A stretch of DNA of 53,597 nucleotides from a bacterium BMS3Bbin13 (GTDB taxonomy: Bacteria; Pseudomonadota; Gammaproteobacteria; 21-64-14), in assembly GCA_002897735.1 (NCBI GenBank), contig BDTW01000030.1, positions 1-53,597 on the forward strand. The letters are read 5' to 3'. Numbering within the stretch: the first letter of the stretch is position 1; every line of letters starts with the position of its first letter. The translations under genes and the position numbers were made by a program. The notes beneath the pieces are model-generated. The model was not told the DNA's origin and did no database searches. It worked only from the letters and a program-made list of their open reading frames with translations. Shown here one piece after another: positions 1 through 53,597 of this stretch.

Positions 1-12
1 TCGGCGCCGATC

Positions 13-2452
13 ATGGTGGCCGCGCTCGCCTTGGCGGTCGTGCTCTGCACCGGTCTGCGGCGCGGCCGCTGGCGCACCAATCTTCTGGAATCCTGGCTCG
101 TGTACGCCGCGGCCTGGGGCACCGTGCTCGCTCTGGCGGCGATCGTACGCGACGCACCGTTGGCACCCGCCGGCGTCGATCTGCTCTACGGGCTGCTGCT
201 GTGGGGGACCTGGGCCGACTTGGCGCCGGCCCTGCGGCGCCGGCACGCGGCGGTGGGATCCGCGCGGATCGACGAGACGGTGGCCGGGTCGATCGCTCGT
301 ATCGCCTCCGAGTACCACGACGACATCGAGGCCGACGAGTGTTTCGGAACGCTGCTCGGCCACCTGCGCGAGGCGACTGAAAGCGGGTACGGGTTCATTG
401 GAGAGGTCCTCGCGGACCGCCAGGGACGGCGTTGTTTCTCGTTGCGTGCGGTGACGACCGATCGCGGATACGCCGCCGACACGATGGAGGTGGACGATCC
501 GCAGACCGCGGTGGGTTCCGTGTGCATCGCCGGCGAGGTGTTGATCCGCAATGCGCAGGGTCCGGACGGCCCCGAGCGCGGTCTGCCGCCGGGTCACCCC
601 CGGATCGATTCCCTGATGGTGCTGCCCCTCTACGCCGGACGCACCCTGGTCGCGGTGGCGACGCTTGCCAACCGCCGCCACGGCTATTCGCCCGAGTGCC
701 TCGAGCGCCTGCAACCCCTTGTACGGCTGTGCGGCACGATGATCCGCGCCTGGGCGGATGCCCGTGAACGACGCGCGGCGCAGGCCGCGGTGCACGGCAA
801 CTTGGCGGCCATGGAGGCGTCCATCGACGGCATGGCCATCGTCGGCGAAGACGGGCTCTTCACCTACGTCAACCGGGCGCACGCGGTGCTGCACGGCTTT
901 CCGAACGGCGCGAAGCTGGTCGGCCGCTCCTGGCAGACGCTGTATGACGAGCGGGAACTGGAATGCTTCCGGCGTGAGATCATCCCGCAATTCATGAAGC
1001 ACCGGCAGTGGCGCGGGGAGTGCGTCGGGCGGCGCGCGGACGGAGAAACCTTCCCTCAAGAGCTGTCCCTCACGGCCATGGCCGACGGGGGGGCGGTGTG
1101 CGTGGTGCGCGACATCACCGAACGCAAGCTTGCCGAAGGACGCATCCATCGTCTTGCACACTACGACGCGCTGACCGGTCTGCCCAACCGGCGGCTGCTC
1201 CACGAACGCCTCGGCCAGGCACTGTTGCAGGCGCGGCGGGCGGGACGCATCCTCGCGGTCCTGTTTCTGGATCTCGACCGTTTCAAATCGATCAACGATT
1301 CTCACGGCCACGAAACCGGCGATGCACTGCTCAAGGCAGTCGGTGCGCGCTTCAGCGAAGCGGTGCGCGGGAGCGACATCGTCGCGCGCATCGGGGGCGA
1401 TGAGTTCGTCGTCGCCTTGACCAACCTGGGCCGCGAGCAGGACGTTGTGGTGGTGGCCGAGAAACTGCGCACCGGCCTGGACGCCCCGATCGCCGGGAAC
1501 GGCGAGACGCTAAAGGTGTCGGTGAGCATCGGAATCAGCATGTGTCCGAACGACGGGACCAAGATCGACGTACTGATCCGCAAGGCCGACGATGCCATGT
1601 GCCAGGCCAAGGCGCGCGGACGTGACGGCTGCGCCTTCTACGGTCAAGCGGTCAATGCCCGTGTGAGCGAGCGCCTGCACCTGGAGAAGTCGCTGCGCCG
1701 CGCCATCGAGCACGGTGAATTCGTCTTGCAGTTCCAGCCCGTAACCGACTTGCCACGAGGGCGCGCGATCGGCGTGGAGGCGTTGCTGCGCTGGGAGCAC
1801 CCGGACCTGGGTCTGGTCTTCCCGTCGAATTTCCTTCCGTTTGCCGAGAAATCGGGCCTGATCGTACCCATCGGGCAATGGGCTCTGGAAGAGGCCTGCA
1901 GGCGGGCACGGATCCTTGCCGAGCAGGGCCTGGGGCGCCTGCACGTCGCGCTTAACCTCTCGGCGCGTCATGGCGGAGAGCGTCGGCGAAGCCCTGCGGC
2001 GCACGGGCGCCGATCCGCACTGCCTCGTCGTCGAGGTGACGGAGGCGATCCTCACCGAACCGGTCGATCCCAACTTGGCGCACAATCTGCGCACCCTGCG
2101 CGAACTCGGTGTGCAGTTGAATCTCGACCATTACGGTACCGGCGCCGTCTCGCCGCCGCAGCTACACCGCTATGCACCGCAGAGCCTGAAGATCGATCGA
2201 CCCTTCATCGGCCCGCTCTTGCGGGATCGGGACTGCGTGCGCGTCACCACGGCGATCATCGCCATGGCCCGGACCCTGGGTATCCGGGTCATCGCCGAAG
2301 GGGTGGAGACGGCCGAACAGCTCGCGCTGCTTCAGGAACAACGTTGTGACGGGGCGCAGGGCCACTATTTGAGCAAGGCCCTGTCCTGGGACGAATGCCT
2401 GGAATGGATCGACGGCCGGCGCGAGACGGCCACGGCATCGCGTGCGGGCTGA
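13..2452 (+). pseudogene. Membrane GAF-PAS-GGDEF-EAL cyclic-di-GMP protein, EAL domain frameshifted
   Basis: A cyclic-di-GMP turnover protein. The N terminus has two or three hydrophobic segments (about residues 1-75), then a GAF-like domain (about 90-255), a PAS domain (about 260-372), a GGDEF domain (about 378-545) and an EAL domain from about 555. GGDEF is intact at 461-465, with an RGSD inhibitory-site motif just before it, so cyclase activity is plausible. EAL is at 589-591. The frame breaks just after NLSAR (about base 1963-1972): frame 1 runs into junk and stops at 2349, while the rest of the EAL domain (VGEALRRTG, KIDRPF, AEGVET) continues in frame 2 to 2452. Relative to the family about five residues are missing there, suggesting a small deletion. 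The usual DDFGTG reads DHYGTG, losing one metal-binding Asp. The frame is open to base 1, so the true start may lie upstream of the window. Confidence 0.8.
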
Positions 2453-2691
2453 TCGTCTCGCGGTCGGTGCGTGCTCGACGCACCCCCCTTTAGCACTCGC
2501 GCTAATGCCGGGGCACCCACTCCCGGTGATGGCGTCAACCCCGGCCGCGCTGTACCCAGTGGTTGCGGATGCAGCGTTCGGTTGACCGCCGCGCCCAGTA
2601 GCGCCGGATCCAGATCCAGTTGTCTCCACGGCGTATCCGGCAACTCCGGATTCGGATGACGCCCGGGGAGAGCGCGCATAGCGTTCCGCTA

Positions 2692-2752
2692 TTGCGCAGC
2701 AACGATTTTCGTTTTATCATTTGCGAAGATATCGAAACAATCGATGCTTCAA
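2692..2752 (+). promoter_or_regulatory. Sigma-70-type promoter and likely operator of the metal-efflux operon
   Basis: TTGCGC (2692-2697) and TATCAT (2715-2720) are separated by 17 bases. Immediately downstream lies an imperfect inverted repeat at 2721-2752, with core ATCGA-N5-TCGAT at 2731-2745 and outer arms related to TTGCGAAG / CTTCAA. It overlaps the start codon of the ArsR-family gene. Placement between the -10 element and the start codon is what is expected of an ArsR/SmtB operator. The operator assignment is inference. The local sequence is clearly more AT-rich than its surroundings. Confidence 0.55.
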
Positions 2753-3141
2753 TGAACCCCTCCGCCAAAGCCATCGCCGGCCCCGTGTGCAAGATCACTT
2801 GCTTCGAGCAAAAAAAGGTCGCGCGGATCAAGGCTAAACTCGCCAAGGAAGAACATCTGCTGCCGAAGTTGGCTGATTTGTACAAGCTGCTGGGCAACAC
2901 CACACGCCTGAAAATCCTGCTCGCGTTGGCGCAAGGTGAACTGTGCGTGTGCGACATTGCGCACGTGCTCGGACTCACCGTAGCGGCGACCTCGCACCAA
3001 TTGAAGTTACTCCGCGATCAGGGATGGCTCGCCATGCGCAACGACGGAAAGATGGTCTATTACCGGCTGCACAGCGAAGGTCTGCTGAAGGTGCTCAAGG
3101 GCGACTTCTCTCTGTTGGCGAAGCGGCTGGCAGGTGCATGA
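2752..3141 (+). CDS. CadC-like ArsR/SmtB family metal-sensing repressor
   Basis: A 129-residue winged-helix repressor of the ArsR/SmtB family. Start chosen at 2752 (MNPSAKAI); the longer open frame upstream reads through the promoter. Two cysteine pairs are visible: C13 and C17 in the N-terminal arm (VCKITCF), and C65 and C67 in the ELCVCD motif before the recognition helix (AATSHQLKLLRDQGW). This four-cysteine arrangement is that of CadC, which binds soft metals (Cd, Pb, Bi) and releases DNA; ArsR proteins that sense arsenite use a different set. Its stop overlaps the start of the outer-membrane efflux gene (ATGA), so it is the first gene of the operon and probably represses it. Actual metal specificity is not shown. 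Confidence 0.85.
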   Translation: MNPSAKAIAGPVCKITCFEQKKVARIKAKLAKEEHLLPKLADLYKLLGNTTRLKILLALAQGELCVCDIAHVLGLTVAATSHQLKLLRDQGWLAMRNDGKMVYYRLHSEGLLKVLKGDFSLLAKRLAGA

Positions 3142-4613
3142 TTCGAAAAGCAATCGAGAAACTTCTGTCGACCGCCGCCATCCTCGGGATGTTGGCGGTT
3201 GTGCCCGGGTGTGCGAGCTATCACCCGCGACCGCTTTCAGCAAAGCAAAGCGCCGCCTCGTTCTCACATCGTTCACTGACCAACGCCGGGCTGCGAGCCT
3301 TCATGCAATCCCGGATCGGATATCCGATTACGCCGTGGCCGCCCAAGACCTGGACGCTAGATCGACTTACCCTGGCCGCGCTGCATTATCATCCGCAACT
3401 CTCGCTCGCCCGTTCCCAGTGGGCCATTGCACGTGCTAAAGCCGTTACGGCGGGCGCCTATCCCAATCCGACGCTCAAGCTCATGCCGTTCCCACAGTAC
3501 ATGAGCAATGCCGCCGCCGGTGTGTCGCCTTGGACGATCGGTCTGTCGGTGGACATTCCGATATTGACGGCCGGGAAGCGTTCATACCGCGTCGCCGAGG
3601 CGCTTGCCCGGGCCCGGGCGGCCCGATTCGATGTGGAGCAAGTCGCGTGGCGGATCAGGGTCAACCTGCGCAAGTCTCTGATCGAACTTTATGCCGCACG
3701 GCGGAAAGCGGAACTCTTAAATACCCGGTCCCAGGATGCCGCGGCATTGCTCGCGGCCCTGAGGCAACGGCTCGCGGCGGGACAAATCTCCCGGTTTCAG
3801 GTGGTGCAAGCGCGGCTCCAATGGACCAACGCCCAGTTGAGCCGCGCGGACGCAAAGACTGCCGAGATCCAGGCTCGCACGGCGCTCGCCGGCGCTCTCG
3901 GCGTGCCGCCCTCGGCGCTGCGCGGCGTACAGATCGATTTTCATACGTTGCAGGTCCTTCCGGCGCCGAAAACGATTCCGCGGATACGATTCGAGACCTA
4001 TGCACTGACCCGGCGACCCGACATCCGCGCAGCGCTGATGCGCTATGCAGCGAGCGAGCAGGCGCTGCAGTTGGAGATCGCGCGCCAGTACCCCAATCTG
4101 CAAGTCGGACCGGGTTATCAGTGGGATCAGGGGGACAGAAGATGGGCGATCGGTCTATCGTTGCGCCTGCCGATCTTCAATCAAAACCAGGGGCCCATCG
4201 CGGAGGCGCGCGCCCAACGCGAAAGGGCGGCTGCCCGGTTTCGCGTACTGCAGGCACAGATCAGGACCCAACTCGACAGCGCATTGGTCGGCTACCGGGC
4301 GAGCTATCACGAGTTGGAACTCGCCCAACATCTGCTCAGCGCCGTTCGAGTGCGGCTCGCTTCGGCGCGTGCCACCTGTCGGGCCGGGGAAACGAGCCGC
4401 GTGGATCTGTTGCGCATCCGATTGGAGGCGCAGAGCGATCAACTGGCGGTCCTGAAGGCGCATATCCGGTCCGAACGGGCGCTGGCAATGCTGGAAGATG
4501 CCTTGGAGCATCCGCTGCATCAGCCAACGCCGGCATCGCGCGCCATCCAGAGGGTGGCATCGCCGCTGCATACCCCATCCAATGCACAGCCTGCGAAGAC
4601 ATCCTCGTCATGA
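3138..4613 (+). CDS. czcC: CzcC-like outer-membrane efflux lipoprotein (TolC/OEP family)
   Basis: Outer-membrane channel of a tripartite heavy-metal RND exporter, 491 residues. Start at 3138 (MIRKAIEK) overlaps the preceding stop by ATGA; a longer frame upstream is a shadow. The signal peptide ends in a lipobox-like VVPGC, so it is predicted to be a lipoprotein. Two OEP repeats follow, with long helical stretches rich in Ala, Arg and Gln typical of the periplasmic coiled-coil barrel, for example around the RYAASEQALQLEIARQYPNL region. Its stop overlaps the start of the adaptor gene by ATGA. The symbol is by family and position; CusC- or CnrC-type members would look alike. Confidence 0.8.
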   Translation: MIRKAIEKLLSTAAILGMLAVVPGCASYHPRPLSAKQSAASFSHRSLTNAGLRAFMQSRIGYPITPWPPKTWTLDRLTLAALHYHPQLSLARSQWAIARAKAVTAGAYPNPTLKLMPFPQYMSNAAAGVSPWTIGLSVDIPILTAGKRSYRVAEALARARAARFDVEQVAWRIRVNLRKSLIELYAARRKAELLNTRSQDAAALLAALRQRLAAGQISRFQVVQARLQWTNAQLSRADAKTAEIQARTALAGALGVPPSALRGVQIDFHTLQVLPAPKTIPRIRFETYALTRRPDIRAALMRYAASEQALQLEIARQYPNLQVGPGYQWDQGDRRWAIGLSLRLPIFNQNQGPIAEARAQRERAAARFRVLQAQIRTQLDSALVGYRASYHELELAQHLLSAVRVRLASARATCRAGETSRVDLLRIRLEAQSDQLAVLKAHIRSERALAMLEDALEHPLHQPTPASRAIQRVASPLHTPSNAQPAKTSSS

Positions 4614-5665
4614 AGCAATGGATCGGCCTCGCACTCGTCGTCCTCGCCGCCGGTTCCAGTGTGGTCTCATGGCCCACGGCCCATGCCGATGAGGAGGGCG
4701 AAGGACCGCCCATTGCGGCGCCGCAGCGTGTATTCGTACGCCACGGGGTCACCTACCTCAGGCTTTCCAAGCACATTCAAAAGGCGATCGGCCTTCAGAT
4801 CGAGGCGCTAAAATTCACCCACTACCGGGCCCGCTTGCAGGCCTATGGTCAGGTGATCGATCTCAATGCCTTGCTTGATTCCTACCAACAACTCGTCAGC
4901 GCGCGGGCGAAGGCCGCCCAATCCAACGTGCAGCTCGATGCCGCGCGCGCCGAATACCGACGACTCGAAGGGCTATACCGACACCATCGCAACGCGTCGG
5001 AAAAGCAGGTCCAGACGGCAGGCGCCAACTGGTTGTCCGATCAGGCGGCGGCCACGGCCGCCGAGACTCGGCTGTCCTCGGTAACCGACCGCCTCGGAGC
5101 CCGGTGGGGCGCAACCATTGCCCGGTGGATGCGCAAGGACAGTCCCTCGTTCCGGTCGCTGACCGACGGCCGAAGTCGATTGCTCGAATTGACACTGCCT
5201 CTGGGAAAAGCGCCGGCTGCAGCACACCGCACTGCGTTGGTTCTGTTGGCCAACGGCACCACGGTTGCAGCCAGCCTCATTTCGCCGTCCCCGGTCGCCG
5301 AACCCGATCTACAGGGGCAGGCCTACTTTTTTCTGGCTACATCGGCTATCGGCCAACTGAACTACCGACTCCGAATCACCGGATTGATCCCTTATGGATC
5401 CAGACATAGCGGCGTGGTCGTTCCGGACTCGGCCGTCGTCTGGTCGCAGGGCAGCGCCTGGATTTATGTCGAGACCCGCAACGGACGCTTTGAGCGCAAG
5501 CCGATTCGTACCGACACGCCCGTACCCGAGGGGTGGTTCCAAACCGACGGTCTGAGCCCCGGCAGCCAAGTTGTCACCCAAGGTGCTGAAGTCCTGTTGT
5601 CGGTGCAGACCCTGGCCGGCGCGCCGAAAGGAAGAGCCGGCGGCGAAGACGCTGACGGGGACTGA
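4610..5665 (+). CDS. czcB: CzcB-like periplasmic adaptor (membrane fusion protein)
   Basis: Adaptor linking the inner-membrane RND pump to the outer-membrane channel, 351 residues. The start at 4610 (MKQWIGLA) overlaps the czcC stop; the frame is open far upstream but that part is antisense to nothing and overlaps czcC. A signal peptide ends near SWPTAHA. The central part has a short alpha-helical hairpin (SARAKAAQSNVQLDAARAEY), followed by beta-barrel and membrane-proximal segments (GVVVPDSAVVWSQGSAWIYV), which is the usual HlyD/MFP signature. It is at the short end for CzcB and lacks an obvious metal-binding N-terminal His-rich tract. Three bases separate it from the pump gene. Confidence 0.8.
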   Translation: MKQWIGLALVVLAAGSSVVSWPTAHADEEGEGPPIAAPQRVFVRHGVTYLRLSKHIQKAIGLQIEALKFTHYRARLQAYGQVIDLNALLDSYQQLVSARAKAAQSNVQLDAARAEYRRLEGLYRHHRNASEKQVQTAGANWLSDQAAATAAETRLSSVTDRLGARWGATIARWMRKDSPSFRSLTDGRSRLLELTLPLGKAPAAAHRTALVLLANGTTVAASLISPSPVAEPDLQGQAYFFLATSAIGQLNYRLRITGLIPYGSRHSGVVVPDSAVVWSQGSAWIYVETRNGRFERKPIRTDTPVPEGWFQTDGLSPGSQVVTQGAEVLLSVQTLAGAPKGRAGGEDADGD

Positions 5666-5668
5666 CCA

Positions 5669-8600
5669 ATGCTCAGGTACATTGTCACCGCCTCGCTGCG
5701 GCATCGCTGGGTAGTGCTGGCTCTGGCCGGCATGTTGGTCATCTATGGTGGTTACCGCCTCGGCGCTGCGCAATACGATGTATTCCCCCAGTTCGCCCCG
5801 CCTCGGGTCGTGATCCAGACCGAGGCGCCGGGACTCGCACCCAGGCAAGTCGAGCAACTCATCACCACCCCCATAGAAAGTGCCGTGAGCGGTGTACCCG
5901 GTATCCAATCGTTGCGCTCCGGTTCGATTTTGGGCTTGTCGGTCATTACCGCGATCTTCGACCCGAACACCGATATTTATCGTGATCGCCAGGTGGTGGG
6001 GGAACGGATTTCCGCCGTCTCAGGCCAATTGCCGACCAGCGCCAAATCCCCGGTGATGACTCCCCTGATCTCGTCGACCGGCAAGGTGCTGGTCGTGGGG
6101 CTGACGTCCAAGATCCGCTCTCCGATGGACGTACATACGTTGGCCCAATGGACCGTGCGGCCCCGGCTGCTGGCGGTCAAAGGTGTGGCCAACGTGGTAG
6201 TCACCGGCGGTGAGGTGCGCCAGCTGCAAATTCAGTTGCACCCGAAAAAACTGGTGCAGTACGGGCTGTCCGTTGAAGACGTCACTTCCGCCGCGCGGCG
6301 AGCGACCGGTATACGCGGTACGGGGTTCATCGATACGCGCAATCAACGCATCGAACTGCAGACCCAAGGCCAGTCGCTCAGCCCGGCCGCCCTGGCCGAC
6401 ATTGTGCTGACCACTCGGCACGGGGTGCCCGTCACGCTTGGGGACGTTGCCCGCGTCCGGGCGGCACCCGCACCGCCCGTCGGAGCCGCGCTCATCAATG
6501 GCCGGCCCGGCGTCGAATTGAGCATTTTCGAGCAGTACGGCGCCAACACGGTGCAGGTTACGCAGCGCCTTGAGAAAGCACTACACGACCTGCAGCCCGT
6601 GCTCAAGGCCGCTCACATTCGGATGTGGCCCAATCTGTTCCGACCGGCGACGTTCGTCCATCGCTCCATCGACCATCTGCGCTCCACCTTGGCGATCAGC
6701 GGCTTCCTGGTCGTCACGGTGTTGTTCTTTTTCTTGTTCAACTGGCGTACGGCCCTCATTTCGCTGGCCGCGATCCCGCTGTCGCTGCTGACGGCGACCC
6801 TGGTGCTGGACCTGTTGAACTACACGCTGAACACCATGACTCTTGGGGGCTTAGCCATCGCCGTCGGCCTGCTCGTCGACGATGCAGTCATTACCGTCGA
6901 GAACATCTATCGCCGCCTGCGCGAAAACCAAGCCGCGCCCCGACCTCGTCCGGTGTTTCGCGTCATCCGCGACGCCACGTTAGAAGTGCGCAGCGCCGTC
7001 GTCTATGCCACATTCGCTATCGCCATGGTTTTTATTCCGGTGCTCACGCTGCCTGGCGTGGCCGGACGCCTCTTCGGGCCATTAGCCTACGCCTACATCG
7101 TGGCCACGTTGGCTTCGCTCGGGGTTGCGCTGACGGTAACGCCGGCACTGAGCTTTTGGCTATTGGCACGCGGCGAGCCCAAGTCACACGAACCGCCGCT
7201 GATTGGTTGGCTGAAGCCGCGCTACGGTCGTTTGCTTGGCCATATCGAACGACATTATCGCCTCGTGGCCGGAACCGTAGTGCTGGCCACGGTCGCCGGA
7301 TTGGCCGTGACACCTTTCCTCGGTGCCCGCTTTATCCCCGAACTCAATGAGGGGCATTTCATCGTGCGCATGACCGAGGCCGCCGGCACATCGTTGGACC
7401 AAAGCGTGGCCCTCGGAAAAACCGTGGCACGCGCTCTGTTGCAGTTGCCCTATGTCCGCTCGGTCGCCCAGAAGATCGGTCGCGCACCGCAAGCCGAAGA
7501 TGTCCTGGGGCCGAACTCCAGCGAATTCGACGTGGACCTCAAGCCGCTCACCGGAACCCAGTCACGGGTGGCCCGGCGTGCGATCGAAAATACCCTGGCC
7601 GACATTCCGGGTGCGAACTTTTCGCTCAAAACCTTTCTGTCTGCACGCATCGAAGAAACCGTCTCTGGCCAGATGGTCCCTGTCGTGATACACGTTTTCG
7701 GTAACCGCCTGGAGACGATGAACAGGAATGCCGAGGTCATCGTCCGGATATTGCGCCAAATGCCCGGGGCAGACGGTGTCCAACTGCAAGCGCAGCCTAC
7801 CAGCCCGAAGATTATCGTGAAATTGCGACCTTCCGCTTTGAAGCGGTGGGGTTTTCATCCGCTGGACGTACTGGATACATTGCATACCCTCTATGCCGGA
7901 GATGTGGTAGGCCAAATCTATGATGCAGACCGTATCTTCGATGTTTCGGTTATCCTGCCACATAAGGATCGCTCCAGCGTGGCCGACGTGGGTAACCTGC
8001 TGCTCAAAAGTTCGAGCGGTGTCTACGTGGCGCTCAAACAGATTGCGCGCCTGCATATGGCCACCTCGCCCACAACTATCCTGCACGAAGGGGGGCGGCG
8101 CGTGGTCACAGTGACTGCAAACGTGCTGGGCCGCGACGTAGCGTCGTTCGTGGCACAAGCGAGACGGCGCATCGCACAGATCGTTCACCTGCCCGCCGGC
8201 AGCTACGTGGAGTATGCGGGTACCGCGCAAGCCCAGATGCAGTCCAGGCGACGCCTTCTCGTCAGCGCATCGATCGCGGCGATATTCATCGTTCTGCTGC
8301 TCTCTTTGGTGCTCGCTTGGCCGCGTAATCTTCTGCTGATCCTGGTCAATCTTCCCTTCGCTCTGGTCGGCGGTGTGCTGTCCGTATTGGCGTTTTTGGG
8401 GGGCACCCTGTCCATGGGCGGCATGGTTGGATTCGTGGCCGTTTTCGGCATCACCCTGCGTAACTCCATCATGCTCATCGCTCACAACGAACACCTGGTC
8501 CGTAAGGAGCATGTTGCATGGGGGCCGAAGACGGCCATCCGCGCCGCCCAGGAGCGGATGGCCCCGATTCTGATGACCGCATTAGTCACGGCGTTCGGCC

Positions 8601-8764
8601 TCTTGCCGCTCGGTCTCTCCAGCGAAGCGCCCGGCAACGCGATCGAGGGACCCATGGCCATCGTAATTCTGGGCGGCCTGGTGACCTCGACGGTGCTGAA
8701 CTTGCTGGTTATGCCGGCGTTGTCCTTACGTTATGGTCGGTTTGAGGATTCCCGGGGTTCTTAG
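5669..8764 (+). CDS. czcA: CzcA/CusA-like heavy-metal RND efflux pump
   Basis: Proton-driven inner-membrane transporter of the HME-RND family, 1031 residues, with the usual two halves of six membrane helices and two large periplasmic loops. The TM4 motif reads AVGLLVDDAVITVEN (398-412): D404 and E411 correspond to the conserved proton-relay Asp and Glu of CzcA, but the first Asp of the CzcA DFGxxVD motif is Ala, as in the CusA-type (monovalent-cation) and some other subfamilies. Substrate therefore cannot be read as Co/Zn/Cd with confidence; the CadC-like regulator argues for a soft metal. This is the last gene of the operon; no terminator was recognised after it. The following 242 bases to the convergent yciA gene hold nothing I can name. 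Confidence 0.85.
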   Translation: MLRYIVTASLRHRWVVLALAGMLVIYGGYRLGAAQYDVFPQFAPPRVVIQTEAPGLAPRQVEQLITTPIESAVSGVPGIQSLRSGSILGLSVITAIFDPNTDIYRDRQVVGERISAVSGQLPTSAKSPVMTPLISSTGKVLVVGLTSKIRSPMDVHTLAQWTVRPRLLAVKGVANVVVTGGEVRQLQIQLHPKKLVQYGLSVEDVTSAARRATGIRGTGFIDTRNQRIELQTQGQSLSPAALADIVLTTRHGVPVTLGDVARVRAAPAPPVGAALINGRPGVELSIFEQYGANTVQVTQRLEKALHDLQPVLKAAHIRMWPNLFRPATFVHRSIDHLRSTLAISGFLVVTVLFFFLFNWRTALISLAAIPLSLLTATLVLDLLNYTLNTMTLGGLAIAVGLLVDDAVITVENIYRRLRENQAAPRPRPVFRVIRDATLEVRSAVVYATFAIAMVFIPVLTLPGVAGRLFGPLAYAYIVATLASLGVALTVTPALSFWLLARGEPKSHEPPLIGWLKPRYGRLLGHIERHYRLVAGTVVLATVAGLAVTPFLGARFIPELNEGHFIVRMTEAAGTSLDQSVALGKTVARALLQLPYVRSVAQKIGRAPQAEDVLGPNSSEFDVDLKPLTGTQSRVARRAIENTLADIPGANFSLKTFLSARIEETVSGQMVPVVIHVFGNRLETMNRNAEVIVRILRQMPGADGVQLQAQPTSPKIIVKLRPSALKRWGFHPLDVLDTLHTLYAGDVVGQIYDADRIFDVSVILPHKDRSSVADVGNLLLKSSSGVYVALKQIARLHMATSPTTILHEGGRRVVTVTANVLGRDVASFVAQARRRIAQIVHLPAGSYVEYAGTAQAQMQSRRRLLVSASIAAIFIVLLLSLVLAWPRNLLLILVNLPFALVGGVLSVLAFLGGTLSMGGMVGFVAVFGITLRNSIMLIAHNEHLVRKEHVAWGPKTAIRAAQERMAPILMTALVTAFGLLPLGLSSEAPGNAIEGPMAIVILGGLVTSTVLNLLVMPALSLRYGRFEDSRGS

Positions 8765-9006
8765 CAGCCGCCTTCCTACCGATTTCTCGGGAGCCTGTCG
8801 GGCTTGGGTGTTCGTAGCGAGGCGCGTGAGAGGCGGGGTGATCAACTTGGGCCTGAGCAAGATGGCCGCGCCCTGTCCCGGCACGACCTATGCCAACCGG
8901 CCTGGTTACAGGCGCACCCTATGCACGACGGGTGTAGTGGACCTGGGACGAAATCCGTGGCGGTGGTGTCGATCAAGAAGGGCACCGCGCCTCGGGGGCC
9001 GAAATC

Positions 9007-9429
9007 TCACGGCTCGCCGACCCCCGGCGGGTCGACGGCGCGCGGGCGACGGTGCTCGTCGAGCGCGACGTAGGTGATACGCGCCTCGGCGACCTTGATG
9101 TGATCGCCTATGCCCTGCAGGCCGCGGTCGCGTTCGACGAAGACCTCGACGTCGGCGGTGAGCGAGGTGTTGCCCACGCGCACGACCTTGGCGTAGAAGC
9201 TCACCAAATCGGCGACGTAGACGGGTTCCAGAAAGACGAAGGAATTGACCGCGACGGTGACCACGCGTCCGCGCGCGCGCCGGTAGGCGGCGATGCTGCC
9301 GGCCACGTCCGCCTGCGCCATCAGCCAACCGCCGAAGACGTCGCCGGCGGCGTTGGTGTCGCGCGGCATCGGCGCAACGCGCAGGGCCAGTTCCCCGCGG
9401 TCGGAATCGGCCGTCTCGCCGATGATCAT
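9007..9429 (-). CDS. yciA: YciA-type acyl-CoA thioesterase (hotdog fold)
   Basis: Hydrolyses acyl-CoA to free acid and CoA in the cytoplasm; 140 residues, the normal size for single-hotdog YciA enzymes. The family signature TNAAGDVFGGWLMAQADVAG is near the N terminus (Asn, Asp and the Gly-rich turn at the catalytic helix). The start MIIGETAD lies two bases after the stop of the acyl-CoA synthetase gene, so it is the last member of the fad operon. It may recycle CoA or relieve build-up of acyl-CoA during beta-oxidation; that role is inference. Upstream extension of the frame overlaps the synthetase gene and is not used. Confidence 0.85.
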   Translation of the reverse strand: MIIGETADSDRGELALRVAPMPRDTNAAGDVFGGWLMAQADVAGSIAAYRRARGRVVTVAVNSFVFLEPVYVADLVSFYAKVVRVGNTSLTADVEVFVERDRGLQGIGDHIKVAEARITYVALDEHRRPRAVDPPGVGEP

Positions 9430-9431
9430 CT

Positions 9432-11231
9432 TCAATGTCCCTCGTACAGGGCCGCGACCCGGTCCGCGTGGTGCTCGAGGATCTGCTCGCGGCGCAGTTT
9501 CATGGTGGGGGTTATGAGATCCGCCTCGATCGTCCAGGGCTCCGGCAGCAGCGCCACGCGCCGGACCTGGGCGTGGCCGGGAAAGGACGCAAGGCGCCGC
9601 GCGATGCGCTCGAGCACCGCCGTCCGGGCCGCCTCGCTGCGCAGCGAGGCGGGATCCTCCGGGTCGAGGCCCGACTCCTCGGCGAGGACGCGCCAGACAT
9701 CGACGTTGAGTACCGCCAGGGCGCAAAGATACGGGCGTCCTTCGCCGAACACCATCACCTGATCGAACAGCGGATCGAGCGAGACGGCCAGCTCCATGTC
9801 GGCGGGCGACACCTTCTCGCCGTTGGCGAGCACGATGATCTCCTTGAGCCGGCCGGTGATATAGATATGCCCGTTTTCGATCCGCGCCTTGTCGCCGGTG
9901 TGCAGCCAGCCTTCGGCATCGATCATCTGCGCCGTGGCCTGCGGCTGGTTCCAATAGCCGAGCATTACGTTCGGACCGCGCGCCAGCAGTTCACCGTTCG
10001 CGCCGATGCGCACCTCGACGCCGTCGATGGGCGGGCCGATGCTCGCCGGATCGTTGTCGGCGGGACGATTGACGCCGATCACCGGGCTCGCCTCGGTGAG
10101 GCCGTAGCCCTGCAGGAGTTCAAGCCCGAGTCCGATGAATACCCGCGCCACGTCCGGCGAGAGCGGCGCGCCGCCGCACATGGCCACGCGCATCTGCCCG
10201 CCGAGCCGCGCCATGACCTTGCGCGAGACCAGCCGCTGCAACAGCGGCCACAACAGGAACGAGGTCCGCCACGGCCCGCGCCCCTGACGGTGCAGGAAGC
10301 GCCCCCAACCGACCGTGACGGTCGCATCGAACAGGCGTCGCACAAGGGGAGGGCTTTCCTCGAGTTGTGCCCGCAGGCGGTTATGCACGCGCTCATAGAT
10401 ACGCGGCACCGAGATGAGCACCGTGGGACGCACGATCTGCAGATCCTCCGCAAGCTGCGCGACGGAACGCGCAAAGGTCACGGTGGCGCCGCTTATTATC
10501 GGCAGGTAATAGCCTGCGGTGCGCTCCAGCGTGTGCGAGAGCGGGAGGAACGACAGGAAGTCGTCGCCGGGACCGGCCGGGACCGCGCACAGGCTCGCGT
10601 AGGCATTGCTGAGGATGTTGCGATGGCTGAGCATGACGCCCTTGGGGCGCCCGGTGGTTCCGGAGGTGTAGACGATCGTCGCCGGTTCCGCGGGGTCCAT
10701 CCCGCCGGACCGGAAGGGCTCGCCGGTCTGCGGCAGCCACTGCGCCAGCGAGCGCAGGCGCGGATCGGTGTCCGCGACCGGCTCCCGGGTCACGACCCGC
10801 TGCAGAGTCGGCACTTCCCCCAGCGTCCGGCGCAGACGCTCCCACTGCTCCGCGTCCTCGATAAACAACACGCGCACGCCGGCGTCGCGCAGGATGTAGG
10901 CGGAGTTCTCCGGGCGGTCTTCCACGTACAGCGGGACCACCACCAGGCCGAGTCCCAGTGCCGCCTGGTCGAAGACCACCCAGTCCCGGCAGTTGCGCAG
11001 CATCACGGCGACGCGGTCCCCGGGGGCGAGGCCCTCGGCCCCGAGCGCGGCCTGGTGGCGCGCCGCGAGGCGCGCCGTCTCCTCCCAGCGGTACTCCCGC
11101 CATGCCGCCGTGTCCGAATCGTACTCGCGGTAGGCCACCGCATCGGCGGAACGGTGCACGCGCTCGCGGAACAGCCCGGCCAGCGTGCCGGCCTGCTCGG
11201 GCGTGATGAAGTGGGCAGTGCCGCCGCTCAT
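9432..11231 (-). CDS. fadD: Long-chain fatty acid-CoA ligase (AMP-forming)
   Basis: Activates fatty acids to acyl-CoA using ATP, 599 residues. Motifs in order: the AMP-binding loop YTSGTTGRPKGVMLSHRN, the GYGLTEASPVIGVNRP segment, and the C-terminal hinge GWLHTGDKARIENGHIYITG followed by KEIIVLANGEKVSP. The length and the insertion before the hinge resemble the FadD15 / long-chain (FACL) branch rather than E. coli FadD. Start chosen at MSGGTAHF (11231), seven bases from the upstream fadJ stop; an 18-residue longer frame would overlap fadJ. Fourth of five genes in the operon. Confidence 0.85.
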   Translation of the reverse strand: MSGGTAHFITPEQAGTLAGLFRERVHRSADAVAYREYDSDTAAWREYRWEETARLAARHQAALGAEGLAPGDRVAVMLRNCRDWVVFDQAALGLGLVVVPLYVEDRPENSAYILRDAGVRVLFIEDAEQWERLRRTLGEVPTLQRVVTREPVADTDPRLRSLAQWLPQTGEPFRSGGMDPAEPATIVYTSGTTGRPKGVMLSHRNILSNAYASLCAVPAGPGDDFLSFLPLSHTLERTAGYYLPIISGATVTFARSVAQLAEDLQIVRPTVLISVPRIYERVHNRLRAQLEESPPLVRRLFDATVTVGWGRFLHRQGRGPWRTSFLLWPLLQRLVSRKVMARLGGQMRVAMCGGAPLSPDVARVFIGLGLELLQGYGLTEASPVIGVNRPADNDPASIGPPIDGVEVRIGANGELLARGPNVMLGYWNQPQATAQMIDAEGWLHTGDKARIENGHIYITGRLKEIIVLANGEKVSPADMELAVSLDPLFDQVMVFGEGRPYLCALAVLNVDVWRVLAEESGLDPEDPASLRSEAARTAVLERIARRLASFPGHAQVRRVALLPEPWTIEADLITPTMKLRREQILEHHADRVAALYEGH

Positions 11232-11238
11232 GGTCGCA

Positions 11239-13278
11239 TCAGGGCTCCAATGCCGACCACCCCGGGTCGGGTGCGAAGCGCGCACCGTGGGTCTGTTCCA
11301 GACGCTGCAGGCGCCGGATCAGCGCGTCCACGCCCTGCTCGCGGATGTATTCGATCGGACCGCCGCGAAACGGCGCGAAGCCGGTAGCGAAGACCATGCC
11401 GGCGTCGACCAGATCGGGGTCCTCTACGATCCGCTCGCGCAGACAGGCGACCGCCTCGTCGAGCATGGGCAGGATCAGCCGGTCGGTGAGGTCGCCCGGC
11501 GGGGTGCGTGCCTTGTCCGGCTGCGGCTTGACCGGCTTCCCCTTGGGGTACTCGTAGAAGCCGCGCCCGCTCTTGCGCCCCAGGCGCCCGGCCGCCACCA
11601 GCTCGCGCAACCGCTCCGGGACCTCGCCGCCGAGCCGCTCGGCGAGGATCCCGGCGACCGACAGGCACACGTCGAGCCCCACGGTGTCGGCCAGCTCGAT
11701 GGGACCCATGGGCATCCCGAAACGCACTGCGGCGCGGTCGATCCATGCCCCGGGCACGCCCTCGGATTCGAGCGTCACCGCTTCGAGGAGATAGGGCATG
11801 AGGATACGGTTGATCAGGAATCCGGGCGCGCTCTTCACCGGCAGCGGCAGGCGGTCGATGCGGTGCGCAAAGGCGGCGGCGCGCGCCGTGACCTCCGGGG
11901 CGGTCCGCGGGCCGGAGACCACCTCCACCAACAGCATCTTCGCCACCGGGTTGAAAAAGTGCAGCCCGACCAGGCGCTCCGGCGCCTCGAGGGTTTGAGC
12001 GAGCGTCTCCAGCGGGATGCCGGAGGTGTTGGTCGCGAGCAGCGCGTCGGGCTTCATGCGCGGCACGAGATCGCGAAACAGGGCGGACTTGGCCTCGACG
12101 TCCTCGAAGATCGCCTCGATGACCACGTCGGCGTGCGCCGCACCGTCGCCGCGCAGATCCGGAATGAGCCGGTCCATGGCCGCCTGTATGAGCCGGCGTC
12201 GCTTGAGCCGCTTGCGATAGAGTTCGTGGGCACGCGCCACGGCGCGGCCGAGGTTGTCCCGGTCGGTCTCCTGTACCGTGACCCGCAGGCCCTGCAGCGC
12301 GCACCAGGCGGCGATGTCGCCGCCCATGATCCCCCCGCCGACCACGTGCACGTGGCGCGGGTCGTGGCCGTCCACGCGCCCGGCGGCCTTGAGGCGCTCG
12401 CGCAGGAAGAACACCCGTACCAGATTGCTCGCAGTACGCGTGAGGAGGAGCCGGGCGGCCGAATCGGCCTCCGCCTCGATCATGCGGCGCGGCTCGCCGG
12501 CGTGCCGCTCCCACAGCTCGATCAGGGCGTAGGGGGCCGGGTAGTGCTCCTTCGGCACCTTGGCGGCCACTTTGCGCCGCAGGTAGCGCGCCAGCCAGGG
12601 CCGCAGCAGGGCGTGGCCGGCCGCACGCGCGCTCCAGGGCGGGCGCTGCACCGCCGGCGGGTTGAGTATCAGCGAGCGTGCGGCGGTGCGCAGGTGGCGG
12701 CGCGGCGCGGCGTGGTCGATCAGCCCCACGCGCCGCGCCGCGCGCGCGCTGAGCGTGCGCCCGCTCAGCATCAGGTCCATGCCGGCGGGGGCACCGACCG
12801 TACGCACCGTACGCACGGTCCCGCCGAACCCGGGGTGGATTCCCAGCAGGACCTCCGGCAACCCGAGGCGCGTGCCCGGCTCGTCCTCGGCCACGCGGTA
12901 GCGGCATGCCAGAGCGAGTTCGAGGCCGCCGCCGAGGCAGAACCCGTGGATCATGGCGACGGTGGGGAAGGGCAGGGATTCGATCCGGTCCATGATTCCC
13001 TGACCGGCGCGGATCGCGCGGCGCGCGTCGCCGGTATCGGTGAAGCGGGTGAACTCGGAGATATCGGCGCCGGCGATGAACCCGTTGGGTTTGTCCGAGA
13101 CGATGACCAGCCCGCGCGGCGTGCGCGACTCGATCTCCCCGAGCAGGTCCCGGAGTTCCCCGAGCACCTCCGCAGAGAGGACATTGGTGGTGGAATCCGC
13201 CTTGTCCAGGTGCAGCCAGACGATCCCGTCGGCGTCCGTCTCCGTGTACCAATGTACGCCCTTGCTCTCCTCGGCCAT
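11239..13278 (-). CDS. fadJ: Fatty acid oxidation complex alpha subunit: enoyl-CoA hydratase / 3-hydroxyacyl-CoA dehydrogenase
   Basis: Bifunctional beta-oxidation enzyme, 679 residues. The N-terminal crotonase half has the oxyanion segment FIAGADI, the GFCLGGGLELALACRYR helix with the first catalytic Glu, and GLPEVLLGIHPGFGG with the second. The dehydrogenase half begins at VHVVGGGIMGGDIAAW (NAD-binding loop) and has ATNTSG and HFFNPV with the catalytic His; the C-terminal domain ends with RGGPIEY. Somewhat shorter than E. coli FadJ (about 714). Six bases after the thiolase stop. Pairing with a FadI-size thiolase supports FadJ over FadB. Hydratase and dehydrogenase residues all look intact. 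Confidence 0.88.
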   Translation of the reverse strand: MAEESKGVHWYTETDADGIVWLHLDKADSTTNVLSAEVLGELRDLLGEIESRTPRGLVIVSDKPNGFIAGADISEFTRFTDTGDARRAIRAGQGIMDRIESLPFPTVAMIHGFCLGGGLELALACRYRVAEDEPGTRLGLPEVLLGIHPGFGGTVRTVRTVGAPAGMDLMLSGRTLSARAARRVGLIDHAAPRRHLRTAARSLILNPPAVQRPPWSARAAGHALLRPWLARYLRRKVAAKVPKEHYPAPYALIELWERHAGEPRRMIEAEADSAARLLLTRTASNLVRVFFLRERLKAAGRVDGHDPRHVHVVGGGIMGGDIAAWCALQGLRVTVQETDRDNLGRAVARAHELYRKRLKRRRLIQAAMDRLIPDLRGDGAAHADVVIEAIFEDVEAKSALFRDLVPRMKPDALLATNTSGIPLETLAQTLEAPERLVGLHFFNPVAKMLLVEVVSGPRTAPEVTARAAAFAHRIDRLPLPVKSAPGFLINRILMPYLLEAVTLESEGVPGAWIDRAAVRFGMPMGPIELADTVGLDVCLSVAGILAERLGGEVPERLRELVAAGRLGRKSGRGFYEYPKGKPVKPQPDKARTPPGDLTDRLILPMLDEAVACLRERIVEDPDLVDAGMVFATGFAPFRGGPIEYIREQGVDALIRRLQRLEQTHGARFAPDPGWSALEP

Positions 13279-13284
13279 GCCGTT

Positions 13285-14601
13285 CTACTCCGCGTCGCGT
13301 TCCACGAGCATGGCGCCGCCCTGGCCGCCGCCGATACACAGCGTGGCGATGCCGCGTCGCGCGCCCTCGCGCTCGAGCACGCGCAGCACGTGCAGCACGA
13401 GCCGCGCGCCGGTGGCCCCCACGGGATGGCCGAGCGCCACCGCGCCGCCGTCGACGTTGATGCGCGCCGGGTCCAATGGACCGAGGGCGTCCTTCAGGCC
13501 CAGTTCGGTGCGACAGTAATCGGCGTCCTCCCAGGCCGCGAGGCAGGCGAGCACCTGGGCCGCGAACGCCTCGTTGATCTCCCAATAATCGATGTCCTGC
13601 AGGGCCAGGCCGTGGCGCTCGAGCAGGGGCGTGCCGGCGTGCACCGGACCGAGTCCCATCTGCGCGGGGTCGAGGGCCGCCCAGTGGCAGTCCACGATGC
13701 GTCCGAGCACCGGCAACCGGTGACGGCGGACGGCGTCCTCGGAGGCGAGCAGCAGCCAAGTCGCCCCGTCGGTGATCTGCGCGCTGTTGCCGGCGGTGAC
13801 GTTGCCGAACGGGCGGTCGAAGACCGGGCGCAGGCGCGCGAGTTTGTCGAGATCCGTATCGCGGCGCACGCCGTCGTCGGCGTCGTAGCAGCGCCCGCGC
13901 GTGTCGAAGATCGGCTCGACCTCGCCGGCGAGGCGTCCGGTGTCCCGGGCCTCGGCCAGACGCCGGTGGCTCTCGAGGGCGAAGCGGTCCATGGCCTCGC
14001 GCGTAATCCCGAAGCGATAGGCGAGGTTCTCGGCGGTCTGGCCCATGGACAGGCCCACCACCGGATCGGTCAATCCGCGCAGCAGGCCGATGATCACGCG
14101 GAAGTGGCGTGGGCGCAGCCGTGCGAGGGCCTGCGCCCGTCGCCCGATACCGCGTGCGCCGCGCCACGCCCCGAGCCAGGCGACCATCGCATCGCTGAGC
14201 AGCACGGGGGCACGGCTCATGACCTCCACGCCGCCGGCGAGGATCAGATCGGAACGGCCCTCGGCGATACCGCGGGCCGCGCAGTCGAGTGACTGCATGC
14301 CCGATGCGCAGTTGCGCTGCACCGTCCAACCCGGCACGCGCAGGCCGCAGCCGAGACGCAGCGCGGCGATGCGCCCGATGTTGGCCTCGTCGGCGCTCGG
14401 CATGACACAGCCGAGGATCACCTCGTCGAGTTCCGGCGGCTCGAAGGGTTGGCGCGCAAGCAGCGGGCGACCCGCGGCCACGGCGAGGTCCGCGGCGGCG
14501 AACGGTCCCGGGCGATTCCTGACCTTGAGGAACGGCGCGCGGTTGCCGTCGACGACGTAGACCGCCCGCCCCGGATACCCCTCTCGTTCCCGTTGCGTCA
14601 T
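13285..14601 (-). CDS. fadI: Acetyl-CoA acyltransferase (3-ketoacyl-CoA thiolase)
   Basis: Last step of beta-oxidation: thiolytic cleavage of 3-ketoacyl-CoA, 438 residues, matching FadI (about 436) rather than FadA (about 387). Active-site motifs: NCASGMQS (nucleophile Cys), NEAFAAQ, GGAVALGHPVGATGAR (His) and CIGGGQGGAM (second Cys). Start placed at MTQRERE (14601), with an AGGAGG-like ribosome site 4 bases upstream (14606-14611); 14 more residues are possible. The 128 bases between it and fadE include a run of nine or more T at about 14646-14654 on the plus strand; no start or hairpin there that I trust. Confidence 0.88.
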   Translation of the reverse strand: MTQREREGYPGRAVYVVDGNRAPFLKVRNRPGPFAAADLAVAAGRPLLARQPFEPPELDEVILGCVMPSADEANIGRIAALRLGCGLRVPGWTVQRNCASGMQSLDCAARGIAEGRSDLILAGGVEVMSRAPVLLSDAMVAWLGAWRGARGIGRRAQALARLRPRHFRVIIGLLRGLTDPVVGLSMGQTAENLAYRFGITREAMDRFALESHRRLAEARDTGRLAGEVEPIFDTRGRCYDADDGVRRDTDLDKLARLRPVFDRPFGNVTAGNSAQITDGATWLLLASEDAVRRHRLPVLGRIVDCHWAALDPAQMGLGPVHAGTPLLERHGLALQDIDYWEINEAFAAQVLACLAAWEDADYCRTELGLKDALGPLDPARINVDGGAVALGHPVGATGARLVLHVLRVLEREGARRGIATLCIGGGQGGAMLVERDAE

Positions 14602-14729
14602 CCCGCCTCCTCGCACATCCCGCAGCCGTCGCACCCCGGCCACTGTTTTTTTTTCGAATGCCCACCGGCCCGCCGGCCCGATACGGAAGGAACGCCGCGC
14701 CCGGCGTCCCGCATCCTGCCGGCACGCCG

Positions 14730-17234
14730 CTATGGGGGCGTGTCCCGACCGCCCGGGTCCCGGGCGAGCACTTCTTGGGCGGGCACGTCCTGCTTGCGCA
14801 CCTCGTCGCCGGCGAGGCCGAGGTCGGGCGGGAAATCATCCACCGTGATCGCCTCGTGCCGTGCCGTCTGCGCCTCGCGCAGGTGTGCGGCCTCGGCCTC
14901 GGTGATAAGGCCTTGCGCGAGCCCGCCCGCGATCAGCGTTTCGAGTTCGCCATCGGGCATCACGCCCTGCTTTACCGCCTCCTGCAGGCGCCGTTCGATC
15001 GGTTCCGCCTCCAGCACCCGGGCCAGGGCGTACTCCAGGCGCCCGATGCCCTGGCGTGGATCCTCCGGTACGAAGATCCCCTCCGTGAGGCGATGGCGGG
15101 CCGGGGAGGGCTCCAGGAGCAGCGACGCCGCACGGTGGCAGAGCGCGTCGCTCGGCGCTCGGTAGTGCGCCCCCAAAGGGAAGATCAGCACCCGCAGCAT
15201 CCACGCCACGGGGCGGTTGGGAAAGTTCCGCAGCAGCCCCAGCAGGGCCTCCTGCGTGCGGGCCAGGGAATCCGCGCAGGCCCACTCCAGCAACGGCAGG
15301 TCCTCGCGGTGCGCGCCCTGATCGCGGTGCTGGCGCAGGCACGCGGAGACCAGATACAGGTGGCTCAGTACGTCCCCGAGCCGCGCCGAGAGGCGCTCGC
15401 GGCGCTTGAGGCTGCCGCCGAGCACGATCATCGCGGTATCGGTCGCCAGTGCCAGTGCCGCGCTCATGCGCCCCACCTGCCGGTACCAGCGGCGCGTCTC
15501 GCGGGGACCGGGGACCGGTACCAGGCGCGCCCCGGTCAAGCCCAGGAAGAGGGCGCGTACCGCGTTGCTGATCACGAAGCCGGCATGCGCGAACAATGCC
15601 CGGTCGAAGGCCTGCGCCCCGCGCTCGGCGTCCGGTTCGGCCACCGCCTCCATCTCGCGCAGCACGTAGGGATGGCAGCGAATCGCGCCCTGACCGAAGA
15701 TGATCATGTTGCGGGTCAGGATGTTCGCCCCCTCCACGGTGATGCTGATCGGTACGCCCTGGTAGCCGCGCCCCATCACGTTGCGCGGCCCGAGGCAGAT
15801 GCCGGCGCCGCCCAGCACGTCCATGGCGTCGTTGGTGATCGTGCGCATGCGTTCGGTCAGGTGATACTTGGCGATGGCCGAGAGCACCGAGGGTTTGCAG
15901 CCGCTGTCGACCGCGACGGTGGTGACGCGACGCACCGCGTCCATCAGGTAAGTGGTACCTGCGATGCGCGCGAGCGCGTCCTCGACGCCCTCGAAGCGTC
16001 CGATCGGCCGCTTGAACTGGCGGCGCACACGGGCGTAGGCACCGACCGCGCGTGCCGCGACCTTGCCCGAGGCGGTACTCAGGGCGGGCAGGGAGATCGA
16101 GCGCCCGTCGGCCAGGCACTCCATGAGCATGAGCCAACCCCGGCCGGCACGGTCCACGCCGCCGATGATCCAGTCGAGCGGGATGAAGACATCCTTGCCC
16201 TGGGTGGGACCATTCTGAAACGGGATATCGAGCGGCAGGTGACGCCGGCCGATGACCACGCCCGGGGTGTCGGCGGGGATCAGCGCGAGGGTGATCCCGA
16301 GTTCCTCCTGTTTCCCGAGCAGGTGTTCGGGGTCGTGGAGCTTGAAGGCCAGCCCGAGCACCGTCGCGACCGGCGCGAGCGTGATGTAGCGCTTGTCCCA
16401 GTTGATGCGGATCCCGGTGATCTCGCGCCCCTGGAAGGTGCCGCGGCAGACGATCCCGGTGTCCGGCATGGAGGCCGCGTCGCTGCCGGCCTCGGGACCG
16501 GTGAGGGCGAAGCAGGGGACTTCCTCGCCGCGCGCGAGGCGCGGCAGGTAATAGCGTCTCTGTTCGTCGGTCCCGTATTCCAGCAGCAGCTGTGCGGGAC
16601 CCAGGGAGTTGGGGACCATCACCGTGGTGGCCGCCGTAATGCTGCGGCTCGCCACCTTCATCACCACCGCGGAGTGGCCCAGCGCCGAGAACCCCAACCC
16701 GCCGTAGGCCCGCGGGATGATCATCCCGAAGAACCCCTGCGTCTTGATGAAGTGCCAGGCCTCCGGCGACAGGTCGTGATCGTGGTGGGTGATGCGCCAG
16801 TCGTCGAGCATCCGGCACAACGCCTCCACCGGCCCGTCGAGGAAGGCCTGCTCGCGTTCCGAGAGCCGCGGCGGATCGGCCTCCAGGAGGCGCTTCCAGC
16901 GCGGGCGTCCGCTGAACAGTTCCGCGTCCCACCACGTGCCGCCCGCCTCGAGCGCCTCGCGCTCGGTGGCGGACATGGTGGGCAGCACGGCCCGGAACAG
17001 CATGAACGCGTGGTCGCTGATCCAACGTCGGCGCAATCGGGGGGTATTGAGCACCACCGCCGTACCGGCCAGGATCACCCATAGCGGGACCAGGAGCCAG
17101 GGGCTCGCCCCCGATACGCTCAGGCCGGTGAGCCAGCCGGCGATCGCGAGGCTGGACCAGCGGAGGGGGATGCGCAGGTAGGCGAGGGCGGCGCAGAGGA
17201 CCAGAATGCTGATGAACCAGGCGGCCGCACCCAT
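14730..17234 (-). CDS. fadE: Acyl-CoA dehydrogenase, FadE (YafH) type
   Basis: FAD-dependent first oxidation of acyl-CoA, 834 residues, close to the about 815 residues of E. coli FadE and much longer than ordinary acyl-CoA dehydrogenases. Two N-terminal hydrophobic segments (FISILVLCAALAYLRIPL and WLLVPLWVILAGTAVVL) anchor it to the membrane. Dehydrogenase core motifs include ALTGPEAGSDAASM, QFKRPIGRFEGVEDALARI, and DVLGGAGICLGPRN. The C-terminal DUF1974-type extension is present. First gene of the five-gene minus-strand fad operon; GGAAGAA serves as ribosome site just before the ATG. The 230 bases upstream (17235-17464) should hold the operon promoter but I could not pick convincing -35 and -10 elements or a FadR site. 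Confidence 0.88.
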   Translation of the reverse strand: MGAAAWFISILVLCAALAYLRIPLRWSSLAIAGWLTGLSVSGASPWLLVPLWVILAGTAVVLNTPRLRRRWISDHAFMLFRAVLPTMSATEREALEAGGTWWDAELFSGRPRWKRLLEADPPRLSEREQAFLDGPVEALCRMLDDWRITHHDHDLSPEAWHFIKTQGFFGMIIPRAYGGLGFSALGHSAVVMKVASRSITAATTVMVPNSLGPAQLLLEYGTDEQRRYYLPRLARGEEVPCFALTGPEAGSDAASMPDTGIVCRGTFQGREITGIRINWDKRYITLAPVATVLGLAFKLHDPEHLLGKQEELGITLALIPADTPGVVIGRRHLPLDIPFQNGPTQGKDVFIPLDWIIGGVDRAGRGWLMLMECLADGRSISLPALSTASGKVAARAVGAYARVRRQFKRPIGRFEGVEDALARIAGTTYLMDAVRRVTTVAVDSGCKPSVLSAIAKYHLTERMRTITNDAMDVLGGAGICLGPRNVMGRGYQGVPISITVEGANILTRNMIIFGQGAIRCHPYVLREMEAVAEPDAERGAQAFDRALFAHAGFVISNAVRALFLGLTGARLVPVPGPRETRRWYRQVGRMSAALALATDTAMIVLGGSLKRRERLSARLGDVLSHLYLVSACLRQHRDQGAHREDLPLLEWACADSLARTQEALLGLLRNFPNRPVAWMLRVLIFPLGAHYRAPSDALCHRAASLLLEPSPARHRLTEGIFVPEDPRQGIGRLEYALARVLEAEPIERRLQEAVKQGVMPDGELETLIAGGLAQGLITEAEAAHLREAQTARHEAITVDDFPPDLGLAGDEVRKQDVPAQEVLARDPGGRDTPP

Positions 17235-17464
17235 CGTCTATTCTTCCGGTTTCTTGCGTGTGGAAAAGGCCGGATGACTCATCGGGTGCAGCCTCGGGGA
17301 AGTGAAGGAGAATAATCGAAATCGCGCGGAGTGAACAGCCGGGAATTGCGCCGATAGAGGCGCACACCGCCGCCTGGGAGCCGCTTCACGATCGGCATGA
17401 TCGGGATCGGGAACTGTACCGCGTCGGAACCGAGCTTGGCGGTGGCCCGCGTGACCCGGTGCGC

Positions 17465-17702
17465 GGCAAGCCCCGCCGTTGAGGGCGGGGAAGGATAGCG
17501 CGGACGGCGTAGCCGTCCTGTGCCGTTTCCCGGAGTTTTCTGCTATGGTGAGTGTTTTAAGGGCGGGACACGCCCGGTTCGCCTGTGAAGTGAGCGATGC
17601 AGTAGGGTCGCCAGCAGCAGGAACCCACCGAAGCGACTCCGTGTGGCTGCCGCACTGAGCGCCGTAGGAATCTCCGGCATTCATGCCGGGGAGGATGTCA
17701 AC
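17465..17702 (+). mobile_element. Relic of an IS200/IS605-family element (internally deleted)
   Basis: About 240 bases with the end structures of an IS605-type element. At the left is a hairpin CCCCGCC-GTTGAG-GGCGGGG (17471-17490), then a second hairpin GGACGGC-GTA-GCCGTCC (17502-17518). At the right is CCGGCAT-TC-ATGCCGG (17674-17689) followed by GGGAGGATGTCAA (17689-17701), the ending commonly seen after tnpB genes of this family. The tail of tnpB lies between. No tnpA and no main part of tnpB remain, so it cannot move on its own. The right end abuts the uvrA stop codon (17705-17707). Exact left boundary is uncertain. Confidence 0.65.
17545..17658 (+). pseudogene. tnpB: 3' fragment of tnpB (IS200/IS605 accessory RNA-guided nuclease)
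   Basis: Thirty-seven codons in one open frame ending in TGA. The translation contains VLRAGHARFACEV and ends AAGTHRSD..., which matches the C-terminal tail typical of TnpB proteins (the ...NILRAGHA... segment). The zinc finger and RuvC parts that should precede it are gone; the upstream bases belong to the left-end hairpins. This downstream region of intact elements also specifies the guide omega-RNA, so an RNA remnant could still be transcribed; that is speculation. Confidence 0.6.
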
Positions 17703-17704
17703 GT

Positions 17705-20584
<2,880 letters not shown>

Positions 20585-20614
20585 GTGTATTTTCCGCGTG
20601 CCGGGCAACCTGCT

Positions 20615-20644
20615 ATTATACGGCCCCCTTCAATTCCGAATCAA
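20615..20644 (-). promoter_or_regulatory. uvrA promoter
   Basis: On the minus strand TTGATT (20644-20639) and a perfect TATAAT (20620-20615) are 18 bases apart, 31 bases before the uvrA ATG. The same AT-rich block reads TATTAT on the plus strand (20614-20619), so it could also serve as a -10 for the divergent MFS gene at 20659, although its plus-strand -35 match (TTTCCG at 20591) is poor. Confidence 0.6.
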
Positions 20645-20658
20645 AAGAGGCCGTAACG

Positions 20659-22047
20659 GTGGAGCAGCGGGTGGCGGTGACCGCGCAGCGGATGACTGCG
20701 GCCGAGAGCCGTGCGGCGTTTTCCCTGGCCGGCATCTTCTCGTTGCGCATGCTCGGCCTGTTCATGATCTATCCGGTGTTTTCGGTGTATGCCGAGCGCC
20801 TGCGTGACGCCACCCCCACGACCATCGGTCTCGCCCTCGGCGTCTACGGCCTGACCCAGGCCATCTTCCAGATCCCGTTCGGGATGATCTCCGACCGCCT
20901 CGGGCGCAAGCCCGTGATCGCCACCGGACTGCTGATCTTCGCGATCGGCAGCGTGGTGGCGGCGCTCGCGCACTCGATCCAGGGGGTGATCTTGGGGCGG
21001 ATCCTGCAGGGCGCCGGCGCCGTCGGATCGACCATCCTGGCCCTGGCGGCCGACCTGACCCGTGAGGAGCATCGCACCAAGGCCATGGCCGTGATCGGCA
21101 TGACCATCGGCTTCTCGTTCGCCTTGGCGGTCGTCCTGGGTCCGATCCTCGGCACCTGGGTCGGCGTATCCGGGATCTTCTGGCTTACCGCGGTGCTCGC
21201 CCTGGGCGGGATCGCGGTCCTGATGTTTACCGTGCCGCGGCCCGCCCACACCCGGCTGCATCGGGATACGGAGCCGGTCCCCGCGCTGTTCAAGCGCGTG
21301 CTGAGCGACGGCCAACTCCTGCGGCTCGATTTCGGGATCCTGATCCTGCACCTGATCCTGACGGCGAGCTTCGTGGCACTGCCGCTGGCGCTACGCGGTG
21401 GGGGCCTCGATGTGCACCACCAATGGTATCTCTACCTGCCGGTCCTGCTGGTCTCGGTGGTGGCCATGGTGCCGTTCATCATCCTGGCGGAGAAGTACCA
21501 TCACATGAAAGGGGTGTTCCTGGGGGCGGTCGCCGCGCTCGGGGTGGCGGAACTGCTCTTGATGCAGTGGCACACGAGCCTGGTGGCCGTGGCGGGGGCG
21601 CTGATCGTGTTCTTCACCGCCTTCACCCTCATGGAGGCGACATTGCCGTCGCTGATCTCCAAGGTGGCCCCGCCCGACAGCAAGGGGACGGCGATGGGGG
21701 TCTACTCCAGTTCGCAGTTCCTGGGGATCTTCATCGGCGGGACCGCCGGGGGCTGGTTCTACGGCCACGGCGGCCTGACGGAGGTGTTCGGTTTCACGGC
21801 GGTCGCGGCCCTGGTCTGGCTGTTGGTGGTCGCGACCATGAAACAGCCCCGCTACCTGAACAGCTACCTCTTGAACGTAGGGGAGATCGACGAGGTGCAG
21901 GCGGACCGCCTCGTGCGGCGGTTGGGCGCGGTGAGGGGCGTGGCCCAGGCGGTGGTGGTGGCCTCCGAGGGGGTGGCCTACCTCAAGGTCGATAGCAAGA
22001 CCCTGGACGAGGCCGCCCTGCGTGAATTTTCCGCGACGCAGGCGTAG
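20659..22047 (+). CDS. yajR: YajR-type MFS transporter with C-terminal ferredoxin-like domain
   Basis: Twelve-helix major facilitator protein, 462 residues (E. coli YajR 454). The A-motif [16 protein letters not shown] lies between helices 2 and 3. The last 65 residues (from about [15 protein letters not shown]) form the soluble ferredoxin-like YAM domain that distinguishes YajR from other MFS exporters. Starts with GTG at 20659, with AGAGG eight bases upstream; an ATG eleven codons in is the alternative. The uvrA / MFS / ssb arrangement is conserved in gammaproteobacteria. Substrate unknown. Confidence 0.82.
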
Positions 22048-22055
22048 ACTTTGGG

Positions 22056-22083
22056 CCGACGGGGGCGGAGCGCCCCCCGTCGG
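22056..22083 (+). terminator. Strong GC hairpin after the yajR-type gene
   Basis: CCGACGGGGGCG / CGCCCCCCGTCGG with a three-base loop, a stem of about 12 pairs with one bulge, starting eight bases after the yajR-type stop. It is not followed by a T run, so it may be a rho-independent-like stop of limited strength or an mRNA 3'-end stabiliser before ssb. Confidence 0.45.
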
Positions 22084-22139
22084 TGCGACTCGCGCGGTGG
22101 GTCGCGGACAGGGAAAGTCGACCGAGACAGGAGGGGGTT

Positions 22140-22652
22140 ATGGCGCGCGGCGTGAACAAGGTCATTCTGGTGGGAAATCTCGGGCGCGACCCCGAGGTTC
22201 GGTATCTGCCGAGCGGGTCGGCGGTCGTGAACGTCACGATCGCCACCAGCGAATCGTGGAAGGACAAGACCAGCGGCGAGCGCCAGGAGCGCACCGAGTG
22301 GCACAACGTGGTGTTTTTCGGGCGCCTCGCCGAGATCGCCGGCGAATACCTGAAGAAGGGCTCCCAGGTCTATGTCGAGGGCAGCCTGCGGACCCGCAAG
22401 TGGCAGGACAAGGAGGGTCGTGACCGCTATACGACCGAGACCGTGGTCAGCGACATGCAGATGCTGGGCTCTCGCTCGTCCGGGGGTTCGTCCGGGTATG
22501 GCGCGCAGACGGGCGGGAACGCACCGGCGGGCGCCGGAGCCGGGGCTGGGGATGGGGCCGGGGCCGGATCGTCGGGATCCGCCGGCGCCGCATCGGAGCG
22601 CGCCGCTTCGCCGGCCGCCGCGGGCGAGTTCGACGACGACATCCCGTTCTAG
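22140..22652 (+). CDS. ssb: Single-stranded DNA-binding protein
   Basis: OB-fold protein coating single-stranded DNA in replication, repair and recombination; 170 residues, normal for gammaproteobacterial SSB. The N-terminal fold runs from [18 protein letters not shown] to about [13 protein letters not shown] (residue 108). A disordered Gly/Ala-rich linker follows, and the acidic interaction tail DDDIPF closes the protein. ATG at 22140 has the strong site AGGAGGGGG upstream. The longer open frame from 22083 covers the hairpin and is not used. Confidence 0.95.
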
Positions 22653-22682
22653 GAGCCGGGTCTGCGCTGCTTCGGACCCGAC

Positions 22683-23771
22683 ATGAAGACCCTTCTGGTC
22701 ACCGGCGGCGCCGGTTTCATCGGCGGCAATTTCGTGCTGCATCTGCTCGCGCGCGGGGACGTGCGGGTCGTCAACCTGGATGCGCTGACCTACGCGGGGA
22801 ACCTGGAGACCCTGGCGGACGTGCGCGCACACCCCGCGCATGTGTTCGTGCATGGGGACATCGGTGACCGTGCCCTGGTCGGGGACCTGCTGACCCGTTA
22901 CCGGCCGGCGGCGGTGATCAATTTCGCCGCCGAGAGCCACGTGGACCGCTCCATCGACGGACCGGCCGCGTTCGTGCAGACCAACGTGGTCGGCACCCTG
23001 TCCCTGCTCGAGGCGGTGCGGGAGTACTGGCGCGGCCTGGCCGATGTACAACGGGCCGGATTTCGGTTTGTGCACATCTCCACCGACGAGGTCTACGGGT
23101 CGCTGGGCGCCTCGGGCCGGTTCACCGAGAGTTCCCCGTACGCCCCGAATTCACCGTATGCCGCCTCCAAGGCTGCCTCGGACCACTTGGTGCGCGCCTT
23201 CCACCGGACCTATGGGCTGCCGACGCTGACCACCAACTGTTCGAACAACTATGGGCCCTATCAGTTTCCGGAAAAGCTGATCCCTTTGTTGATTCTCAAC
23301 GCGCGCCGCGGGCGCGAACTGCCCGTCTACGGGGATGGCGGGAACATCCGCGACTGGCTGTTCGTGCTCGACCACTGTCGGGCCCTGGTCCGGGTCCTGG
23401 AGGCGGGCGTGGTCGGCGAGACCTACAATATCGGCGGAGACTGCGAGTGCACCAACCTCGAGGTGGTGCACGCCGTGTGCGCACTGATGGACGAGCGGTT
23501 TCCGGATTCCCCGCACCGTCCCCACGAGGGCCTGGTCCGCTTCGTGGCCGATCGTCCCGGCCATGATCGCCGCTACGCCATCGACGCCGCCAAGATCCGC
23601 CGCGAGTTGGGTTGGATGCCGGAAGAGGGCTTCGAGAGCGGCCTGCGCAAGACCGTGCGCTGGTACGCCGAGCACACCGAGTGGTCCGAACGGGTCCTCG
23701 ACGGGCGCTATCGCGGCGAGCGGCTCGGTCTCGGCGGGGCGGGGGCGGACACGGCCCCTCGCGCGGGCTGA
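22683..23771 (+). CDS. rfbB: dTDP-glucose 4,6-dehydratase
   Basis: Converts dTDP-glucose to dTDP-4-keto-6-deoxyglucose, second step of dTDP-L-rhamnose synthesis; 362 residues, an extended-SDR enzyme. N-terminal NAD loop [11 protein letters not shown], the [10 protein letters not shown] catalytic segment (Thr-Asp-Glu) and the [10 protein letters not shown] (YxxxK) motif are intact, as is the substrate-binding [15 protein letters not shown]. First of four rhamnose genes, 30 bases after ssb; the C-terminal 20 residues are Gly/Ala-rich and variable. Confidence 0.95.
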
Positions 23772-23792
23772 GCGGCGGGGGGCGGGCGGATC

Positions 23793-24692
23793 ATGGACGA
23801 GGCGCACGGGCGCATCAAGGGCATCCTCCTCGCGGGGGGGGCCGGCACGCGCCTCTACCCCATCACCCAGGTGGTGAGCAAGCAGCTCCTGCCGGTCTAC
23901 GACAAGCCCATGATCTACCACCCGCTGTCCACGCTGATGGAGGCGGGAGTGCGCGAGATCCTGGTGATCACCACGCCGCACGACCAGACCCTGTTCCGCC
24001 AGCTCCTGGGCGACGGCACCCAGTGGGGCGTCGATTTGCACTATGCCGTGCAGGCGCAGCCGAAGGGCCTGGCGGAGGCCTTCCTGATCGGGCGCGAATT
24101 CGTCGGCCGCGACCGTTGCGCACTGATACTGGGTGACAACATCTTCTACGGGCACGGTCTGGGCGAGATCCTCGAGCGTGCCGCGAGGCGCGGCCGGGGT
24201 GCGACGGTGTTCGGCTACTGGGTGCGGGACCCGGAGCGCTACGGGGTCGCCGAGTTCGACCGCAAGGGGTGCGTGGTGCGCCTGGTGGAGAAGCCCTCGC
24301 ATCCGCGTTCGCACTACGCCATCCCCGGGCTCTATTTCTACGACAACCGAGTGCTGGACATCGCCGCAGAGCTGAAGCCTTCGGCGCGCGGCGAACTCGA
24401 GATCACCGACGTGAACAACCGCTACCTCGAGCAGGGCGAACTCACCGTCGAGCGCTTCTCGCGCGGGATCGCCTGGCTCGACGCCGGCACCCACGAATCG
24501 CTCCTGGATGCCTCCAACTTCATCGAGACCCTCCAAAAACGCCAGGGCCTGAAGGTCTGCTGCCCGGAGGAGATCGCTTACCACCATGGCTGGATCGATG
24601 CCGGGCAGGTGGCGGCGCTGGCCGAACCGCTGCGGCACAACGGCTACGGTCAGTACCTGTTGAACCTGCTGGAGAGGGATGCCCCGGCGTGA
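23793..24692 (+). CDS. rfbA: Glucose-1-phosphate thymidylyltransferase
   Basis: Makes dTDP-glucose from glucose-1-phosphate and dTTP, the entry step to dTDP-rhamnose, and is normally feedback-inhibited by the end product. 299 residues, standard size. Nucleotidyltransferase signature [16 protein letters not shown] and [18 protein letters not shown] at the N terminus; [12 protein letters not shown] carries the metal-binding Asp; VVRLVEKP follows. ATG at 23793 is 21 bases after rfbB; the stop overlaps the rfbC GTG start (GTGA). Confidence 0.95.
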
Positions 24693-25276
24693 AGGTGATC
24701 GAGACCGAGCTGCCCGGGGTGCTCGTCCTCGAGCCGCCGGTATTCGGGGACTCCCGCGGGTTCTTCCAGGAAGTGTGGAACCGGCGCCGTTACGCGGCGG
24801 CCGGTATCGACGTCGATTTCGTCCAGGACAACGTCTCGCGCTCGACCCGCGGTGTGTTGCGCGGTCTGCACTTCCAACACCCCGGCGCCCAGGGAAAGCT
24901 GGTCTGGGTCCTGGAGGGCGAGGTCTACGATGTGGCGCTGGACGTCCGGGCCGGCTCGCCGAGCTTCGGGCGCTGGACGGCGCTCACCCTCTCGGCGGCG
25001 AACCACCGTCAGTTCTATCTGCCGCCGGGATTCGCGCACGGTTTTTGCGTAGTGAGCGAATCCGCGCTGTTCGCCTACAAGTGCACGGACTTCTATGCCC
25101 CCGGGGCCGAGGGTGCCGTGCGTTGGGACGACCCCGATCTGGCCATCCCGTGGCCTATTGAGAACCCCGCGGTCTCGACCAAGGACGCCGCGGCGTCGCG
25201 CCTGTGCGACTGGCCGGTGCAACGGCTGCCGTCGTATCGGGAACCGACCCGGCCGGAATCACCGGAGGGAGCGTGA
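24689..25276 (+). CDS. rfbC: dTDP-4-dehydrorhamnose 3,5-epimerase
   Basis: Epimerises C3 and C5 of dTDP-4-keto-6-deoxyglucose; 195 residues, cupin fold. Key segments: [24 protein letters not shown] with the catalytic His, and [13 protein letters not shown]. Starts with GTG at 24689 overlapping the rfbA stop by four bases, which implies translational coupling; the upstream open frame is a shadow inside rfbA. The last ten residues are Pro/Glu-rich and unconserved. Confidence 0.93.
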
Positions 25277-25304
25277 CGGTGCACATTCGGGAGGCGCCCG
25301 GGCC

Positions 25305-26243
25305 GTGGACATCCTGCTGACCGGGCCCGCCGGGCAGATCGGCTGGGAGCTGCGGCGCACCCTGGCGCCGCTGGGGACGGTGCACGCCGTCGGCCGTGCG
25401 ACGCGCCCGCTCGCCGCGGACCTGGGCGATCCGGACGCCCTGCGCGCGGCGGTCCGCGCCGTGCGTCCGCAGCTCATCGTCAACGCCGCCGCCTACACGG
25501 CCGTGGACCGGGCGGAGCAGGAACCCGGGTTGGCGATGGCCGTAAACGCCGAGGCGCCCGGAGTACTCGCCGAAGAGGCGGCCCGAGTCGGGGCGGCGTT
25601 CATCCACTACTCCACGGACTACGTGTTCGACGGGCAGGCCGCCGGACCGTATGGGGAGGACGATCCGACGGCCCCGCTCGGTGTCTACGGCGCCAGCAAA
25701 CTGGCCGGTGAGCAGGCGGTACAGGCGTTCGGCGGGGCCTGGTGGATCCTGCGCACCAGTTGGATCTACGGCGCGCGCAGCCACAATTTCCTGCGTACCA
25801 TGCTGCGCCTCGGCGCCGAGCGGGACGCGTTGCGGGTGGTGGACGACCAGCGCGGCGCTCCCACCTGGGCCCGGATGGTGGCCGAGGCCACCGCGCTAAT
25901 GCTCGCGCGGGCCGGGGCCGCGGGAACCGATCCGGCGGAGGCCGTGGGCGGGTCGGCGGGGACGTACCATCTCAGTTGTGCCGGCGAGACCACTTGGTGC
26001 GGCTTTGCCCGGGCGATCTTCGCGCAGATTCCCAAGGCGCCGCGCATCGAGCCGATCACGACCGGCGAGTGGCCGACCCCTGCGCGGCGGCCGCCGTATT
26101 CGGTGCTCGCCGGCGGACGGCTGGCGGAGCGCTTCGGCCTGCGTCTGCCGCCCTGGGAGGCGGCCCTCGCCCGCTGCCTGGAGGATATGGGGTACCTCCC
26201 GCAGGATTCGAGCGGGGAGGATTCAAGAGGTCGGGGTACTTAA
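25305..26243 (+). CDS. rfbD: dTDP-4-dehydrorhamnose reductase
   Basis: Reduces the 4-keto group to give dTDP-L-rhamnose; 312 residues, SDR fold. NAD(P) loop ILLTGPAGQIGWEL, then VNAAAYTAVDRAE, HYSTDYVFDGQ and the YGASKLAGEQ (YxxxK) catalytic motif. Chosen start is GTG at 25305 (VDILLTG) with GGGAGG ten bases upstream; the frame continues upstream through rfbC but without homology. Last gene of the rhamnose cluster; two GC palindromes follow it. No glycosyltransferases are nearby, so the consuming polysaccharide is encoded elsewhere. Confidence 0.93.
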   Translation: MDILLTGPAGQIGWELRRTLAPLGTVHAVGRATRPLAADLGDPDALRAAVRAVRPQLIVNAAAYTAVDRAEQEPGLAMAVNAEAPGVLAEEAARVGAAFIHYSTDYVFDGQAAGPYGEDDPTAPLGVYGASKLAGEQAVQAFGGAWWILRTSWIYGARSHNFLRTMLRLGAERDALRVVDDQRGAPTWARMVAEATALMLARAGAAGTDPAEAVGGSAGTYHLSCAGETTWCGFARAIFAQIPKAPRIEPITTGEWPTPARRPPYSVLAGGRLAERFGLRLPPWEAALARCLEDMGYLPQDSSGEDSRGRGT

Positions 26244-26256
26244 GATCTCCATGACG

Positions 26257-26328
26257 TCGGCCGGGCGAGCCCGGCCCTGCCGGCGGATGGGGGACGTGTT
26301 TTGCGGTGGGGCGGGGCTTGCCCCGCCG
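26257..26328. repeat. Two REP-like GC palindromes between rfbD and miaB
   Basis: GGCCGGGC-GA-GCCCGGCC (26260-26277, preceded by GTC) and GGCGGGGC-TT-GCCCCGCC (26310-26327). The first matches, in inverse orientation, the palindromes found between tldD and pmbA (51943-52086), so it belongs to a dispersed family in this genome. They may act as transcript-end structures for the rfb cluster. The remaining intergenic bases (26329-26391) contain only a weak GTTGAA/TTCAAC stem just before miaB. Confidence 0.65.
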
Positions 26329-26391
26329 CCCCCTGGCAATCGGGCAGGGTTCGTAGTATGTTGAAAACCTTTATTTCTTCAACGGATTAGC

Positions 26392-27768
26392 ATGGCGCGC
26401 AAGCTGTACATCCGGACCTTCGGCTGCCAGATGAACGAGTACGACTCCGCCCGAATGGCGGAGTTGCTGCGCGAATCCCACGGTCTCGAACTGACCCCGA
26501 TCCCCGAGCAGGCCGACGTGCTGTTGCTCAACACCTGCTCGATCCGTGAGAAGGCGCAGGAGAAGGTGTTCTCGCAGTTGGGTCGGTGGCGCGGCTGGAA
26601 GGACATCCGCCCGGAACTGGTGATCGGCGTCGGCGGCTGCGTCGCCAGCCAGGAGGGCGAGGCATTGCGCCGCCGTGCCCCCTATGTCGATCTGGTGTTC
26701 GGGCCGCAGACCCTGCACCGGCTCCCGGGGATGCTCGAGACGGCGTGGGGGCGCGGCGCGGCCCCCGCGGTGGACGTCTCCTTCCCGGCGATCGAAAAAT
26801 TCGACGCCCTCCCCGAGCCGCGTGCCGGAGGTCCGACGGCGTTCGTCACCGTGATGGAGGGCTGCAGCAAGTATTGCAGCTTCTGCGTGGTACCCTATAC
26901 GCGGGGAGAGGAGGTCAGCCGGCCGTTCGACGACGTGATCGCCGAGGTGGCGGCGTTCGCCGAGCAGGGAGTGCGCGAGGTTACGTTGCTGGGCCAGAAC
27001 GTGAATGCTTGGTGTGGGGCGCTGCACGGCGGCGGCAACGCCGATCTCGCGATGCTGATCGAATACGTGGCCGCGGTTCCCGGCATCGAGCGCATCCGCT
27101 ACACGACTTCGCACCCCGTGGCGATGAGCGATACGCTGATCGCCGCCTACGCCCGGGTGCCGGAGCTGGTCGGGCATCTGCACCTGCCGGTACAGAGCGG
27201 CTCGGACCGGATCCTGGAACGGATGAAGCGCAAGCACACCGTGGAGCAGTACAAGGATACGATCCGCCGCATCCGTGCGGTGCGCCCGGATATCTCGGTC
27301 ACCTCGGACTTCATCGTCGGGTTTCCCGGCGAGGACGAGGCCGATTTCCAGGCCACCCTGGACCTGGTCGAGGAGGTCGGCTTCGATCAGTCCTTCAGCT
27401 TCGCCTACAGTCCGCGTCCGGGGACACCCGCGGCCGACCTGCCGGACGAGGTCCCGCAGGAGGAGAAGAAGCGGCGCCTGGCGCGGTTGCAGCGGCGCTT
27501 GGCGGACAACGCCGTTGCGCTGAGCCGCTCCATGGTGGGGGGCGTGCGACGGATCCTGGTGGAGCGCCCGGCGCGGCGCGATCCGCGCGAACTGGCCGGG
27601 CGCACCGAGAACAACCGCGTGGTCAACTTCCCCGGCGGGCCCGCGCTGATCGGGGAGTTCGTGGATGTGCGCATCACCGAGGCGCTGCCCAATTCCCTGC
27701 GCGGGGAACGGGTCGTCTCCGGGTGCCCGCCCGACGGGCGGACAGGCGACACCGCGAACCGGCATTGA
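26392..27768 (+). CDS. miaB: tRNA-2-methylthio-N6-dimethylallyladenosine synthase MiaB
   Basis: Radical-SAM methylthiotransferase acting on i6A37 of tRNAs; 458 residues (typical 440-475). The N-terminal MTTase domain has its three cluster cysteines in FGCQMN (C12), NTCSIREK and GGCVASQ; the radical-SAM cluster is CSKYCSFC (C158, C162, C165); the TRAM domain ends the protein ([13 protein letters not shown]). ATG at 26392. Followed directly by phoH with overlapping or closely spaced start, as in many gammaproteobacteria. Confidence 0.95.
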
Positions 27769-27791
27769 CGGCACGTCGCACCGCATCCGCC

Positions 27792-28778
27792 TTGAGCCAC
27801 CACACCGAATCCTACGATCTCGCACTGGAGCCCGCGGACAACCGCAGGCTCGCGGACCTCTGTGGCCAATTCGACGAGCATCTGCGCCAGGTCGAGCGCC
27901 GTCTCGGAGTCGAAATCAACGCCCGGGGCAACCGGTTCCGGATCATCGGCGACGCCGACTCGGTACGCCGGGCCGGGGAGGTGCTCGAGGCCCTGTATGC
28001 CGCCACCGGGCGCGAGGCCCTCACACCGTCCGGCGTGCAACTGTTCCTGCAGGAGGCGACGGCGCAGGCACATGGCGCCGCGGCCGAAGACGACGACACG
28101 GTGATCCGCACGCGCCGCGGGATCGTGCGCGCGCGCGGGCTCAATCAGCAACGCTACCTGCGCAGCATCCTGTCGCACGACATCAGTTTCGGAGTCGGTC
28201 CCGCCGGCACCGGCAAGACCTACCTGGCCGTGGCCTGTGCCGTGGAGGCCCTGGAACGCGACCAGGTGCGACGCCTCGTGCTGGTACGCCCGGCGGTGGA
28301 GGCGGGCGAGCGGCTGGGATTTCTGCCGGGCGACATGGTACAGAAGGTGGATCCCTATCTGCGCCCGCTCTACGATGCGCTCTACGAAATGCTTGGTTTC
28401 GAGCGCGTCGCCAAGCTGATCGAGCGCAACGTGATCGAGATCGCACCCCTGGCGTTCATGCGCGGGCGCACCCTGAACGACTCGTTCATCATCCTGGACG
28501 AGGCGCAGAACACCAGCATCGAGCAGATGAAGATGTTCCTCACGCGTATCGGCTTCGGATCCACCGCGGTGGTGACCGGCGACGTCACGCAGATCGACCT
28601 GCCGCGCCAACAGGTATCGGGCCTGCGCCGTGTGATCGAGGTCCTCAAGGACGTGGACGGGATCCGCTTCGTCTTCTTCACCGTCCGCGACGTCGTGCGC
28701 CACCCCCTGGTGCAGCGCATCGTCGCCGCCTACGAGGAATTCGAGGCCCGGCAGCCGGGCGGGCACGATCCGCGATGA
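27792..28778 (+). CDS. ybeZ: PhoH-like ATPase (YbeZ)
   Basis: P-loop ATPase of the PhoH family, partner of YbeY in rRNA processing and RNA quality control; about 328 residues. An N-terminal KH-like part (GVEINARGNRFRIIGD), then Walker A GPAGTGKTYLA, Walker B SFIILDEAQNTS, and VVTGDVTQIDLP. No ATG exists at the right place: TTG at 27792 (reading LSHHTESYDL) is used here; TTG at 27765, overlapping the miaB stop as TTGA, is an equally possible start. The very long upstream frame is a shadow of miaB. Stop overlaps the ybeY ATG. Confidence 0.92.
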   Translation: MSHHTESYDLALEPADNRRLADLCGQFDEHLRQVERRLGVEINARGNRFRIIGDADSVRRAGEVLEALYAATGREALTPSGVQLFLQEATAQAHGAAAEDDDTVIRTRRGIVRARGLNQQRYLRSILSHDISFGVGPAGTGKTYLAVACAVEALERDQVRRLVLVRPAVEAGERLGFLPGDMVQKVDPYLRPLYDALYEMLGFERVAKLIERNVIEIAPLAFMRGRTLNDSFIILDEAQNTSIEQMKMFLTRIGFGSTAVVTGDVTQIDLPRQQVSGLRRVIEVLKDVDGIRFVFFTVRDVVRHPLVQRIVAAYEEFEARQPGGHDPR

Positions 28779-29251
28779 ACATGGAGGTGGAGGTGGCCGT
28801 GCAGTACGCGGTGCCCCGGCGGGGCGTGCCGGCCCCGGTCTCGTTCCGGCGCTGGGCGGGGGCGGTGCCGGCGGGCCGGCGGCGGGGGGCGGCGCTCGTG
28901 GTGCGTATCGTCGGGGAGGCGGAGATCGCATCTCTGAACCGGCGCTTCCGTGCGCGCCGCGGGACTACCAATGTGCTGTCGTTTCCGTTCGCGGCGCCGA
29001 TCCCGCAGCTGCGCGAACTGATCGGCGACGTGGTGATCTGCGCACCGGTGGTGCGGCGCGAAGCGCACGAGCAGGGCAAGCCGGCACGCGCGCACTGGGC
29101 CCATATGACCGTCCACGGGGTGCTGCACCTGTTGGGCTACGATCACACCGGAGAGGAGCAGGCACGGGTCATGGAAGGACTGGAGACAAAGATCCTGGAC
29201 GCACTCGGCTACCCGGATCCCTACGGCGGGCACGACGTCCATGAACGATGA
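28775..29251 (+). CDS. ybeY: Endoribonuclease YbeY
   Basis: Single-strand RNase needed for 16S rRNA 3'-end maturation and ribosome quality control; 158 residues. The zinc site HGVLHLLGYDH (HxxxHxxxxxH) is complete, preceded by NVLSFPF and IGDVVICAPVV. ATG at 28775 overlaps the phoH stop (ATGA); the gene overlaps corC by eleven bases. Within the conserved miaB-phoH-ybeY-corC-lnt unit. Confidence 0.95.
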   Translation: MNMEVEVAVQYAVPRRGVPAPVSFRRWAGAVPAGRRRGAALVVRIVGEAEIASLNRRFRARRGTTNVLSFPFAAPIPQLRELIGDVVICAPVVRREAHEQGKPARAHWAHMTVHGVLHLLGYDHTGEEQARVMEGLETKILDALGYPDPYGGHDVHER

Positions 29252-30104
29252 CCGAACCGGAAACGCGCGCCCCCGGTACACCTGGCTCGAGCGGTTGCGC
29301 CGGCGCGTGTCGGACGCACCGCGGGATCGCGATCAGCTCGTGGATCTGCTGCGCGAGGCCCAGCGGCGCAACCTGCTCGACGCCGACGCCCTGGGGATGA
29401 TCGAAGCCGTGCTGCAGGTCTCCGAGATGCAGGTGCGCGACATCATGATTCCGCGAGCGCAGATGGTCGTGGTCGAGCGCGACGAGGCGCCCGAGAACAT
29501 CCTGCCGCGCATCATCGATTCCGGCCATTCGCGTTTCCCCGTGATCGGCGGGAACCGCGACGAGGTGGTCGGGATCCTGCTGGCCAAGGACATGCTGTGT
29601 CATTTCGTCGGCGGTTCCGGGCACGCCTTCAGCCTGCGCGATACGTTGCGCCCGGCGGTGTTCATCCCGGAGAGTAAGCGTCTCAACATGCTGCTCAAGG
29701 AATTCCGCGCGAGTCGCAACCACATGGCGATCGTGGTCGACGAGTACAGCGGGGTGGCCGGCCTCGTCACCATCGAGGACGTACTCGAGCAGATCGTCGG
29801 CGACATCGGCGACGAGCACGACGTGGACGAGACGAGATTCATCCTGAAGCACAGCGAGTCCTCGTACACGGTCAAGGCGTTGACCCCGATCGAGGATTTC
29901 AACGAGTTCTTCGATGCCCGGCTCAGCGACGAGGAGTTCGACACTATCGGCGGGCTGGTCACGAACGCATTCGGCTACCTGCCGCGACGCGGCGAGTCCA
30001 TCACCATCGGCGACTACCGGTTCCAGGTGCTGCGCGCCGACAACCGCCGGGTGCACCTGTTGCACGTGACGCCGCTGCCGGTGCCGGTAATGGCGTCCGA
30101 GTAG
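29241..30104 (+). CDS. corC: CorC/YbeX CBS-domain protein
   Basis: Cytoplasmic CBS-domain protein long linked to Mg/Co efflux by CorA; recent work ties YbeX to ribosome metabolism, consistent with the neighbours. 287 residues (E. coli 292). Two CBS domains: VRDIMIPRAQMVVVERDE onward, and a second one around RLNMLLKEFRASRNHMAIVVD; the C-terminal CorC_HlyC (transporter-associated) domain follows from about residue 205. No membrane domain, which separates it from HlyC-type homologues. Overlaps ybeY, and lnt begins one base after its stop. Confidence 0.93.
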   Translation: MNDDRTGNARPRYTWLERLRRRVSDAPRDRDQLVDLLREAQRRNLLDADALGMIEAVLQVSEMQVRDIMIPRAQMVVVERDEAPENILPRIIDSGHSRFPVIGGNRDEVVGILLAKDMLCHFVGGSGHAFSLRDTLRPAVFIPESKRLNMLLKEFRASRNHMAIVVDEYSGVAGLVTIEDVLEQIVGDIGDEHDVDETRFILKHSESSYTVKALTPIEDFNEFFDARLSDEEFDTIGGLVTNAFGYLPRRGESITIGDYRFQVLRADNRRVHLLHVTPLPVPVMASE

Positions 30105-30105
30105 G

Positions 30106-31641
30106 GTGTCGGCGCGCGGCGACGGCCCGGGCGGCAATCGGCGGCGCGGCCGCCCGGGCGCGGCCGCGCGTGGTGACCTGCTGGCGCTGGGCGCGGGCGC
30201 GATCCTGCCGCTCGCATTCGCCCCGATCGACTGGTTCCCCGTCACCTTCCTCTCGCTCGCCGGGTTGTTCCTGCTCTGGCGGGAAGTCGGCCCGCGCCGG
30301 GCCCTGTGGCGCGGCTGGTTGTTCGGCGTCGGAATGTTCGGCGTGGGCGCCTCCTGGGTGTTCGTCAGCATTCACCGCTACGGCAACGCCTCGGTCGTAC
30401 TCGCCGCGCTGCTGACCGCCCTGTTCGTGGTGTTGCTCGCCGGGTTCCCGGCCGTGGCGGGCGGCCTCGCGCGGCGCTTCGGTACAGGCACGGTGGGGTT
30501 GGCGCTGGGGTTTCCGGCGTGGTGGATGCTGATCGAGTGGCTGCGCGAGTGGTTTCTCACCGGCTTCCCGTGGCTGTCGGTGGGCTACAGCCAGCTCGAT
30601 GCACCGCTGGGCGCGTTGGCGCCCGTGGCCGGTGTCTACGGTGTAGGGGCCGCCGCCGCCCTCACCGCGGGCTGCACCGCGGCCGCCCTGACCGCACCCG
30701 GGCGCCGACGGGTGTTGCCGATGCTCGTGATCGTGGCGTTGTGGGGTGCGTCCTGGGGGCTGGGGTGGGTCACCTGGACCCGCCCGGTGGGTGCGCCGCT
30801 ACCTGTCAGCCTGGTGCAGGGCAACGTGCCGCAGGACCTGAAGTGGCGCCCCGACCGGCTGGACTCGATCCTCGAACGCTATGCCGGGCTCACCGCGCGC
30901 CACTGGGACAGCCGTCTCATCGTCTGGCCGGAGACCGCGGTGCCGGCCTTCTACCATCAGGTCCGCGCCGCGTTCCTCGCACCCCTGGCCGCGCAGGCGC
31001 GCCGCCACGACACGACCCTGTTGATCGGCGTGCCGGTGCTCGAACCGGTCACCGCCCGCTACTACAACGCCGTTGTGCGGCTCGGTGCCGGCGGCCCGCC
31101 GGCGTTCTATTTCAAGCACCACCTGGTGCCGTTCGGCGAATATGTCCCGCTGCACGCCTACCTCGACAACCTGCTGCGCTTCCTCGACATCCCCTGGTCC
31201 GACTTCAGCGCCGGTGCCGCCTACCAGCCGCCCTTGAAAGTCGCCGGCCGGCCGATCCAGACCTCGATCTGCTACGAGGACGCCTTCCCGACGGAGATCA
31301 TCCGCTACCTGCCGCGCGCCCAACTGTTGATCAACGTGAGCGACGACGCCTGGTTTGGGGATTCGCTCGCGCCGCACCAGCAATTGCAGATGGCGCGCAT
31401 GCGCGCGCGCGAGACGGGACGTTACCTGTTGAGTGACACCAACGACGGAATCACCGCGATCGTCGGCCCGCGCGGCGCGATCCTGGAACGCGCCCCGCAG
31501 TTCCGCACCCGCGTATTGAGCGGCACCGTGCGCTTCATGGAAGGTGCGACCCCGTACGTGCGCTGGGGCAATCTCCCGGTGGTGATCCTGTGCGCCCTCG
31601 GCGCCCTCGCCGCGGCCATCCCGCTCGCCCGCCGCCGGTAA
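30106..31641 (+). CDS. lnt: Apolipoprotein N-acyltransferase
   Basis: Transfers the third acyl chain to the N-terminal Cys of lipoproteins in the inner membrane; 511 residues (E. coli 512). Six to seven membrane helices lead into a nitrilase-like periplasmic domain. The catalytic triad is intact: E276 (VWPETAVP), K337 (FYFKHHLVPFGEY) and C389 (TSICYEDAFP). A final membrane helix (LPVVILCALGALAAAIPLA) ends the protein. GTG start, one base after corC. The 3' end has been duplicated: a decayed copy of it lies at 32122-32302. Confidence 0.95.
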   Translation: MSARGDGPGGNRRRGRPGAAARGDLLALGAGAILPLAFAPIDWFPVTFLSLAGLFLLWREVGPRRALWRGWLFGVGMFGVGASWVFVSIHRYGNASVVLAALLTALFVVLLAGFPAVAGGLARRFGTGTVGLALGFPAWWMLIEWLREWFLTGFPWLSVGYSQLDAPLGALAPVAGVYGVGAAAALTAGCTAAALTAPGRRRVLPMLVIVALWGASWGLGWVTWTRPVGAPLPVSLVQGNVPQDLKWRPDRLDSILERYAGLTARHWDSRLIVWPETAVPAFYHQVRAAFLAPLAAQARRHDTTLLIGVPVLEPVTARYYNAVVRLGAGGPPAFYFKHHLVPFGEYVPLHAYLDNLLRFLDIPWSDFSAGAAYQPPLKVAGRPIQTSICYEDAFPTEIIRYLPRAQLLINVSDDAWFGDSLAPHQQLQMARMRARETGRYLLSDTNDGITAIVGPRGAILERAPQFRTRVLSGTVRFMEGATPYVRWGNLPVVILCALGALAAAIPLARRR

Positions 31642-31676
31642 TCGGCGGCCGGTAGGGCGCAACATGAAGGAGCCCC

Positions 31677-31760
31677 GCCCCCGGATTCCGCTTTGCTCCA
31701 TCCAGGCTACACCCCGAATCCCCTGTAGCCCGGATGCAGGCCGCAGGCCGAAATCCGGGG
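31677..31760. repeat. Dispersed REP-like repeat pair after lnt, copy 1
   Basis: Two inverted units of a repeat family that I recognise from many proteobacterial genomes: on the minus strand GTAGCCTGGATGGAGC... (31710-31677) and on the plus strand GTAGCCCGGATGCAGGCCGC... (31725-31760), both ending in ATCCGGGG. The whole segment 31639-31790 recurs at 32300-32448 with few changes. Confidence 0.75.
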
Positions 31761-31816
31761 ACCCCGCCGCCGCACTGTTATCGTCCGCGCAGGAAAGGGG
31801 ACGCCATCCTTCTTTG

Positions 31817-32098
31817 CTACGCTGCTTCCCGTACACGCATTTCGATGCGCAGGCCGGCGGCGGTAGCCATGTTGGCCAGGGAATCCAGGCTGAACAGGCC
31901 AATCTTACCGCGCATGAGATCGGAGACGCGCGGCTGCGTGATACTGAGCCGGCGCGCGGTTTCCGCCTGGGTCCAGCGCTGCTTGTGGATGTGCCTTTCA
32001 AGCGCCATCATCAGCGCCGAGCGGAGTTTCATGTTTTCCGCTTCGGCCGGGGTGTCCTCGATCGCGTCCCATACGCTGGCGAAGCCTTCGTTGCTCAT
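31817..32098 (-). CDS. Orphan XRE-family HTH protein, HigA-like antitoxin (COG5606 type)
   Basis: A 93-residue helix-turn-helix protein. Start MSNEGFASVW (32098); the longer frame would translate the decayed lnt copy. The HTH is QTQ-like: RWTQAETARRLSITQPRVSD, followed by LFSLDSLANMATAAGLRIEM, the arrangement of single-domain antitoxins that pair with HigB/RelE-type toxins (often annotated XRE-family transcriptional regulator). The toxin gene, normally upstream in the same operon, is absent: upstream lies lnt debris. It may be a stranded antitoxin or a regulator of a distant toxin. It sits between the two copies of the lnt 3' duplication. Confidence 0.8.
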   Translation of the reverse strand: MSNEGFASVWDAIEDTPAEAENMKLRSALMMALERHIHKQRWTQAETARRLSITQPRVSDLMRGKIGLFSLDSLANMATAAGLRIEMRVREAA

Positions 32099-32121
32099 TG
32101 GTCCAACTCCTTCACTGGATT

Positions 32122-32302
32122 CCGGTGCCGCCCCTAAAGGTTGCCGGCCGGCCGATCCCAGATCTCGATCTACTACGAAGACGTCTTCCCGACGGAGATC
32201 ATCCGCCACCTGCCGCGCGTCCAACTGCCGGCGCTGAGGCAATCTCTCGGTGGTGATCCTGTGCGCCCCCGCCGTGGCCATCCTGCTCGCCCGCCGCCGG
32301 TA
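32122..32302 (+). pseudogene. Decayed duplicate of the lnt 3' end
   Basis: Bases 32122-32228 align with lnt 31211-31326 (CCGGTGCCG ... CAACTG) with many transitions and about ten missing bases. After an internal gap of about 240 bases the match resumes at 32238 (GGCAATCTC, lnt 31567) to the TAA at 32301-32303. The frame is lost. It is followed by a second copy of the post-lnt repeat. Confidence 0.8.
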
Positions 32303-32339
32303 ATCGGCGGCCGGTAAGGCGCAAAATGAAGGAACCCCG

Positions 32340-32422
32340 CCCCCGGATTTCGCTTCGCTCCATCCAGGCTACACCCCGAATCCCCTGTAGCCCGGGTGCA
32401 GGCCGCAGGCCGAAATCCGGGG
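32340..32422. repeat. Dispersed REP-like repeat pair, copy 2
   Basis: Second copy of the inverted repeat pair found after lnt (31677-31760); units at 32372-32340 (minus) and 32387-32422 (plus). Together with the decayed lnt piece it shows that one segment of roughly 580 bases (31211-31790) was duplicated. Confidence 0.75.
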
Positions 32423-32479
32423 ACCCCGCCGCCGCACTGTTATCGTCCATGCCACACACCGTGCAGAAGCGTTGGCCAT

Positions 32480-32653
32480 TTACTTCTCCTTGCGGATGCC
32501 CTTGAAAGGCGTCCCGTCCGCTTTCTGGTCCATGAATCGCCCGGAATCACTGTCCTGTTTGGTCCAGCGATCGTTCTGTCGGTCGTATACCTGGGAACGG
32601 TCCCGGACCGCGCCGTTCCGGTGTCCATCGTCCTTCGGAGGATTGGTTGCCAT
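32480..32653 (-). CDS. 57-residue protein of a widespread uncharacterised family
   Basis: Small basic protein on the minus strand beginning MATNPPKDDGHRNG and ending DGTPFKGIRKEK, with the middle part RDRSQVYDRQNDRWTKQDS. The pattern GAV(R/K)DRSQV...W(T/V)KRD...GRFMD.K.DG.PFKGVRKE is one I recognise from many bacterial small hypothetical proteins; no function is known to me. A good ribosome site (GAGG, 32665-32662) is eight bases before the ATG. Divergent from the XRE-ImmA gene at 32797, across an AT-rich intergenic region with two palindromes, so it may share regulation with that system. It overlaps an out-of-frame 103-codon minus-strand frame that I reject. Confidence 0.75.
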   Translation of the reverse strand: MATNPPKDDGHRNGAVRDRSQVYDRQNDRWTKQDSDSGRFMDQKADGTPFKGIRKEK

Positions 32654-32724
32654 GACAGTAACCTCATGTTAATCCAGTTGGTCCTGCTCTTGCGCCGCTT
32701 GACATCCTGACCACCATGGATTAG

Positions 32725-32763
32725 GTTTACATAAACAGCGAATATTATCAAGTTTTGTAAACT
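32725..32763. promoter_or_regulatory. Paired palindromic operator-like sites before the XRE-ImmA gene
   Basis: GTTTACATAAAC (32725-32736) and AGTTTTGTAAACT (32751-32763) share the half-site GTTT(A)/(T)AAAC; their centres are about 27 bases apart. They lie in an AT-rich stretch between the divergent 57-aa gene and the XRE-ImmA gene, 34 bases before the latter's ATG. Binding by the XRE domain is inference. A TTGACA occurs at 32699-32704 but its spaced -10 is poor, so I do not define the promoter. Confidence 0.5.
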
Positions 32764-32796
32764 ATAGAAAATCAGATACCCTTCGGAGCGACCAGA

Positions 32797-33867
32797 ATGA
32801 TCGGGGACCGTATCAAGCAGGCCCGCCAGGCGGCGGGCCTTTCTTTGCGTGCGCTGGCGGAGCAGGCGGGCGTTTCCGCCATGGCCATTTCCAAGTACGA
32901 GAACAACAAATCCACCCCCTCATCGAAGGTCCTGTTGGCGCTGAGCCGGGTGCTGGGGGTGCGGGTCGAGTATTTCTTCCGGCAGGCCAAGGTCGCGCTC
33001 GAAGAGGTGGAGTACCGCAAGTACACTCACCTGCCCAAGCGTGTACTCGCACAGATAAAAGGCGACGTCATCGAGCAGGTGGAGCGCTTCCTGGAGTTGG
33101 AGGACTACCTGCCCACCTGTCCGATCGAGATTTTCCGGCCGCCGGTCGACCTACCGCAGCACATTAACAACTATGCGGAAATCGAAGAGGTGGCCTGCAA
33201 GGTGCGCGAGGCGTGGCAACTGGGCCTCAATCCGATCCCGGGGCTGACTGACACTCTGGAGGAGCGCGGCATCCTGGTGTTCCAGTCCGAAGCGATCCAT
33301 GGCGACCGGTTCGACGGTTTGGCGGCGACCGTCGACGGTATACCTGTGGTGGTCGTCGGTGCCGGCTGGCCCGGCGATCGGCAGCGATTCACCCTGGCCC
33401 ACGAGTTGGGACATCTTATGCTCAAGGGGCGTTTGAACACCGCGCTGGGCGAGGAGCAGGCCGCCAACCGATTTGCCGGCGCCTTCCTCGCGCCCGAGTC
33501 GGAGGTCCGCAAGGAACTCGGTGAGCGCCGTACCCGGCTGGAAGTGCGCGAGCTTTGTGTGCTGAAAAAGGCCTACGGCCTTAGTATGGGCGGCTGGCAA
33601 CATCGCGCCAAGGATTTGGGCATCCTATCGGAAGCGGCCTATCGGTCCATGGTCCGCTATTTCCGTATGCGCGGCTGGCACAAGCACGAGCCCTGCGACG
33701 ACTACCCCCGCGAGCAACCCCTGCTCTTCACCCAACTCGTCTACCGTGCGCTGGCCGAAGACCTGATCGGCGAGTCAAAGGCGGCCGAGCTGCTGCGCAT
33801 GCCTCAGGCGGATTTCCACGCCCAACGGAACATGGATCGTGCAGAACCGGCAACTGTTGATCAGTGA
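32797..33867 (+). CDS. XRE HTH - ImmA/IrrE metallopeptidase fusion (proteolytic antitoxin/regulator)
   Basis: 356 residues. The N-terminal XRE DNA-binding domain (IKQARQAAGLSLRALAEQAG, then KYENNKSTPS) is followed by an ImmA/IrrE (COG2856) zinc peptidase with HELGH at 202-206 and a third ligand at E219/E220 (EEQAANRFAGAFLAP). Such fusions act as repressors or antitoxins whose peptidase half cleaves partner regulators, known from ICEBs1 ImmA, Deinococcus IrrE and several toxin-antitoxin loci. The next gene, a PIN-domain protein, overlaps it by 29 bases, strong evidence of a two-gene system. Base composition is less GC-rich than the flanking housekeeping genes, suggesting acquisition. Confidence 0.88.
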   Translation: MIGDRIKQARQAAGLSLRALAEQAGVSAMAISKYENNKSTPSSKVLLALSRVLGVRVEYFFRQAKVALEEVEYRKYTHLPKRVLAQIKGDVIEQVERFLELEDYLPTCPIEIFRPPVDLPQHINNYAEIEEVACKVREAWQLGLNPIPGLTDTLEERGILVFQSEAIHGDRFDGLAATVDGIPVVVVGAGWPGDRQRFTLAHELGHLMLKGRLNTALGEEQAANRFAGAFLAPESEVRKELGERRTRLEVRELCVLKKAYGLSMGGWQHRAKDLGILSEAAYRSMVRYFRMRGWHKHEPCDDYPREQPLLFTQLVYRALAEDLIGESKAAELLRMPQADFHAQRNMDRAEPATVDQ

Positions 33868-34336
33868 CGCCAATGTCCTGATCGACATGGAGGTCGGAGG
33901 GCTGCTGGGGGTCATGTTCAGGCTGGACCTCGCGTTCGCCGTCCCGGATATCCTATTTGAGGAGGAACTGAAAAGCCGCCATCCCCGGCTTCCCGGCCTG
34001 GGGTTGGGTGTCCTGGAACTCACGGCCGAGATGATCTACGACGCGATGACGTTGATCGTCCACGGCTATCGGCGCACCAGCCGCAATGACCTCCTGGTCC
34101 TCGTCCTGGCGCGCCGGAAAGGATGCCCCGTCCTGACGGGCGACGCCGCCCTGCGACTTGCCTGCAACGAACAAGGCATCGATGTGCATGGAACGATCTG
34201 GTTGGTGGAGCAGATGTTGAACGGCAAGCTGGTTGATCCCAAAACCGCTGCCGAAGCCTATCGCGCCATGCGGGAAGGCGGCAGCCGCCTACCCTGGTGT
34301 GAAGTGGATCGACAACTGGCTCGGTTTCAGGGCTAG
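33839..34336 (+). CDS. PIN-domain protein, probable RNase toxin of the XRE-ImmA system
   Basis: 165 residues, GTG start overlapping the ImmA gene by 29 bases. PIN-fold acidic residues are visible: D10 and D16 (ISDANVLIDME), the EEEL cluster at 41-44, D84 (SRNDLLVLVLA) and D102 (LTGDAALRLA). PIN domains of this size are Mg-dependent RNases and serve as VapC-type toxins; pairing of COG2856 antitoxins with PIN toxins is described. The C-terminal 45 residues (from about LVDPKTAAEA) form a helical tail. A hairpin with TTTT follows 60 bases downstream. Toxicity is inferred. Confidence 0.8.
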   Translation: MQNRQLLISDANVLIDMEVGGLLGVMFRLDLAFAVPDILFEEELKSRHPRLPGLGLGVLELTAEMIYDAMTLIVHGYRRTSRNDLLVLVLARRKGCPVLTGDAALRLACNEQGIDVHGTIWLVEQMLNGKLVDPKTAAEAYRAMREGGSRLPWCEVDRQLARFQG

Positions 34337-34396
34337 GAGTCTGTCGGAGTCGTCGAGGGCGAACCGGGGCCGCCCGTTTCGCGGAGGACCGGGATG

Positions 34397-34416
34397 AACC
34401 GCCCGGCGGCGGTTTT
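34397..34416 (+). terminator. Intrinsic terminator of the XRE-ImmA-PIN operon
   Basis: AACCGCC-CGGC-GGCGGTT (34397-34414) with TTTT beginning in the stem's last bases. It sits between the convergent PIN and zinc-ribbon genes, directly at the latter's stop codon. A short T tract makes it moderate in strength. Confidence 0.5.
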
Positions 34417-34979
34417 CAGTCCCCGGTCCCCGTCGGGCGGTGGAATACTGTGCCCTGGCACCGTGGGCAGGGCGGGATGTGGCCGGTGTCGCGAAAATGG
34501 ATCCGCTCGCCGCACGCGACGCACTCCAGCACTCCGGGGCCGGCGATCTCTCCGGTGTGGTATTCGGCGTTGCGCGCCAGGTCGGCCTGCAGCCGGATCC
34601 AGTCCAGGCGCGTGTGGTCGGCGGCGTCGGCGAACCATTGGAGCAACTGGCCCTCGATCAGTCCTACGTCGATTTGCAGCCAGTCGGCCAGTTCGCGCCC
34701 GCTCTCGGCCAAGTAGCGGGAGGCGTCCTCCAGGTCGCGTTTGAGGAAATAGCCGATCCGTTCGGCCTCGTCGCGCGTCAGCTCCCCGAGTTCCACGGCC
34801 GTCTCTTTGGCCGAGTCGATGCTCCGGTGCAGGGCCGGGCGGTCGGTGGCGGGCCCTTCGCCCTGCGCGAGGAACGCGCGGACGCGCTCGAGCATGCGGT
34901 TGTAGGCCTGGGTCAGCCGCTCGGCGGCGGGCGGGTGTTCGTCCTTCGGGGGTCGGGGCGGATTCCGGGGAGAGGTCAT
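34416..34979 (-). CDS. Zinc ribbon-containing protein (DUF1451)
   Basis: 187 residues, cytoplasmic, function unknown. Helical N-terminal two thirds (ERLTQAYNRMLERVRAFLA and LADWLQIDVGLIEGQLLQWF) and a C-terminal zinc ribbon: CVACGERIHF ... CPRCQG (CxxC-CxxC). Start at MTSPRNPP (34979); the frame is open for another 210 codons upstream but those cross repeats and the ParE-type operon on the other strand. In Pseudomonas-like genomes a homologue lies between lnt and leuS, so this is the backbone gene in an otherwise accessory stretch. Divergent from the insertion that carries the second toxin-antitoxin pair. Confidence 0.82.
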   Translation of the reverse strand: MTSPRNPPRPPKDEHPPAAERLTQAYNRMLERVRAFLAQGEGPATDRPALHRSIDSAKETAVELGELTRDEAERIGYFLKRDLEDASRYLAESGRELADWLQIDVGLIEGQLLQWFADAADHTRLDWIRLQADLARNAEYHTGEIAGPGVLECVACGERIHFRDTGHIPPCPRCQGTVFHRPTGTGD

Positions 34980-35020
34980 GGGTACGCTCCGGGGGTCGGG
35001 CGCTCGTGCCCGGGTACACC

Positions 35021-35038
35021 TAGTGTGCCCCATCGCGG
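35021..35038 (+). repeat. 18-base direct repeat, left copy
   Basis: TAGTGTGCCCCATCGCGG, identical to 36345-36362. The two copies bracket the toxin-antitoxin pair and the noncoding DNA around it between the zinc-ribbon gene and leuS. Confidence 0.75.
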
Positions 35039-35050
35039 GTCCCCGGTAAA

Positions 35051-35143
35051 ATGGGGACAGACCACGGTTTCCAATGGAGCGACGGTGGGAACCCGTGGCC
35101 TGTCGCGGATTTTCACGTATTTTCGGATTTTTCTTGCCGCCAA
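35051..35143 (+). repeat. About 90-base direct repeat, left copy
   Basis: Begins ATGGGGACAGACCACGG, continues through CCCGTGGCCTGTCGCGG and ends near CTTGCCGCC. It recurs imperfectly at 35823-35908. The two copies flank the antitoxin-toxin operon. The GGGGACAGAC core is one I associate with dispersed repeats near REP-associated transposases in proteobacteria. Confidence 0.65.
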
Positions 35144-35288
35144 CCTCAGCATCAAGCCGGATGACTTTGGGTGCGCCCCGTTTCCCCGGCACGGCGGTAT
35201 CGGGGAAACCCATCAGTTGTTCGGCCGAGATCTCGTGTCCATAATTGAGACGCTGAGCGCCGCCCTGGTTGCCTGAAGGAGGTACCCC

Positions 35289-35528
35289 ATGCCCGTCAAA
35301 CCCGACCCCAATAAAATCCTCGACGAGGCTATGAAGCTCGATTCCATCGCGCGCGCGTTCGTCGCCGAAACGCTCATCGAAAGCCTGGACCTTGATCAGG
35401 ACTTCGCCGTTTCGTCGGAGTGGCTGGAGGAAATCCGCCGCCGCTGCGCGGATATCGATAGTGGGAAGGCGCGGCTGATCGATGGCGCCATGGTCCTCAA
35501 CGAGCTGCGAGGAAAGCACACACGATGA
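35289..35528 (+). CDS. Addiction-module antitoxin (PF09720-like)
   Basis: 79 residues, acidic, helical. The order of features is that of the 'putative addiction module component' family: DEAMKLDSIARAFVAETLIESL, then WLEEIRRRCADIDSGKARLI and a short tail. It should bind and neutralise the downstream toxin. Excellent ribosome site AAGGAGG seven bases before the ATG. Its stop overlaps the toxin ATG (ATGA), so translation is coupled. No DNA-binding domain is obvious, as usual for this family. Confidence 0.85.
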   Translation: MPVKPDPNKILDEAMKLDSIARAFVAETLIESLDLDQDFAVSSEWLEEIRRRCADIDSGKARLIDGAMVLNELRGKHTR

Positions 35529-35815
35529 AGGTGCTCTGGCATGGGGAAGCCAGGGCGGAGGCAAACGCAGCCACCGCCTTCTACAACGAAAAACAACCCG
35601 GCCTCGCACAGCGCTTCCTCGATGATCTCGAAGAGGCGCTGCGCAGAATACGGCGCCATCCTCAGGCCTATCGCCAAATGGACGGCGAAATACGCAAGTG
35701 CAGGGTGGCGCATTTCCCCTACGGGGTCATCTATCGGGTGCGGCCTGATTTCATCGAGGTCATCGCCGTCATGCACCTGCGCCGTTCGCCGGGATATTGG
35801 GAACAAAGAGCCTGA
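35525..35815 (+). CDS. ParE/RelE-superfamily toxin
   Basis: 96 residues of the ParE/RelE fold: VLWHGEARAEANAATAFYN, ARAFL-like LAQRFLDDLEEALRRI, HPQAYRQMDGEIRKCRVAHF and YGVIYRVRPDFIEVIAVMHL. The conserved hydrophobic-Arg pattern RKCRVAHFPYGVIYRV before the final strand is typical of the members that pair with PF09720 antitoxins. Target (gyrase or mRNA) cannot be told. Overlaps the antitoxin gene by four bases. Confidence 0.87.
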   Translation: MKVLWHGEARAEANAATAFYNEKQPGLAQRFLDDLEEALRRIRRHPQAYRQMDGEIRKCRVAHFPYGVIYRVRPDFIEVIAVMHLRRSPGYWEQRA

Positions 35816-35822
35816 CAGATTG

Positions 35823-35908
35823 GTGGGGACAGACTGCGGTTTCCAACGGGGCGACGACGGTGAACCGTGGCCTGTCCGGGTTTTCTTCGGATTTCTTGCG
35901 GCGGAATC
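35823..35908 (+). repeat. About 90-base direct repeat, right copy
   Basis: TGGGGACAGACTGCGG ... GGCCTGTCCGGG ... CTTGCGGCGG, the partner of 35051-35143, starting eight bases after the toxin stop. Confidence 0.65.
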
Positions 35909-39462
<3,554 letters not shown>

Positions 39463-39499
39463 ACGGCGCGACGGTGCGCGGCGGCGCGGGGAAAGACGG

Positions 39500-40561
39500 A
39501 TGAAGTTGCGCGCGGAGCAATTGGAAGCCCACCTGGCGCGCACGATGGCGCCGGTGTACGTCGTGAGCGGCGACGAGCCGTTGCTCGAGGCGGAGGCCGT
39601 CGATCGGATCCGGGCCGCGGCGCGCGAGCGCGGATTCACCGAGCGCGAGGCGTTCTCGGCCGAGGCCGGCTTCGACTGGGGGCGGCTCGCCGCCGCCGCC
39701 GGCAACCGCTCCCTGTTCGGCGAGCGCAAGGTGCTCGAGCTGCGCCTTCCCACCGGCAAGCCCGGCGAGGGCGGTGCGCGGGAGCTGGTGCGCCTGGCCG
39801 GGCGGCCCGACGAGGACGCGGTGCTGGTGGTGCGCTGTCCGCGGCTCGATGCCGCCGCCCAGCGCAGCCGCTGGTACCAGGCCCTGGAGCACGCCGGCGT
39901 GGCGATCACCGTCCGGCCCGTGGAGCGCGCCCGCCTGCCGGAGTGGATCGCCGCGCGCATGCGCGCGCGCGGCCTGGAGCCCGGCCCGGAGGTGGTCGCG
40001 TTCCTGGCCGAGCGCGTCGAGGGCAACCTGCTGGCCGCCGCGCAGGAGGTCGAGAAGCTCCTGCTGTTGCACGGTCCGGGGCGCCCGGACCTGGAGACGG
40101 TTACGCGCGCGGTCACCGACAGCGCCCGATTCAGCGTCTTCGACCTGGTCGACGGCGCCCTGGAGGGCAACCCGGCGCGGGTCGCGCGGGTCCTCGTCGG
40201 GGTGCGCGCCGAGGGCACCGAGCCGGTGCTCGTGCTCTGGGCGCTTGCCCGCGAGGTGCGCGTCCTGGCGCGTTTGGCCTATGCGATCGAGGCCGGGGCC
40301 ACCCCGGCACGGGCGCTCGCCGAGCAGCGCGTCTGGGATCGACGCAGGCCGCTGGTGAGCCGTGCCCTGCGCCGCCACACGGTCGGTGCGTGGCGCTGCC
40401 TGTTGCGTCGCTGCGCGCGCATCGACCGGGTCATCAAGGGCGCGGAGACGGGCGACGCATGGCAGGAATTGCTACAATTGGTCCTCGCGATGGCGGGCGG
40501 TGAGCCGCTCGAGGCCCCGTCCGGCGGCCCGCCGTCCGTCCCCCGGCTCGTCCGGCGATAG
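39500..40561 (+). CDS. holA: DNA polymerase III subunit delta
   Basis: Clamp-loader subunit that opens the beta sliding clamp; 353 residues (E. coli 343). Starts MKLRAEQLEAHL; the clamp-binding N-terminal region PVYVVSGDEPLLEAEAVDRI and the SLFGERKVLELRLP segment are typical, as is FSVFDLVDGALEG in the middle domain and the helical collar part thereafter. The last 15 residues are Pro-rich and unconserved. Only nine bases before the proA start codon. Confidence 0.92.
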   Translation: MKLRAEQLEAHLARTMAPVYVVSGDEPLLEAEAVDRIRAAARERGFTEREAFSAEAGFDWGRLAAAAGNRSLFGERKVLELRLPTGKPGEGGARELVRLAGRPDEDAVLVVRCPRLDAAAQRSRWYQALEHAGVAITVRPVERARLPEWIAARMRARGLEPGPEVVAFLAERVEGNLLAAAQEVEKLLLLHGPGRPDLETVTRAVTDSARFSVFDLVDGALEGNPARVARVLVGVRAEGTEPVLVLWALAREVRVLARLAYAIEAGATPARALAEQRVWDRRRPLVSRALRRHTVGAWRCLLRRCARIDRVIKGAETGDAWQELLQLVLAMAGGEPLEAPSGGPPSVPRLVRR

Positions 40562-40570
40562 GAGCGCAGA

Positions 40571-41854
40571 TTGCACGCCCAACAGGAGAGCACGGTTGCG
40601 GATGTGACCGCCTACATGGCGGGGGTGGGTGCGCACGCGCGTATTTCGGCGCGCGAGATGGCGCGCGCCGAGACCGCCGGCAAGGACCGCGCCCTGCAGG
40701 CCATCGCCGAGGCGATCGAGTCCGGCGCCGCGGCGCTGGCGGCGGCCAATGCCCGGGATCTCGACGCCGGTCGCGCGCGCGGCCTGGATGTCGCATTGCT
40801 CGACCGCCTGGAGCTGACCCCGGCGCGGATCGCGGCGATGGCCGAGGGCCTGCGCCAGATCGCGGCCCTGCCCGATCCGGTGGGCGCCGTATCCGACTTG
40901 TGCTACCGCCCGTCCGGGATTCGCGTCGGGCGCATGCGTGTGCCGCTCGGGGTCATCGGGATCATCTACGAGTCCCGGCCCAATGTGACCGCGGACGCCG
41001 CGGGCCTGTGTCTCAAGTCGGGCAACGCGGCGATCCTGCGCGGCGGCTCCGAGTCCCTGCATTCCAACCAGGCGATCGCCGGGTGTATCCGCGAGGGCCT
41101 GCACCGGGCCGGCCTGCCGGAAGACGCCGTGCAGGTGGTGGCGACCACGGACCGCGCGGCGGTCGGCGCCATGCTCGCCATGGAGGGCGTCATCGACGTG
41201 ATCATCCCGCGCGGCGGCAAGGGGCTGATCGAGCGCGTCAGCCGCGAGTCGCGCATCCCCGTGATCAAGCACCTGCACGGCGTCTGCCACGTCTATATCG
41301 ACGAGCGCGCCGACCCGGACAAGGCGGTGGCGGTCGCCTACAACGCCAAGACCCAGCGTTACGGGACCTGCAACACCATGGAGACGCTGCTCGTCGCCGA
41401 GGCCGTCGCCCCGCGCGTGCTGCCGGTGCTCGGCGGGAAGTACCGCGCGGCGGGCGTGGAGCTGCGCGGCTGCGAGCGCACGCGCGAGTGGCTGCCCGAC
41501 GCCGTACCCGCCACCGAGCAGGATTGGGAGACCGAGTACCTCGCGCCGATCCTCTCGGTGCGGGTGGTGGCGGATCTGGACGCGGCCATCGACCACATCG
41601 AGCGCTACGGATCGCACCACACGGACGCCATCGTCACCGAAGACTACACGCGCGCGATGCGCTTCCTGCGCGAGGTGGACTCCAGCTCGGTCATGGTCAA
41701 CGCTTCGACGCGGTTTGCCGACGGGTTCGAGTACGGGCTCGGCGCCGAGATCGGCATCAGCACCGACAAACTCCACGCCCGCGGCCCGGTGGGCCTGGAG
41801 GGACTCACCACCCTCAAATACGTGGTGCTCGGCGACGGGCACGTGCGCACCTGA
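40571..41854 (+). CDS. proA: Glutamate-5-semialdehyde dehydrogenase (gamma-glutamyl phosphate reductase)
   Basis: Second step of proline synthesis, reducing gamma-glutamyl phosphate with NADPH; 427 residues. Catalytic Cys in [13 protein letters not shown]; other family segments are [22 protein letters not shown] split across residues 130-152, IPRGGKGLI and [23 protein letters not shown] start at 40571 with GGAG seven bases upstream; ATG at 40616 is an alternative that would remove 15 residues. proB is not in the window. Confidence 0.94.
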
Positions 41855-41915
41855 TGGGCGGCGGGCGTGCAATCCGTCGGGCCGCGGTGCGCCACCTCGC
41901 GTATCTCCGCCGTTG

Positions 41916-42545
41916 ATGCCCGTCGGGATCCTGGGCGGTACCTTCGATCCGGTCCACTTCGGGCACTTGCGCACGGCCCTGGAGGTGCTCCAGGATCTCG
42001 GTCTGGCCGAGGTGCGGCTGATCCCCTGTCATATTCCCCCGCACCGGGAACCGCCGTCGGCCACCCCGGAACAGCGCCTGCGGATGGTGCGCGCCGCGGT
42101 GGCGGGCGTGCCGGGCCTGCGGGTGGACGATCGCGAACTGGTGCGCGGCGGGGTTTCCTACAGCGTGGACACGCTGCGCGGGCTGCGCGCCGAGCTGGCC
42201 GATACCCCGCTCGCCCTGATCCTCGGCAGCGACGCCTTCTGCGGGCTTGCCTCGTGGTGGGAATGGCGCGAACTGCCGCGCCTGTGCCACTTCATCGTCG
42301 TGCAGCGCCCGGGCTGGGATCCGCCCGCGGAAGGTGAGGCGGCGCGGCTGCTGCGCGAGGGCGGTACGGAGGATCCCGCGGCCGTGCGCGGCCCGGGTAC
42401 GGGGCGGGTGCTGCGCCGGACGGTCACGCAACTGGAGATCTCGGCCTCGCGGATCCGGGCCGAGGTGCGTGCCGGGCGCAGCCCGCGCTACTTGGTGCCG
42501 GAGTCCGTCCGGCGGGTCATCGTAGAGGAGGGACTGTACCGTTGA
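41916..42545 (+). CDS. nadD: Nicotinate-nucleotide adenylyltransferase
   Basis: Forms deamido-NAD from nicotinate mononucleotide and ATP; 209 residues. N-terminal nucleotidyltransferase motif GGTFDPVHFGHLR (with HxGH), then PCHIPPHRE, LILGSDAFCGLASWWEW and C-terminal EISASRIRAEVRAGRSPRYL, all diagnostic of NadD. ATG at 41916 follows a 61-base gap after proA in which nothing else was seen; the upstream frame is a proA shadow. Conserved nadD-rsfS-rlmH order. Confidence 0.94.
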   Translation: MPVGILGGTFDPVHFGHLRTALEVLQDLGLAEVRLIPCHIPPHREPPSATPEQRLRMVRAAVAGVPGLRVDDRELVRGGVSYSVDTLRGLRAELADTPLALILGSDAFCGLASWWEWRELPRLCHFIVVQRPGWDPPAEGEAARLLREGGTEDPAAVRGPGTGRVLRRTVTQLEISASRIRAEVRAGRSPRYLVPESVRRVIVEEGLYR

Positions 42546-42585
42546 ATCGATGGAGCGCAGGGGCCGGCGCGGCCCGGGGTGCGGG

Positions 42586-42960
42586 ATGACGGGCGTTACG
42601 CCGGAGGCGTTGCGGGACGCGGTGGTGGAGACCCTCGCCGACGTCAAGGCGGTGGACGTGCGGGTGCTCGACGTGCGCGGTCTGACCGCCATCACGGACA
42701 TCATGGTGATCGCCGGGGCCACCTCGAGCCGCCACGCGCGCGCGCTCGCCGGGCACGTGGTCGATCGCGCCAAGGCACTCGGTGTGCGGCCCCTCGGCGT
42801 CGAGGGCGAGCGGGAGGGGGAGTGGATCCTGGTCGACCTTCAGGACGTCGTCGTCCACGTCATGCTGCCGCGGATCCGGGACTTCTATCAATTGGAACGC
42901 CTGTGGTCGCCGGAGCAGGCGCCGGCGCGCCCGCGCGAGGTGCACGAGCCCGGCGAGTGA
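42586..42960 (+). CDS. rsfS: Ribosomal silencing factor RsfS
   Basis: Binds uL14 and blocks subunit joining under starvation; 124 residues. Family motifs: AVDVRVLDVRGLTAITDIMV, VIAGATSSRHARALAGHVVD, GEREGEWILVDLQDVVVHVM and FYQLERLW. Start at MTGVTPEAL (42586); an ATG at 42550 would add twelve Gly/Arg-rich residues with no ribosome site. Directly followed by rlmH. Confidence 0.92.
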   Translation: MTGVTPEALRDAVVETLADVKAVDVRVLDVRGLTAITDIMVIAGATSSRHARALAGHVVDRAKALGVRPLGVEGEREGEWILVDLQDVVVHVMLPRIRDFYQLERLWSPEQAPARPREVHEPGE

Positions 42961-42999
42961 GCGCCGCGCGGATGCCGCACCGGCGAGGGGGCCGGACCC

Positions 43000-43470
43000 A
43001 TGCGCATACGTCTGATCGCCGTCGGGACGCGGGTGCCGGACTGGATCCGCACCGGGACCGAGGAGTACCGTCGTCGGCTTCCGGCGCAGTGCGCGCTCGA
43101 ACTGGTGGAGATCGCCCCCGGCCGGCGTCCCAAGGGCGCGGACCCGGCGCGCGCGGTGCGCGAGGAGGGTGCGCGTATGCTGGCGGCGGCGGGTGCGAGC
43201 GCGCGCATCTGGTTGCTCGACGAACGGGGCGCGGCGTGGACCACCCGGGAACTGGCGGGACGGCTGGCGGACTGGATGCGCGAGGGGCGCGATCTGGCCC
43301 TGTTGGTAGGCGGCGCAGACGGCCTCGCCGAGGCGTGCCGCTCGCGCGCCGAAGGCGCCTGGTCGCTCTCGCCGCTCACGTTGCCGCACCTGCTGGTGCG
43401 GGTCGTGGCGGCCGAGCAGATCTATCGCGCCTGGACGCTGCTCGAGGGACACCCCTACCATCGCGCCTGA
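43000..43470 (+). CDS. rlmH: 23S rRNA (pseudouridine-1915-N3)-methyltransferase RlmH
   Basis: SPOUT-fold methyltransferase acting on pseudouridine 1915 in helix 69 of 23S rRNA; 156 residues, normal size (155). Begins MRIRLIAVGTRVPDWI, has the SAM-binding knot LALLVGGADGL and WSLSPLTLPHLLVRVVAAEQ, and ends in the required YHRA-like tail (EGHPYHR). GGGG-rich leader; 39 bases after rsfS. Confidence 0.94.
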   Translation: MRIRLIAVGTRVPDWIRTGTEEYRRRLPAQCALELVEIAPGRRPKGADPARAVREEGARMLAAAGASARIWLLDERGAAWTTRELAGRLADWMREGRDLALLVGGADGLAEACRSRAEGAWSLSPLTLPHLLVRVVAAEQIYRAWTLLEGHPYHRA

Positions 43471-43489
43471 GACGCGCGCGCCGACACTG

Positions 43490-44107
43490 ATGGCACGGCC
43501 GGTGGCGCCGCCGCTTTACCTGGCCTCGTCCTCGCCGCGGCGCCGGACGTTGCTGGACCAGATCGGCGTACGCTATCGAACCCTGCCGATGAGCGTGGAT
43601 GAAACGCGACGCGACGGGGAACCGGTGCGGGACTACGTCATGCGCCTGGCCCTCGCCAAGGCGCGGTGCGCTTGGCGCTCGCTCCCGCGCGCGGCCTCCG
43701 CGCCGGTGCTGGGGGCCGACACCGTGGTGGTGCTCGACGGTGAACCCCTCGGCAAGCCGGAGGGTCGCGCGCAGGCCCTGGCCATGCTCGCGCGGCTGTC
43801 CGGACGCCGCCACCGGGTGATGAGCGCGGTGGCGCTGGTGGAAGGGGATCGCGAGGCCGTGCGTCTGAACGTGAGCCGGGTCTCCTTCCGCCGGATCGGT
43901 GCCGCCGAGCGCGAGGCCTACTGGGCGAGCGGTGAGCCCGCCGACAAGGCCGGGGCCTACGCGATCCAGGGGCGGGGCGCGGTGTTCGTGCGACGCCTGG
44001 AGGGCAGTTACTCCGGGGTGATGGGCCTGCCGCTGTTCGATACGGCGGAGTTGCTGCGGGAGTTCGGCATCGAGGTGTGCGCGGCGTCACCGCTTGCGCA
44101 CTCGTAA
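43490..44107 (+). CDS. maf: Maf/YhdE nucleoside triphosphate pyrophosphatase
   Basis: House-cleaning NTP pyrophosphatase; 205 residues. Signature LASSSPRRRTLLDQIGV, then MSVDETRRDGEPVRDYVMRL, VLGADTVVVLDGEPLGKP and GAYAIQGRGAVFV with GSYSGVMGLPL. These fit the YhdE (dTTP/UTP) branch rather than YceF. Sits between rlmH and rng, the usual place in many gammaproteobacteria; 17 bases before rng. Confidence 0.93.
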   Translation: MARPVAPPLYLASSSPRRRTLLDQIGVRYRTLPMSVDETRRDGEPVRDYVMRLALAKARCAWRSLPRAASAPVLGADTVVVLDGEPLGKPEGRAQALAMLARLSGRRHRVMSAVALVEGDREAVRLNVSRVSFRRIGAAEREAYWASGEPADKAGAYAIQGRGAVFVRRLEGSYSGVMGLPLFDTAELLREFGIEVCAASPLAHS

Positions 44108-44124
44108 CGGGGGTACGCCGGCGA

Positions 44125-45591
44125 ATGAGCGAAGAGATCCTGATCAACGTCACCCCGCAGGAGACCCGGGTCGCCCTGGTCGAGAACGGCATGCTCCAGG
44201 AGGTCTATATCGAGCGGGCGCGGCGCCGCGGGCTGGTCGGCAATATCTGCAAGGGGCGGGTCTCGCGCGTGCTGCCCGGCATGGAGGCGGCGTTCGTGGA
44301 CGTGGGACTGGAGCGCACCGCCTTCCTGCACGCCTCCGACGTCAACACCCTCGCCGGTGAGGAGCGCGCCAACGGCGAGGTGACGGGATCGATCAGCCAG
44401 CTCCTGCGGGCGGGCCAGGAGGTGCTGGTGCAGGTCGTGAAGGATCCGCTCGGGACCAAGGGGGCGCGGCTTACCACGTACATCACGATCCCGTCCCGCT
44501 ATCTGGTGTTCATCCCCGACGCCCGCAACGTGGGCGTCTCCCAGAAGATCGAGGACGAAGCGGAGCGCGCGCGCCTGTGTGAGATCGTGCGTGGGTGTCT
44601 GGGCGAATCGGAATCCGGCGGGTTCATCGTGCGCACCGCCGCCGAGGCGGCGAGCGCCGAGGCGATCCTCGCCGACATGGCGTTTCTGCGTAAGCTGTTG
44701 GGATCCATCCAGGAGCGGGCTCGCCAGGCCCCGGCCGGGGCGGTGGTCCACGAGGATCTCCCGTTGGCGTTGCGCGCCCTGCGCGATCTGGCCGCGACGC
44801 AGGTGGAGAAGGTGCGCATCGATTCGCGTCAGACCTTCGAGCGCGCACTGCATTTCGCGGCGCAGTTCGTCCCGGAGATCTCCGGGCGCATCGAGTACTA
44901 TTCCGGAGAGCGGCCGATCTTCGACCTCTACGGCGTGGAGGACGAGATCCACAAGGCGTTGCAGCGGCGCGTCGAGCTCAAGTCCGGCGGCTACCTGATC
45001 ATCGATCAGCTGGAGGCGATGACCACGGTCGACGTCAATACCGGCGCCTACGTCGGGCATCGCAACCTCGAGGAGACCACCTTCAAGACCAATCTGGAGG
45101 CGGCGCAGGCGATCGCGCGGCAGTTGCGGCTGCGCAACCTCGGCGGGATCATCATCATCGACTTCATCGACATGACACAGGAAGAACACCGCAAACAGGT
45201 GCTGCGCGCGTTCGAGAAGAGCCTCGAGCGTGACCACGCCAAGAGCCAAATCTGCAACGTGTCGCCGCTCGGCCTCGTGGAGATGACCCGCAAGCGCACC
45301 CGCGAGAGCCTCGAGCACGTGCTGTGCAAGCCGTGCCCGACCTGCGACGGGCGCGGTACGCTCAAGACGCCGGAGACCGTGTGTTATGAGGTCTTCCGCG
45401 AGATCCTGCGCGCGGCGCGCCAGTTCGATGCCGAACGCCTGCTGGTGCTGGCCTCGCAGGAGGTGGTGGATCTGCTGCTCGACGAGGAATCGACGAGCTT
45501 CGCGGAACTGCAGGAGTTCATCGGCAAACCGGTCCGACTCCAGGTAGAGGCCCTGTATACCCAGGAGCAGTTCGACGTGGTGTTGATGTAG
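44125..45591 (+). CDS. rng: Ribonuclease G
   Basis: Endoribonuclease of the RNase E/G family, matures the 5' end of 16S rRNA and decays mRNAs; 488 residues (E. coli 489), so it lacks the RNase E scaffold tail. S1 domain at GNICKGRVSRVLPGMEAAFVD, catalytic DNase-like domain with TVDVNTGAYVG and IIIDFIDM, and the zinc-link CKPCPTCDGRG (CPxC). Start MSEEILINVTPQ (44125); a 16-residue longer frame overlaps maf and has no ribosome site. Confidence 0.95.
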   Translation: MSEEILINVTPQETRVALVENGMLQEVYIERARRRGLVGNICKGRVSRVLPGMEAAFVDVGLERTAFLHASDVNTLAGEERANGEVTGSISQLLRAGQEVLVQVVKDPLGTKGARLTTYITIPSRYLVFIPDARNVGVSQKIEDEAERARLCEIVRGCLGESESGGFIVRTAAEAASAEAILADMAFLRKLLGSIQERARQAPAGAVVHEDLPLALRALRDLAATQVEKVRIDSRQTFERALHFAAQFVPEISGRIEYYSGERPIFDLYGVEDEIHKALQRRVELKSGGYLIIDQLEAMTTVDVNTGAYVGHRNLEETTFKTNLEAAQAIARQLRLRNLGGIIIIDFIDMTQEEHRKQVLRAFEKSLERDHAKSQICNVSPLGLVEMTRKRTRESLEHVLCKPCPTCDGRGTLKTPETVCYEVFREILRAARQFDAERLLVLASQEVVDLLLDEESTSFAELQEFIGKPVRLQVEALYTQEQFDVVLM

Positions 45592-45631
45592 CGGGCGGAT
45601 GGGGCCCCGTGCGGCGGGTCCGGAGAGGATC

Positions 45632-48600
45632 GTGCGACTACAGCGCATTGCGCGGGGTGTGGGGTATGCGGCGGCGGCGCTGGTCATTCTGGCGGCGGTC
45701 GTCATCGGCTCGGTGCGCCTCCTGCTGCCGGTGGTGCCCCATTACCGGGATGTGATCCAGGCACAGGCGCAACGCTACCTGGGGTTGCCGTTGCAGTGCG
45801 AGCGCATCGACGCGCGCTGGACGGGCCTGTACCCGGAACTCGTGCTGCACGGGGTCACCCTGCGCGACCCGACCGGGCGCGGCGTGATCCTGCGCGCGCG
45901 CCAAGTGCGCCTGGGAATCGATCCGGCCGCGCTCTTCGGGCGGCGCTTGCGCCCGGTCACCCTGACGCTCGTGGATCCCATACTGTCGTTGGTGCGCGAC
46001 CCCGACGGAGACATCCACCCGACCGGCGTCCCTCCCGGGCACGTCTTCTCCCTGCGCGCGCTGCTCGCGCGGCTCGCCCCGTTCGCACATGTGCAGGTGA
46101 CCGGCGCCGCCCTCCTCTGGTGGGATCGCCTGCACGGTGCCGCGCCGGTGCGGTTCACGGCGATCCGTATCGATCTGCGGCGTCGTCACGGCGCCCGCGT
46201 CCTCGGCTTGTCCGCGACGCTCCCGGCCGCCTTCGGTCGCCGCCTGACCTTCGTCGCCCGCTGGCGCGGTGCGGCGTCGGACCCGCTGCAGGCGCGCGGG
46301 CGCTTCTTCGTGAAGGGCGAAGGCCTCGCGCTGTCGCGCTGGAGTGCGGGGCGCGCCTGGGGCGGCATGACCCCGGAGGCGGGGCATGCCGACTTCGAGG
46401 CGTGGGGCTCGTGGGACACCGGGCGCCTGGTGGCGCTCGAGGGTCGTGTCGCGGCACAGGGCCTGCGGCTGGCGGGAACGGGTCGGGCGGCGCCGTTCCG
46501 GGCGGCGGAGGCGGCCGGGCGCTTCGCGTTCGAACGGGAGGCGACGGGCTGGTGGCTGCGGCTCGCCGATCTCGTGCTGCACCGCGCCGCCGGAGCGCCG
46601 CCGCGCGCACCGATGGACCTCGCCGTGGTGTACCGTGCCGGGACCCCCGGCGGGCCCGCCGGGGGTCCCGGCACGGTCACGGTGGATGCGCACAACCTGC
46701 GCCTGGCGGTGCTCGGGGCGCTGCTGCGGCGCGCCGAACTGCCGGCGCCCTGGGATCGGCGCTTGGCGGCCCTGCAACCGGGCGGCGTGTTGCACCGGCT
46801 CCATCTGCGCTACCGGGGGTCGGTGCGCACCCCCGAGGACCTCACATTGCGCGCACGTTTCTCGGGGTTGTCGTTTCGGCGCTGGGGCCGGTTGCCGGGA
46901 GTCGCCGGACTCGACGGCCGCGTGGCGGGCGGCCCGGGCGATTGGGCGCTGGATCTGGACAGCGATTCGATGACCCTCGATGTGCCGCGCTGGCTGGCCG
47001 CGCCGCTGCACCTCACGCGACTGGCCGGACGCATCACCGCGCGCCGGAGCGCCGGAGCGGGTTGGGTGTTGCGTACCCCTGATCTCGCGTTCGCGAACCC
47101 GGACCTGGCGGCGCGTGCCCGGGTGCGGCTGGAGCTGCCCCCGGGGGGGACGCCGGTGGCCGATCTGCAGGTGGACATCGAACGCGGCCGGGTCGCGGCC
47201 GTGCGCCGCTACCTGCCGTTGCGCGGGATCCCGCCGCGCGGGCGCGCCTGGTTGGAGCACGCGCTGATCGGCGGCGAGATCACCTCGGGGGCGGTGCTGC
47301 TGCGCGGGCCGCTGGACGGGTTCCCGTACGATGACGCGGGCGGGGTCTTCGAGACGCGGATCGATGTGCGGGGCGTGACTCTGCAGTACGCCCCGGACTG
47401 GCCGCGGATGGAGGAGGCCGAGGCGGAAGTGGGCTTTCGGGGCCGCGCCCTGAGCGTCGATCTGACAAGCGCCAAGGTGTTCGGTGTGTCGCTCACCGGC
47501 GCCCATGCCGCGATCCCGCGCCTGGGTCACGACGAGATCCTGAACGTCGCACTGCGCGCCCGGGGCCCGGCCGGCGACCTGCTCCGCGTGCTCCGGGAGA
47601 GCCCCGTCGAGGAGGACTATGGGGTGTTCCTCGGGGCGGTGCATCTCGCCGGCGAGGCGTCCCTGGACTTCCGCCTGCACCTCCCGCTGGGGAACCCGCG
47701 GGCGCGCACCTACTCGGGGGCCGTCGCCTTCTCCGGCGCGACGTTGGACGGGGCCGCGTGGAGACTGCGTCTGTCCGGCCTGAACGGCAGCCTCGGGTTC
47801 GACCGGTACGGATTCACCGCGCGCGACCTGCAGGCGCGCCTCGCCGGGGGTGCGGTGCGGATCTCGGTCGCGACCCCCGAGCCGGGCCGGCTCAGCGTAG
47901 TCCGGGTTCGGGGCCGCGCCGATGCCAAGACCGTGGAGACGCTCGTCTCGGCGAGCCTGGGCGAGCGGCTCAAGGGTCGCACCGACTGGACTGCACGCCT
48001 GGCGATCCCCTGGAAGGAGCAGGGCGGGCGCGCCCCCGCAGTGGCCATGATCCTGCGCAGCGACCTCAAGGGCCTGGCGGTGGAACTGCCGGCGCCGTTC
48101 GGAAAGTCCGCCGGCGTGTCGCGGGAGCTGGAATTGCGCACCGACCTGCCGCGGCGTGCGGATACGTTGCTACGGGTGCGCTACGGCACGGTCCTGGACG
48201 GCGTCGTGCGCCGCGAGCGCGGCGTGCCGGGGCCCGGGGACTGGTGGTACGCGCAACTGCACGGTCCGGTGGTCGCCGGCAAGGTGTGGGTGCCGGTGCT
48301 CTATCCGGACGGGCCCGCCGTCGTGATGGATCTCGATCGCCTGGTGCTGCCCGGGGGCGGCCCGCGCATCCCGGGTCTGGGGGGTGCGGCGCCCGATCCC
48401 CGGGCTCTGCCCGCACTGCGCGCCGAGGTGCGCGAATTCCGGCTGGGCGACCGGTCCCTGGGCCGGCTCGTACTGCGTGCGAAGCGCATCCCCGGGGGCC
48501 TGCGGCTGACCGGCCTGTCTCTGAAATCCCCGCAATTGCGACTGAAGGGCACCGGCTCCTGGGTGCGTGTCGGGTCGGGGTCTGCGACGCGGTTCCAGGG

Positions 48601-49327
48601 CGTTCTCGAGAGCGATGACACAGGGCGGTTGCTCGGTGAGTTCGGTTTCGTCAAATCCCTCAAGGGCGGCAAGGCGCACTGCGAGATGGATCTGCACTGG
48701 CCGGGCGCGCCCACCCGCGTGCGCCTGGCCACGCTTGCGGGCACCCTCAAGATCAAGATCACCGACGGGCGGCTGCTCGATGTCAATCCGGGCGCCGGGC
48801 GCATCTTCGGGCTGTTCAGCTTGCAGGCCCTGCCGCGGCGGCTGTCGCTGGATTTCAGCGACCTGTTCAAAAAAGGTTTCACCTTCGATCACATCGAGGG
48901 AACCTTCCGCCTGCGCGGCGGGGAGGCGTACACGGACAACCTCACCATGGTCGGACCCGCAGCGGAGATCGTGGTCTCCGGGCGCACCGGGCTCACGGCG
49001 CGCGACTACGACCAGAAAGTCACGGTGACTCCGAACCTGGGCAGCAGCCTGCCGATCGCCGGCACGCTGGCCGGAGGACCGGCCGTCGGCGCGGCATTGT
49101 TCCTGGCCGAACACCTGCTGCGGGGGCCGATTCGGCACCTGACCCGTTACCGGTATACCGTCACCGGCTCCTGGAACAAGCCGGTGATCACGCGCATCTC
49201 CGGCGGGATCGGCGGACTGCTGCTGGGTCCGAGTACACCCGAAGCCAAACCCGAAGCCAAACCCGAGCGCCGATCCCGGCCCGAACCCGTGCCGCCCGAA
49301 CCGGTCCGTTCGTCCGGCGCACCGTGA
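45632..49327 (+). CDS. yhdP: YhdP-type AsmA-like envelope protein (DUF3971)
   Basis: Very large inner-membrane-anchored periplasmic protein, 1231 residues from this start (E. coli YhdP 1266). One N-terminal membrane helix (GYAAAALVILAAVVIGSVRLLL), then repeating beta-groove (RBG/AsmA-like) segments; C-terminal part GRIFGLFSLQALPRRLSLDF and PGAEIVVSGRTG-like region are the conserved ends. Family members carry phospholipids to the outer membrane. GTG at 45632 has GGAGAGG upstream; ATG at 45599 is the alternative. Contains a perfect 46-base palindrome (46632-46677) encoding a Gly/Pro-rich turn. The tail after about residue 1200 is Pro/Glu/Arg-rich with a repeated PEAK motif. Confidence 0.9.
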   Translation: MRLQRIARGVGYAAAALVILAAVVIGSVRLLLPVVPHYRDVIQAQAQRYLGLPLQCERIDARWTGLYPELVLHGVTLRDPTGRGVILRARQVRLGIDPAALFGRRLRPVTLTLVDPILSLVRDPDGDIHPTGVPPGHVFSLRALLARLAPFAHVQVTGAALLWWDRLHGAAPVRFTAIRIDLRRRHGARVLGLSATLPAAFGRRLTFVARWRGAASDPLQARGRFFVKGEGLALSRWSAGRAWGGMTPEAGHADFEAWGSWDTGRLVALEGRVAAQGLRLAGTGRAAPFRAAEAAGRFAFEREATGWWLRLADLVLHRAAGAPPRAPMDLAVVYRAGTPGGPAGGPGTVTVDAHNLRLAVLGALLRRAELPAPWDRRLAALQPGGVLHRLHLRYRGSVRTPEDLTLRARFSGLSFRRWGRLPGVAGLDGRVAGGPGDWALDLDSDSMTLDVPRWLAAPLHLTRLAGRITARRSAGAGWVLRTPDLAFANPDLAARARVRLELPPGGTPVADLQVDIERGRVAAVRRYLPLRGIPPRGRAWLEHALIGGEITSGAVLLRGPLDGFPYDDAGGVFETRIDVRGVTLQYAPDWPRMEEAEAEVGFRGRALSVDLTSAKVFGVSLTGAHAAIPRLGHDEILNVALRARGPAGDLLRVLRESPVEEDYGVFLGAVHLAGEASLDFRLHLPLGNPRARTYSGAVAFSGATLDGAAWRLRLSGLNGSLGFDRYGFTARDLQARLAGGAVRISVATPEPGRLSVVRVRGRADAKTVETLVSASLGERLKGRTDWTARLAIPWKEQGGRAPAVAMILRSDLKGLAVELPAPFGKSAGVSRELELRTDLPRRADTLLRVRYGTVLDGVVRRERGVPGPGDWWYAQLHGPVVAGKVWVPVLYPDGPAVVMDLDRLVLPGGGPRIPGLGGAAPDPRALPALRAEVREFRLGDRSLGRLVLRAKRIPGGLRLTGLSLKSPQLRLKGTGSWVRVGSGSATRFQGVLESDDTGRLLGEFGFVKSLKGGKAHCEMDLHWPGAPTRVRLATLAGTLKIKITDGRLLDVNPGAGRIFGLFSLQALPRRLSLDFSDLFKKGFTFDHIEGTFRLRGGEAYTDNLTMVGPAAEIVVSGRTGLTARDYDQKVTVTPNLGSSLPIAGTLAGGPAVGAALFLAEHLLRGPIRHLTRYRYTVTGSWNKPVITRISGGIGGLLLGPSTPEAKPEAKPERRSRPEPVPPEPVRSSGAP
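46632..46677. repeat. Perfect 46-base palindrome inside yhdP
   Basis: Two 23-base arms without any spacer: the left arm ACCGTGCCGGGACCCC... is exactly reverse-complementary to the right arm ...GGGGTCCCGGCACGGT, meeting at GGG|CCC (46654/46655). It codes for a Gly/Pro-rich stretch (RAGTPGGPAGGPGTV) and keeps the reading frame open. Confidence 0.9.
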
Positions 49328-49414
49328 ACGGCGTGTGGTATTCTGAATTTTATGAAAGGCTCTGTGGCGTCGCGGTGGTGGAACGTGCCCGGTACGGTCC
49401 GGGGGGGTTGATCC

Positions 49415-50275
49415 GTGTCCGAGACGCGGCGCGTCGCCGCGGTTCAGATGGCGTCCGGTCCCCAGGTGCAGGCCAATCTGCTGGAGGCCGGGCGGCTCAT
49501 CGCCCAGGCGGCGGCGGCCGGGGCGGGCTTGGTCGTGCTCCCGGAGAATTTCGCCCTGATGGGCCTGCACGAGACCGACAAGGTCGCGTTGCGTGAGCGC
49601 GAGGGCGCCGGCCCGATCCAGGAATTCCTGTCCCAGCAGGCGGCGCGCCACCGGATCTGGCTGGTGGGCGGTACCATTCCGCTGGAGGCCGCATCGCCCG
49701 GGAAGGTCCGCGCCGCCTGCCTGGTCTTCGATGCCCGGGGACGCCGCGCGGCCCGCTACGACAAGCTGCACCTGTTCGACGTGCGCGTGGTGGATACCGG
49801 TGAGCGCTACACCGAGTCGGAGACCATCGAGCCGGGCGATCGCACCGTGGTCCTGGATACACCGTTCGGCCGGCTCGGGCTGGCGGTCTGTTATGATCTG
49901 CGCTTCCCGGAACTGTTCCGCCGCCTGCTCGACGAGGGCATGGAACTGCTCGCGGTGCCCTCGGCGTTCACGGCGGTCACCGGCCGGGCGCACTGGACGA
50001 CACTGGTGCGCGCCCGCGCCATCGAAAATCTCTGCTACACCATCGCCGCGGCACAGGGCGGTTACCATCTGAGCGGGCGCGAGACCCACGGCGACACCAT
50101 GATCGTCGACCCGTGGGGGACGATCCTCGATCACCTGCCGCGCGGCTCAGGGGTCGTGTGCGCCGATCTGGACCCGGGCTGGCTGCGTGCCACGCGACGC
50201 AACTTCCCGACCATCGAACACCGCCGCCTGTACTGCAAGCTGCCGTCGAAGTGCGGCACCGGAGCCGAGTCATGA
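49415..50275 (+). CDS. Nitrilase-family amidase, Nit1-like (deaminated glutathione amidase)
   Basis: Carbon-nitrogen hydrolase, 286 residues. The triad is present: E44 ([10 protein letters not shown]), K116 (YDKLHLFDV) and C158 ([13 protein letters not shown]). The YDKLHLFDV and CYDLRFPE forms fit the Nit1/NagK branch that removes the amide from deaminated glutathione, a metabolite-repair role. GTG start; follows yhdP by 87 bases that include no clear promoter, and its stop overlaps tldD by ATGA. The yhdP-nit-tldD order is usual in gammaproteobacteria. Confidence 0.9.
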
Positions 50276-51714
50276 GCGACACGCTGGAGATTGCCAAGCG
50301 CCGCATCCTGGAGCCCTCGGGGCTCGCCGAGTCGGACCTCGACCGGGTGTTCGGGGGGCTGGTGGGCCCGTCCGTGGACAACGCCGACCTCTACTTCCAG
50401 GCCAGCCGTCACGAGTCCTGGTCCCTGGAGGACGCCATCGTCAAGGAGGGCACCCACAACATCGAACGGGGCGTCGGCGTGCGCGCGATCAGCGGTGAGA
50501 AGACCGGCTTCGCCTACTCCGACGAAATCGTCCTGCCGGCGTTGCTCGAGGCCGGCCGGGCGGCCCGGGCCATCGCGCGCAGCGGCGGCGAGGGCCGGCT
50601 CCCGGTCCGACGCCCGCGCACCGGGCATGACCTGTACGCGTCGTTGGACCCGATCGAGACGTTGCCCGCCGCGGAGAAGGTCGCGCTGCTGCACGCCGTC
50701 GACGCCGAGGCCCGGCGCGGGGACCCGCGCGTGCGCGAGGTCATAGTGAGTCTTTCCGCCGCGCAGGATGTCGTGCTGGTGGCGGCCGCCGACGGCACGC
50801 TGGCCGCCGACGTGCGCCCGTTGGTCCGACTCAACGTCCACGTGATCGTCGAGCAGGGCGGGCGTCGCGAGCAGGGTTCCTACGGCGGCGGCGGACGGTT
50901 CGGACTCGAATACTTCCGGGAGTCCGACCGCGCCCTCGGCTACGCGCGCGAGGCCGTGCGCCAGGCGCTGGTCAACCTGGAGGCCGTCGAAGCGCCCGCC
51001 GGTACCATGACCGTCGTCCTCGGCCCCGGTTGGCCCGGCGTGTTGTTGCACGAGGCCATCGGACACGGCCTCGAGGGCGACTTCAACCGCAAGGGCACCT
51101 CGGCGTTCGCCGGGCGCCTGGGCGAGCAGGTCGCCTCCGCCGCGTGCACCGTCGTCGACGACGGCTCGATGGCCCTGCGGCGCGGATCGCTGAACATCGA
51201 CGACGAGGGCACGCCCACGCAACGCACGGTGCTCATCGAGAACGGCATCCTCAAGGGCTATCTTCAAGACAAGCTCAACGCGCGCCTGATGGGCATGGCA
51301 CCGACCGGCAACGGCCGGCGCGAGTCCTACGCGTACCTGCCGTTGCCGCGCATGACCAACACTTTCATGCTCGCCGGTGCGCACGACCCGGCGGAGATCA
51401 TCGCCTCGGTCGATCGGGGTTTGTACGCGGCCAACTTCGGCGGCGGCCAAGTGGACATCACCTCCGGGAAGTTCGTGTTCTCGGCGAGCGAGGCCTACCT
51501 GATCGAGGGCGGCAAGATCACCCGGCCCGTCAAAGGCGCCACCCTGATCGGCAACGGACCCGACGTACTGACCCGCGTCACCATGGTCGGCAACGACCTG
51601 GAACTCGATGCCGGCGTCGGCACCTGCGGCAAGGACGGGCAGAGCGTCCCGGTGGGCGTGGGCCAGCCGACACTGCGCATCGAGGAGTTGACGGTAGGCG
51701 GCACCCAGGCCTGA
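50272..51714 (+). CDS. tldD: Metalloprotease TldD
   Basis: Catalytic half of the TldD/TldE heterodimer that degrades or matures small peptides (microcin B17, CcdA); 480 residues. Zinc motif HEAIGH at 260-265 ([13 protein letters not shown]) and the C-terminal metal-ligand Cys in [19 protein letters not shown]. Family segments [14 protein letters not shown] and [19 protein letters not shown] are intact. ATG at 50272 overlaps the nit stop; the longer upstream frame is a shadow. Confidence 0.95.
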
Positions 51715-51895
51715 GTATTCGGGAAGGGGCGCCTGCGACCGCACACCCCCCCCACGGTCTCGACCCGCGGCGGGTCGGAATTCGGATCGACGACCTGGAG
51801 CGTCGGGGCAATCGCCCGGCGATCAACAAATGCGCGAGGTAGGGCGAAATCGTGGACGGTTCCCCAACCCAAGAGCGGGATAGGCAGGCGCCGCC

Positions 51896-52086
51896 GGCGG
51901 GCCGAGGCCCGCCCTTGCGCGTATCGGCGATCGCGCCCACCCGTAGGGCCGGGCTCGCCCGGCCGAGACCGCGGAACCACGCCCACACGCGGCGTGGGAA
52001 TCTCCAACGGTGTCGGCGGGGCGAGCCCCGCCCTACGATCCATGATGGCCGCGGAACACGGTAGGGCCGGGCTCGCCCGGCCGACA
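51896..52086. repeat. REP/BIME-like cluster of GC palindromes between tldD and pmbA
   Basis: The 418-base gap holds palindromes: GGCGGGC/GCCCGCC (51896-51913), GTAGGGCCGGGCTCGCCCGG (51943-51966 unit), its inverse GTCGGCGGGGCGAGCCCCGC (52013-52036 unit), and a second direct copy (52061-52086). The common frame is GTAGGG-CCGGGC-TC-GCCCGG-CCGAC; the linker GACCGCGGAAC / GGCCGCGGAAC also repeats, the mark of a bacterial interspersed mosaic element. A further copy lies at 26257-26279. The first 180 bases of the gap (51715-51895) show nothing recognisable. Confidence 0.75.
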
Positions 52087-52132
52087 CCGCCGGAGATTGT
52101 GATCGATCGTGACACAGGAGCATGAATCAGCC

Positions 52133-53500
52133 ATGACCCACCCCCAGCGTGCCACAGCGCCTGTAGCGCCTGTCGCGTCCGCCGATCCGGCGCGGCTCCA
52201 GTCCCTGGTCGGAGACCTCCTGGAGGAGGCCCGCCGCCGCGGCGCGAGCGCCGCCGAGGCCGGCGTCAGCAATGAGACCGGCCTGTCGGTCAACGTACGC
52301 ATGGGCGAGGTCGAGACGGTCGAATACCACCGCGACCAGGGCTTGGGCGTGACGGTGTATTTCGGTGCGCGCAAGGGCTCGGCGAGTACCGCGGACCTGC
52401 GCCCCGAGGCGATCCGGGAGACGGTGCAGGCGGCCTGCGACATCGCCCGCTACACGGCCGAGGATCCCTGCGCCGGACTCGCCGATCCGGCGCGCATGGC
52501 GCACGCCGTCCCCGATCTGGACCTGGATCACCCATGGGAGTTGGATACGGAGCATGCGATCGAGGTCGCGCTCGCCTGCGAGAATGCCGCCCGTGAGCTG
52601 GACGCGCGGATCACCAACTCCGAGGGCGCCGGCGTCGATACCCACCGCGCCGTTCACGTCTACGGCAACACCCACGGCTTCCTCGGCGCCTATCCCAGTA
52701 CCCGGCACAGCGTGAGCTGCTCGGTGATCGCGCAGTCGGCCCGGGAGATGCAGCGCGACTATTGGTACAGCGCGGCGCGTGACCCGGCGGATCTCGAGGC
52801 CGCCGAGGCCGTGGGACGACGCGCGGCCGAGCGCGCCGTGCGCCGGCTCGATGCGCGACGCCTGAAGACCCGCGAGGCCCCCGTGGTGTATGCGGCCGAT
52901 GTCGCCGGCGGGCTGCTGCGCCTGTTCCTCGGCGCCATCCGCGGTACGAACCTCTACCGCAAGGCATCGTTCCTGGTCGACCACCTCGGCAAGCCGGTGT
53001 TCCCCGGGTTCGTGCGCATCGACGAGCGCCCGCACCTGAAAAAGGCCATGGGCAGCGCACCGTTCGACGCCGAGGGGGTCGAGACCCGCGACCGCGCGTT
53101 GGTCGAGGACGGCGTGCTGCAGGGTTACCTGCTCGACAGCTACGCGGCCCGCAAGCTGGGCATGGAGACCACCGGAAACGCCGGCGGCGCGCACAACGTC
53201 CTGATCGAGCCCGGGGAACACGACCTCGAGGGCCTGCTCCGCGAGATGGGCACCGGGCTGCTGATCACCGAACTGATGGGCCACGGCTCCAACCTGCTCA
53301 CCGGCGACTACTCGCGCGGCGCCGCGGGTTTCTGGGTGGAGGGCGGCGAGATCCGCCATCCGGTCGAGGAGGTCACGGTGGCCGGCAACCTGCGCGACAT
53401 CTTCATGGGGCTCGCCGCCGTCGGCAACGACGTGGACCGGCGCGGCAACGTCCGCAGCGGCTCGCTGCTCATCGAGCGCATGACCATCGCCGGCCAGTAA
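52133..53500 (+). CDS. pmbA: Metalloprotease-like TldE/PmbA
   Basis: Partner of TldD in the heterodimeric peptidase; 455 residues from this start. As expected for TldE it lacks the HExxxH zinc motif; typical segments are NTHGFLGAYPSTRHSVSC, GGLLRLFLGAIRGTNLYRK, TGNAGGAHNVLIEPG and LMGHGSNLLTGDYSRGAAGF. ATG at 52133 is used; GTG at 52109 (eight residues more) is possible and nearer no better ribosome site. tldD and pmbA are adjacent here, separated only by the repeat cluster. Confidence 0.94.
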   Translation: MTHPQRATAPVAPVASADPARLQSLVGDLLEEARRRGASAAEAGVSNETGLSVNVRMGEVETVEYHRDQGLGVTVYFGARKGSASTADLRPEAIRETVQAACDIARYTAEDPCAGLADPARMAHAVPDLDLDHPWELDTEHAIEVALACENAARELDARITNSEGAGVDTHRAVHVYGNTHGFLGAYPSTRHSVSCSVIAQSAREMQRDYWYSAARDPADLEAAEAVGRRAAERAVRRLDARRLKTREAPVVYAADVAGGLLRLFLGAIRGTNLYRKASFLVDHLGKPVFPGFVRIDERPHLKKAMGSAPFDAEGVETRDRALVEDGVLQGYLLDSYAARKLGMETTGNAGGAHNVLIEPGEHDLEGLLREMGTGLLITELMGHGSNLLTGDYSRGAAGFWVEGGEIRHPVEEVTVAGNLRDIFMGLAAVGNDVDRRGNVRSGSLLIERMTIAGQ

Positions 53501-53597
53501 CCCACAACCATGGGGTCAGGCTTGACTTATGGGTATTTGCAGAGGCCTCTTCTAATGCCATCAAGTCGTTCTTCGATCCCGGACCCCCTGGTTTTCC

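Follow-up and report, generated by a model that had tools for sequence, protein, structure and literature searches.

How does an antitoxin gene come to stand alone, without its toxin, between two copies of the end of another gene? The question is raised by a locus in the window (the whole stretch of 53,597 nucleotides of the bacterium BMS3Bbin13 that was analysed), where a sequence-only reading had noticed that the 3' segment of lnt is present twice, with a helix-turn-helix (HTH) gene between the copies. The features of the locus are as follows.

30106-31641, plus strand: lnt, apolipoprotein N-acyltransferase, intact, 511 aa (Pfam LNT_N 1.9e-37, CN_hydrolase 6e-29)
31211-31786, plus strand: copy 1, the native lnt 3' end with a dispersed repeat (31665-31772) and a unique tail
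31817-32098, minus strand: orphan antitoxin HTH_37, an open frame of 93 aa (PF13744 3.3e-23, 81.7 bits against a cut-off of 27)
32095-32126, minus strand: toxin stub, the remnant of a Gp49-type toxin (about nine C-terminal codons, RNPVKELDQ, plus the stop codon), which overlaps the start of the antitoxin gene
32122-32126, no strand: joint CCGGT, common to the toxin end and lnt; the lnt alignment begins at 32122
32122-32448, plus strand: copy 2, a decayed lnt 3' fragment with a dispersed repeat (32327-32434) and tail, occupying the place of the toxin
Tail of copies 1 and 2: GTTATCGTCC
Flank to the right of copy 2: ATGCCACAC

Alignment of the two copies, which had been proposed as a check, upheld the duplication, with 305 of 326 aligned bases identical. 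Copy 1 ends at 31786, not at 31790 as first given, and the HTH gene does lie between the copies, on the minus strand. The differences comprise 20 transitions and one transversion, in line with the many transitions already noticed in copy 2. Relative to copy 1, copy 2 lacks 11 (31216-31226), 225 (31327-31551), 5 (31555-31559) and 9 bases (31592-31600), and carries one inserted base at 32157. The internal gap described as about 240 bases is real, its exact extent being 233 bases of copy 1 (31327-31559) against 3 of copy 2. The repeat extends 145 bases beyond the lnt stop, across the dispersed repeat.

In a search of the whole own genome the two parts of copy 2 match copy 1 at E 4.6e-89 and 1.1e-30, which excludes chance similarity. 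Approximately 108 bases of each copy are members of a dispersed repeat family, and 119 of the 122 own-genome matches fell inside this stretch. The lnt part matched nowhere else in the genome, and the tail GCCGCACTGTTATCGTCC occurs there just twice, once in each copy, when up to two mismatches are allowed. Since the tail and the lnt part are confined to these two places, the copies are a true duplication and not merely two members of the repeat family. The dispersed repeat is about 100 bases long and often forms tandem arrays with steps of ~104-169 bases, at sites including C21:2801-3570, C27:6517-7939, C37:15876-16303, C38:63460-63972 and C44:74060-74953. The Y1_Tnp transposase family has eight matches in the same genome.

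To tell the native end from the duplicate we used lnt of a congener, which is 80% identical. Of the 21 substitutions, the 15 in lnt were polarised by the congener, and the six outside lnt are not polarisable. At 11 of the 15 coding sites the congener has the base of copy 1, and at the other four that of copy 2. Among the 11 changes thus assigned to copy 2, nine alter the protein (one of them to a stop codon and another, C to Y, in the SICYED stretch, which holds the catalytic cysteine of Lnt), and ten are GC to AT transitions. From the agreement with the congener and the altering changes, copy 1 is the native end, and copy 2 is, by this pattern of substitutions, a decaying fragment with no selection on its protein. 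Two earlier claims are borne out in this way, namely that copy 2 has decayed (deletions, GC to AT bias, nine of 11 changes protein-altering) and that the working lnt terminus was kept. The last ~430 bases of lnt are 79% identical to the congener versus 77% for the 5' part, and since the 3' part is no more diverged than the 5' part the native end does not seem to have been imported.

The HTH gene had been called antitoxin-like, and its match to HTH_37 supports that assignment. Using tblastn, relatives were found in 507 of 72,556 plasmid records (best ~72% identity) and in 85 of 50,697 phage records; the best identity found was 74%, in genome G262, and a search of the whole congener genome gave no match. 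On three plasmids (L135, L136 and L138) a RelE/ParE-type toxin gene lies directly upstream, and its last four bases overlap the start of the antitoxin gene; all three toxins scanned belong to the Gp49 family. On another plasmid (L137) no toxin is annotated upstream, yet a full-length toxin was detected by tblastn. The orphan locus thus shares with toxin-first Gp49 (PF05973)/HTH_37 (PF13744) modules both the antitoxin family and the overlap of the upstream toxin stop with the antitoxin start, but differs in that the toxin body is gone and an lnt fragment stands in its stead. The antitoxin-sized frame of 93 aa has no adjacent toxin partner, i.e. it is an orphan antitoxin. A related pair is present elsewhere in the own genome (contig C23, L121:340-961), with an antitoxin 42% identical to the orphan and a full toxin before it; this pair could cross-talk with the orphan antitoxin.

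Six annotated toxins used as queries gave no match near the antitoxin (480 bases upstream) at E 1e-3. The window was also searched for a displaced toxin with 25 upstream frames of relatives, picked by script and including those of L135, L137 and L149, which are not true toxin frames; the best match (E 0.041, at 1682-1870) was unconvincing. What is left of the toxin was read by hand in the toxin frame, against the toxin end of the closest relative (L139, YADLVKELDQ-stop). The stub and the L139 toxin share the ending VKELDQ-stop, and the stub is in the correct frame and place, with its TGA (32097-32095) overlapping the antitoxin ATG (32098-32096), the arrangement also seen in L135, L136 and L138. 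Inside the stub, 8 bases before the antitoxin start, AAGGAG at 32107-32112 forms the ribosome-binding site.

At the DNA level, blastn aligns 31819-32126 with modules on plasmids of Acidiphilium cryptum and Acidithiobacillus ferrooxidans (73.5% identity, E 7e-41). Among the 15 matches listed, the right end is 32126 in three, 32124 in one and 32115 in 11 from Xanthomonas, and the 5-base overlap with lnt depends on the three closest that reach 32126. Both homologies meet at CCGGT, which places copy 2 where the toxin body and any promoter before it would have been.

Since the joint falls inside the toxin, the module was most likely present before the second lnt end, and the duplication would most likely have come after the module was in place, not at its entry. 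The sequence-only reading had favoured a cassette that duplicated its target on entering; this is not supported as the main reading, as the left end of copy 2 falls within what is left of the toxin gene that belonged to the antitoxin. Its alternative, a tandem duplication that trapped the gene, came nearer to the mark, but missed that the duplicate had taken the place of the toxin.

We consider it likely that a toxin-antitoxin pair lay downstream of lnt, that a later rearrangement replaced the toxin with an lnt end, and that the antitoxin survived. The sequence itself shows that the lnt end was duplicated and the duplicate decayed, that the toxin is missing, and where the stub and the joint lie; the order of events, the mechanism of the exchange and any present function are inferred. 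The starting point would have been a toxin-first Gp49/HTH_37 pair downstream of lnt and convergent with it. An illegitimate rearrangement at CCGGT would then have fused the approximately nine last toxin codons to position 31211 of an lnt allele, so that a second lnt 3' end and its repeat pair replaced the toxin body and any promoter before it. The simplest single event would be an unequal exchange in which one chromosome carried the module and the other was empty; copy 2 and its right flank would then represent the old empty site. The resulting order would be lnt, repeat, tail, antitoxin, stub, joint, lnt end, repeat, tail and right flank. The single-event model is drawn from the exact right end of copy 2, and an exchange with a single joint would explain why copy 2 ends exactly where the similarity to copy 1 ends. 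Afterwards copy 2 would have decayed without selection on its protein, while the antitoxin kept an open frame and a ribosome-binding site of its own. The same product may have arisen by tandem duplication and subsequent deletion of the second antitoxin and the toxin (two events) or by template switching (two jumps); a cassette may also have arrived already cut inside its toxin.

Other explanations are less likely. Entry of the HTH cassette by recombination, with duplication of the target lnt 3' end, would account for the position of the gene between the copies and would suit a family whose relatives are often plasmid-borne (507 of 72,556 records). However, the right border lies inside the former toxin, so that the cassette must have come pre-cut, and the 335 bases between the copies hold antitoxin and stub only, with no recombinase gene; this explanation is improbable. 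Integrative elements are known to leave foreign DNA flanked by direct repeats of a gene end. An integrase-driven element that inserted at the lnt 3' end, carried a replacement gene end and later shrank to one gene is nevertheless very improbable, as the repeat runs 145 bases past the lnt stop and through the dispersed repeat, there is no integrase between the copies, and copy 1 is at least as close to the congener as the remainder of lnt is. In the list of open reading frames, no recombinase-sized frame is confined between the copies.

An assembly error might be suspected in a draft genome of 62 contigs with many dispersed repeats, but 21 aligned sites and five indels distinguish the copies, and the toxin stub sits exactly at the joint. 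An artefact is therefore unlikely, and the chance that we would assign to it is minute. Equally hard to credit is a copy 2 that has been kept for a role, for example with the leader of the antitoxin transcript acting as an antisense RNA against lnt mRNA. The leader strand is indeed complementary to lnt mRNA over copy 2 (305 of 326 bases identical), but copy 2 lacks one stretch of 225 bases and several shorter ones, its mutations are biased from GC to AT, and no promoter was found.

The likely replacement of a toxin by an lnt end can be set in the wider surroundings of the locus, where the following genes flank it on the right.

32480-32653, minus strand: PDC-S38-like gene in the right flank of copy 2, 57 aa (PADLOC PDC-S38 6.8e-30)
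34416-34979, minus strand: DUF1451 zinc-ribbon gene (PF07295 6.3e-47), older neighbour of lnt and leuS

The source order is represented by two genomes, that of the window included. The congener was searched whole with the antitoxin, with lnt and with window positions 34300-37500; otherwise, stretches from two of its contigs were compared. Synteny with the congener stops at 31613, 28 bases short of the lnt end, and in the congener DUF1451 directly adjoins leuS. A scan of genome contigs for lnt yielded 79 distinct loci, with a best listed identity of 51% besides the congener (80%). A DUF1451 gene lies at most ~300 bases downstream of lnt in eight of 108 loci (L014, L021, L025, L028, L029, L044, L071 and L088). 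In many of the others the downstream sequence is short, and one locus is counted twice, as L010 and L042. In a ninth, L030, DUF1451 is ~1.4 kb away. Taking lnt-DUF1451 adjacency as the older order, the block 31642-34415 appears to be inserted DNA with small genes of a toxin-antitoxin or defence character.

This block contains a small defence-like or toxin-antitoxin-like cluster. The 57-aa PDC-S38-like gene had no match in Pfam or NCBIfam. It is accompanied by a regulator with an HTH and an M78 peptidase (ImmA/IrrE-like) part at 32797-33867 (PADLOC RmrA 3.7e-52), and by a weakly PIN-like gene, below Pfam's cut-off, at 33839-34336, the last small gene before DUF1451. A further toxin-antitoxin pair, at 35289-35815 (Unstab_antitox 2.4e-11, ParE toxin 7.1e-13), separates DUF1451 from leuS and looks like a second insertion, because the congener has these two genes side by side. 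The lnt frame of the congener itself enters foreign sequence, GGGGACAGTATACCTATTACCCG, at its very end (L042, ~7425-7515), and this sequence recurs after a nearby gene; the lnt end thus adjoins foreign DNA in both species. Elsewhere in the window, 17791-18121 and 18820-19153 cross-match other parts of the same congener syntenic region (66-68% identity), pointing to related genes or to a duplication within the region. The left border of the module was considered as part of a known element, and was rejected as such: GGGGACGCCATCCTT occurs in the window at chance frequency (3 matches, 3.0 expected). A longer string from this border had no exact match in viral contigs.

Whether the antitoxin is still in use was approached from its sequence. 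Compared with nine close relatives, it departs from four of 47 invariant positions, the most of the ten (the others depart from 0-3 of 43-46); in a wider set of 17 it departs from none of 16 invariant positions. In a neutral model run at the substitution rate of copy 2, no stop codon arose in the frame in 49% of 20,000 runs, with ~9.7 amino-acid changes, and the neutral chance of no frameshift was ~0.23 and that of no indel at all ~0.09. These figures hint weakly at selective constraint on the antitoxin. No sigma-70-type promoter was found at 31600-32800, and the same interval has one terminator-like site versus 1.1 expected. Most likely the gene survives as a solitary antitoxin or repressor. 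Toxin-bearing modules related to it occur on plasmids and phages, and a putative role in neutralising related plasmid-borne toxins (anti-addiction) is possible.

We have also surveyed upstream toxins at 84 loci, the window included. Eleven were set aside since their antitoxin frame was not intact by the rule of the script (L121, L142, L144, L148, L161, L164, L165, L167, L190, L204 and L213); among these, L121 is a complete pair whose start was mis-set, and the antitoxin of L190 is cut by a contig end. L192 was omitted, being the same locus as L142. Among the 73 loci that remain, all with the antitoxin frame intact, the upstream toxin is at least 80% complete in 58, 20-80% complete in six (L153 and L214 run into a contig end, and L193 has 78%), and less than 20% complete in nine. 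These numbers are not frequencies, because the loci were found via the antitoxin family and near-identical records are included.

In four of the nine loci with less than 20% toxin, a toxin end of roughly 8-16 codons is kept. It is supported by alignment in the window and in L176, by a weak match (E 0.094) in the viral contig L182 and by eye only in L202. The toxin end was not seen in the other five (L149, L163, L189, L201 and L210). Plasmid pACMV1 of Acidiphilium multivorum (L176) is the case most like the window in that a same-family antitoxin without a toxin is preceded by YRDLVKEL, the end of the toxin, which matches exactly over 8 residues (E 0.013); a toxin upstream is absent both from its annotation and by tblastn. 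Stubs were also seen by eye in L144 and L148, where the antitoxins are broken, and L141, with a far longer toxin end of ~45 codons, speaks against a simple stub rule. Since the ribosome-binding site of the antitoxin sits inside the last codons of the toxin, toxin loss might tend to halt just before it. That toxin loss stops short of this site as a repeatable route, leaving a stub of ~8-16 codons and a translatable solitary antitoxin, is a possible though rather doubtful generalisation.

The toxin-first Gp49/HTH_37 order has been described in Tn3-family transposons, in the accessible part of PMC7157771. The same part describes Tn5501.5, in which the toxin gene is truncated by mutation and the antitoxin is intact. 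The likeness to the window locus lies in the broken toxin and the kept antitoxin; the difference is that the toxin of Tn5501.5 was lost by mutation and not to a duplicated neighbour, and that the relatives of Tn5501, except Tn5501.12, carry ParE/ParD modules according to that text. Orphan antitoxins are reported to be abundant, and the portions available of PMC7192599 and PMC7354431 ascribe them to degraded pairs, unrecognised partners or anti-addiction. The Klebsiella orphans (PMC7192599) and those of the cross-interaction review (PMC7354431) resemble the window locus, as far as these portions go, in having an antitoxin frame without a toxin, but in the window the stub and the joint show the route of toxin loss, with an lnt fragment as replacement. 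With a best identity of 74% the window antitoxin would miss the 75% threshold given in the available portion of PMC7192599. Orphan antitoxins as a kind are already known; the rearrangement in the window is real and clearly readable. In the literature searched we found no account of a toxin replaced by the duplicated end of a neighbouring gene.

The locus shows, almost base by base, one route by which a toxin is lost and its antitoxin kept. The dead lnt copy in addition offers a glimpse of how mutation proceeds without selection in an uncultured high-GC bacterium. If the stub route were true, stand-alone immunity genes would arise repeatably and the window locus would be one case among several. 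If the pattern proved wider, a signature of ~30 bases would trace orphan antitoxins to former pairs.
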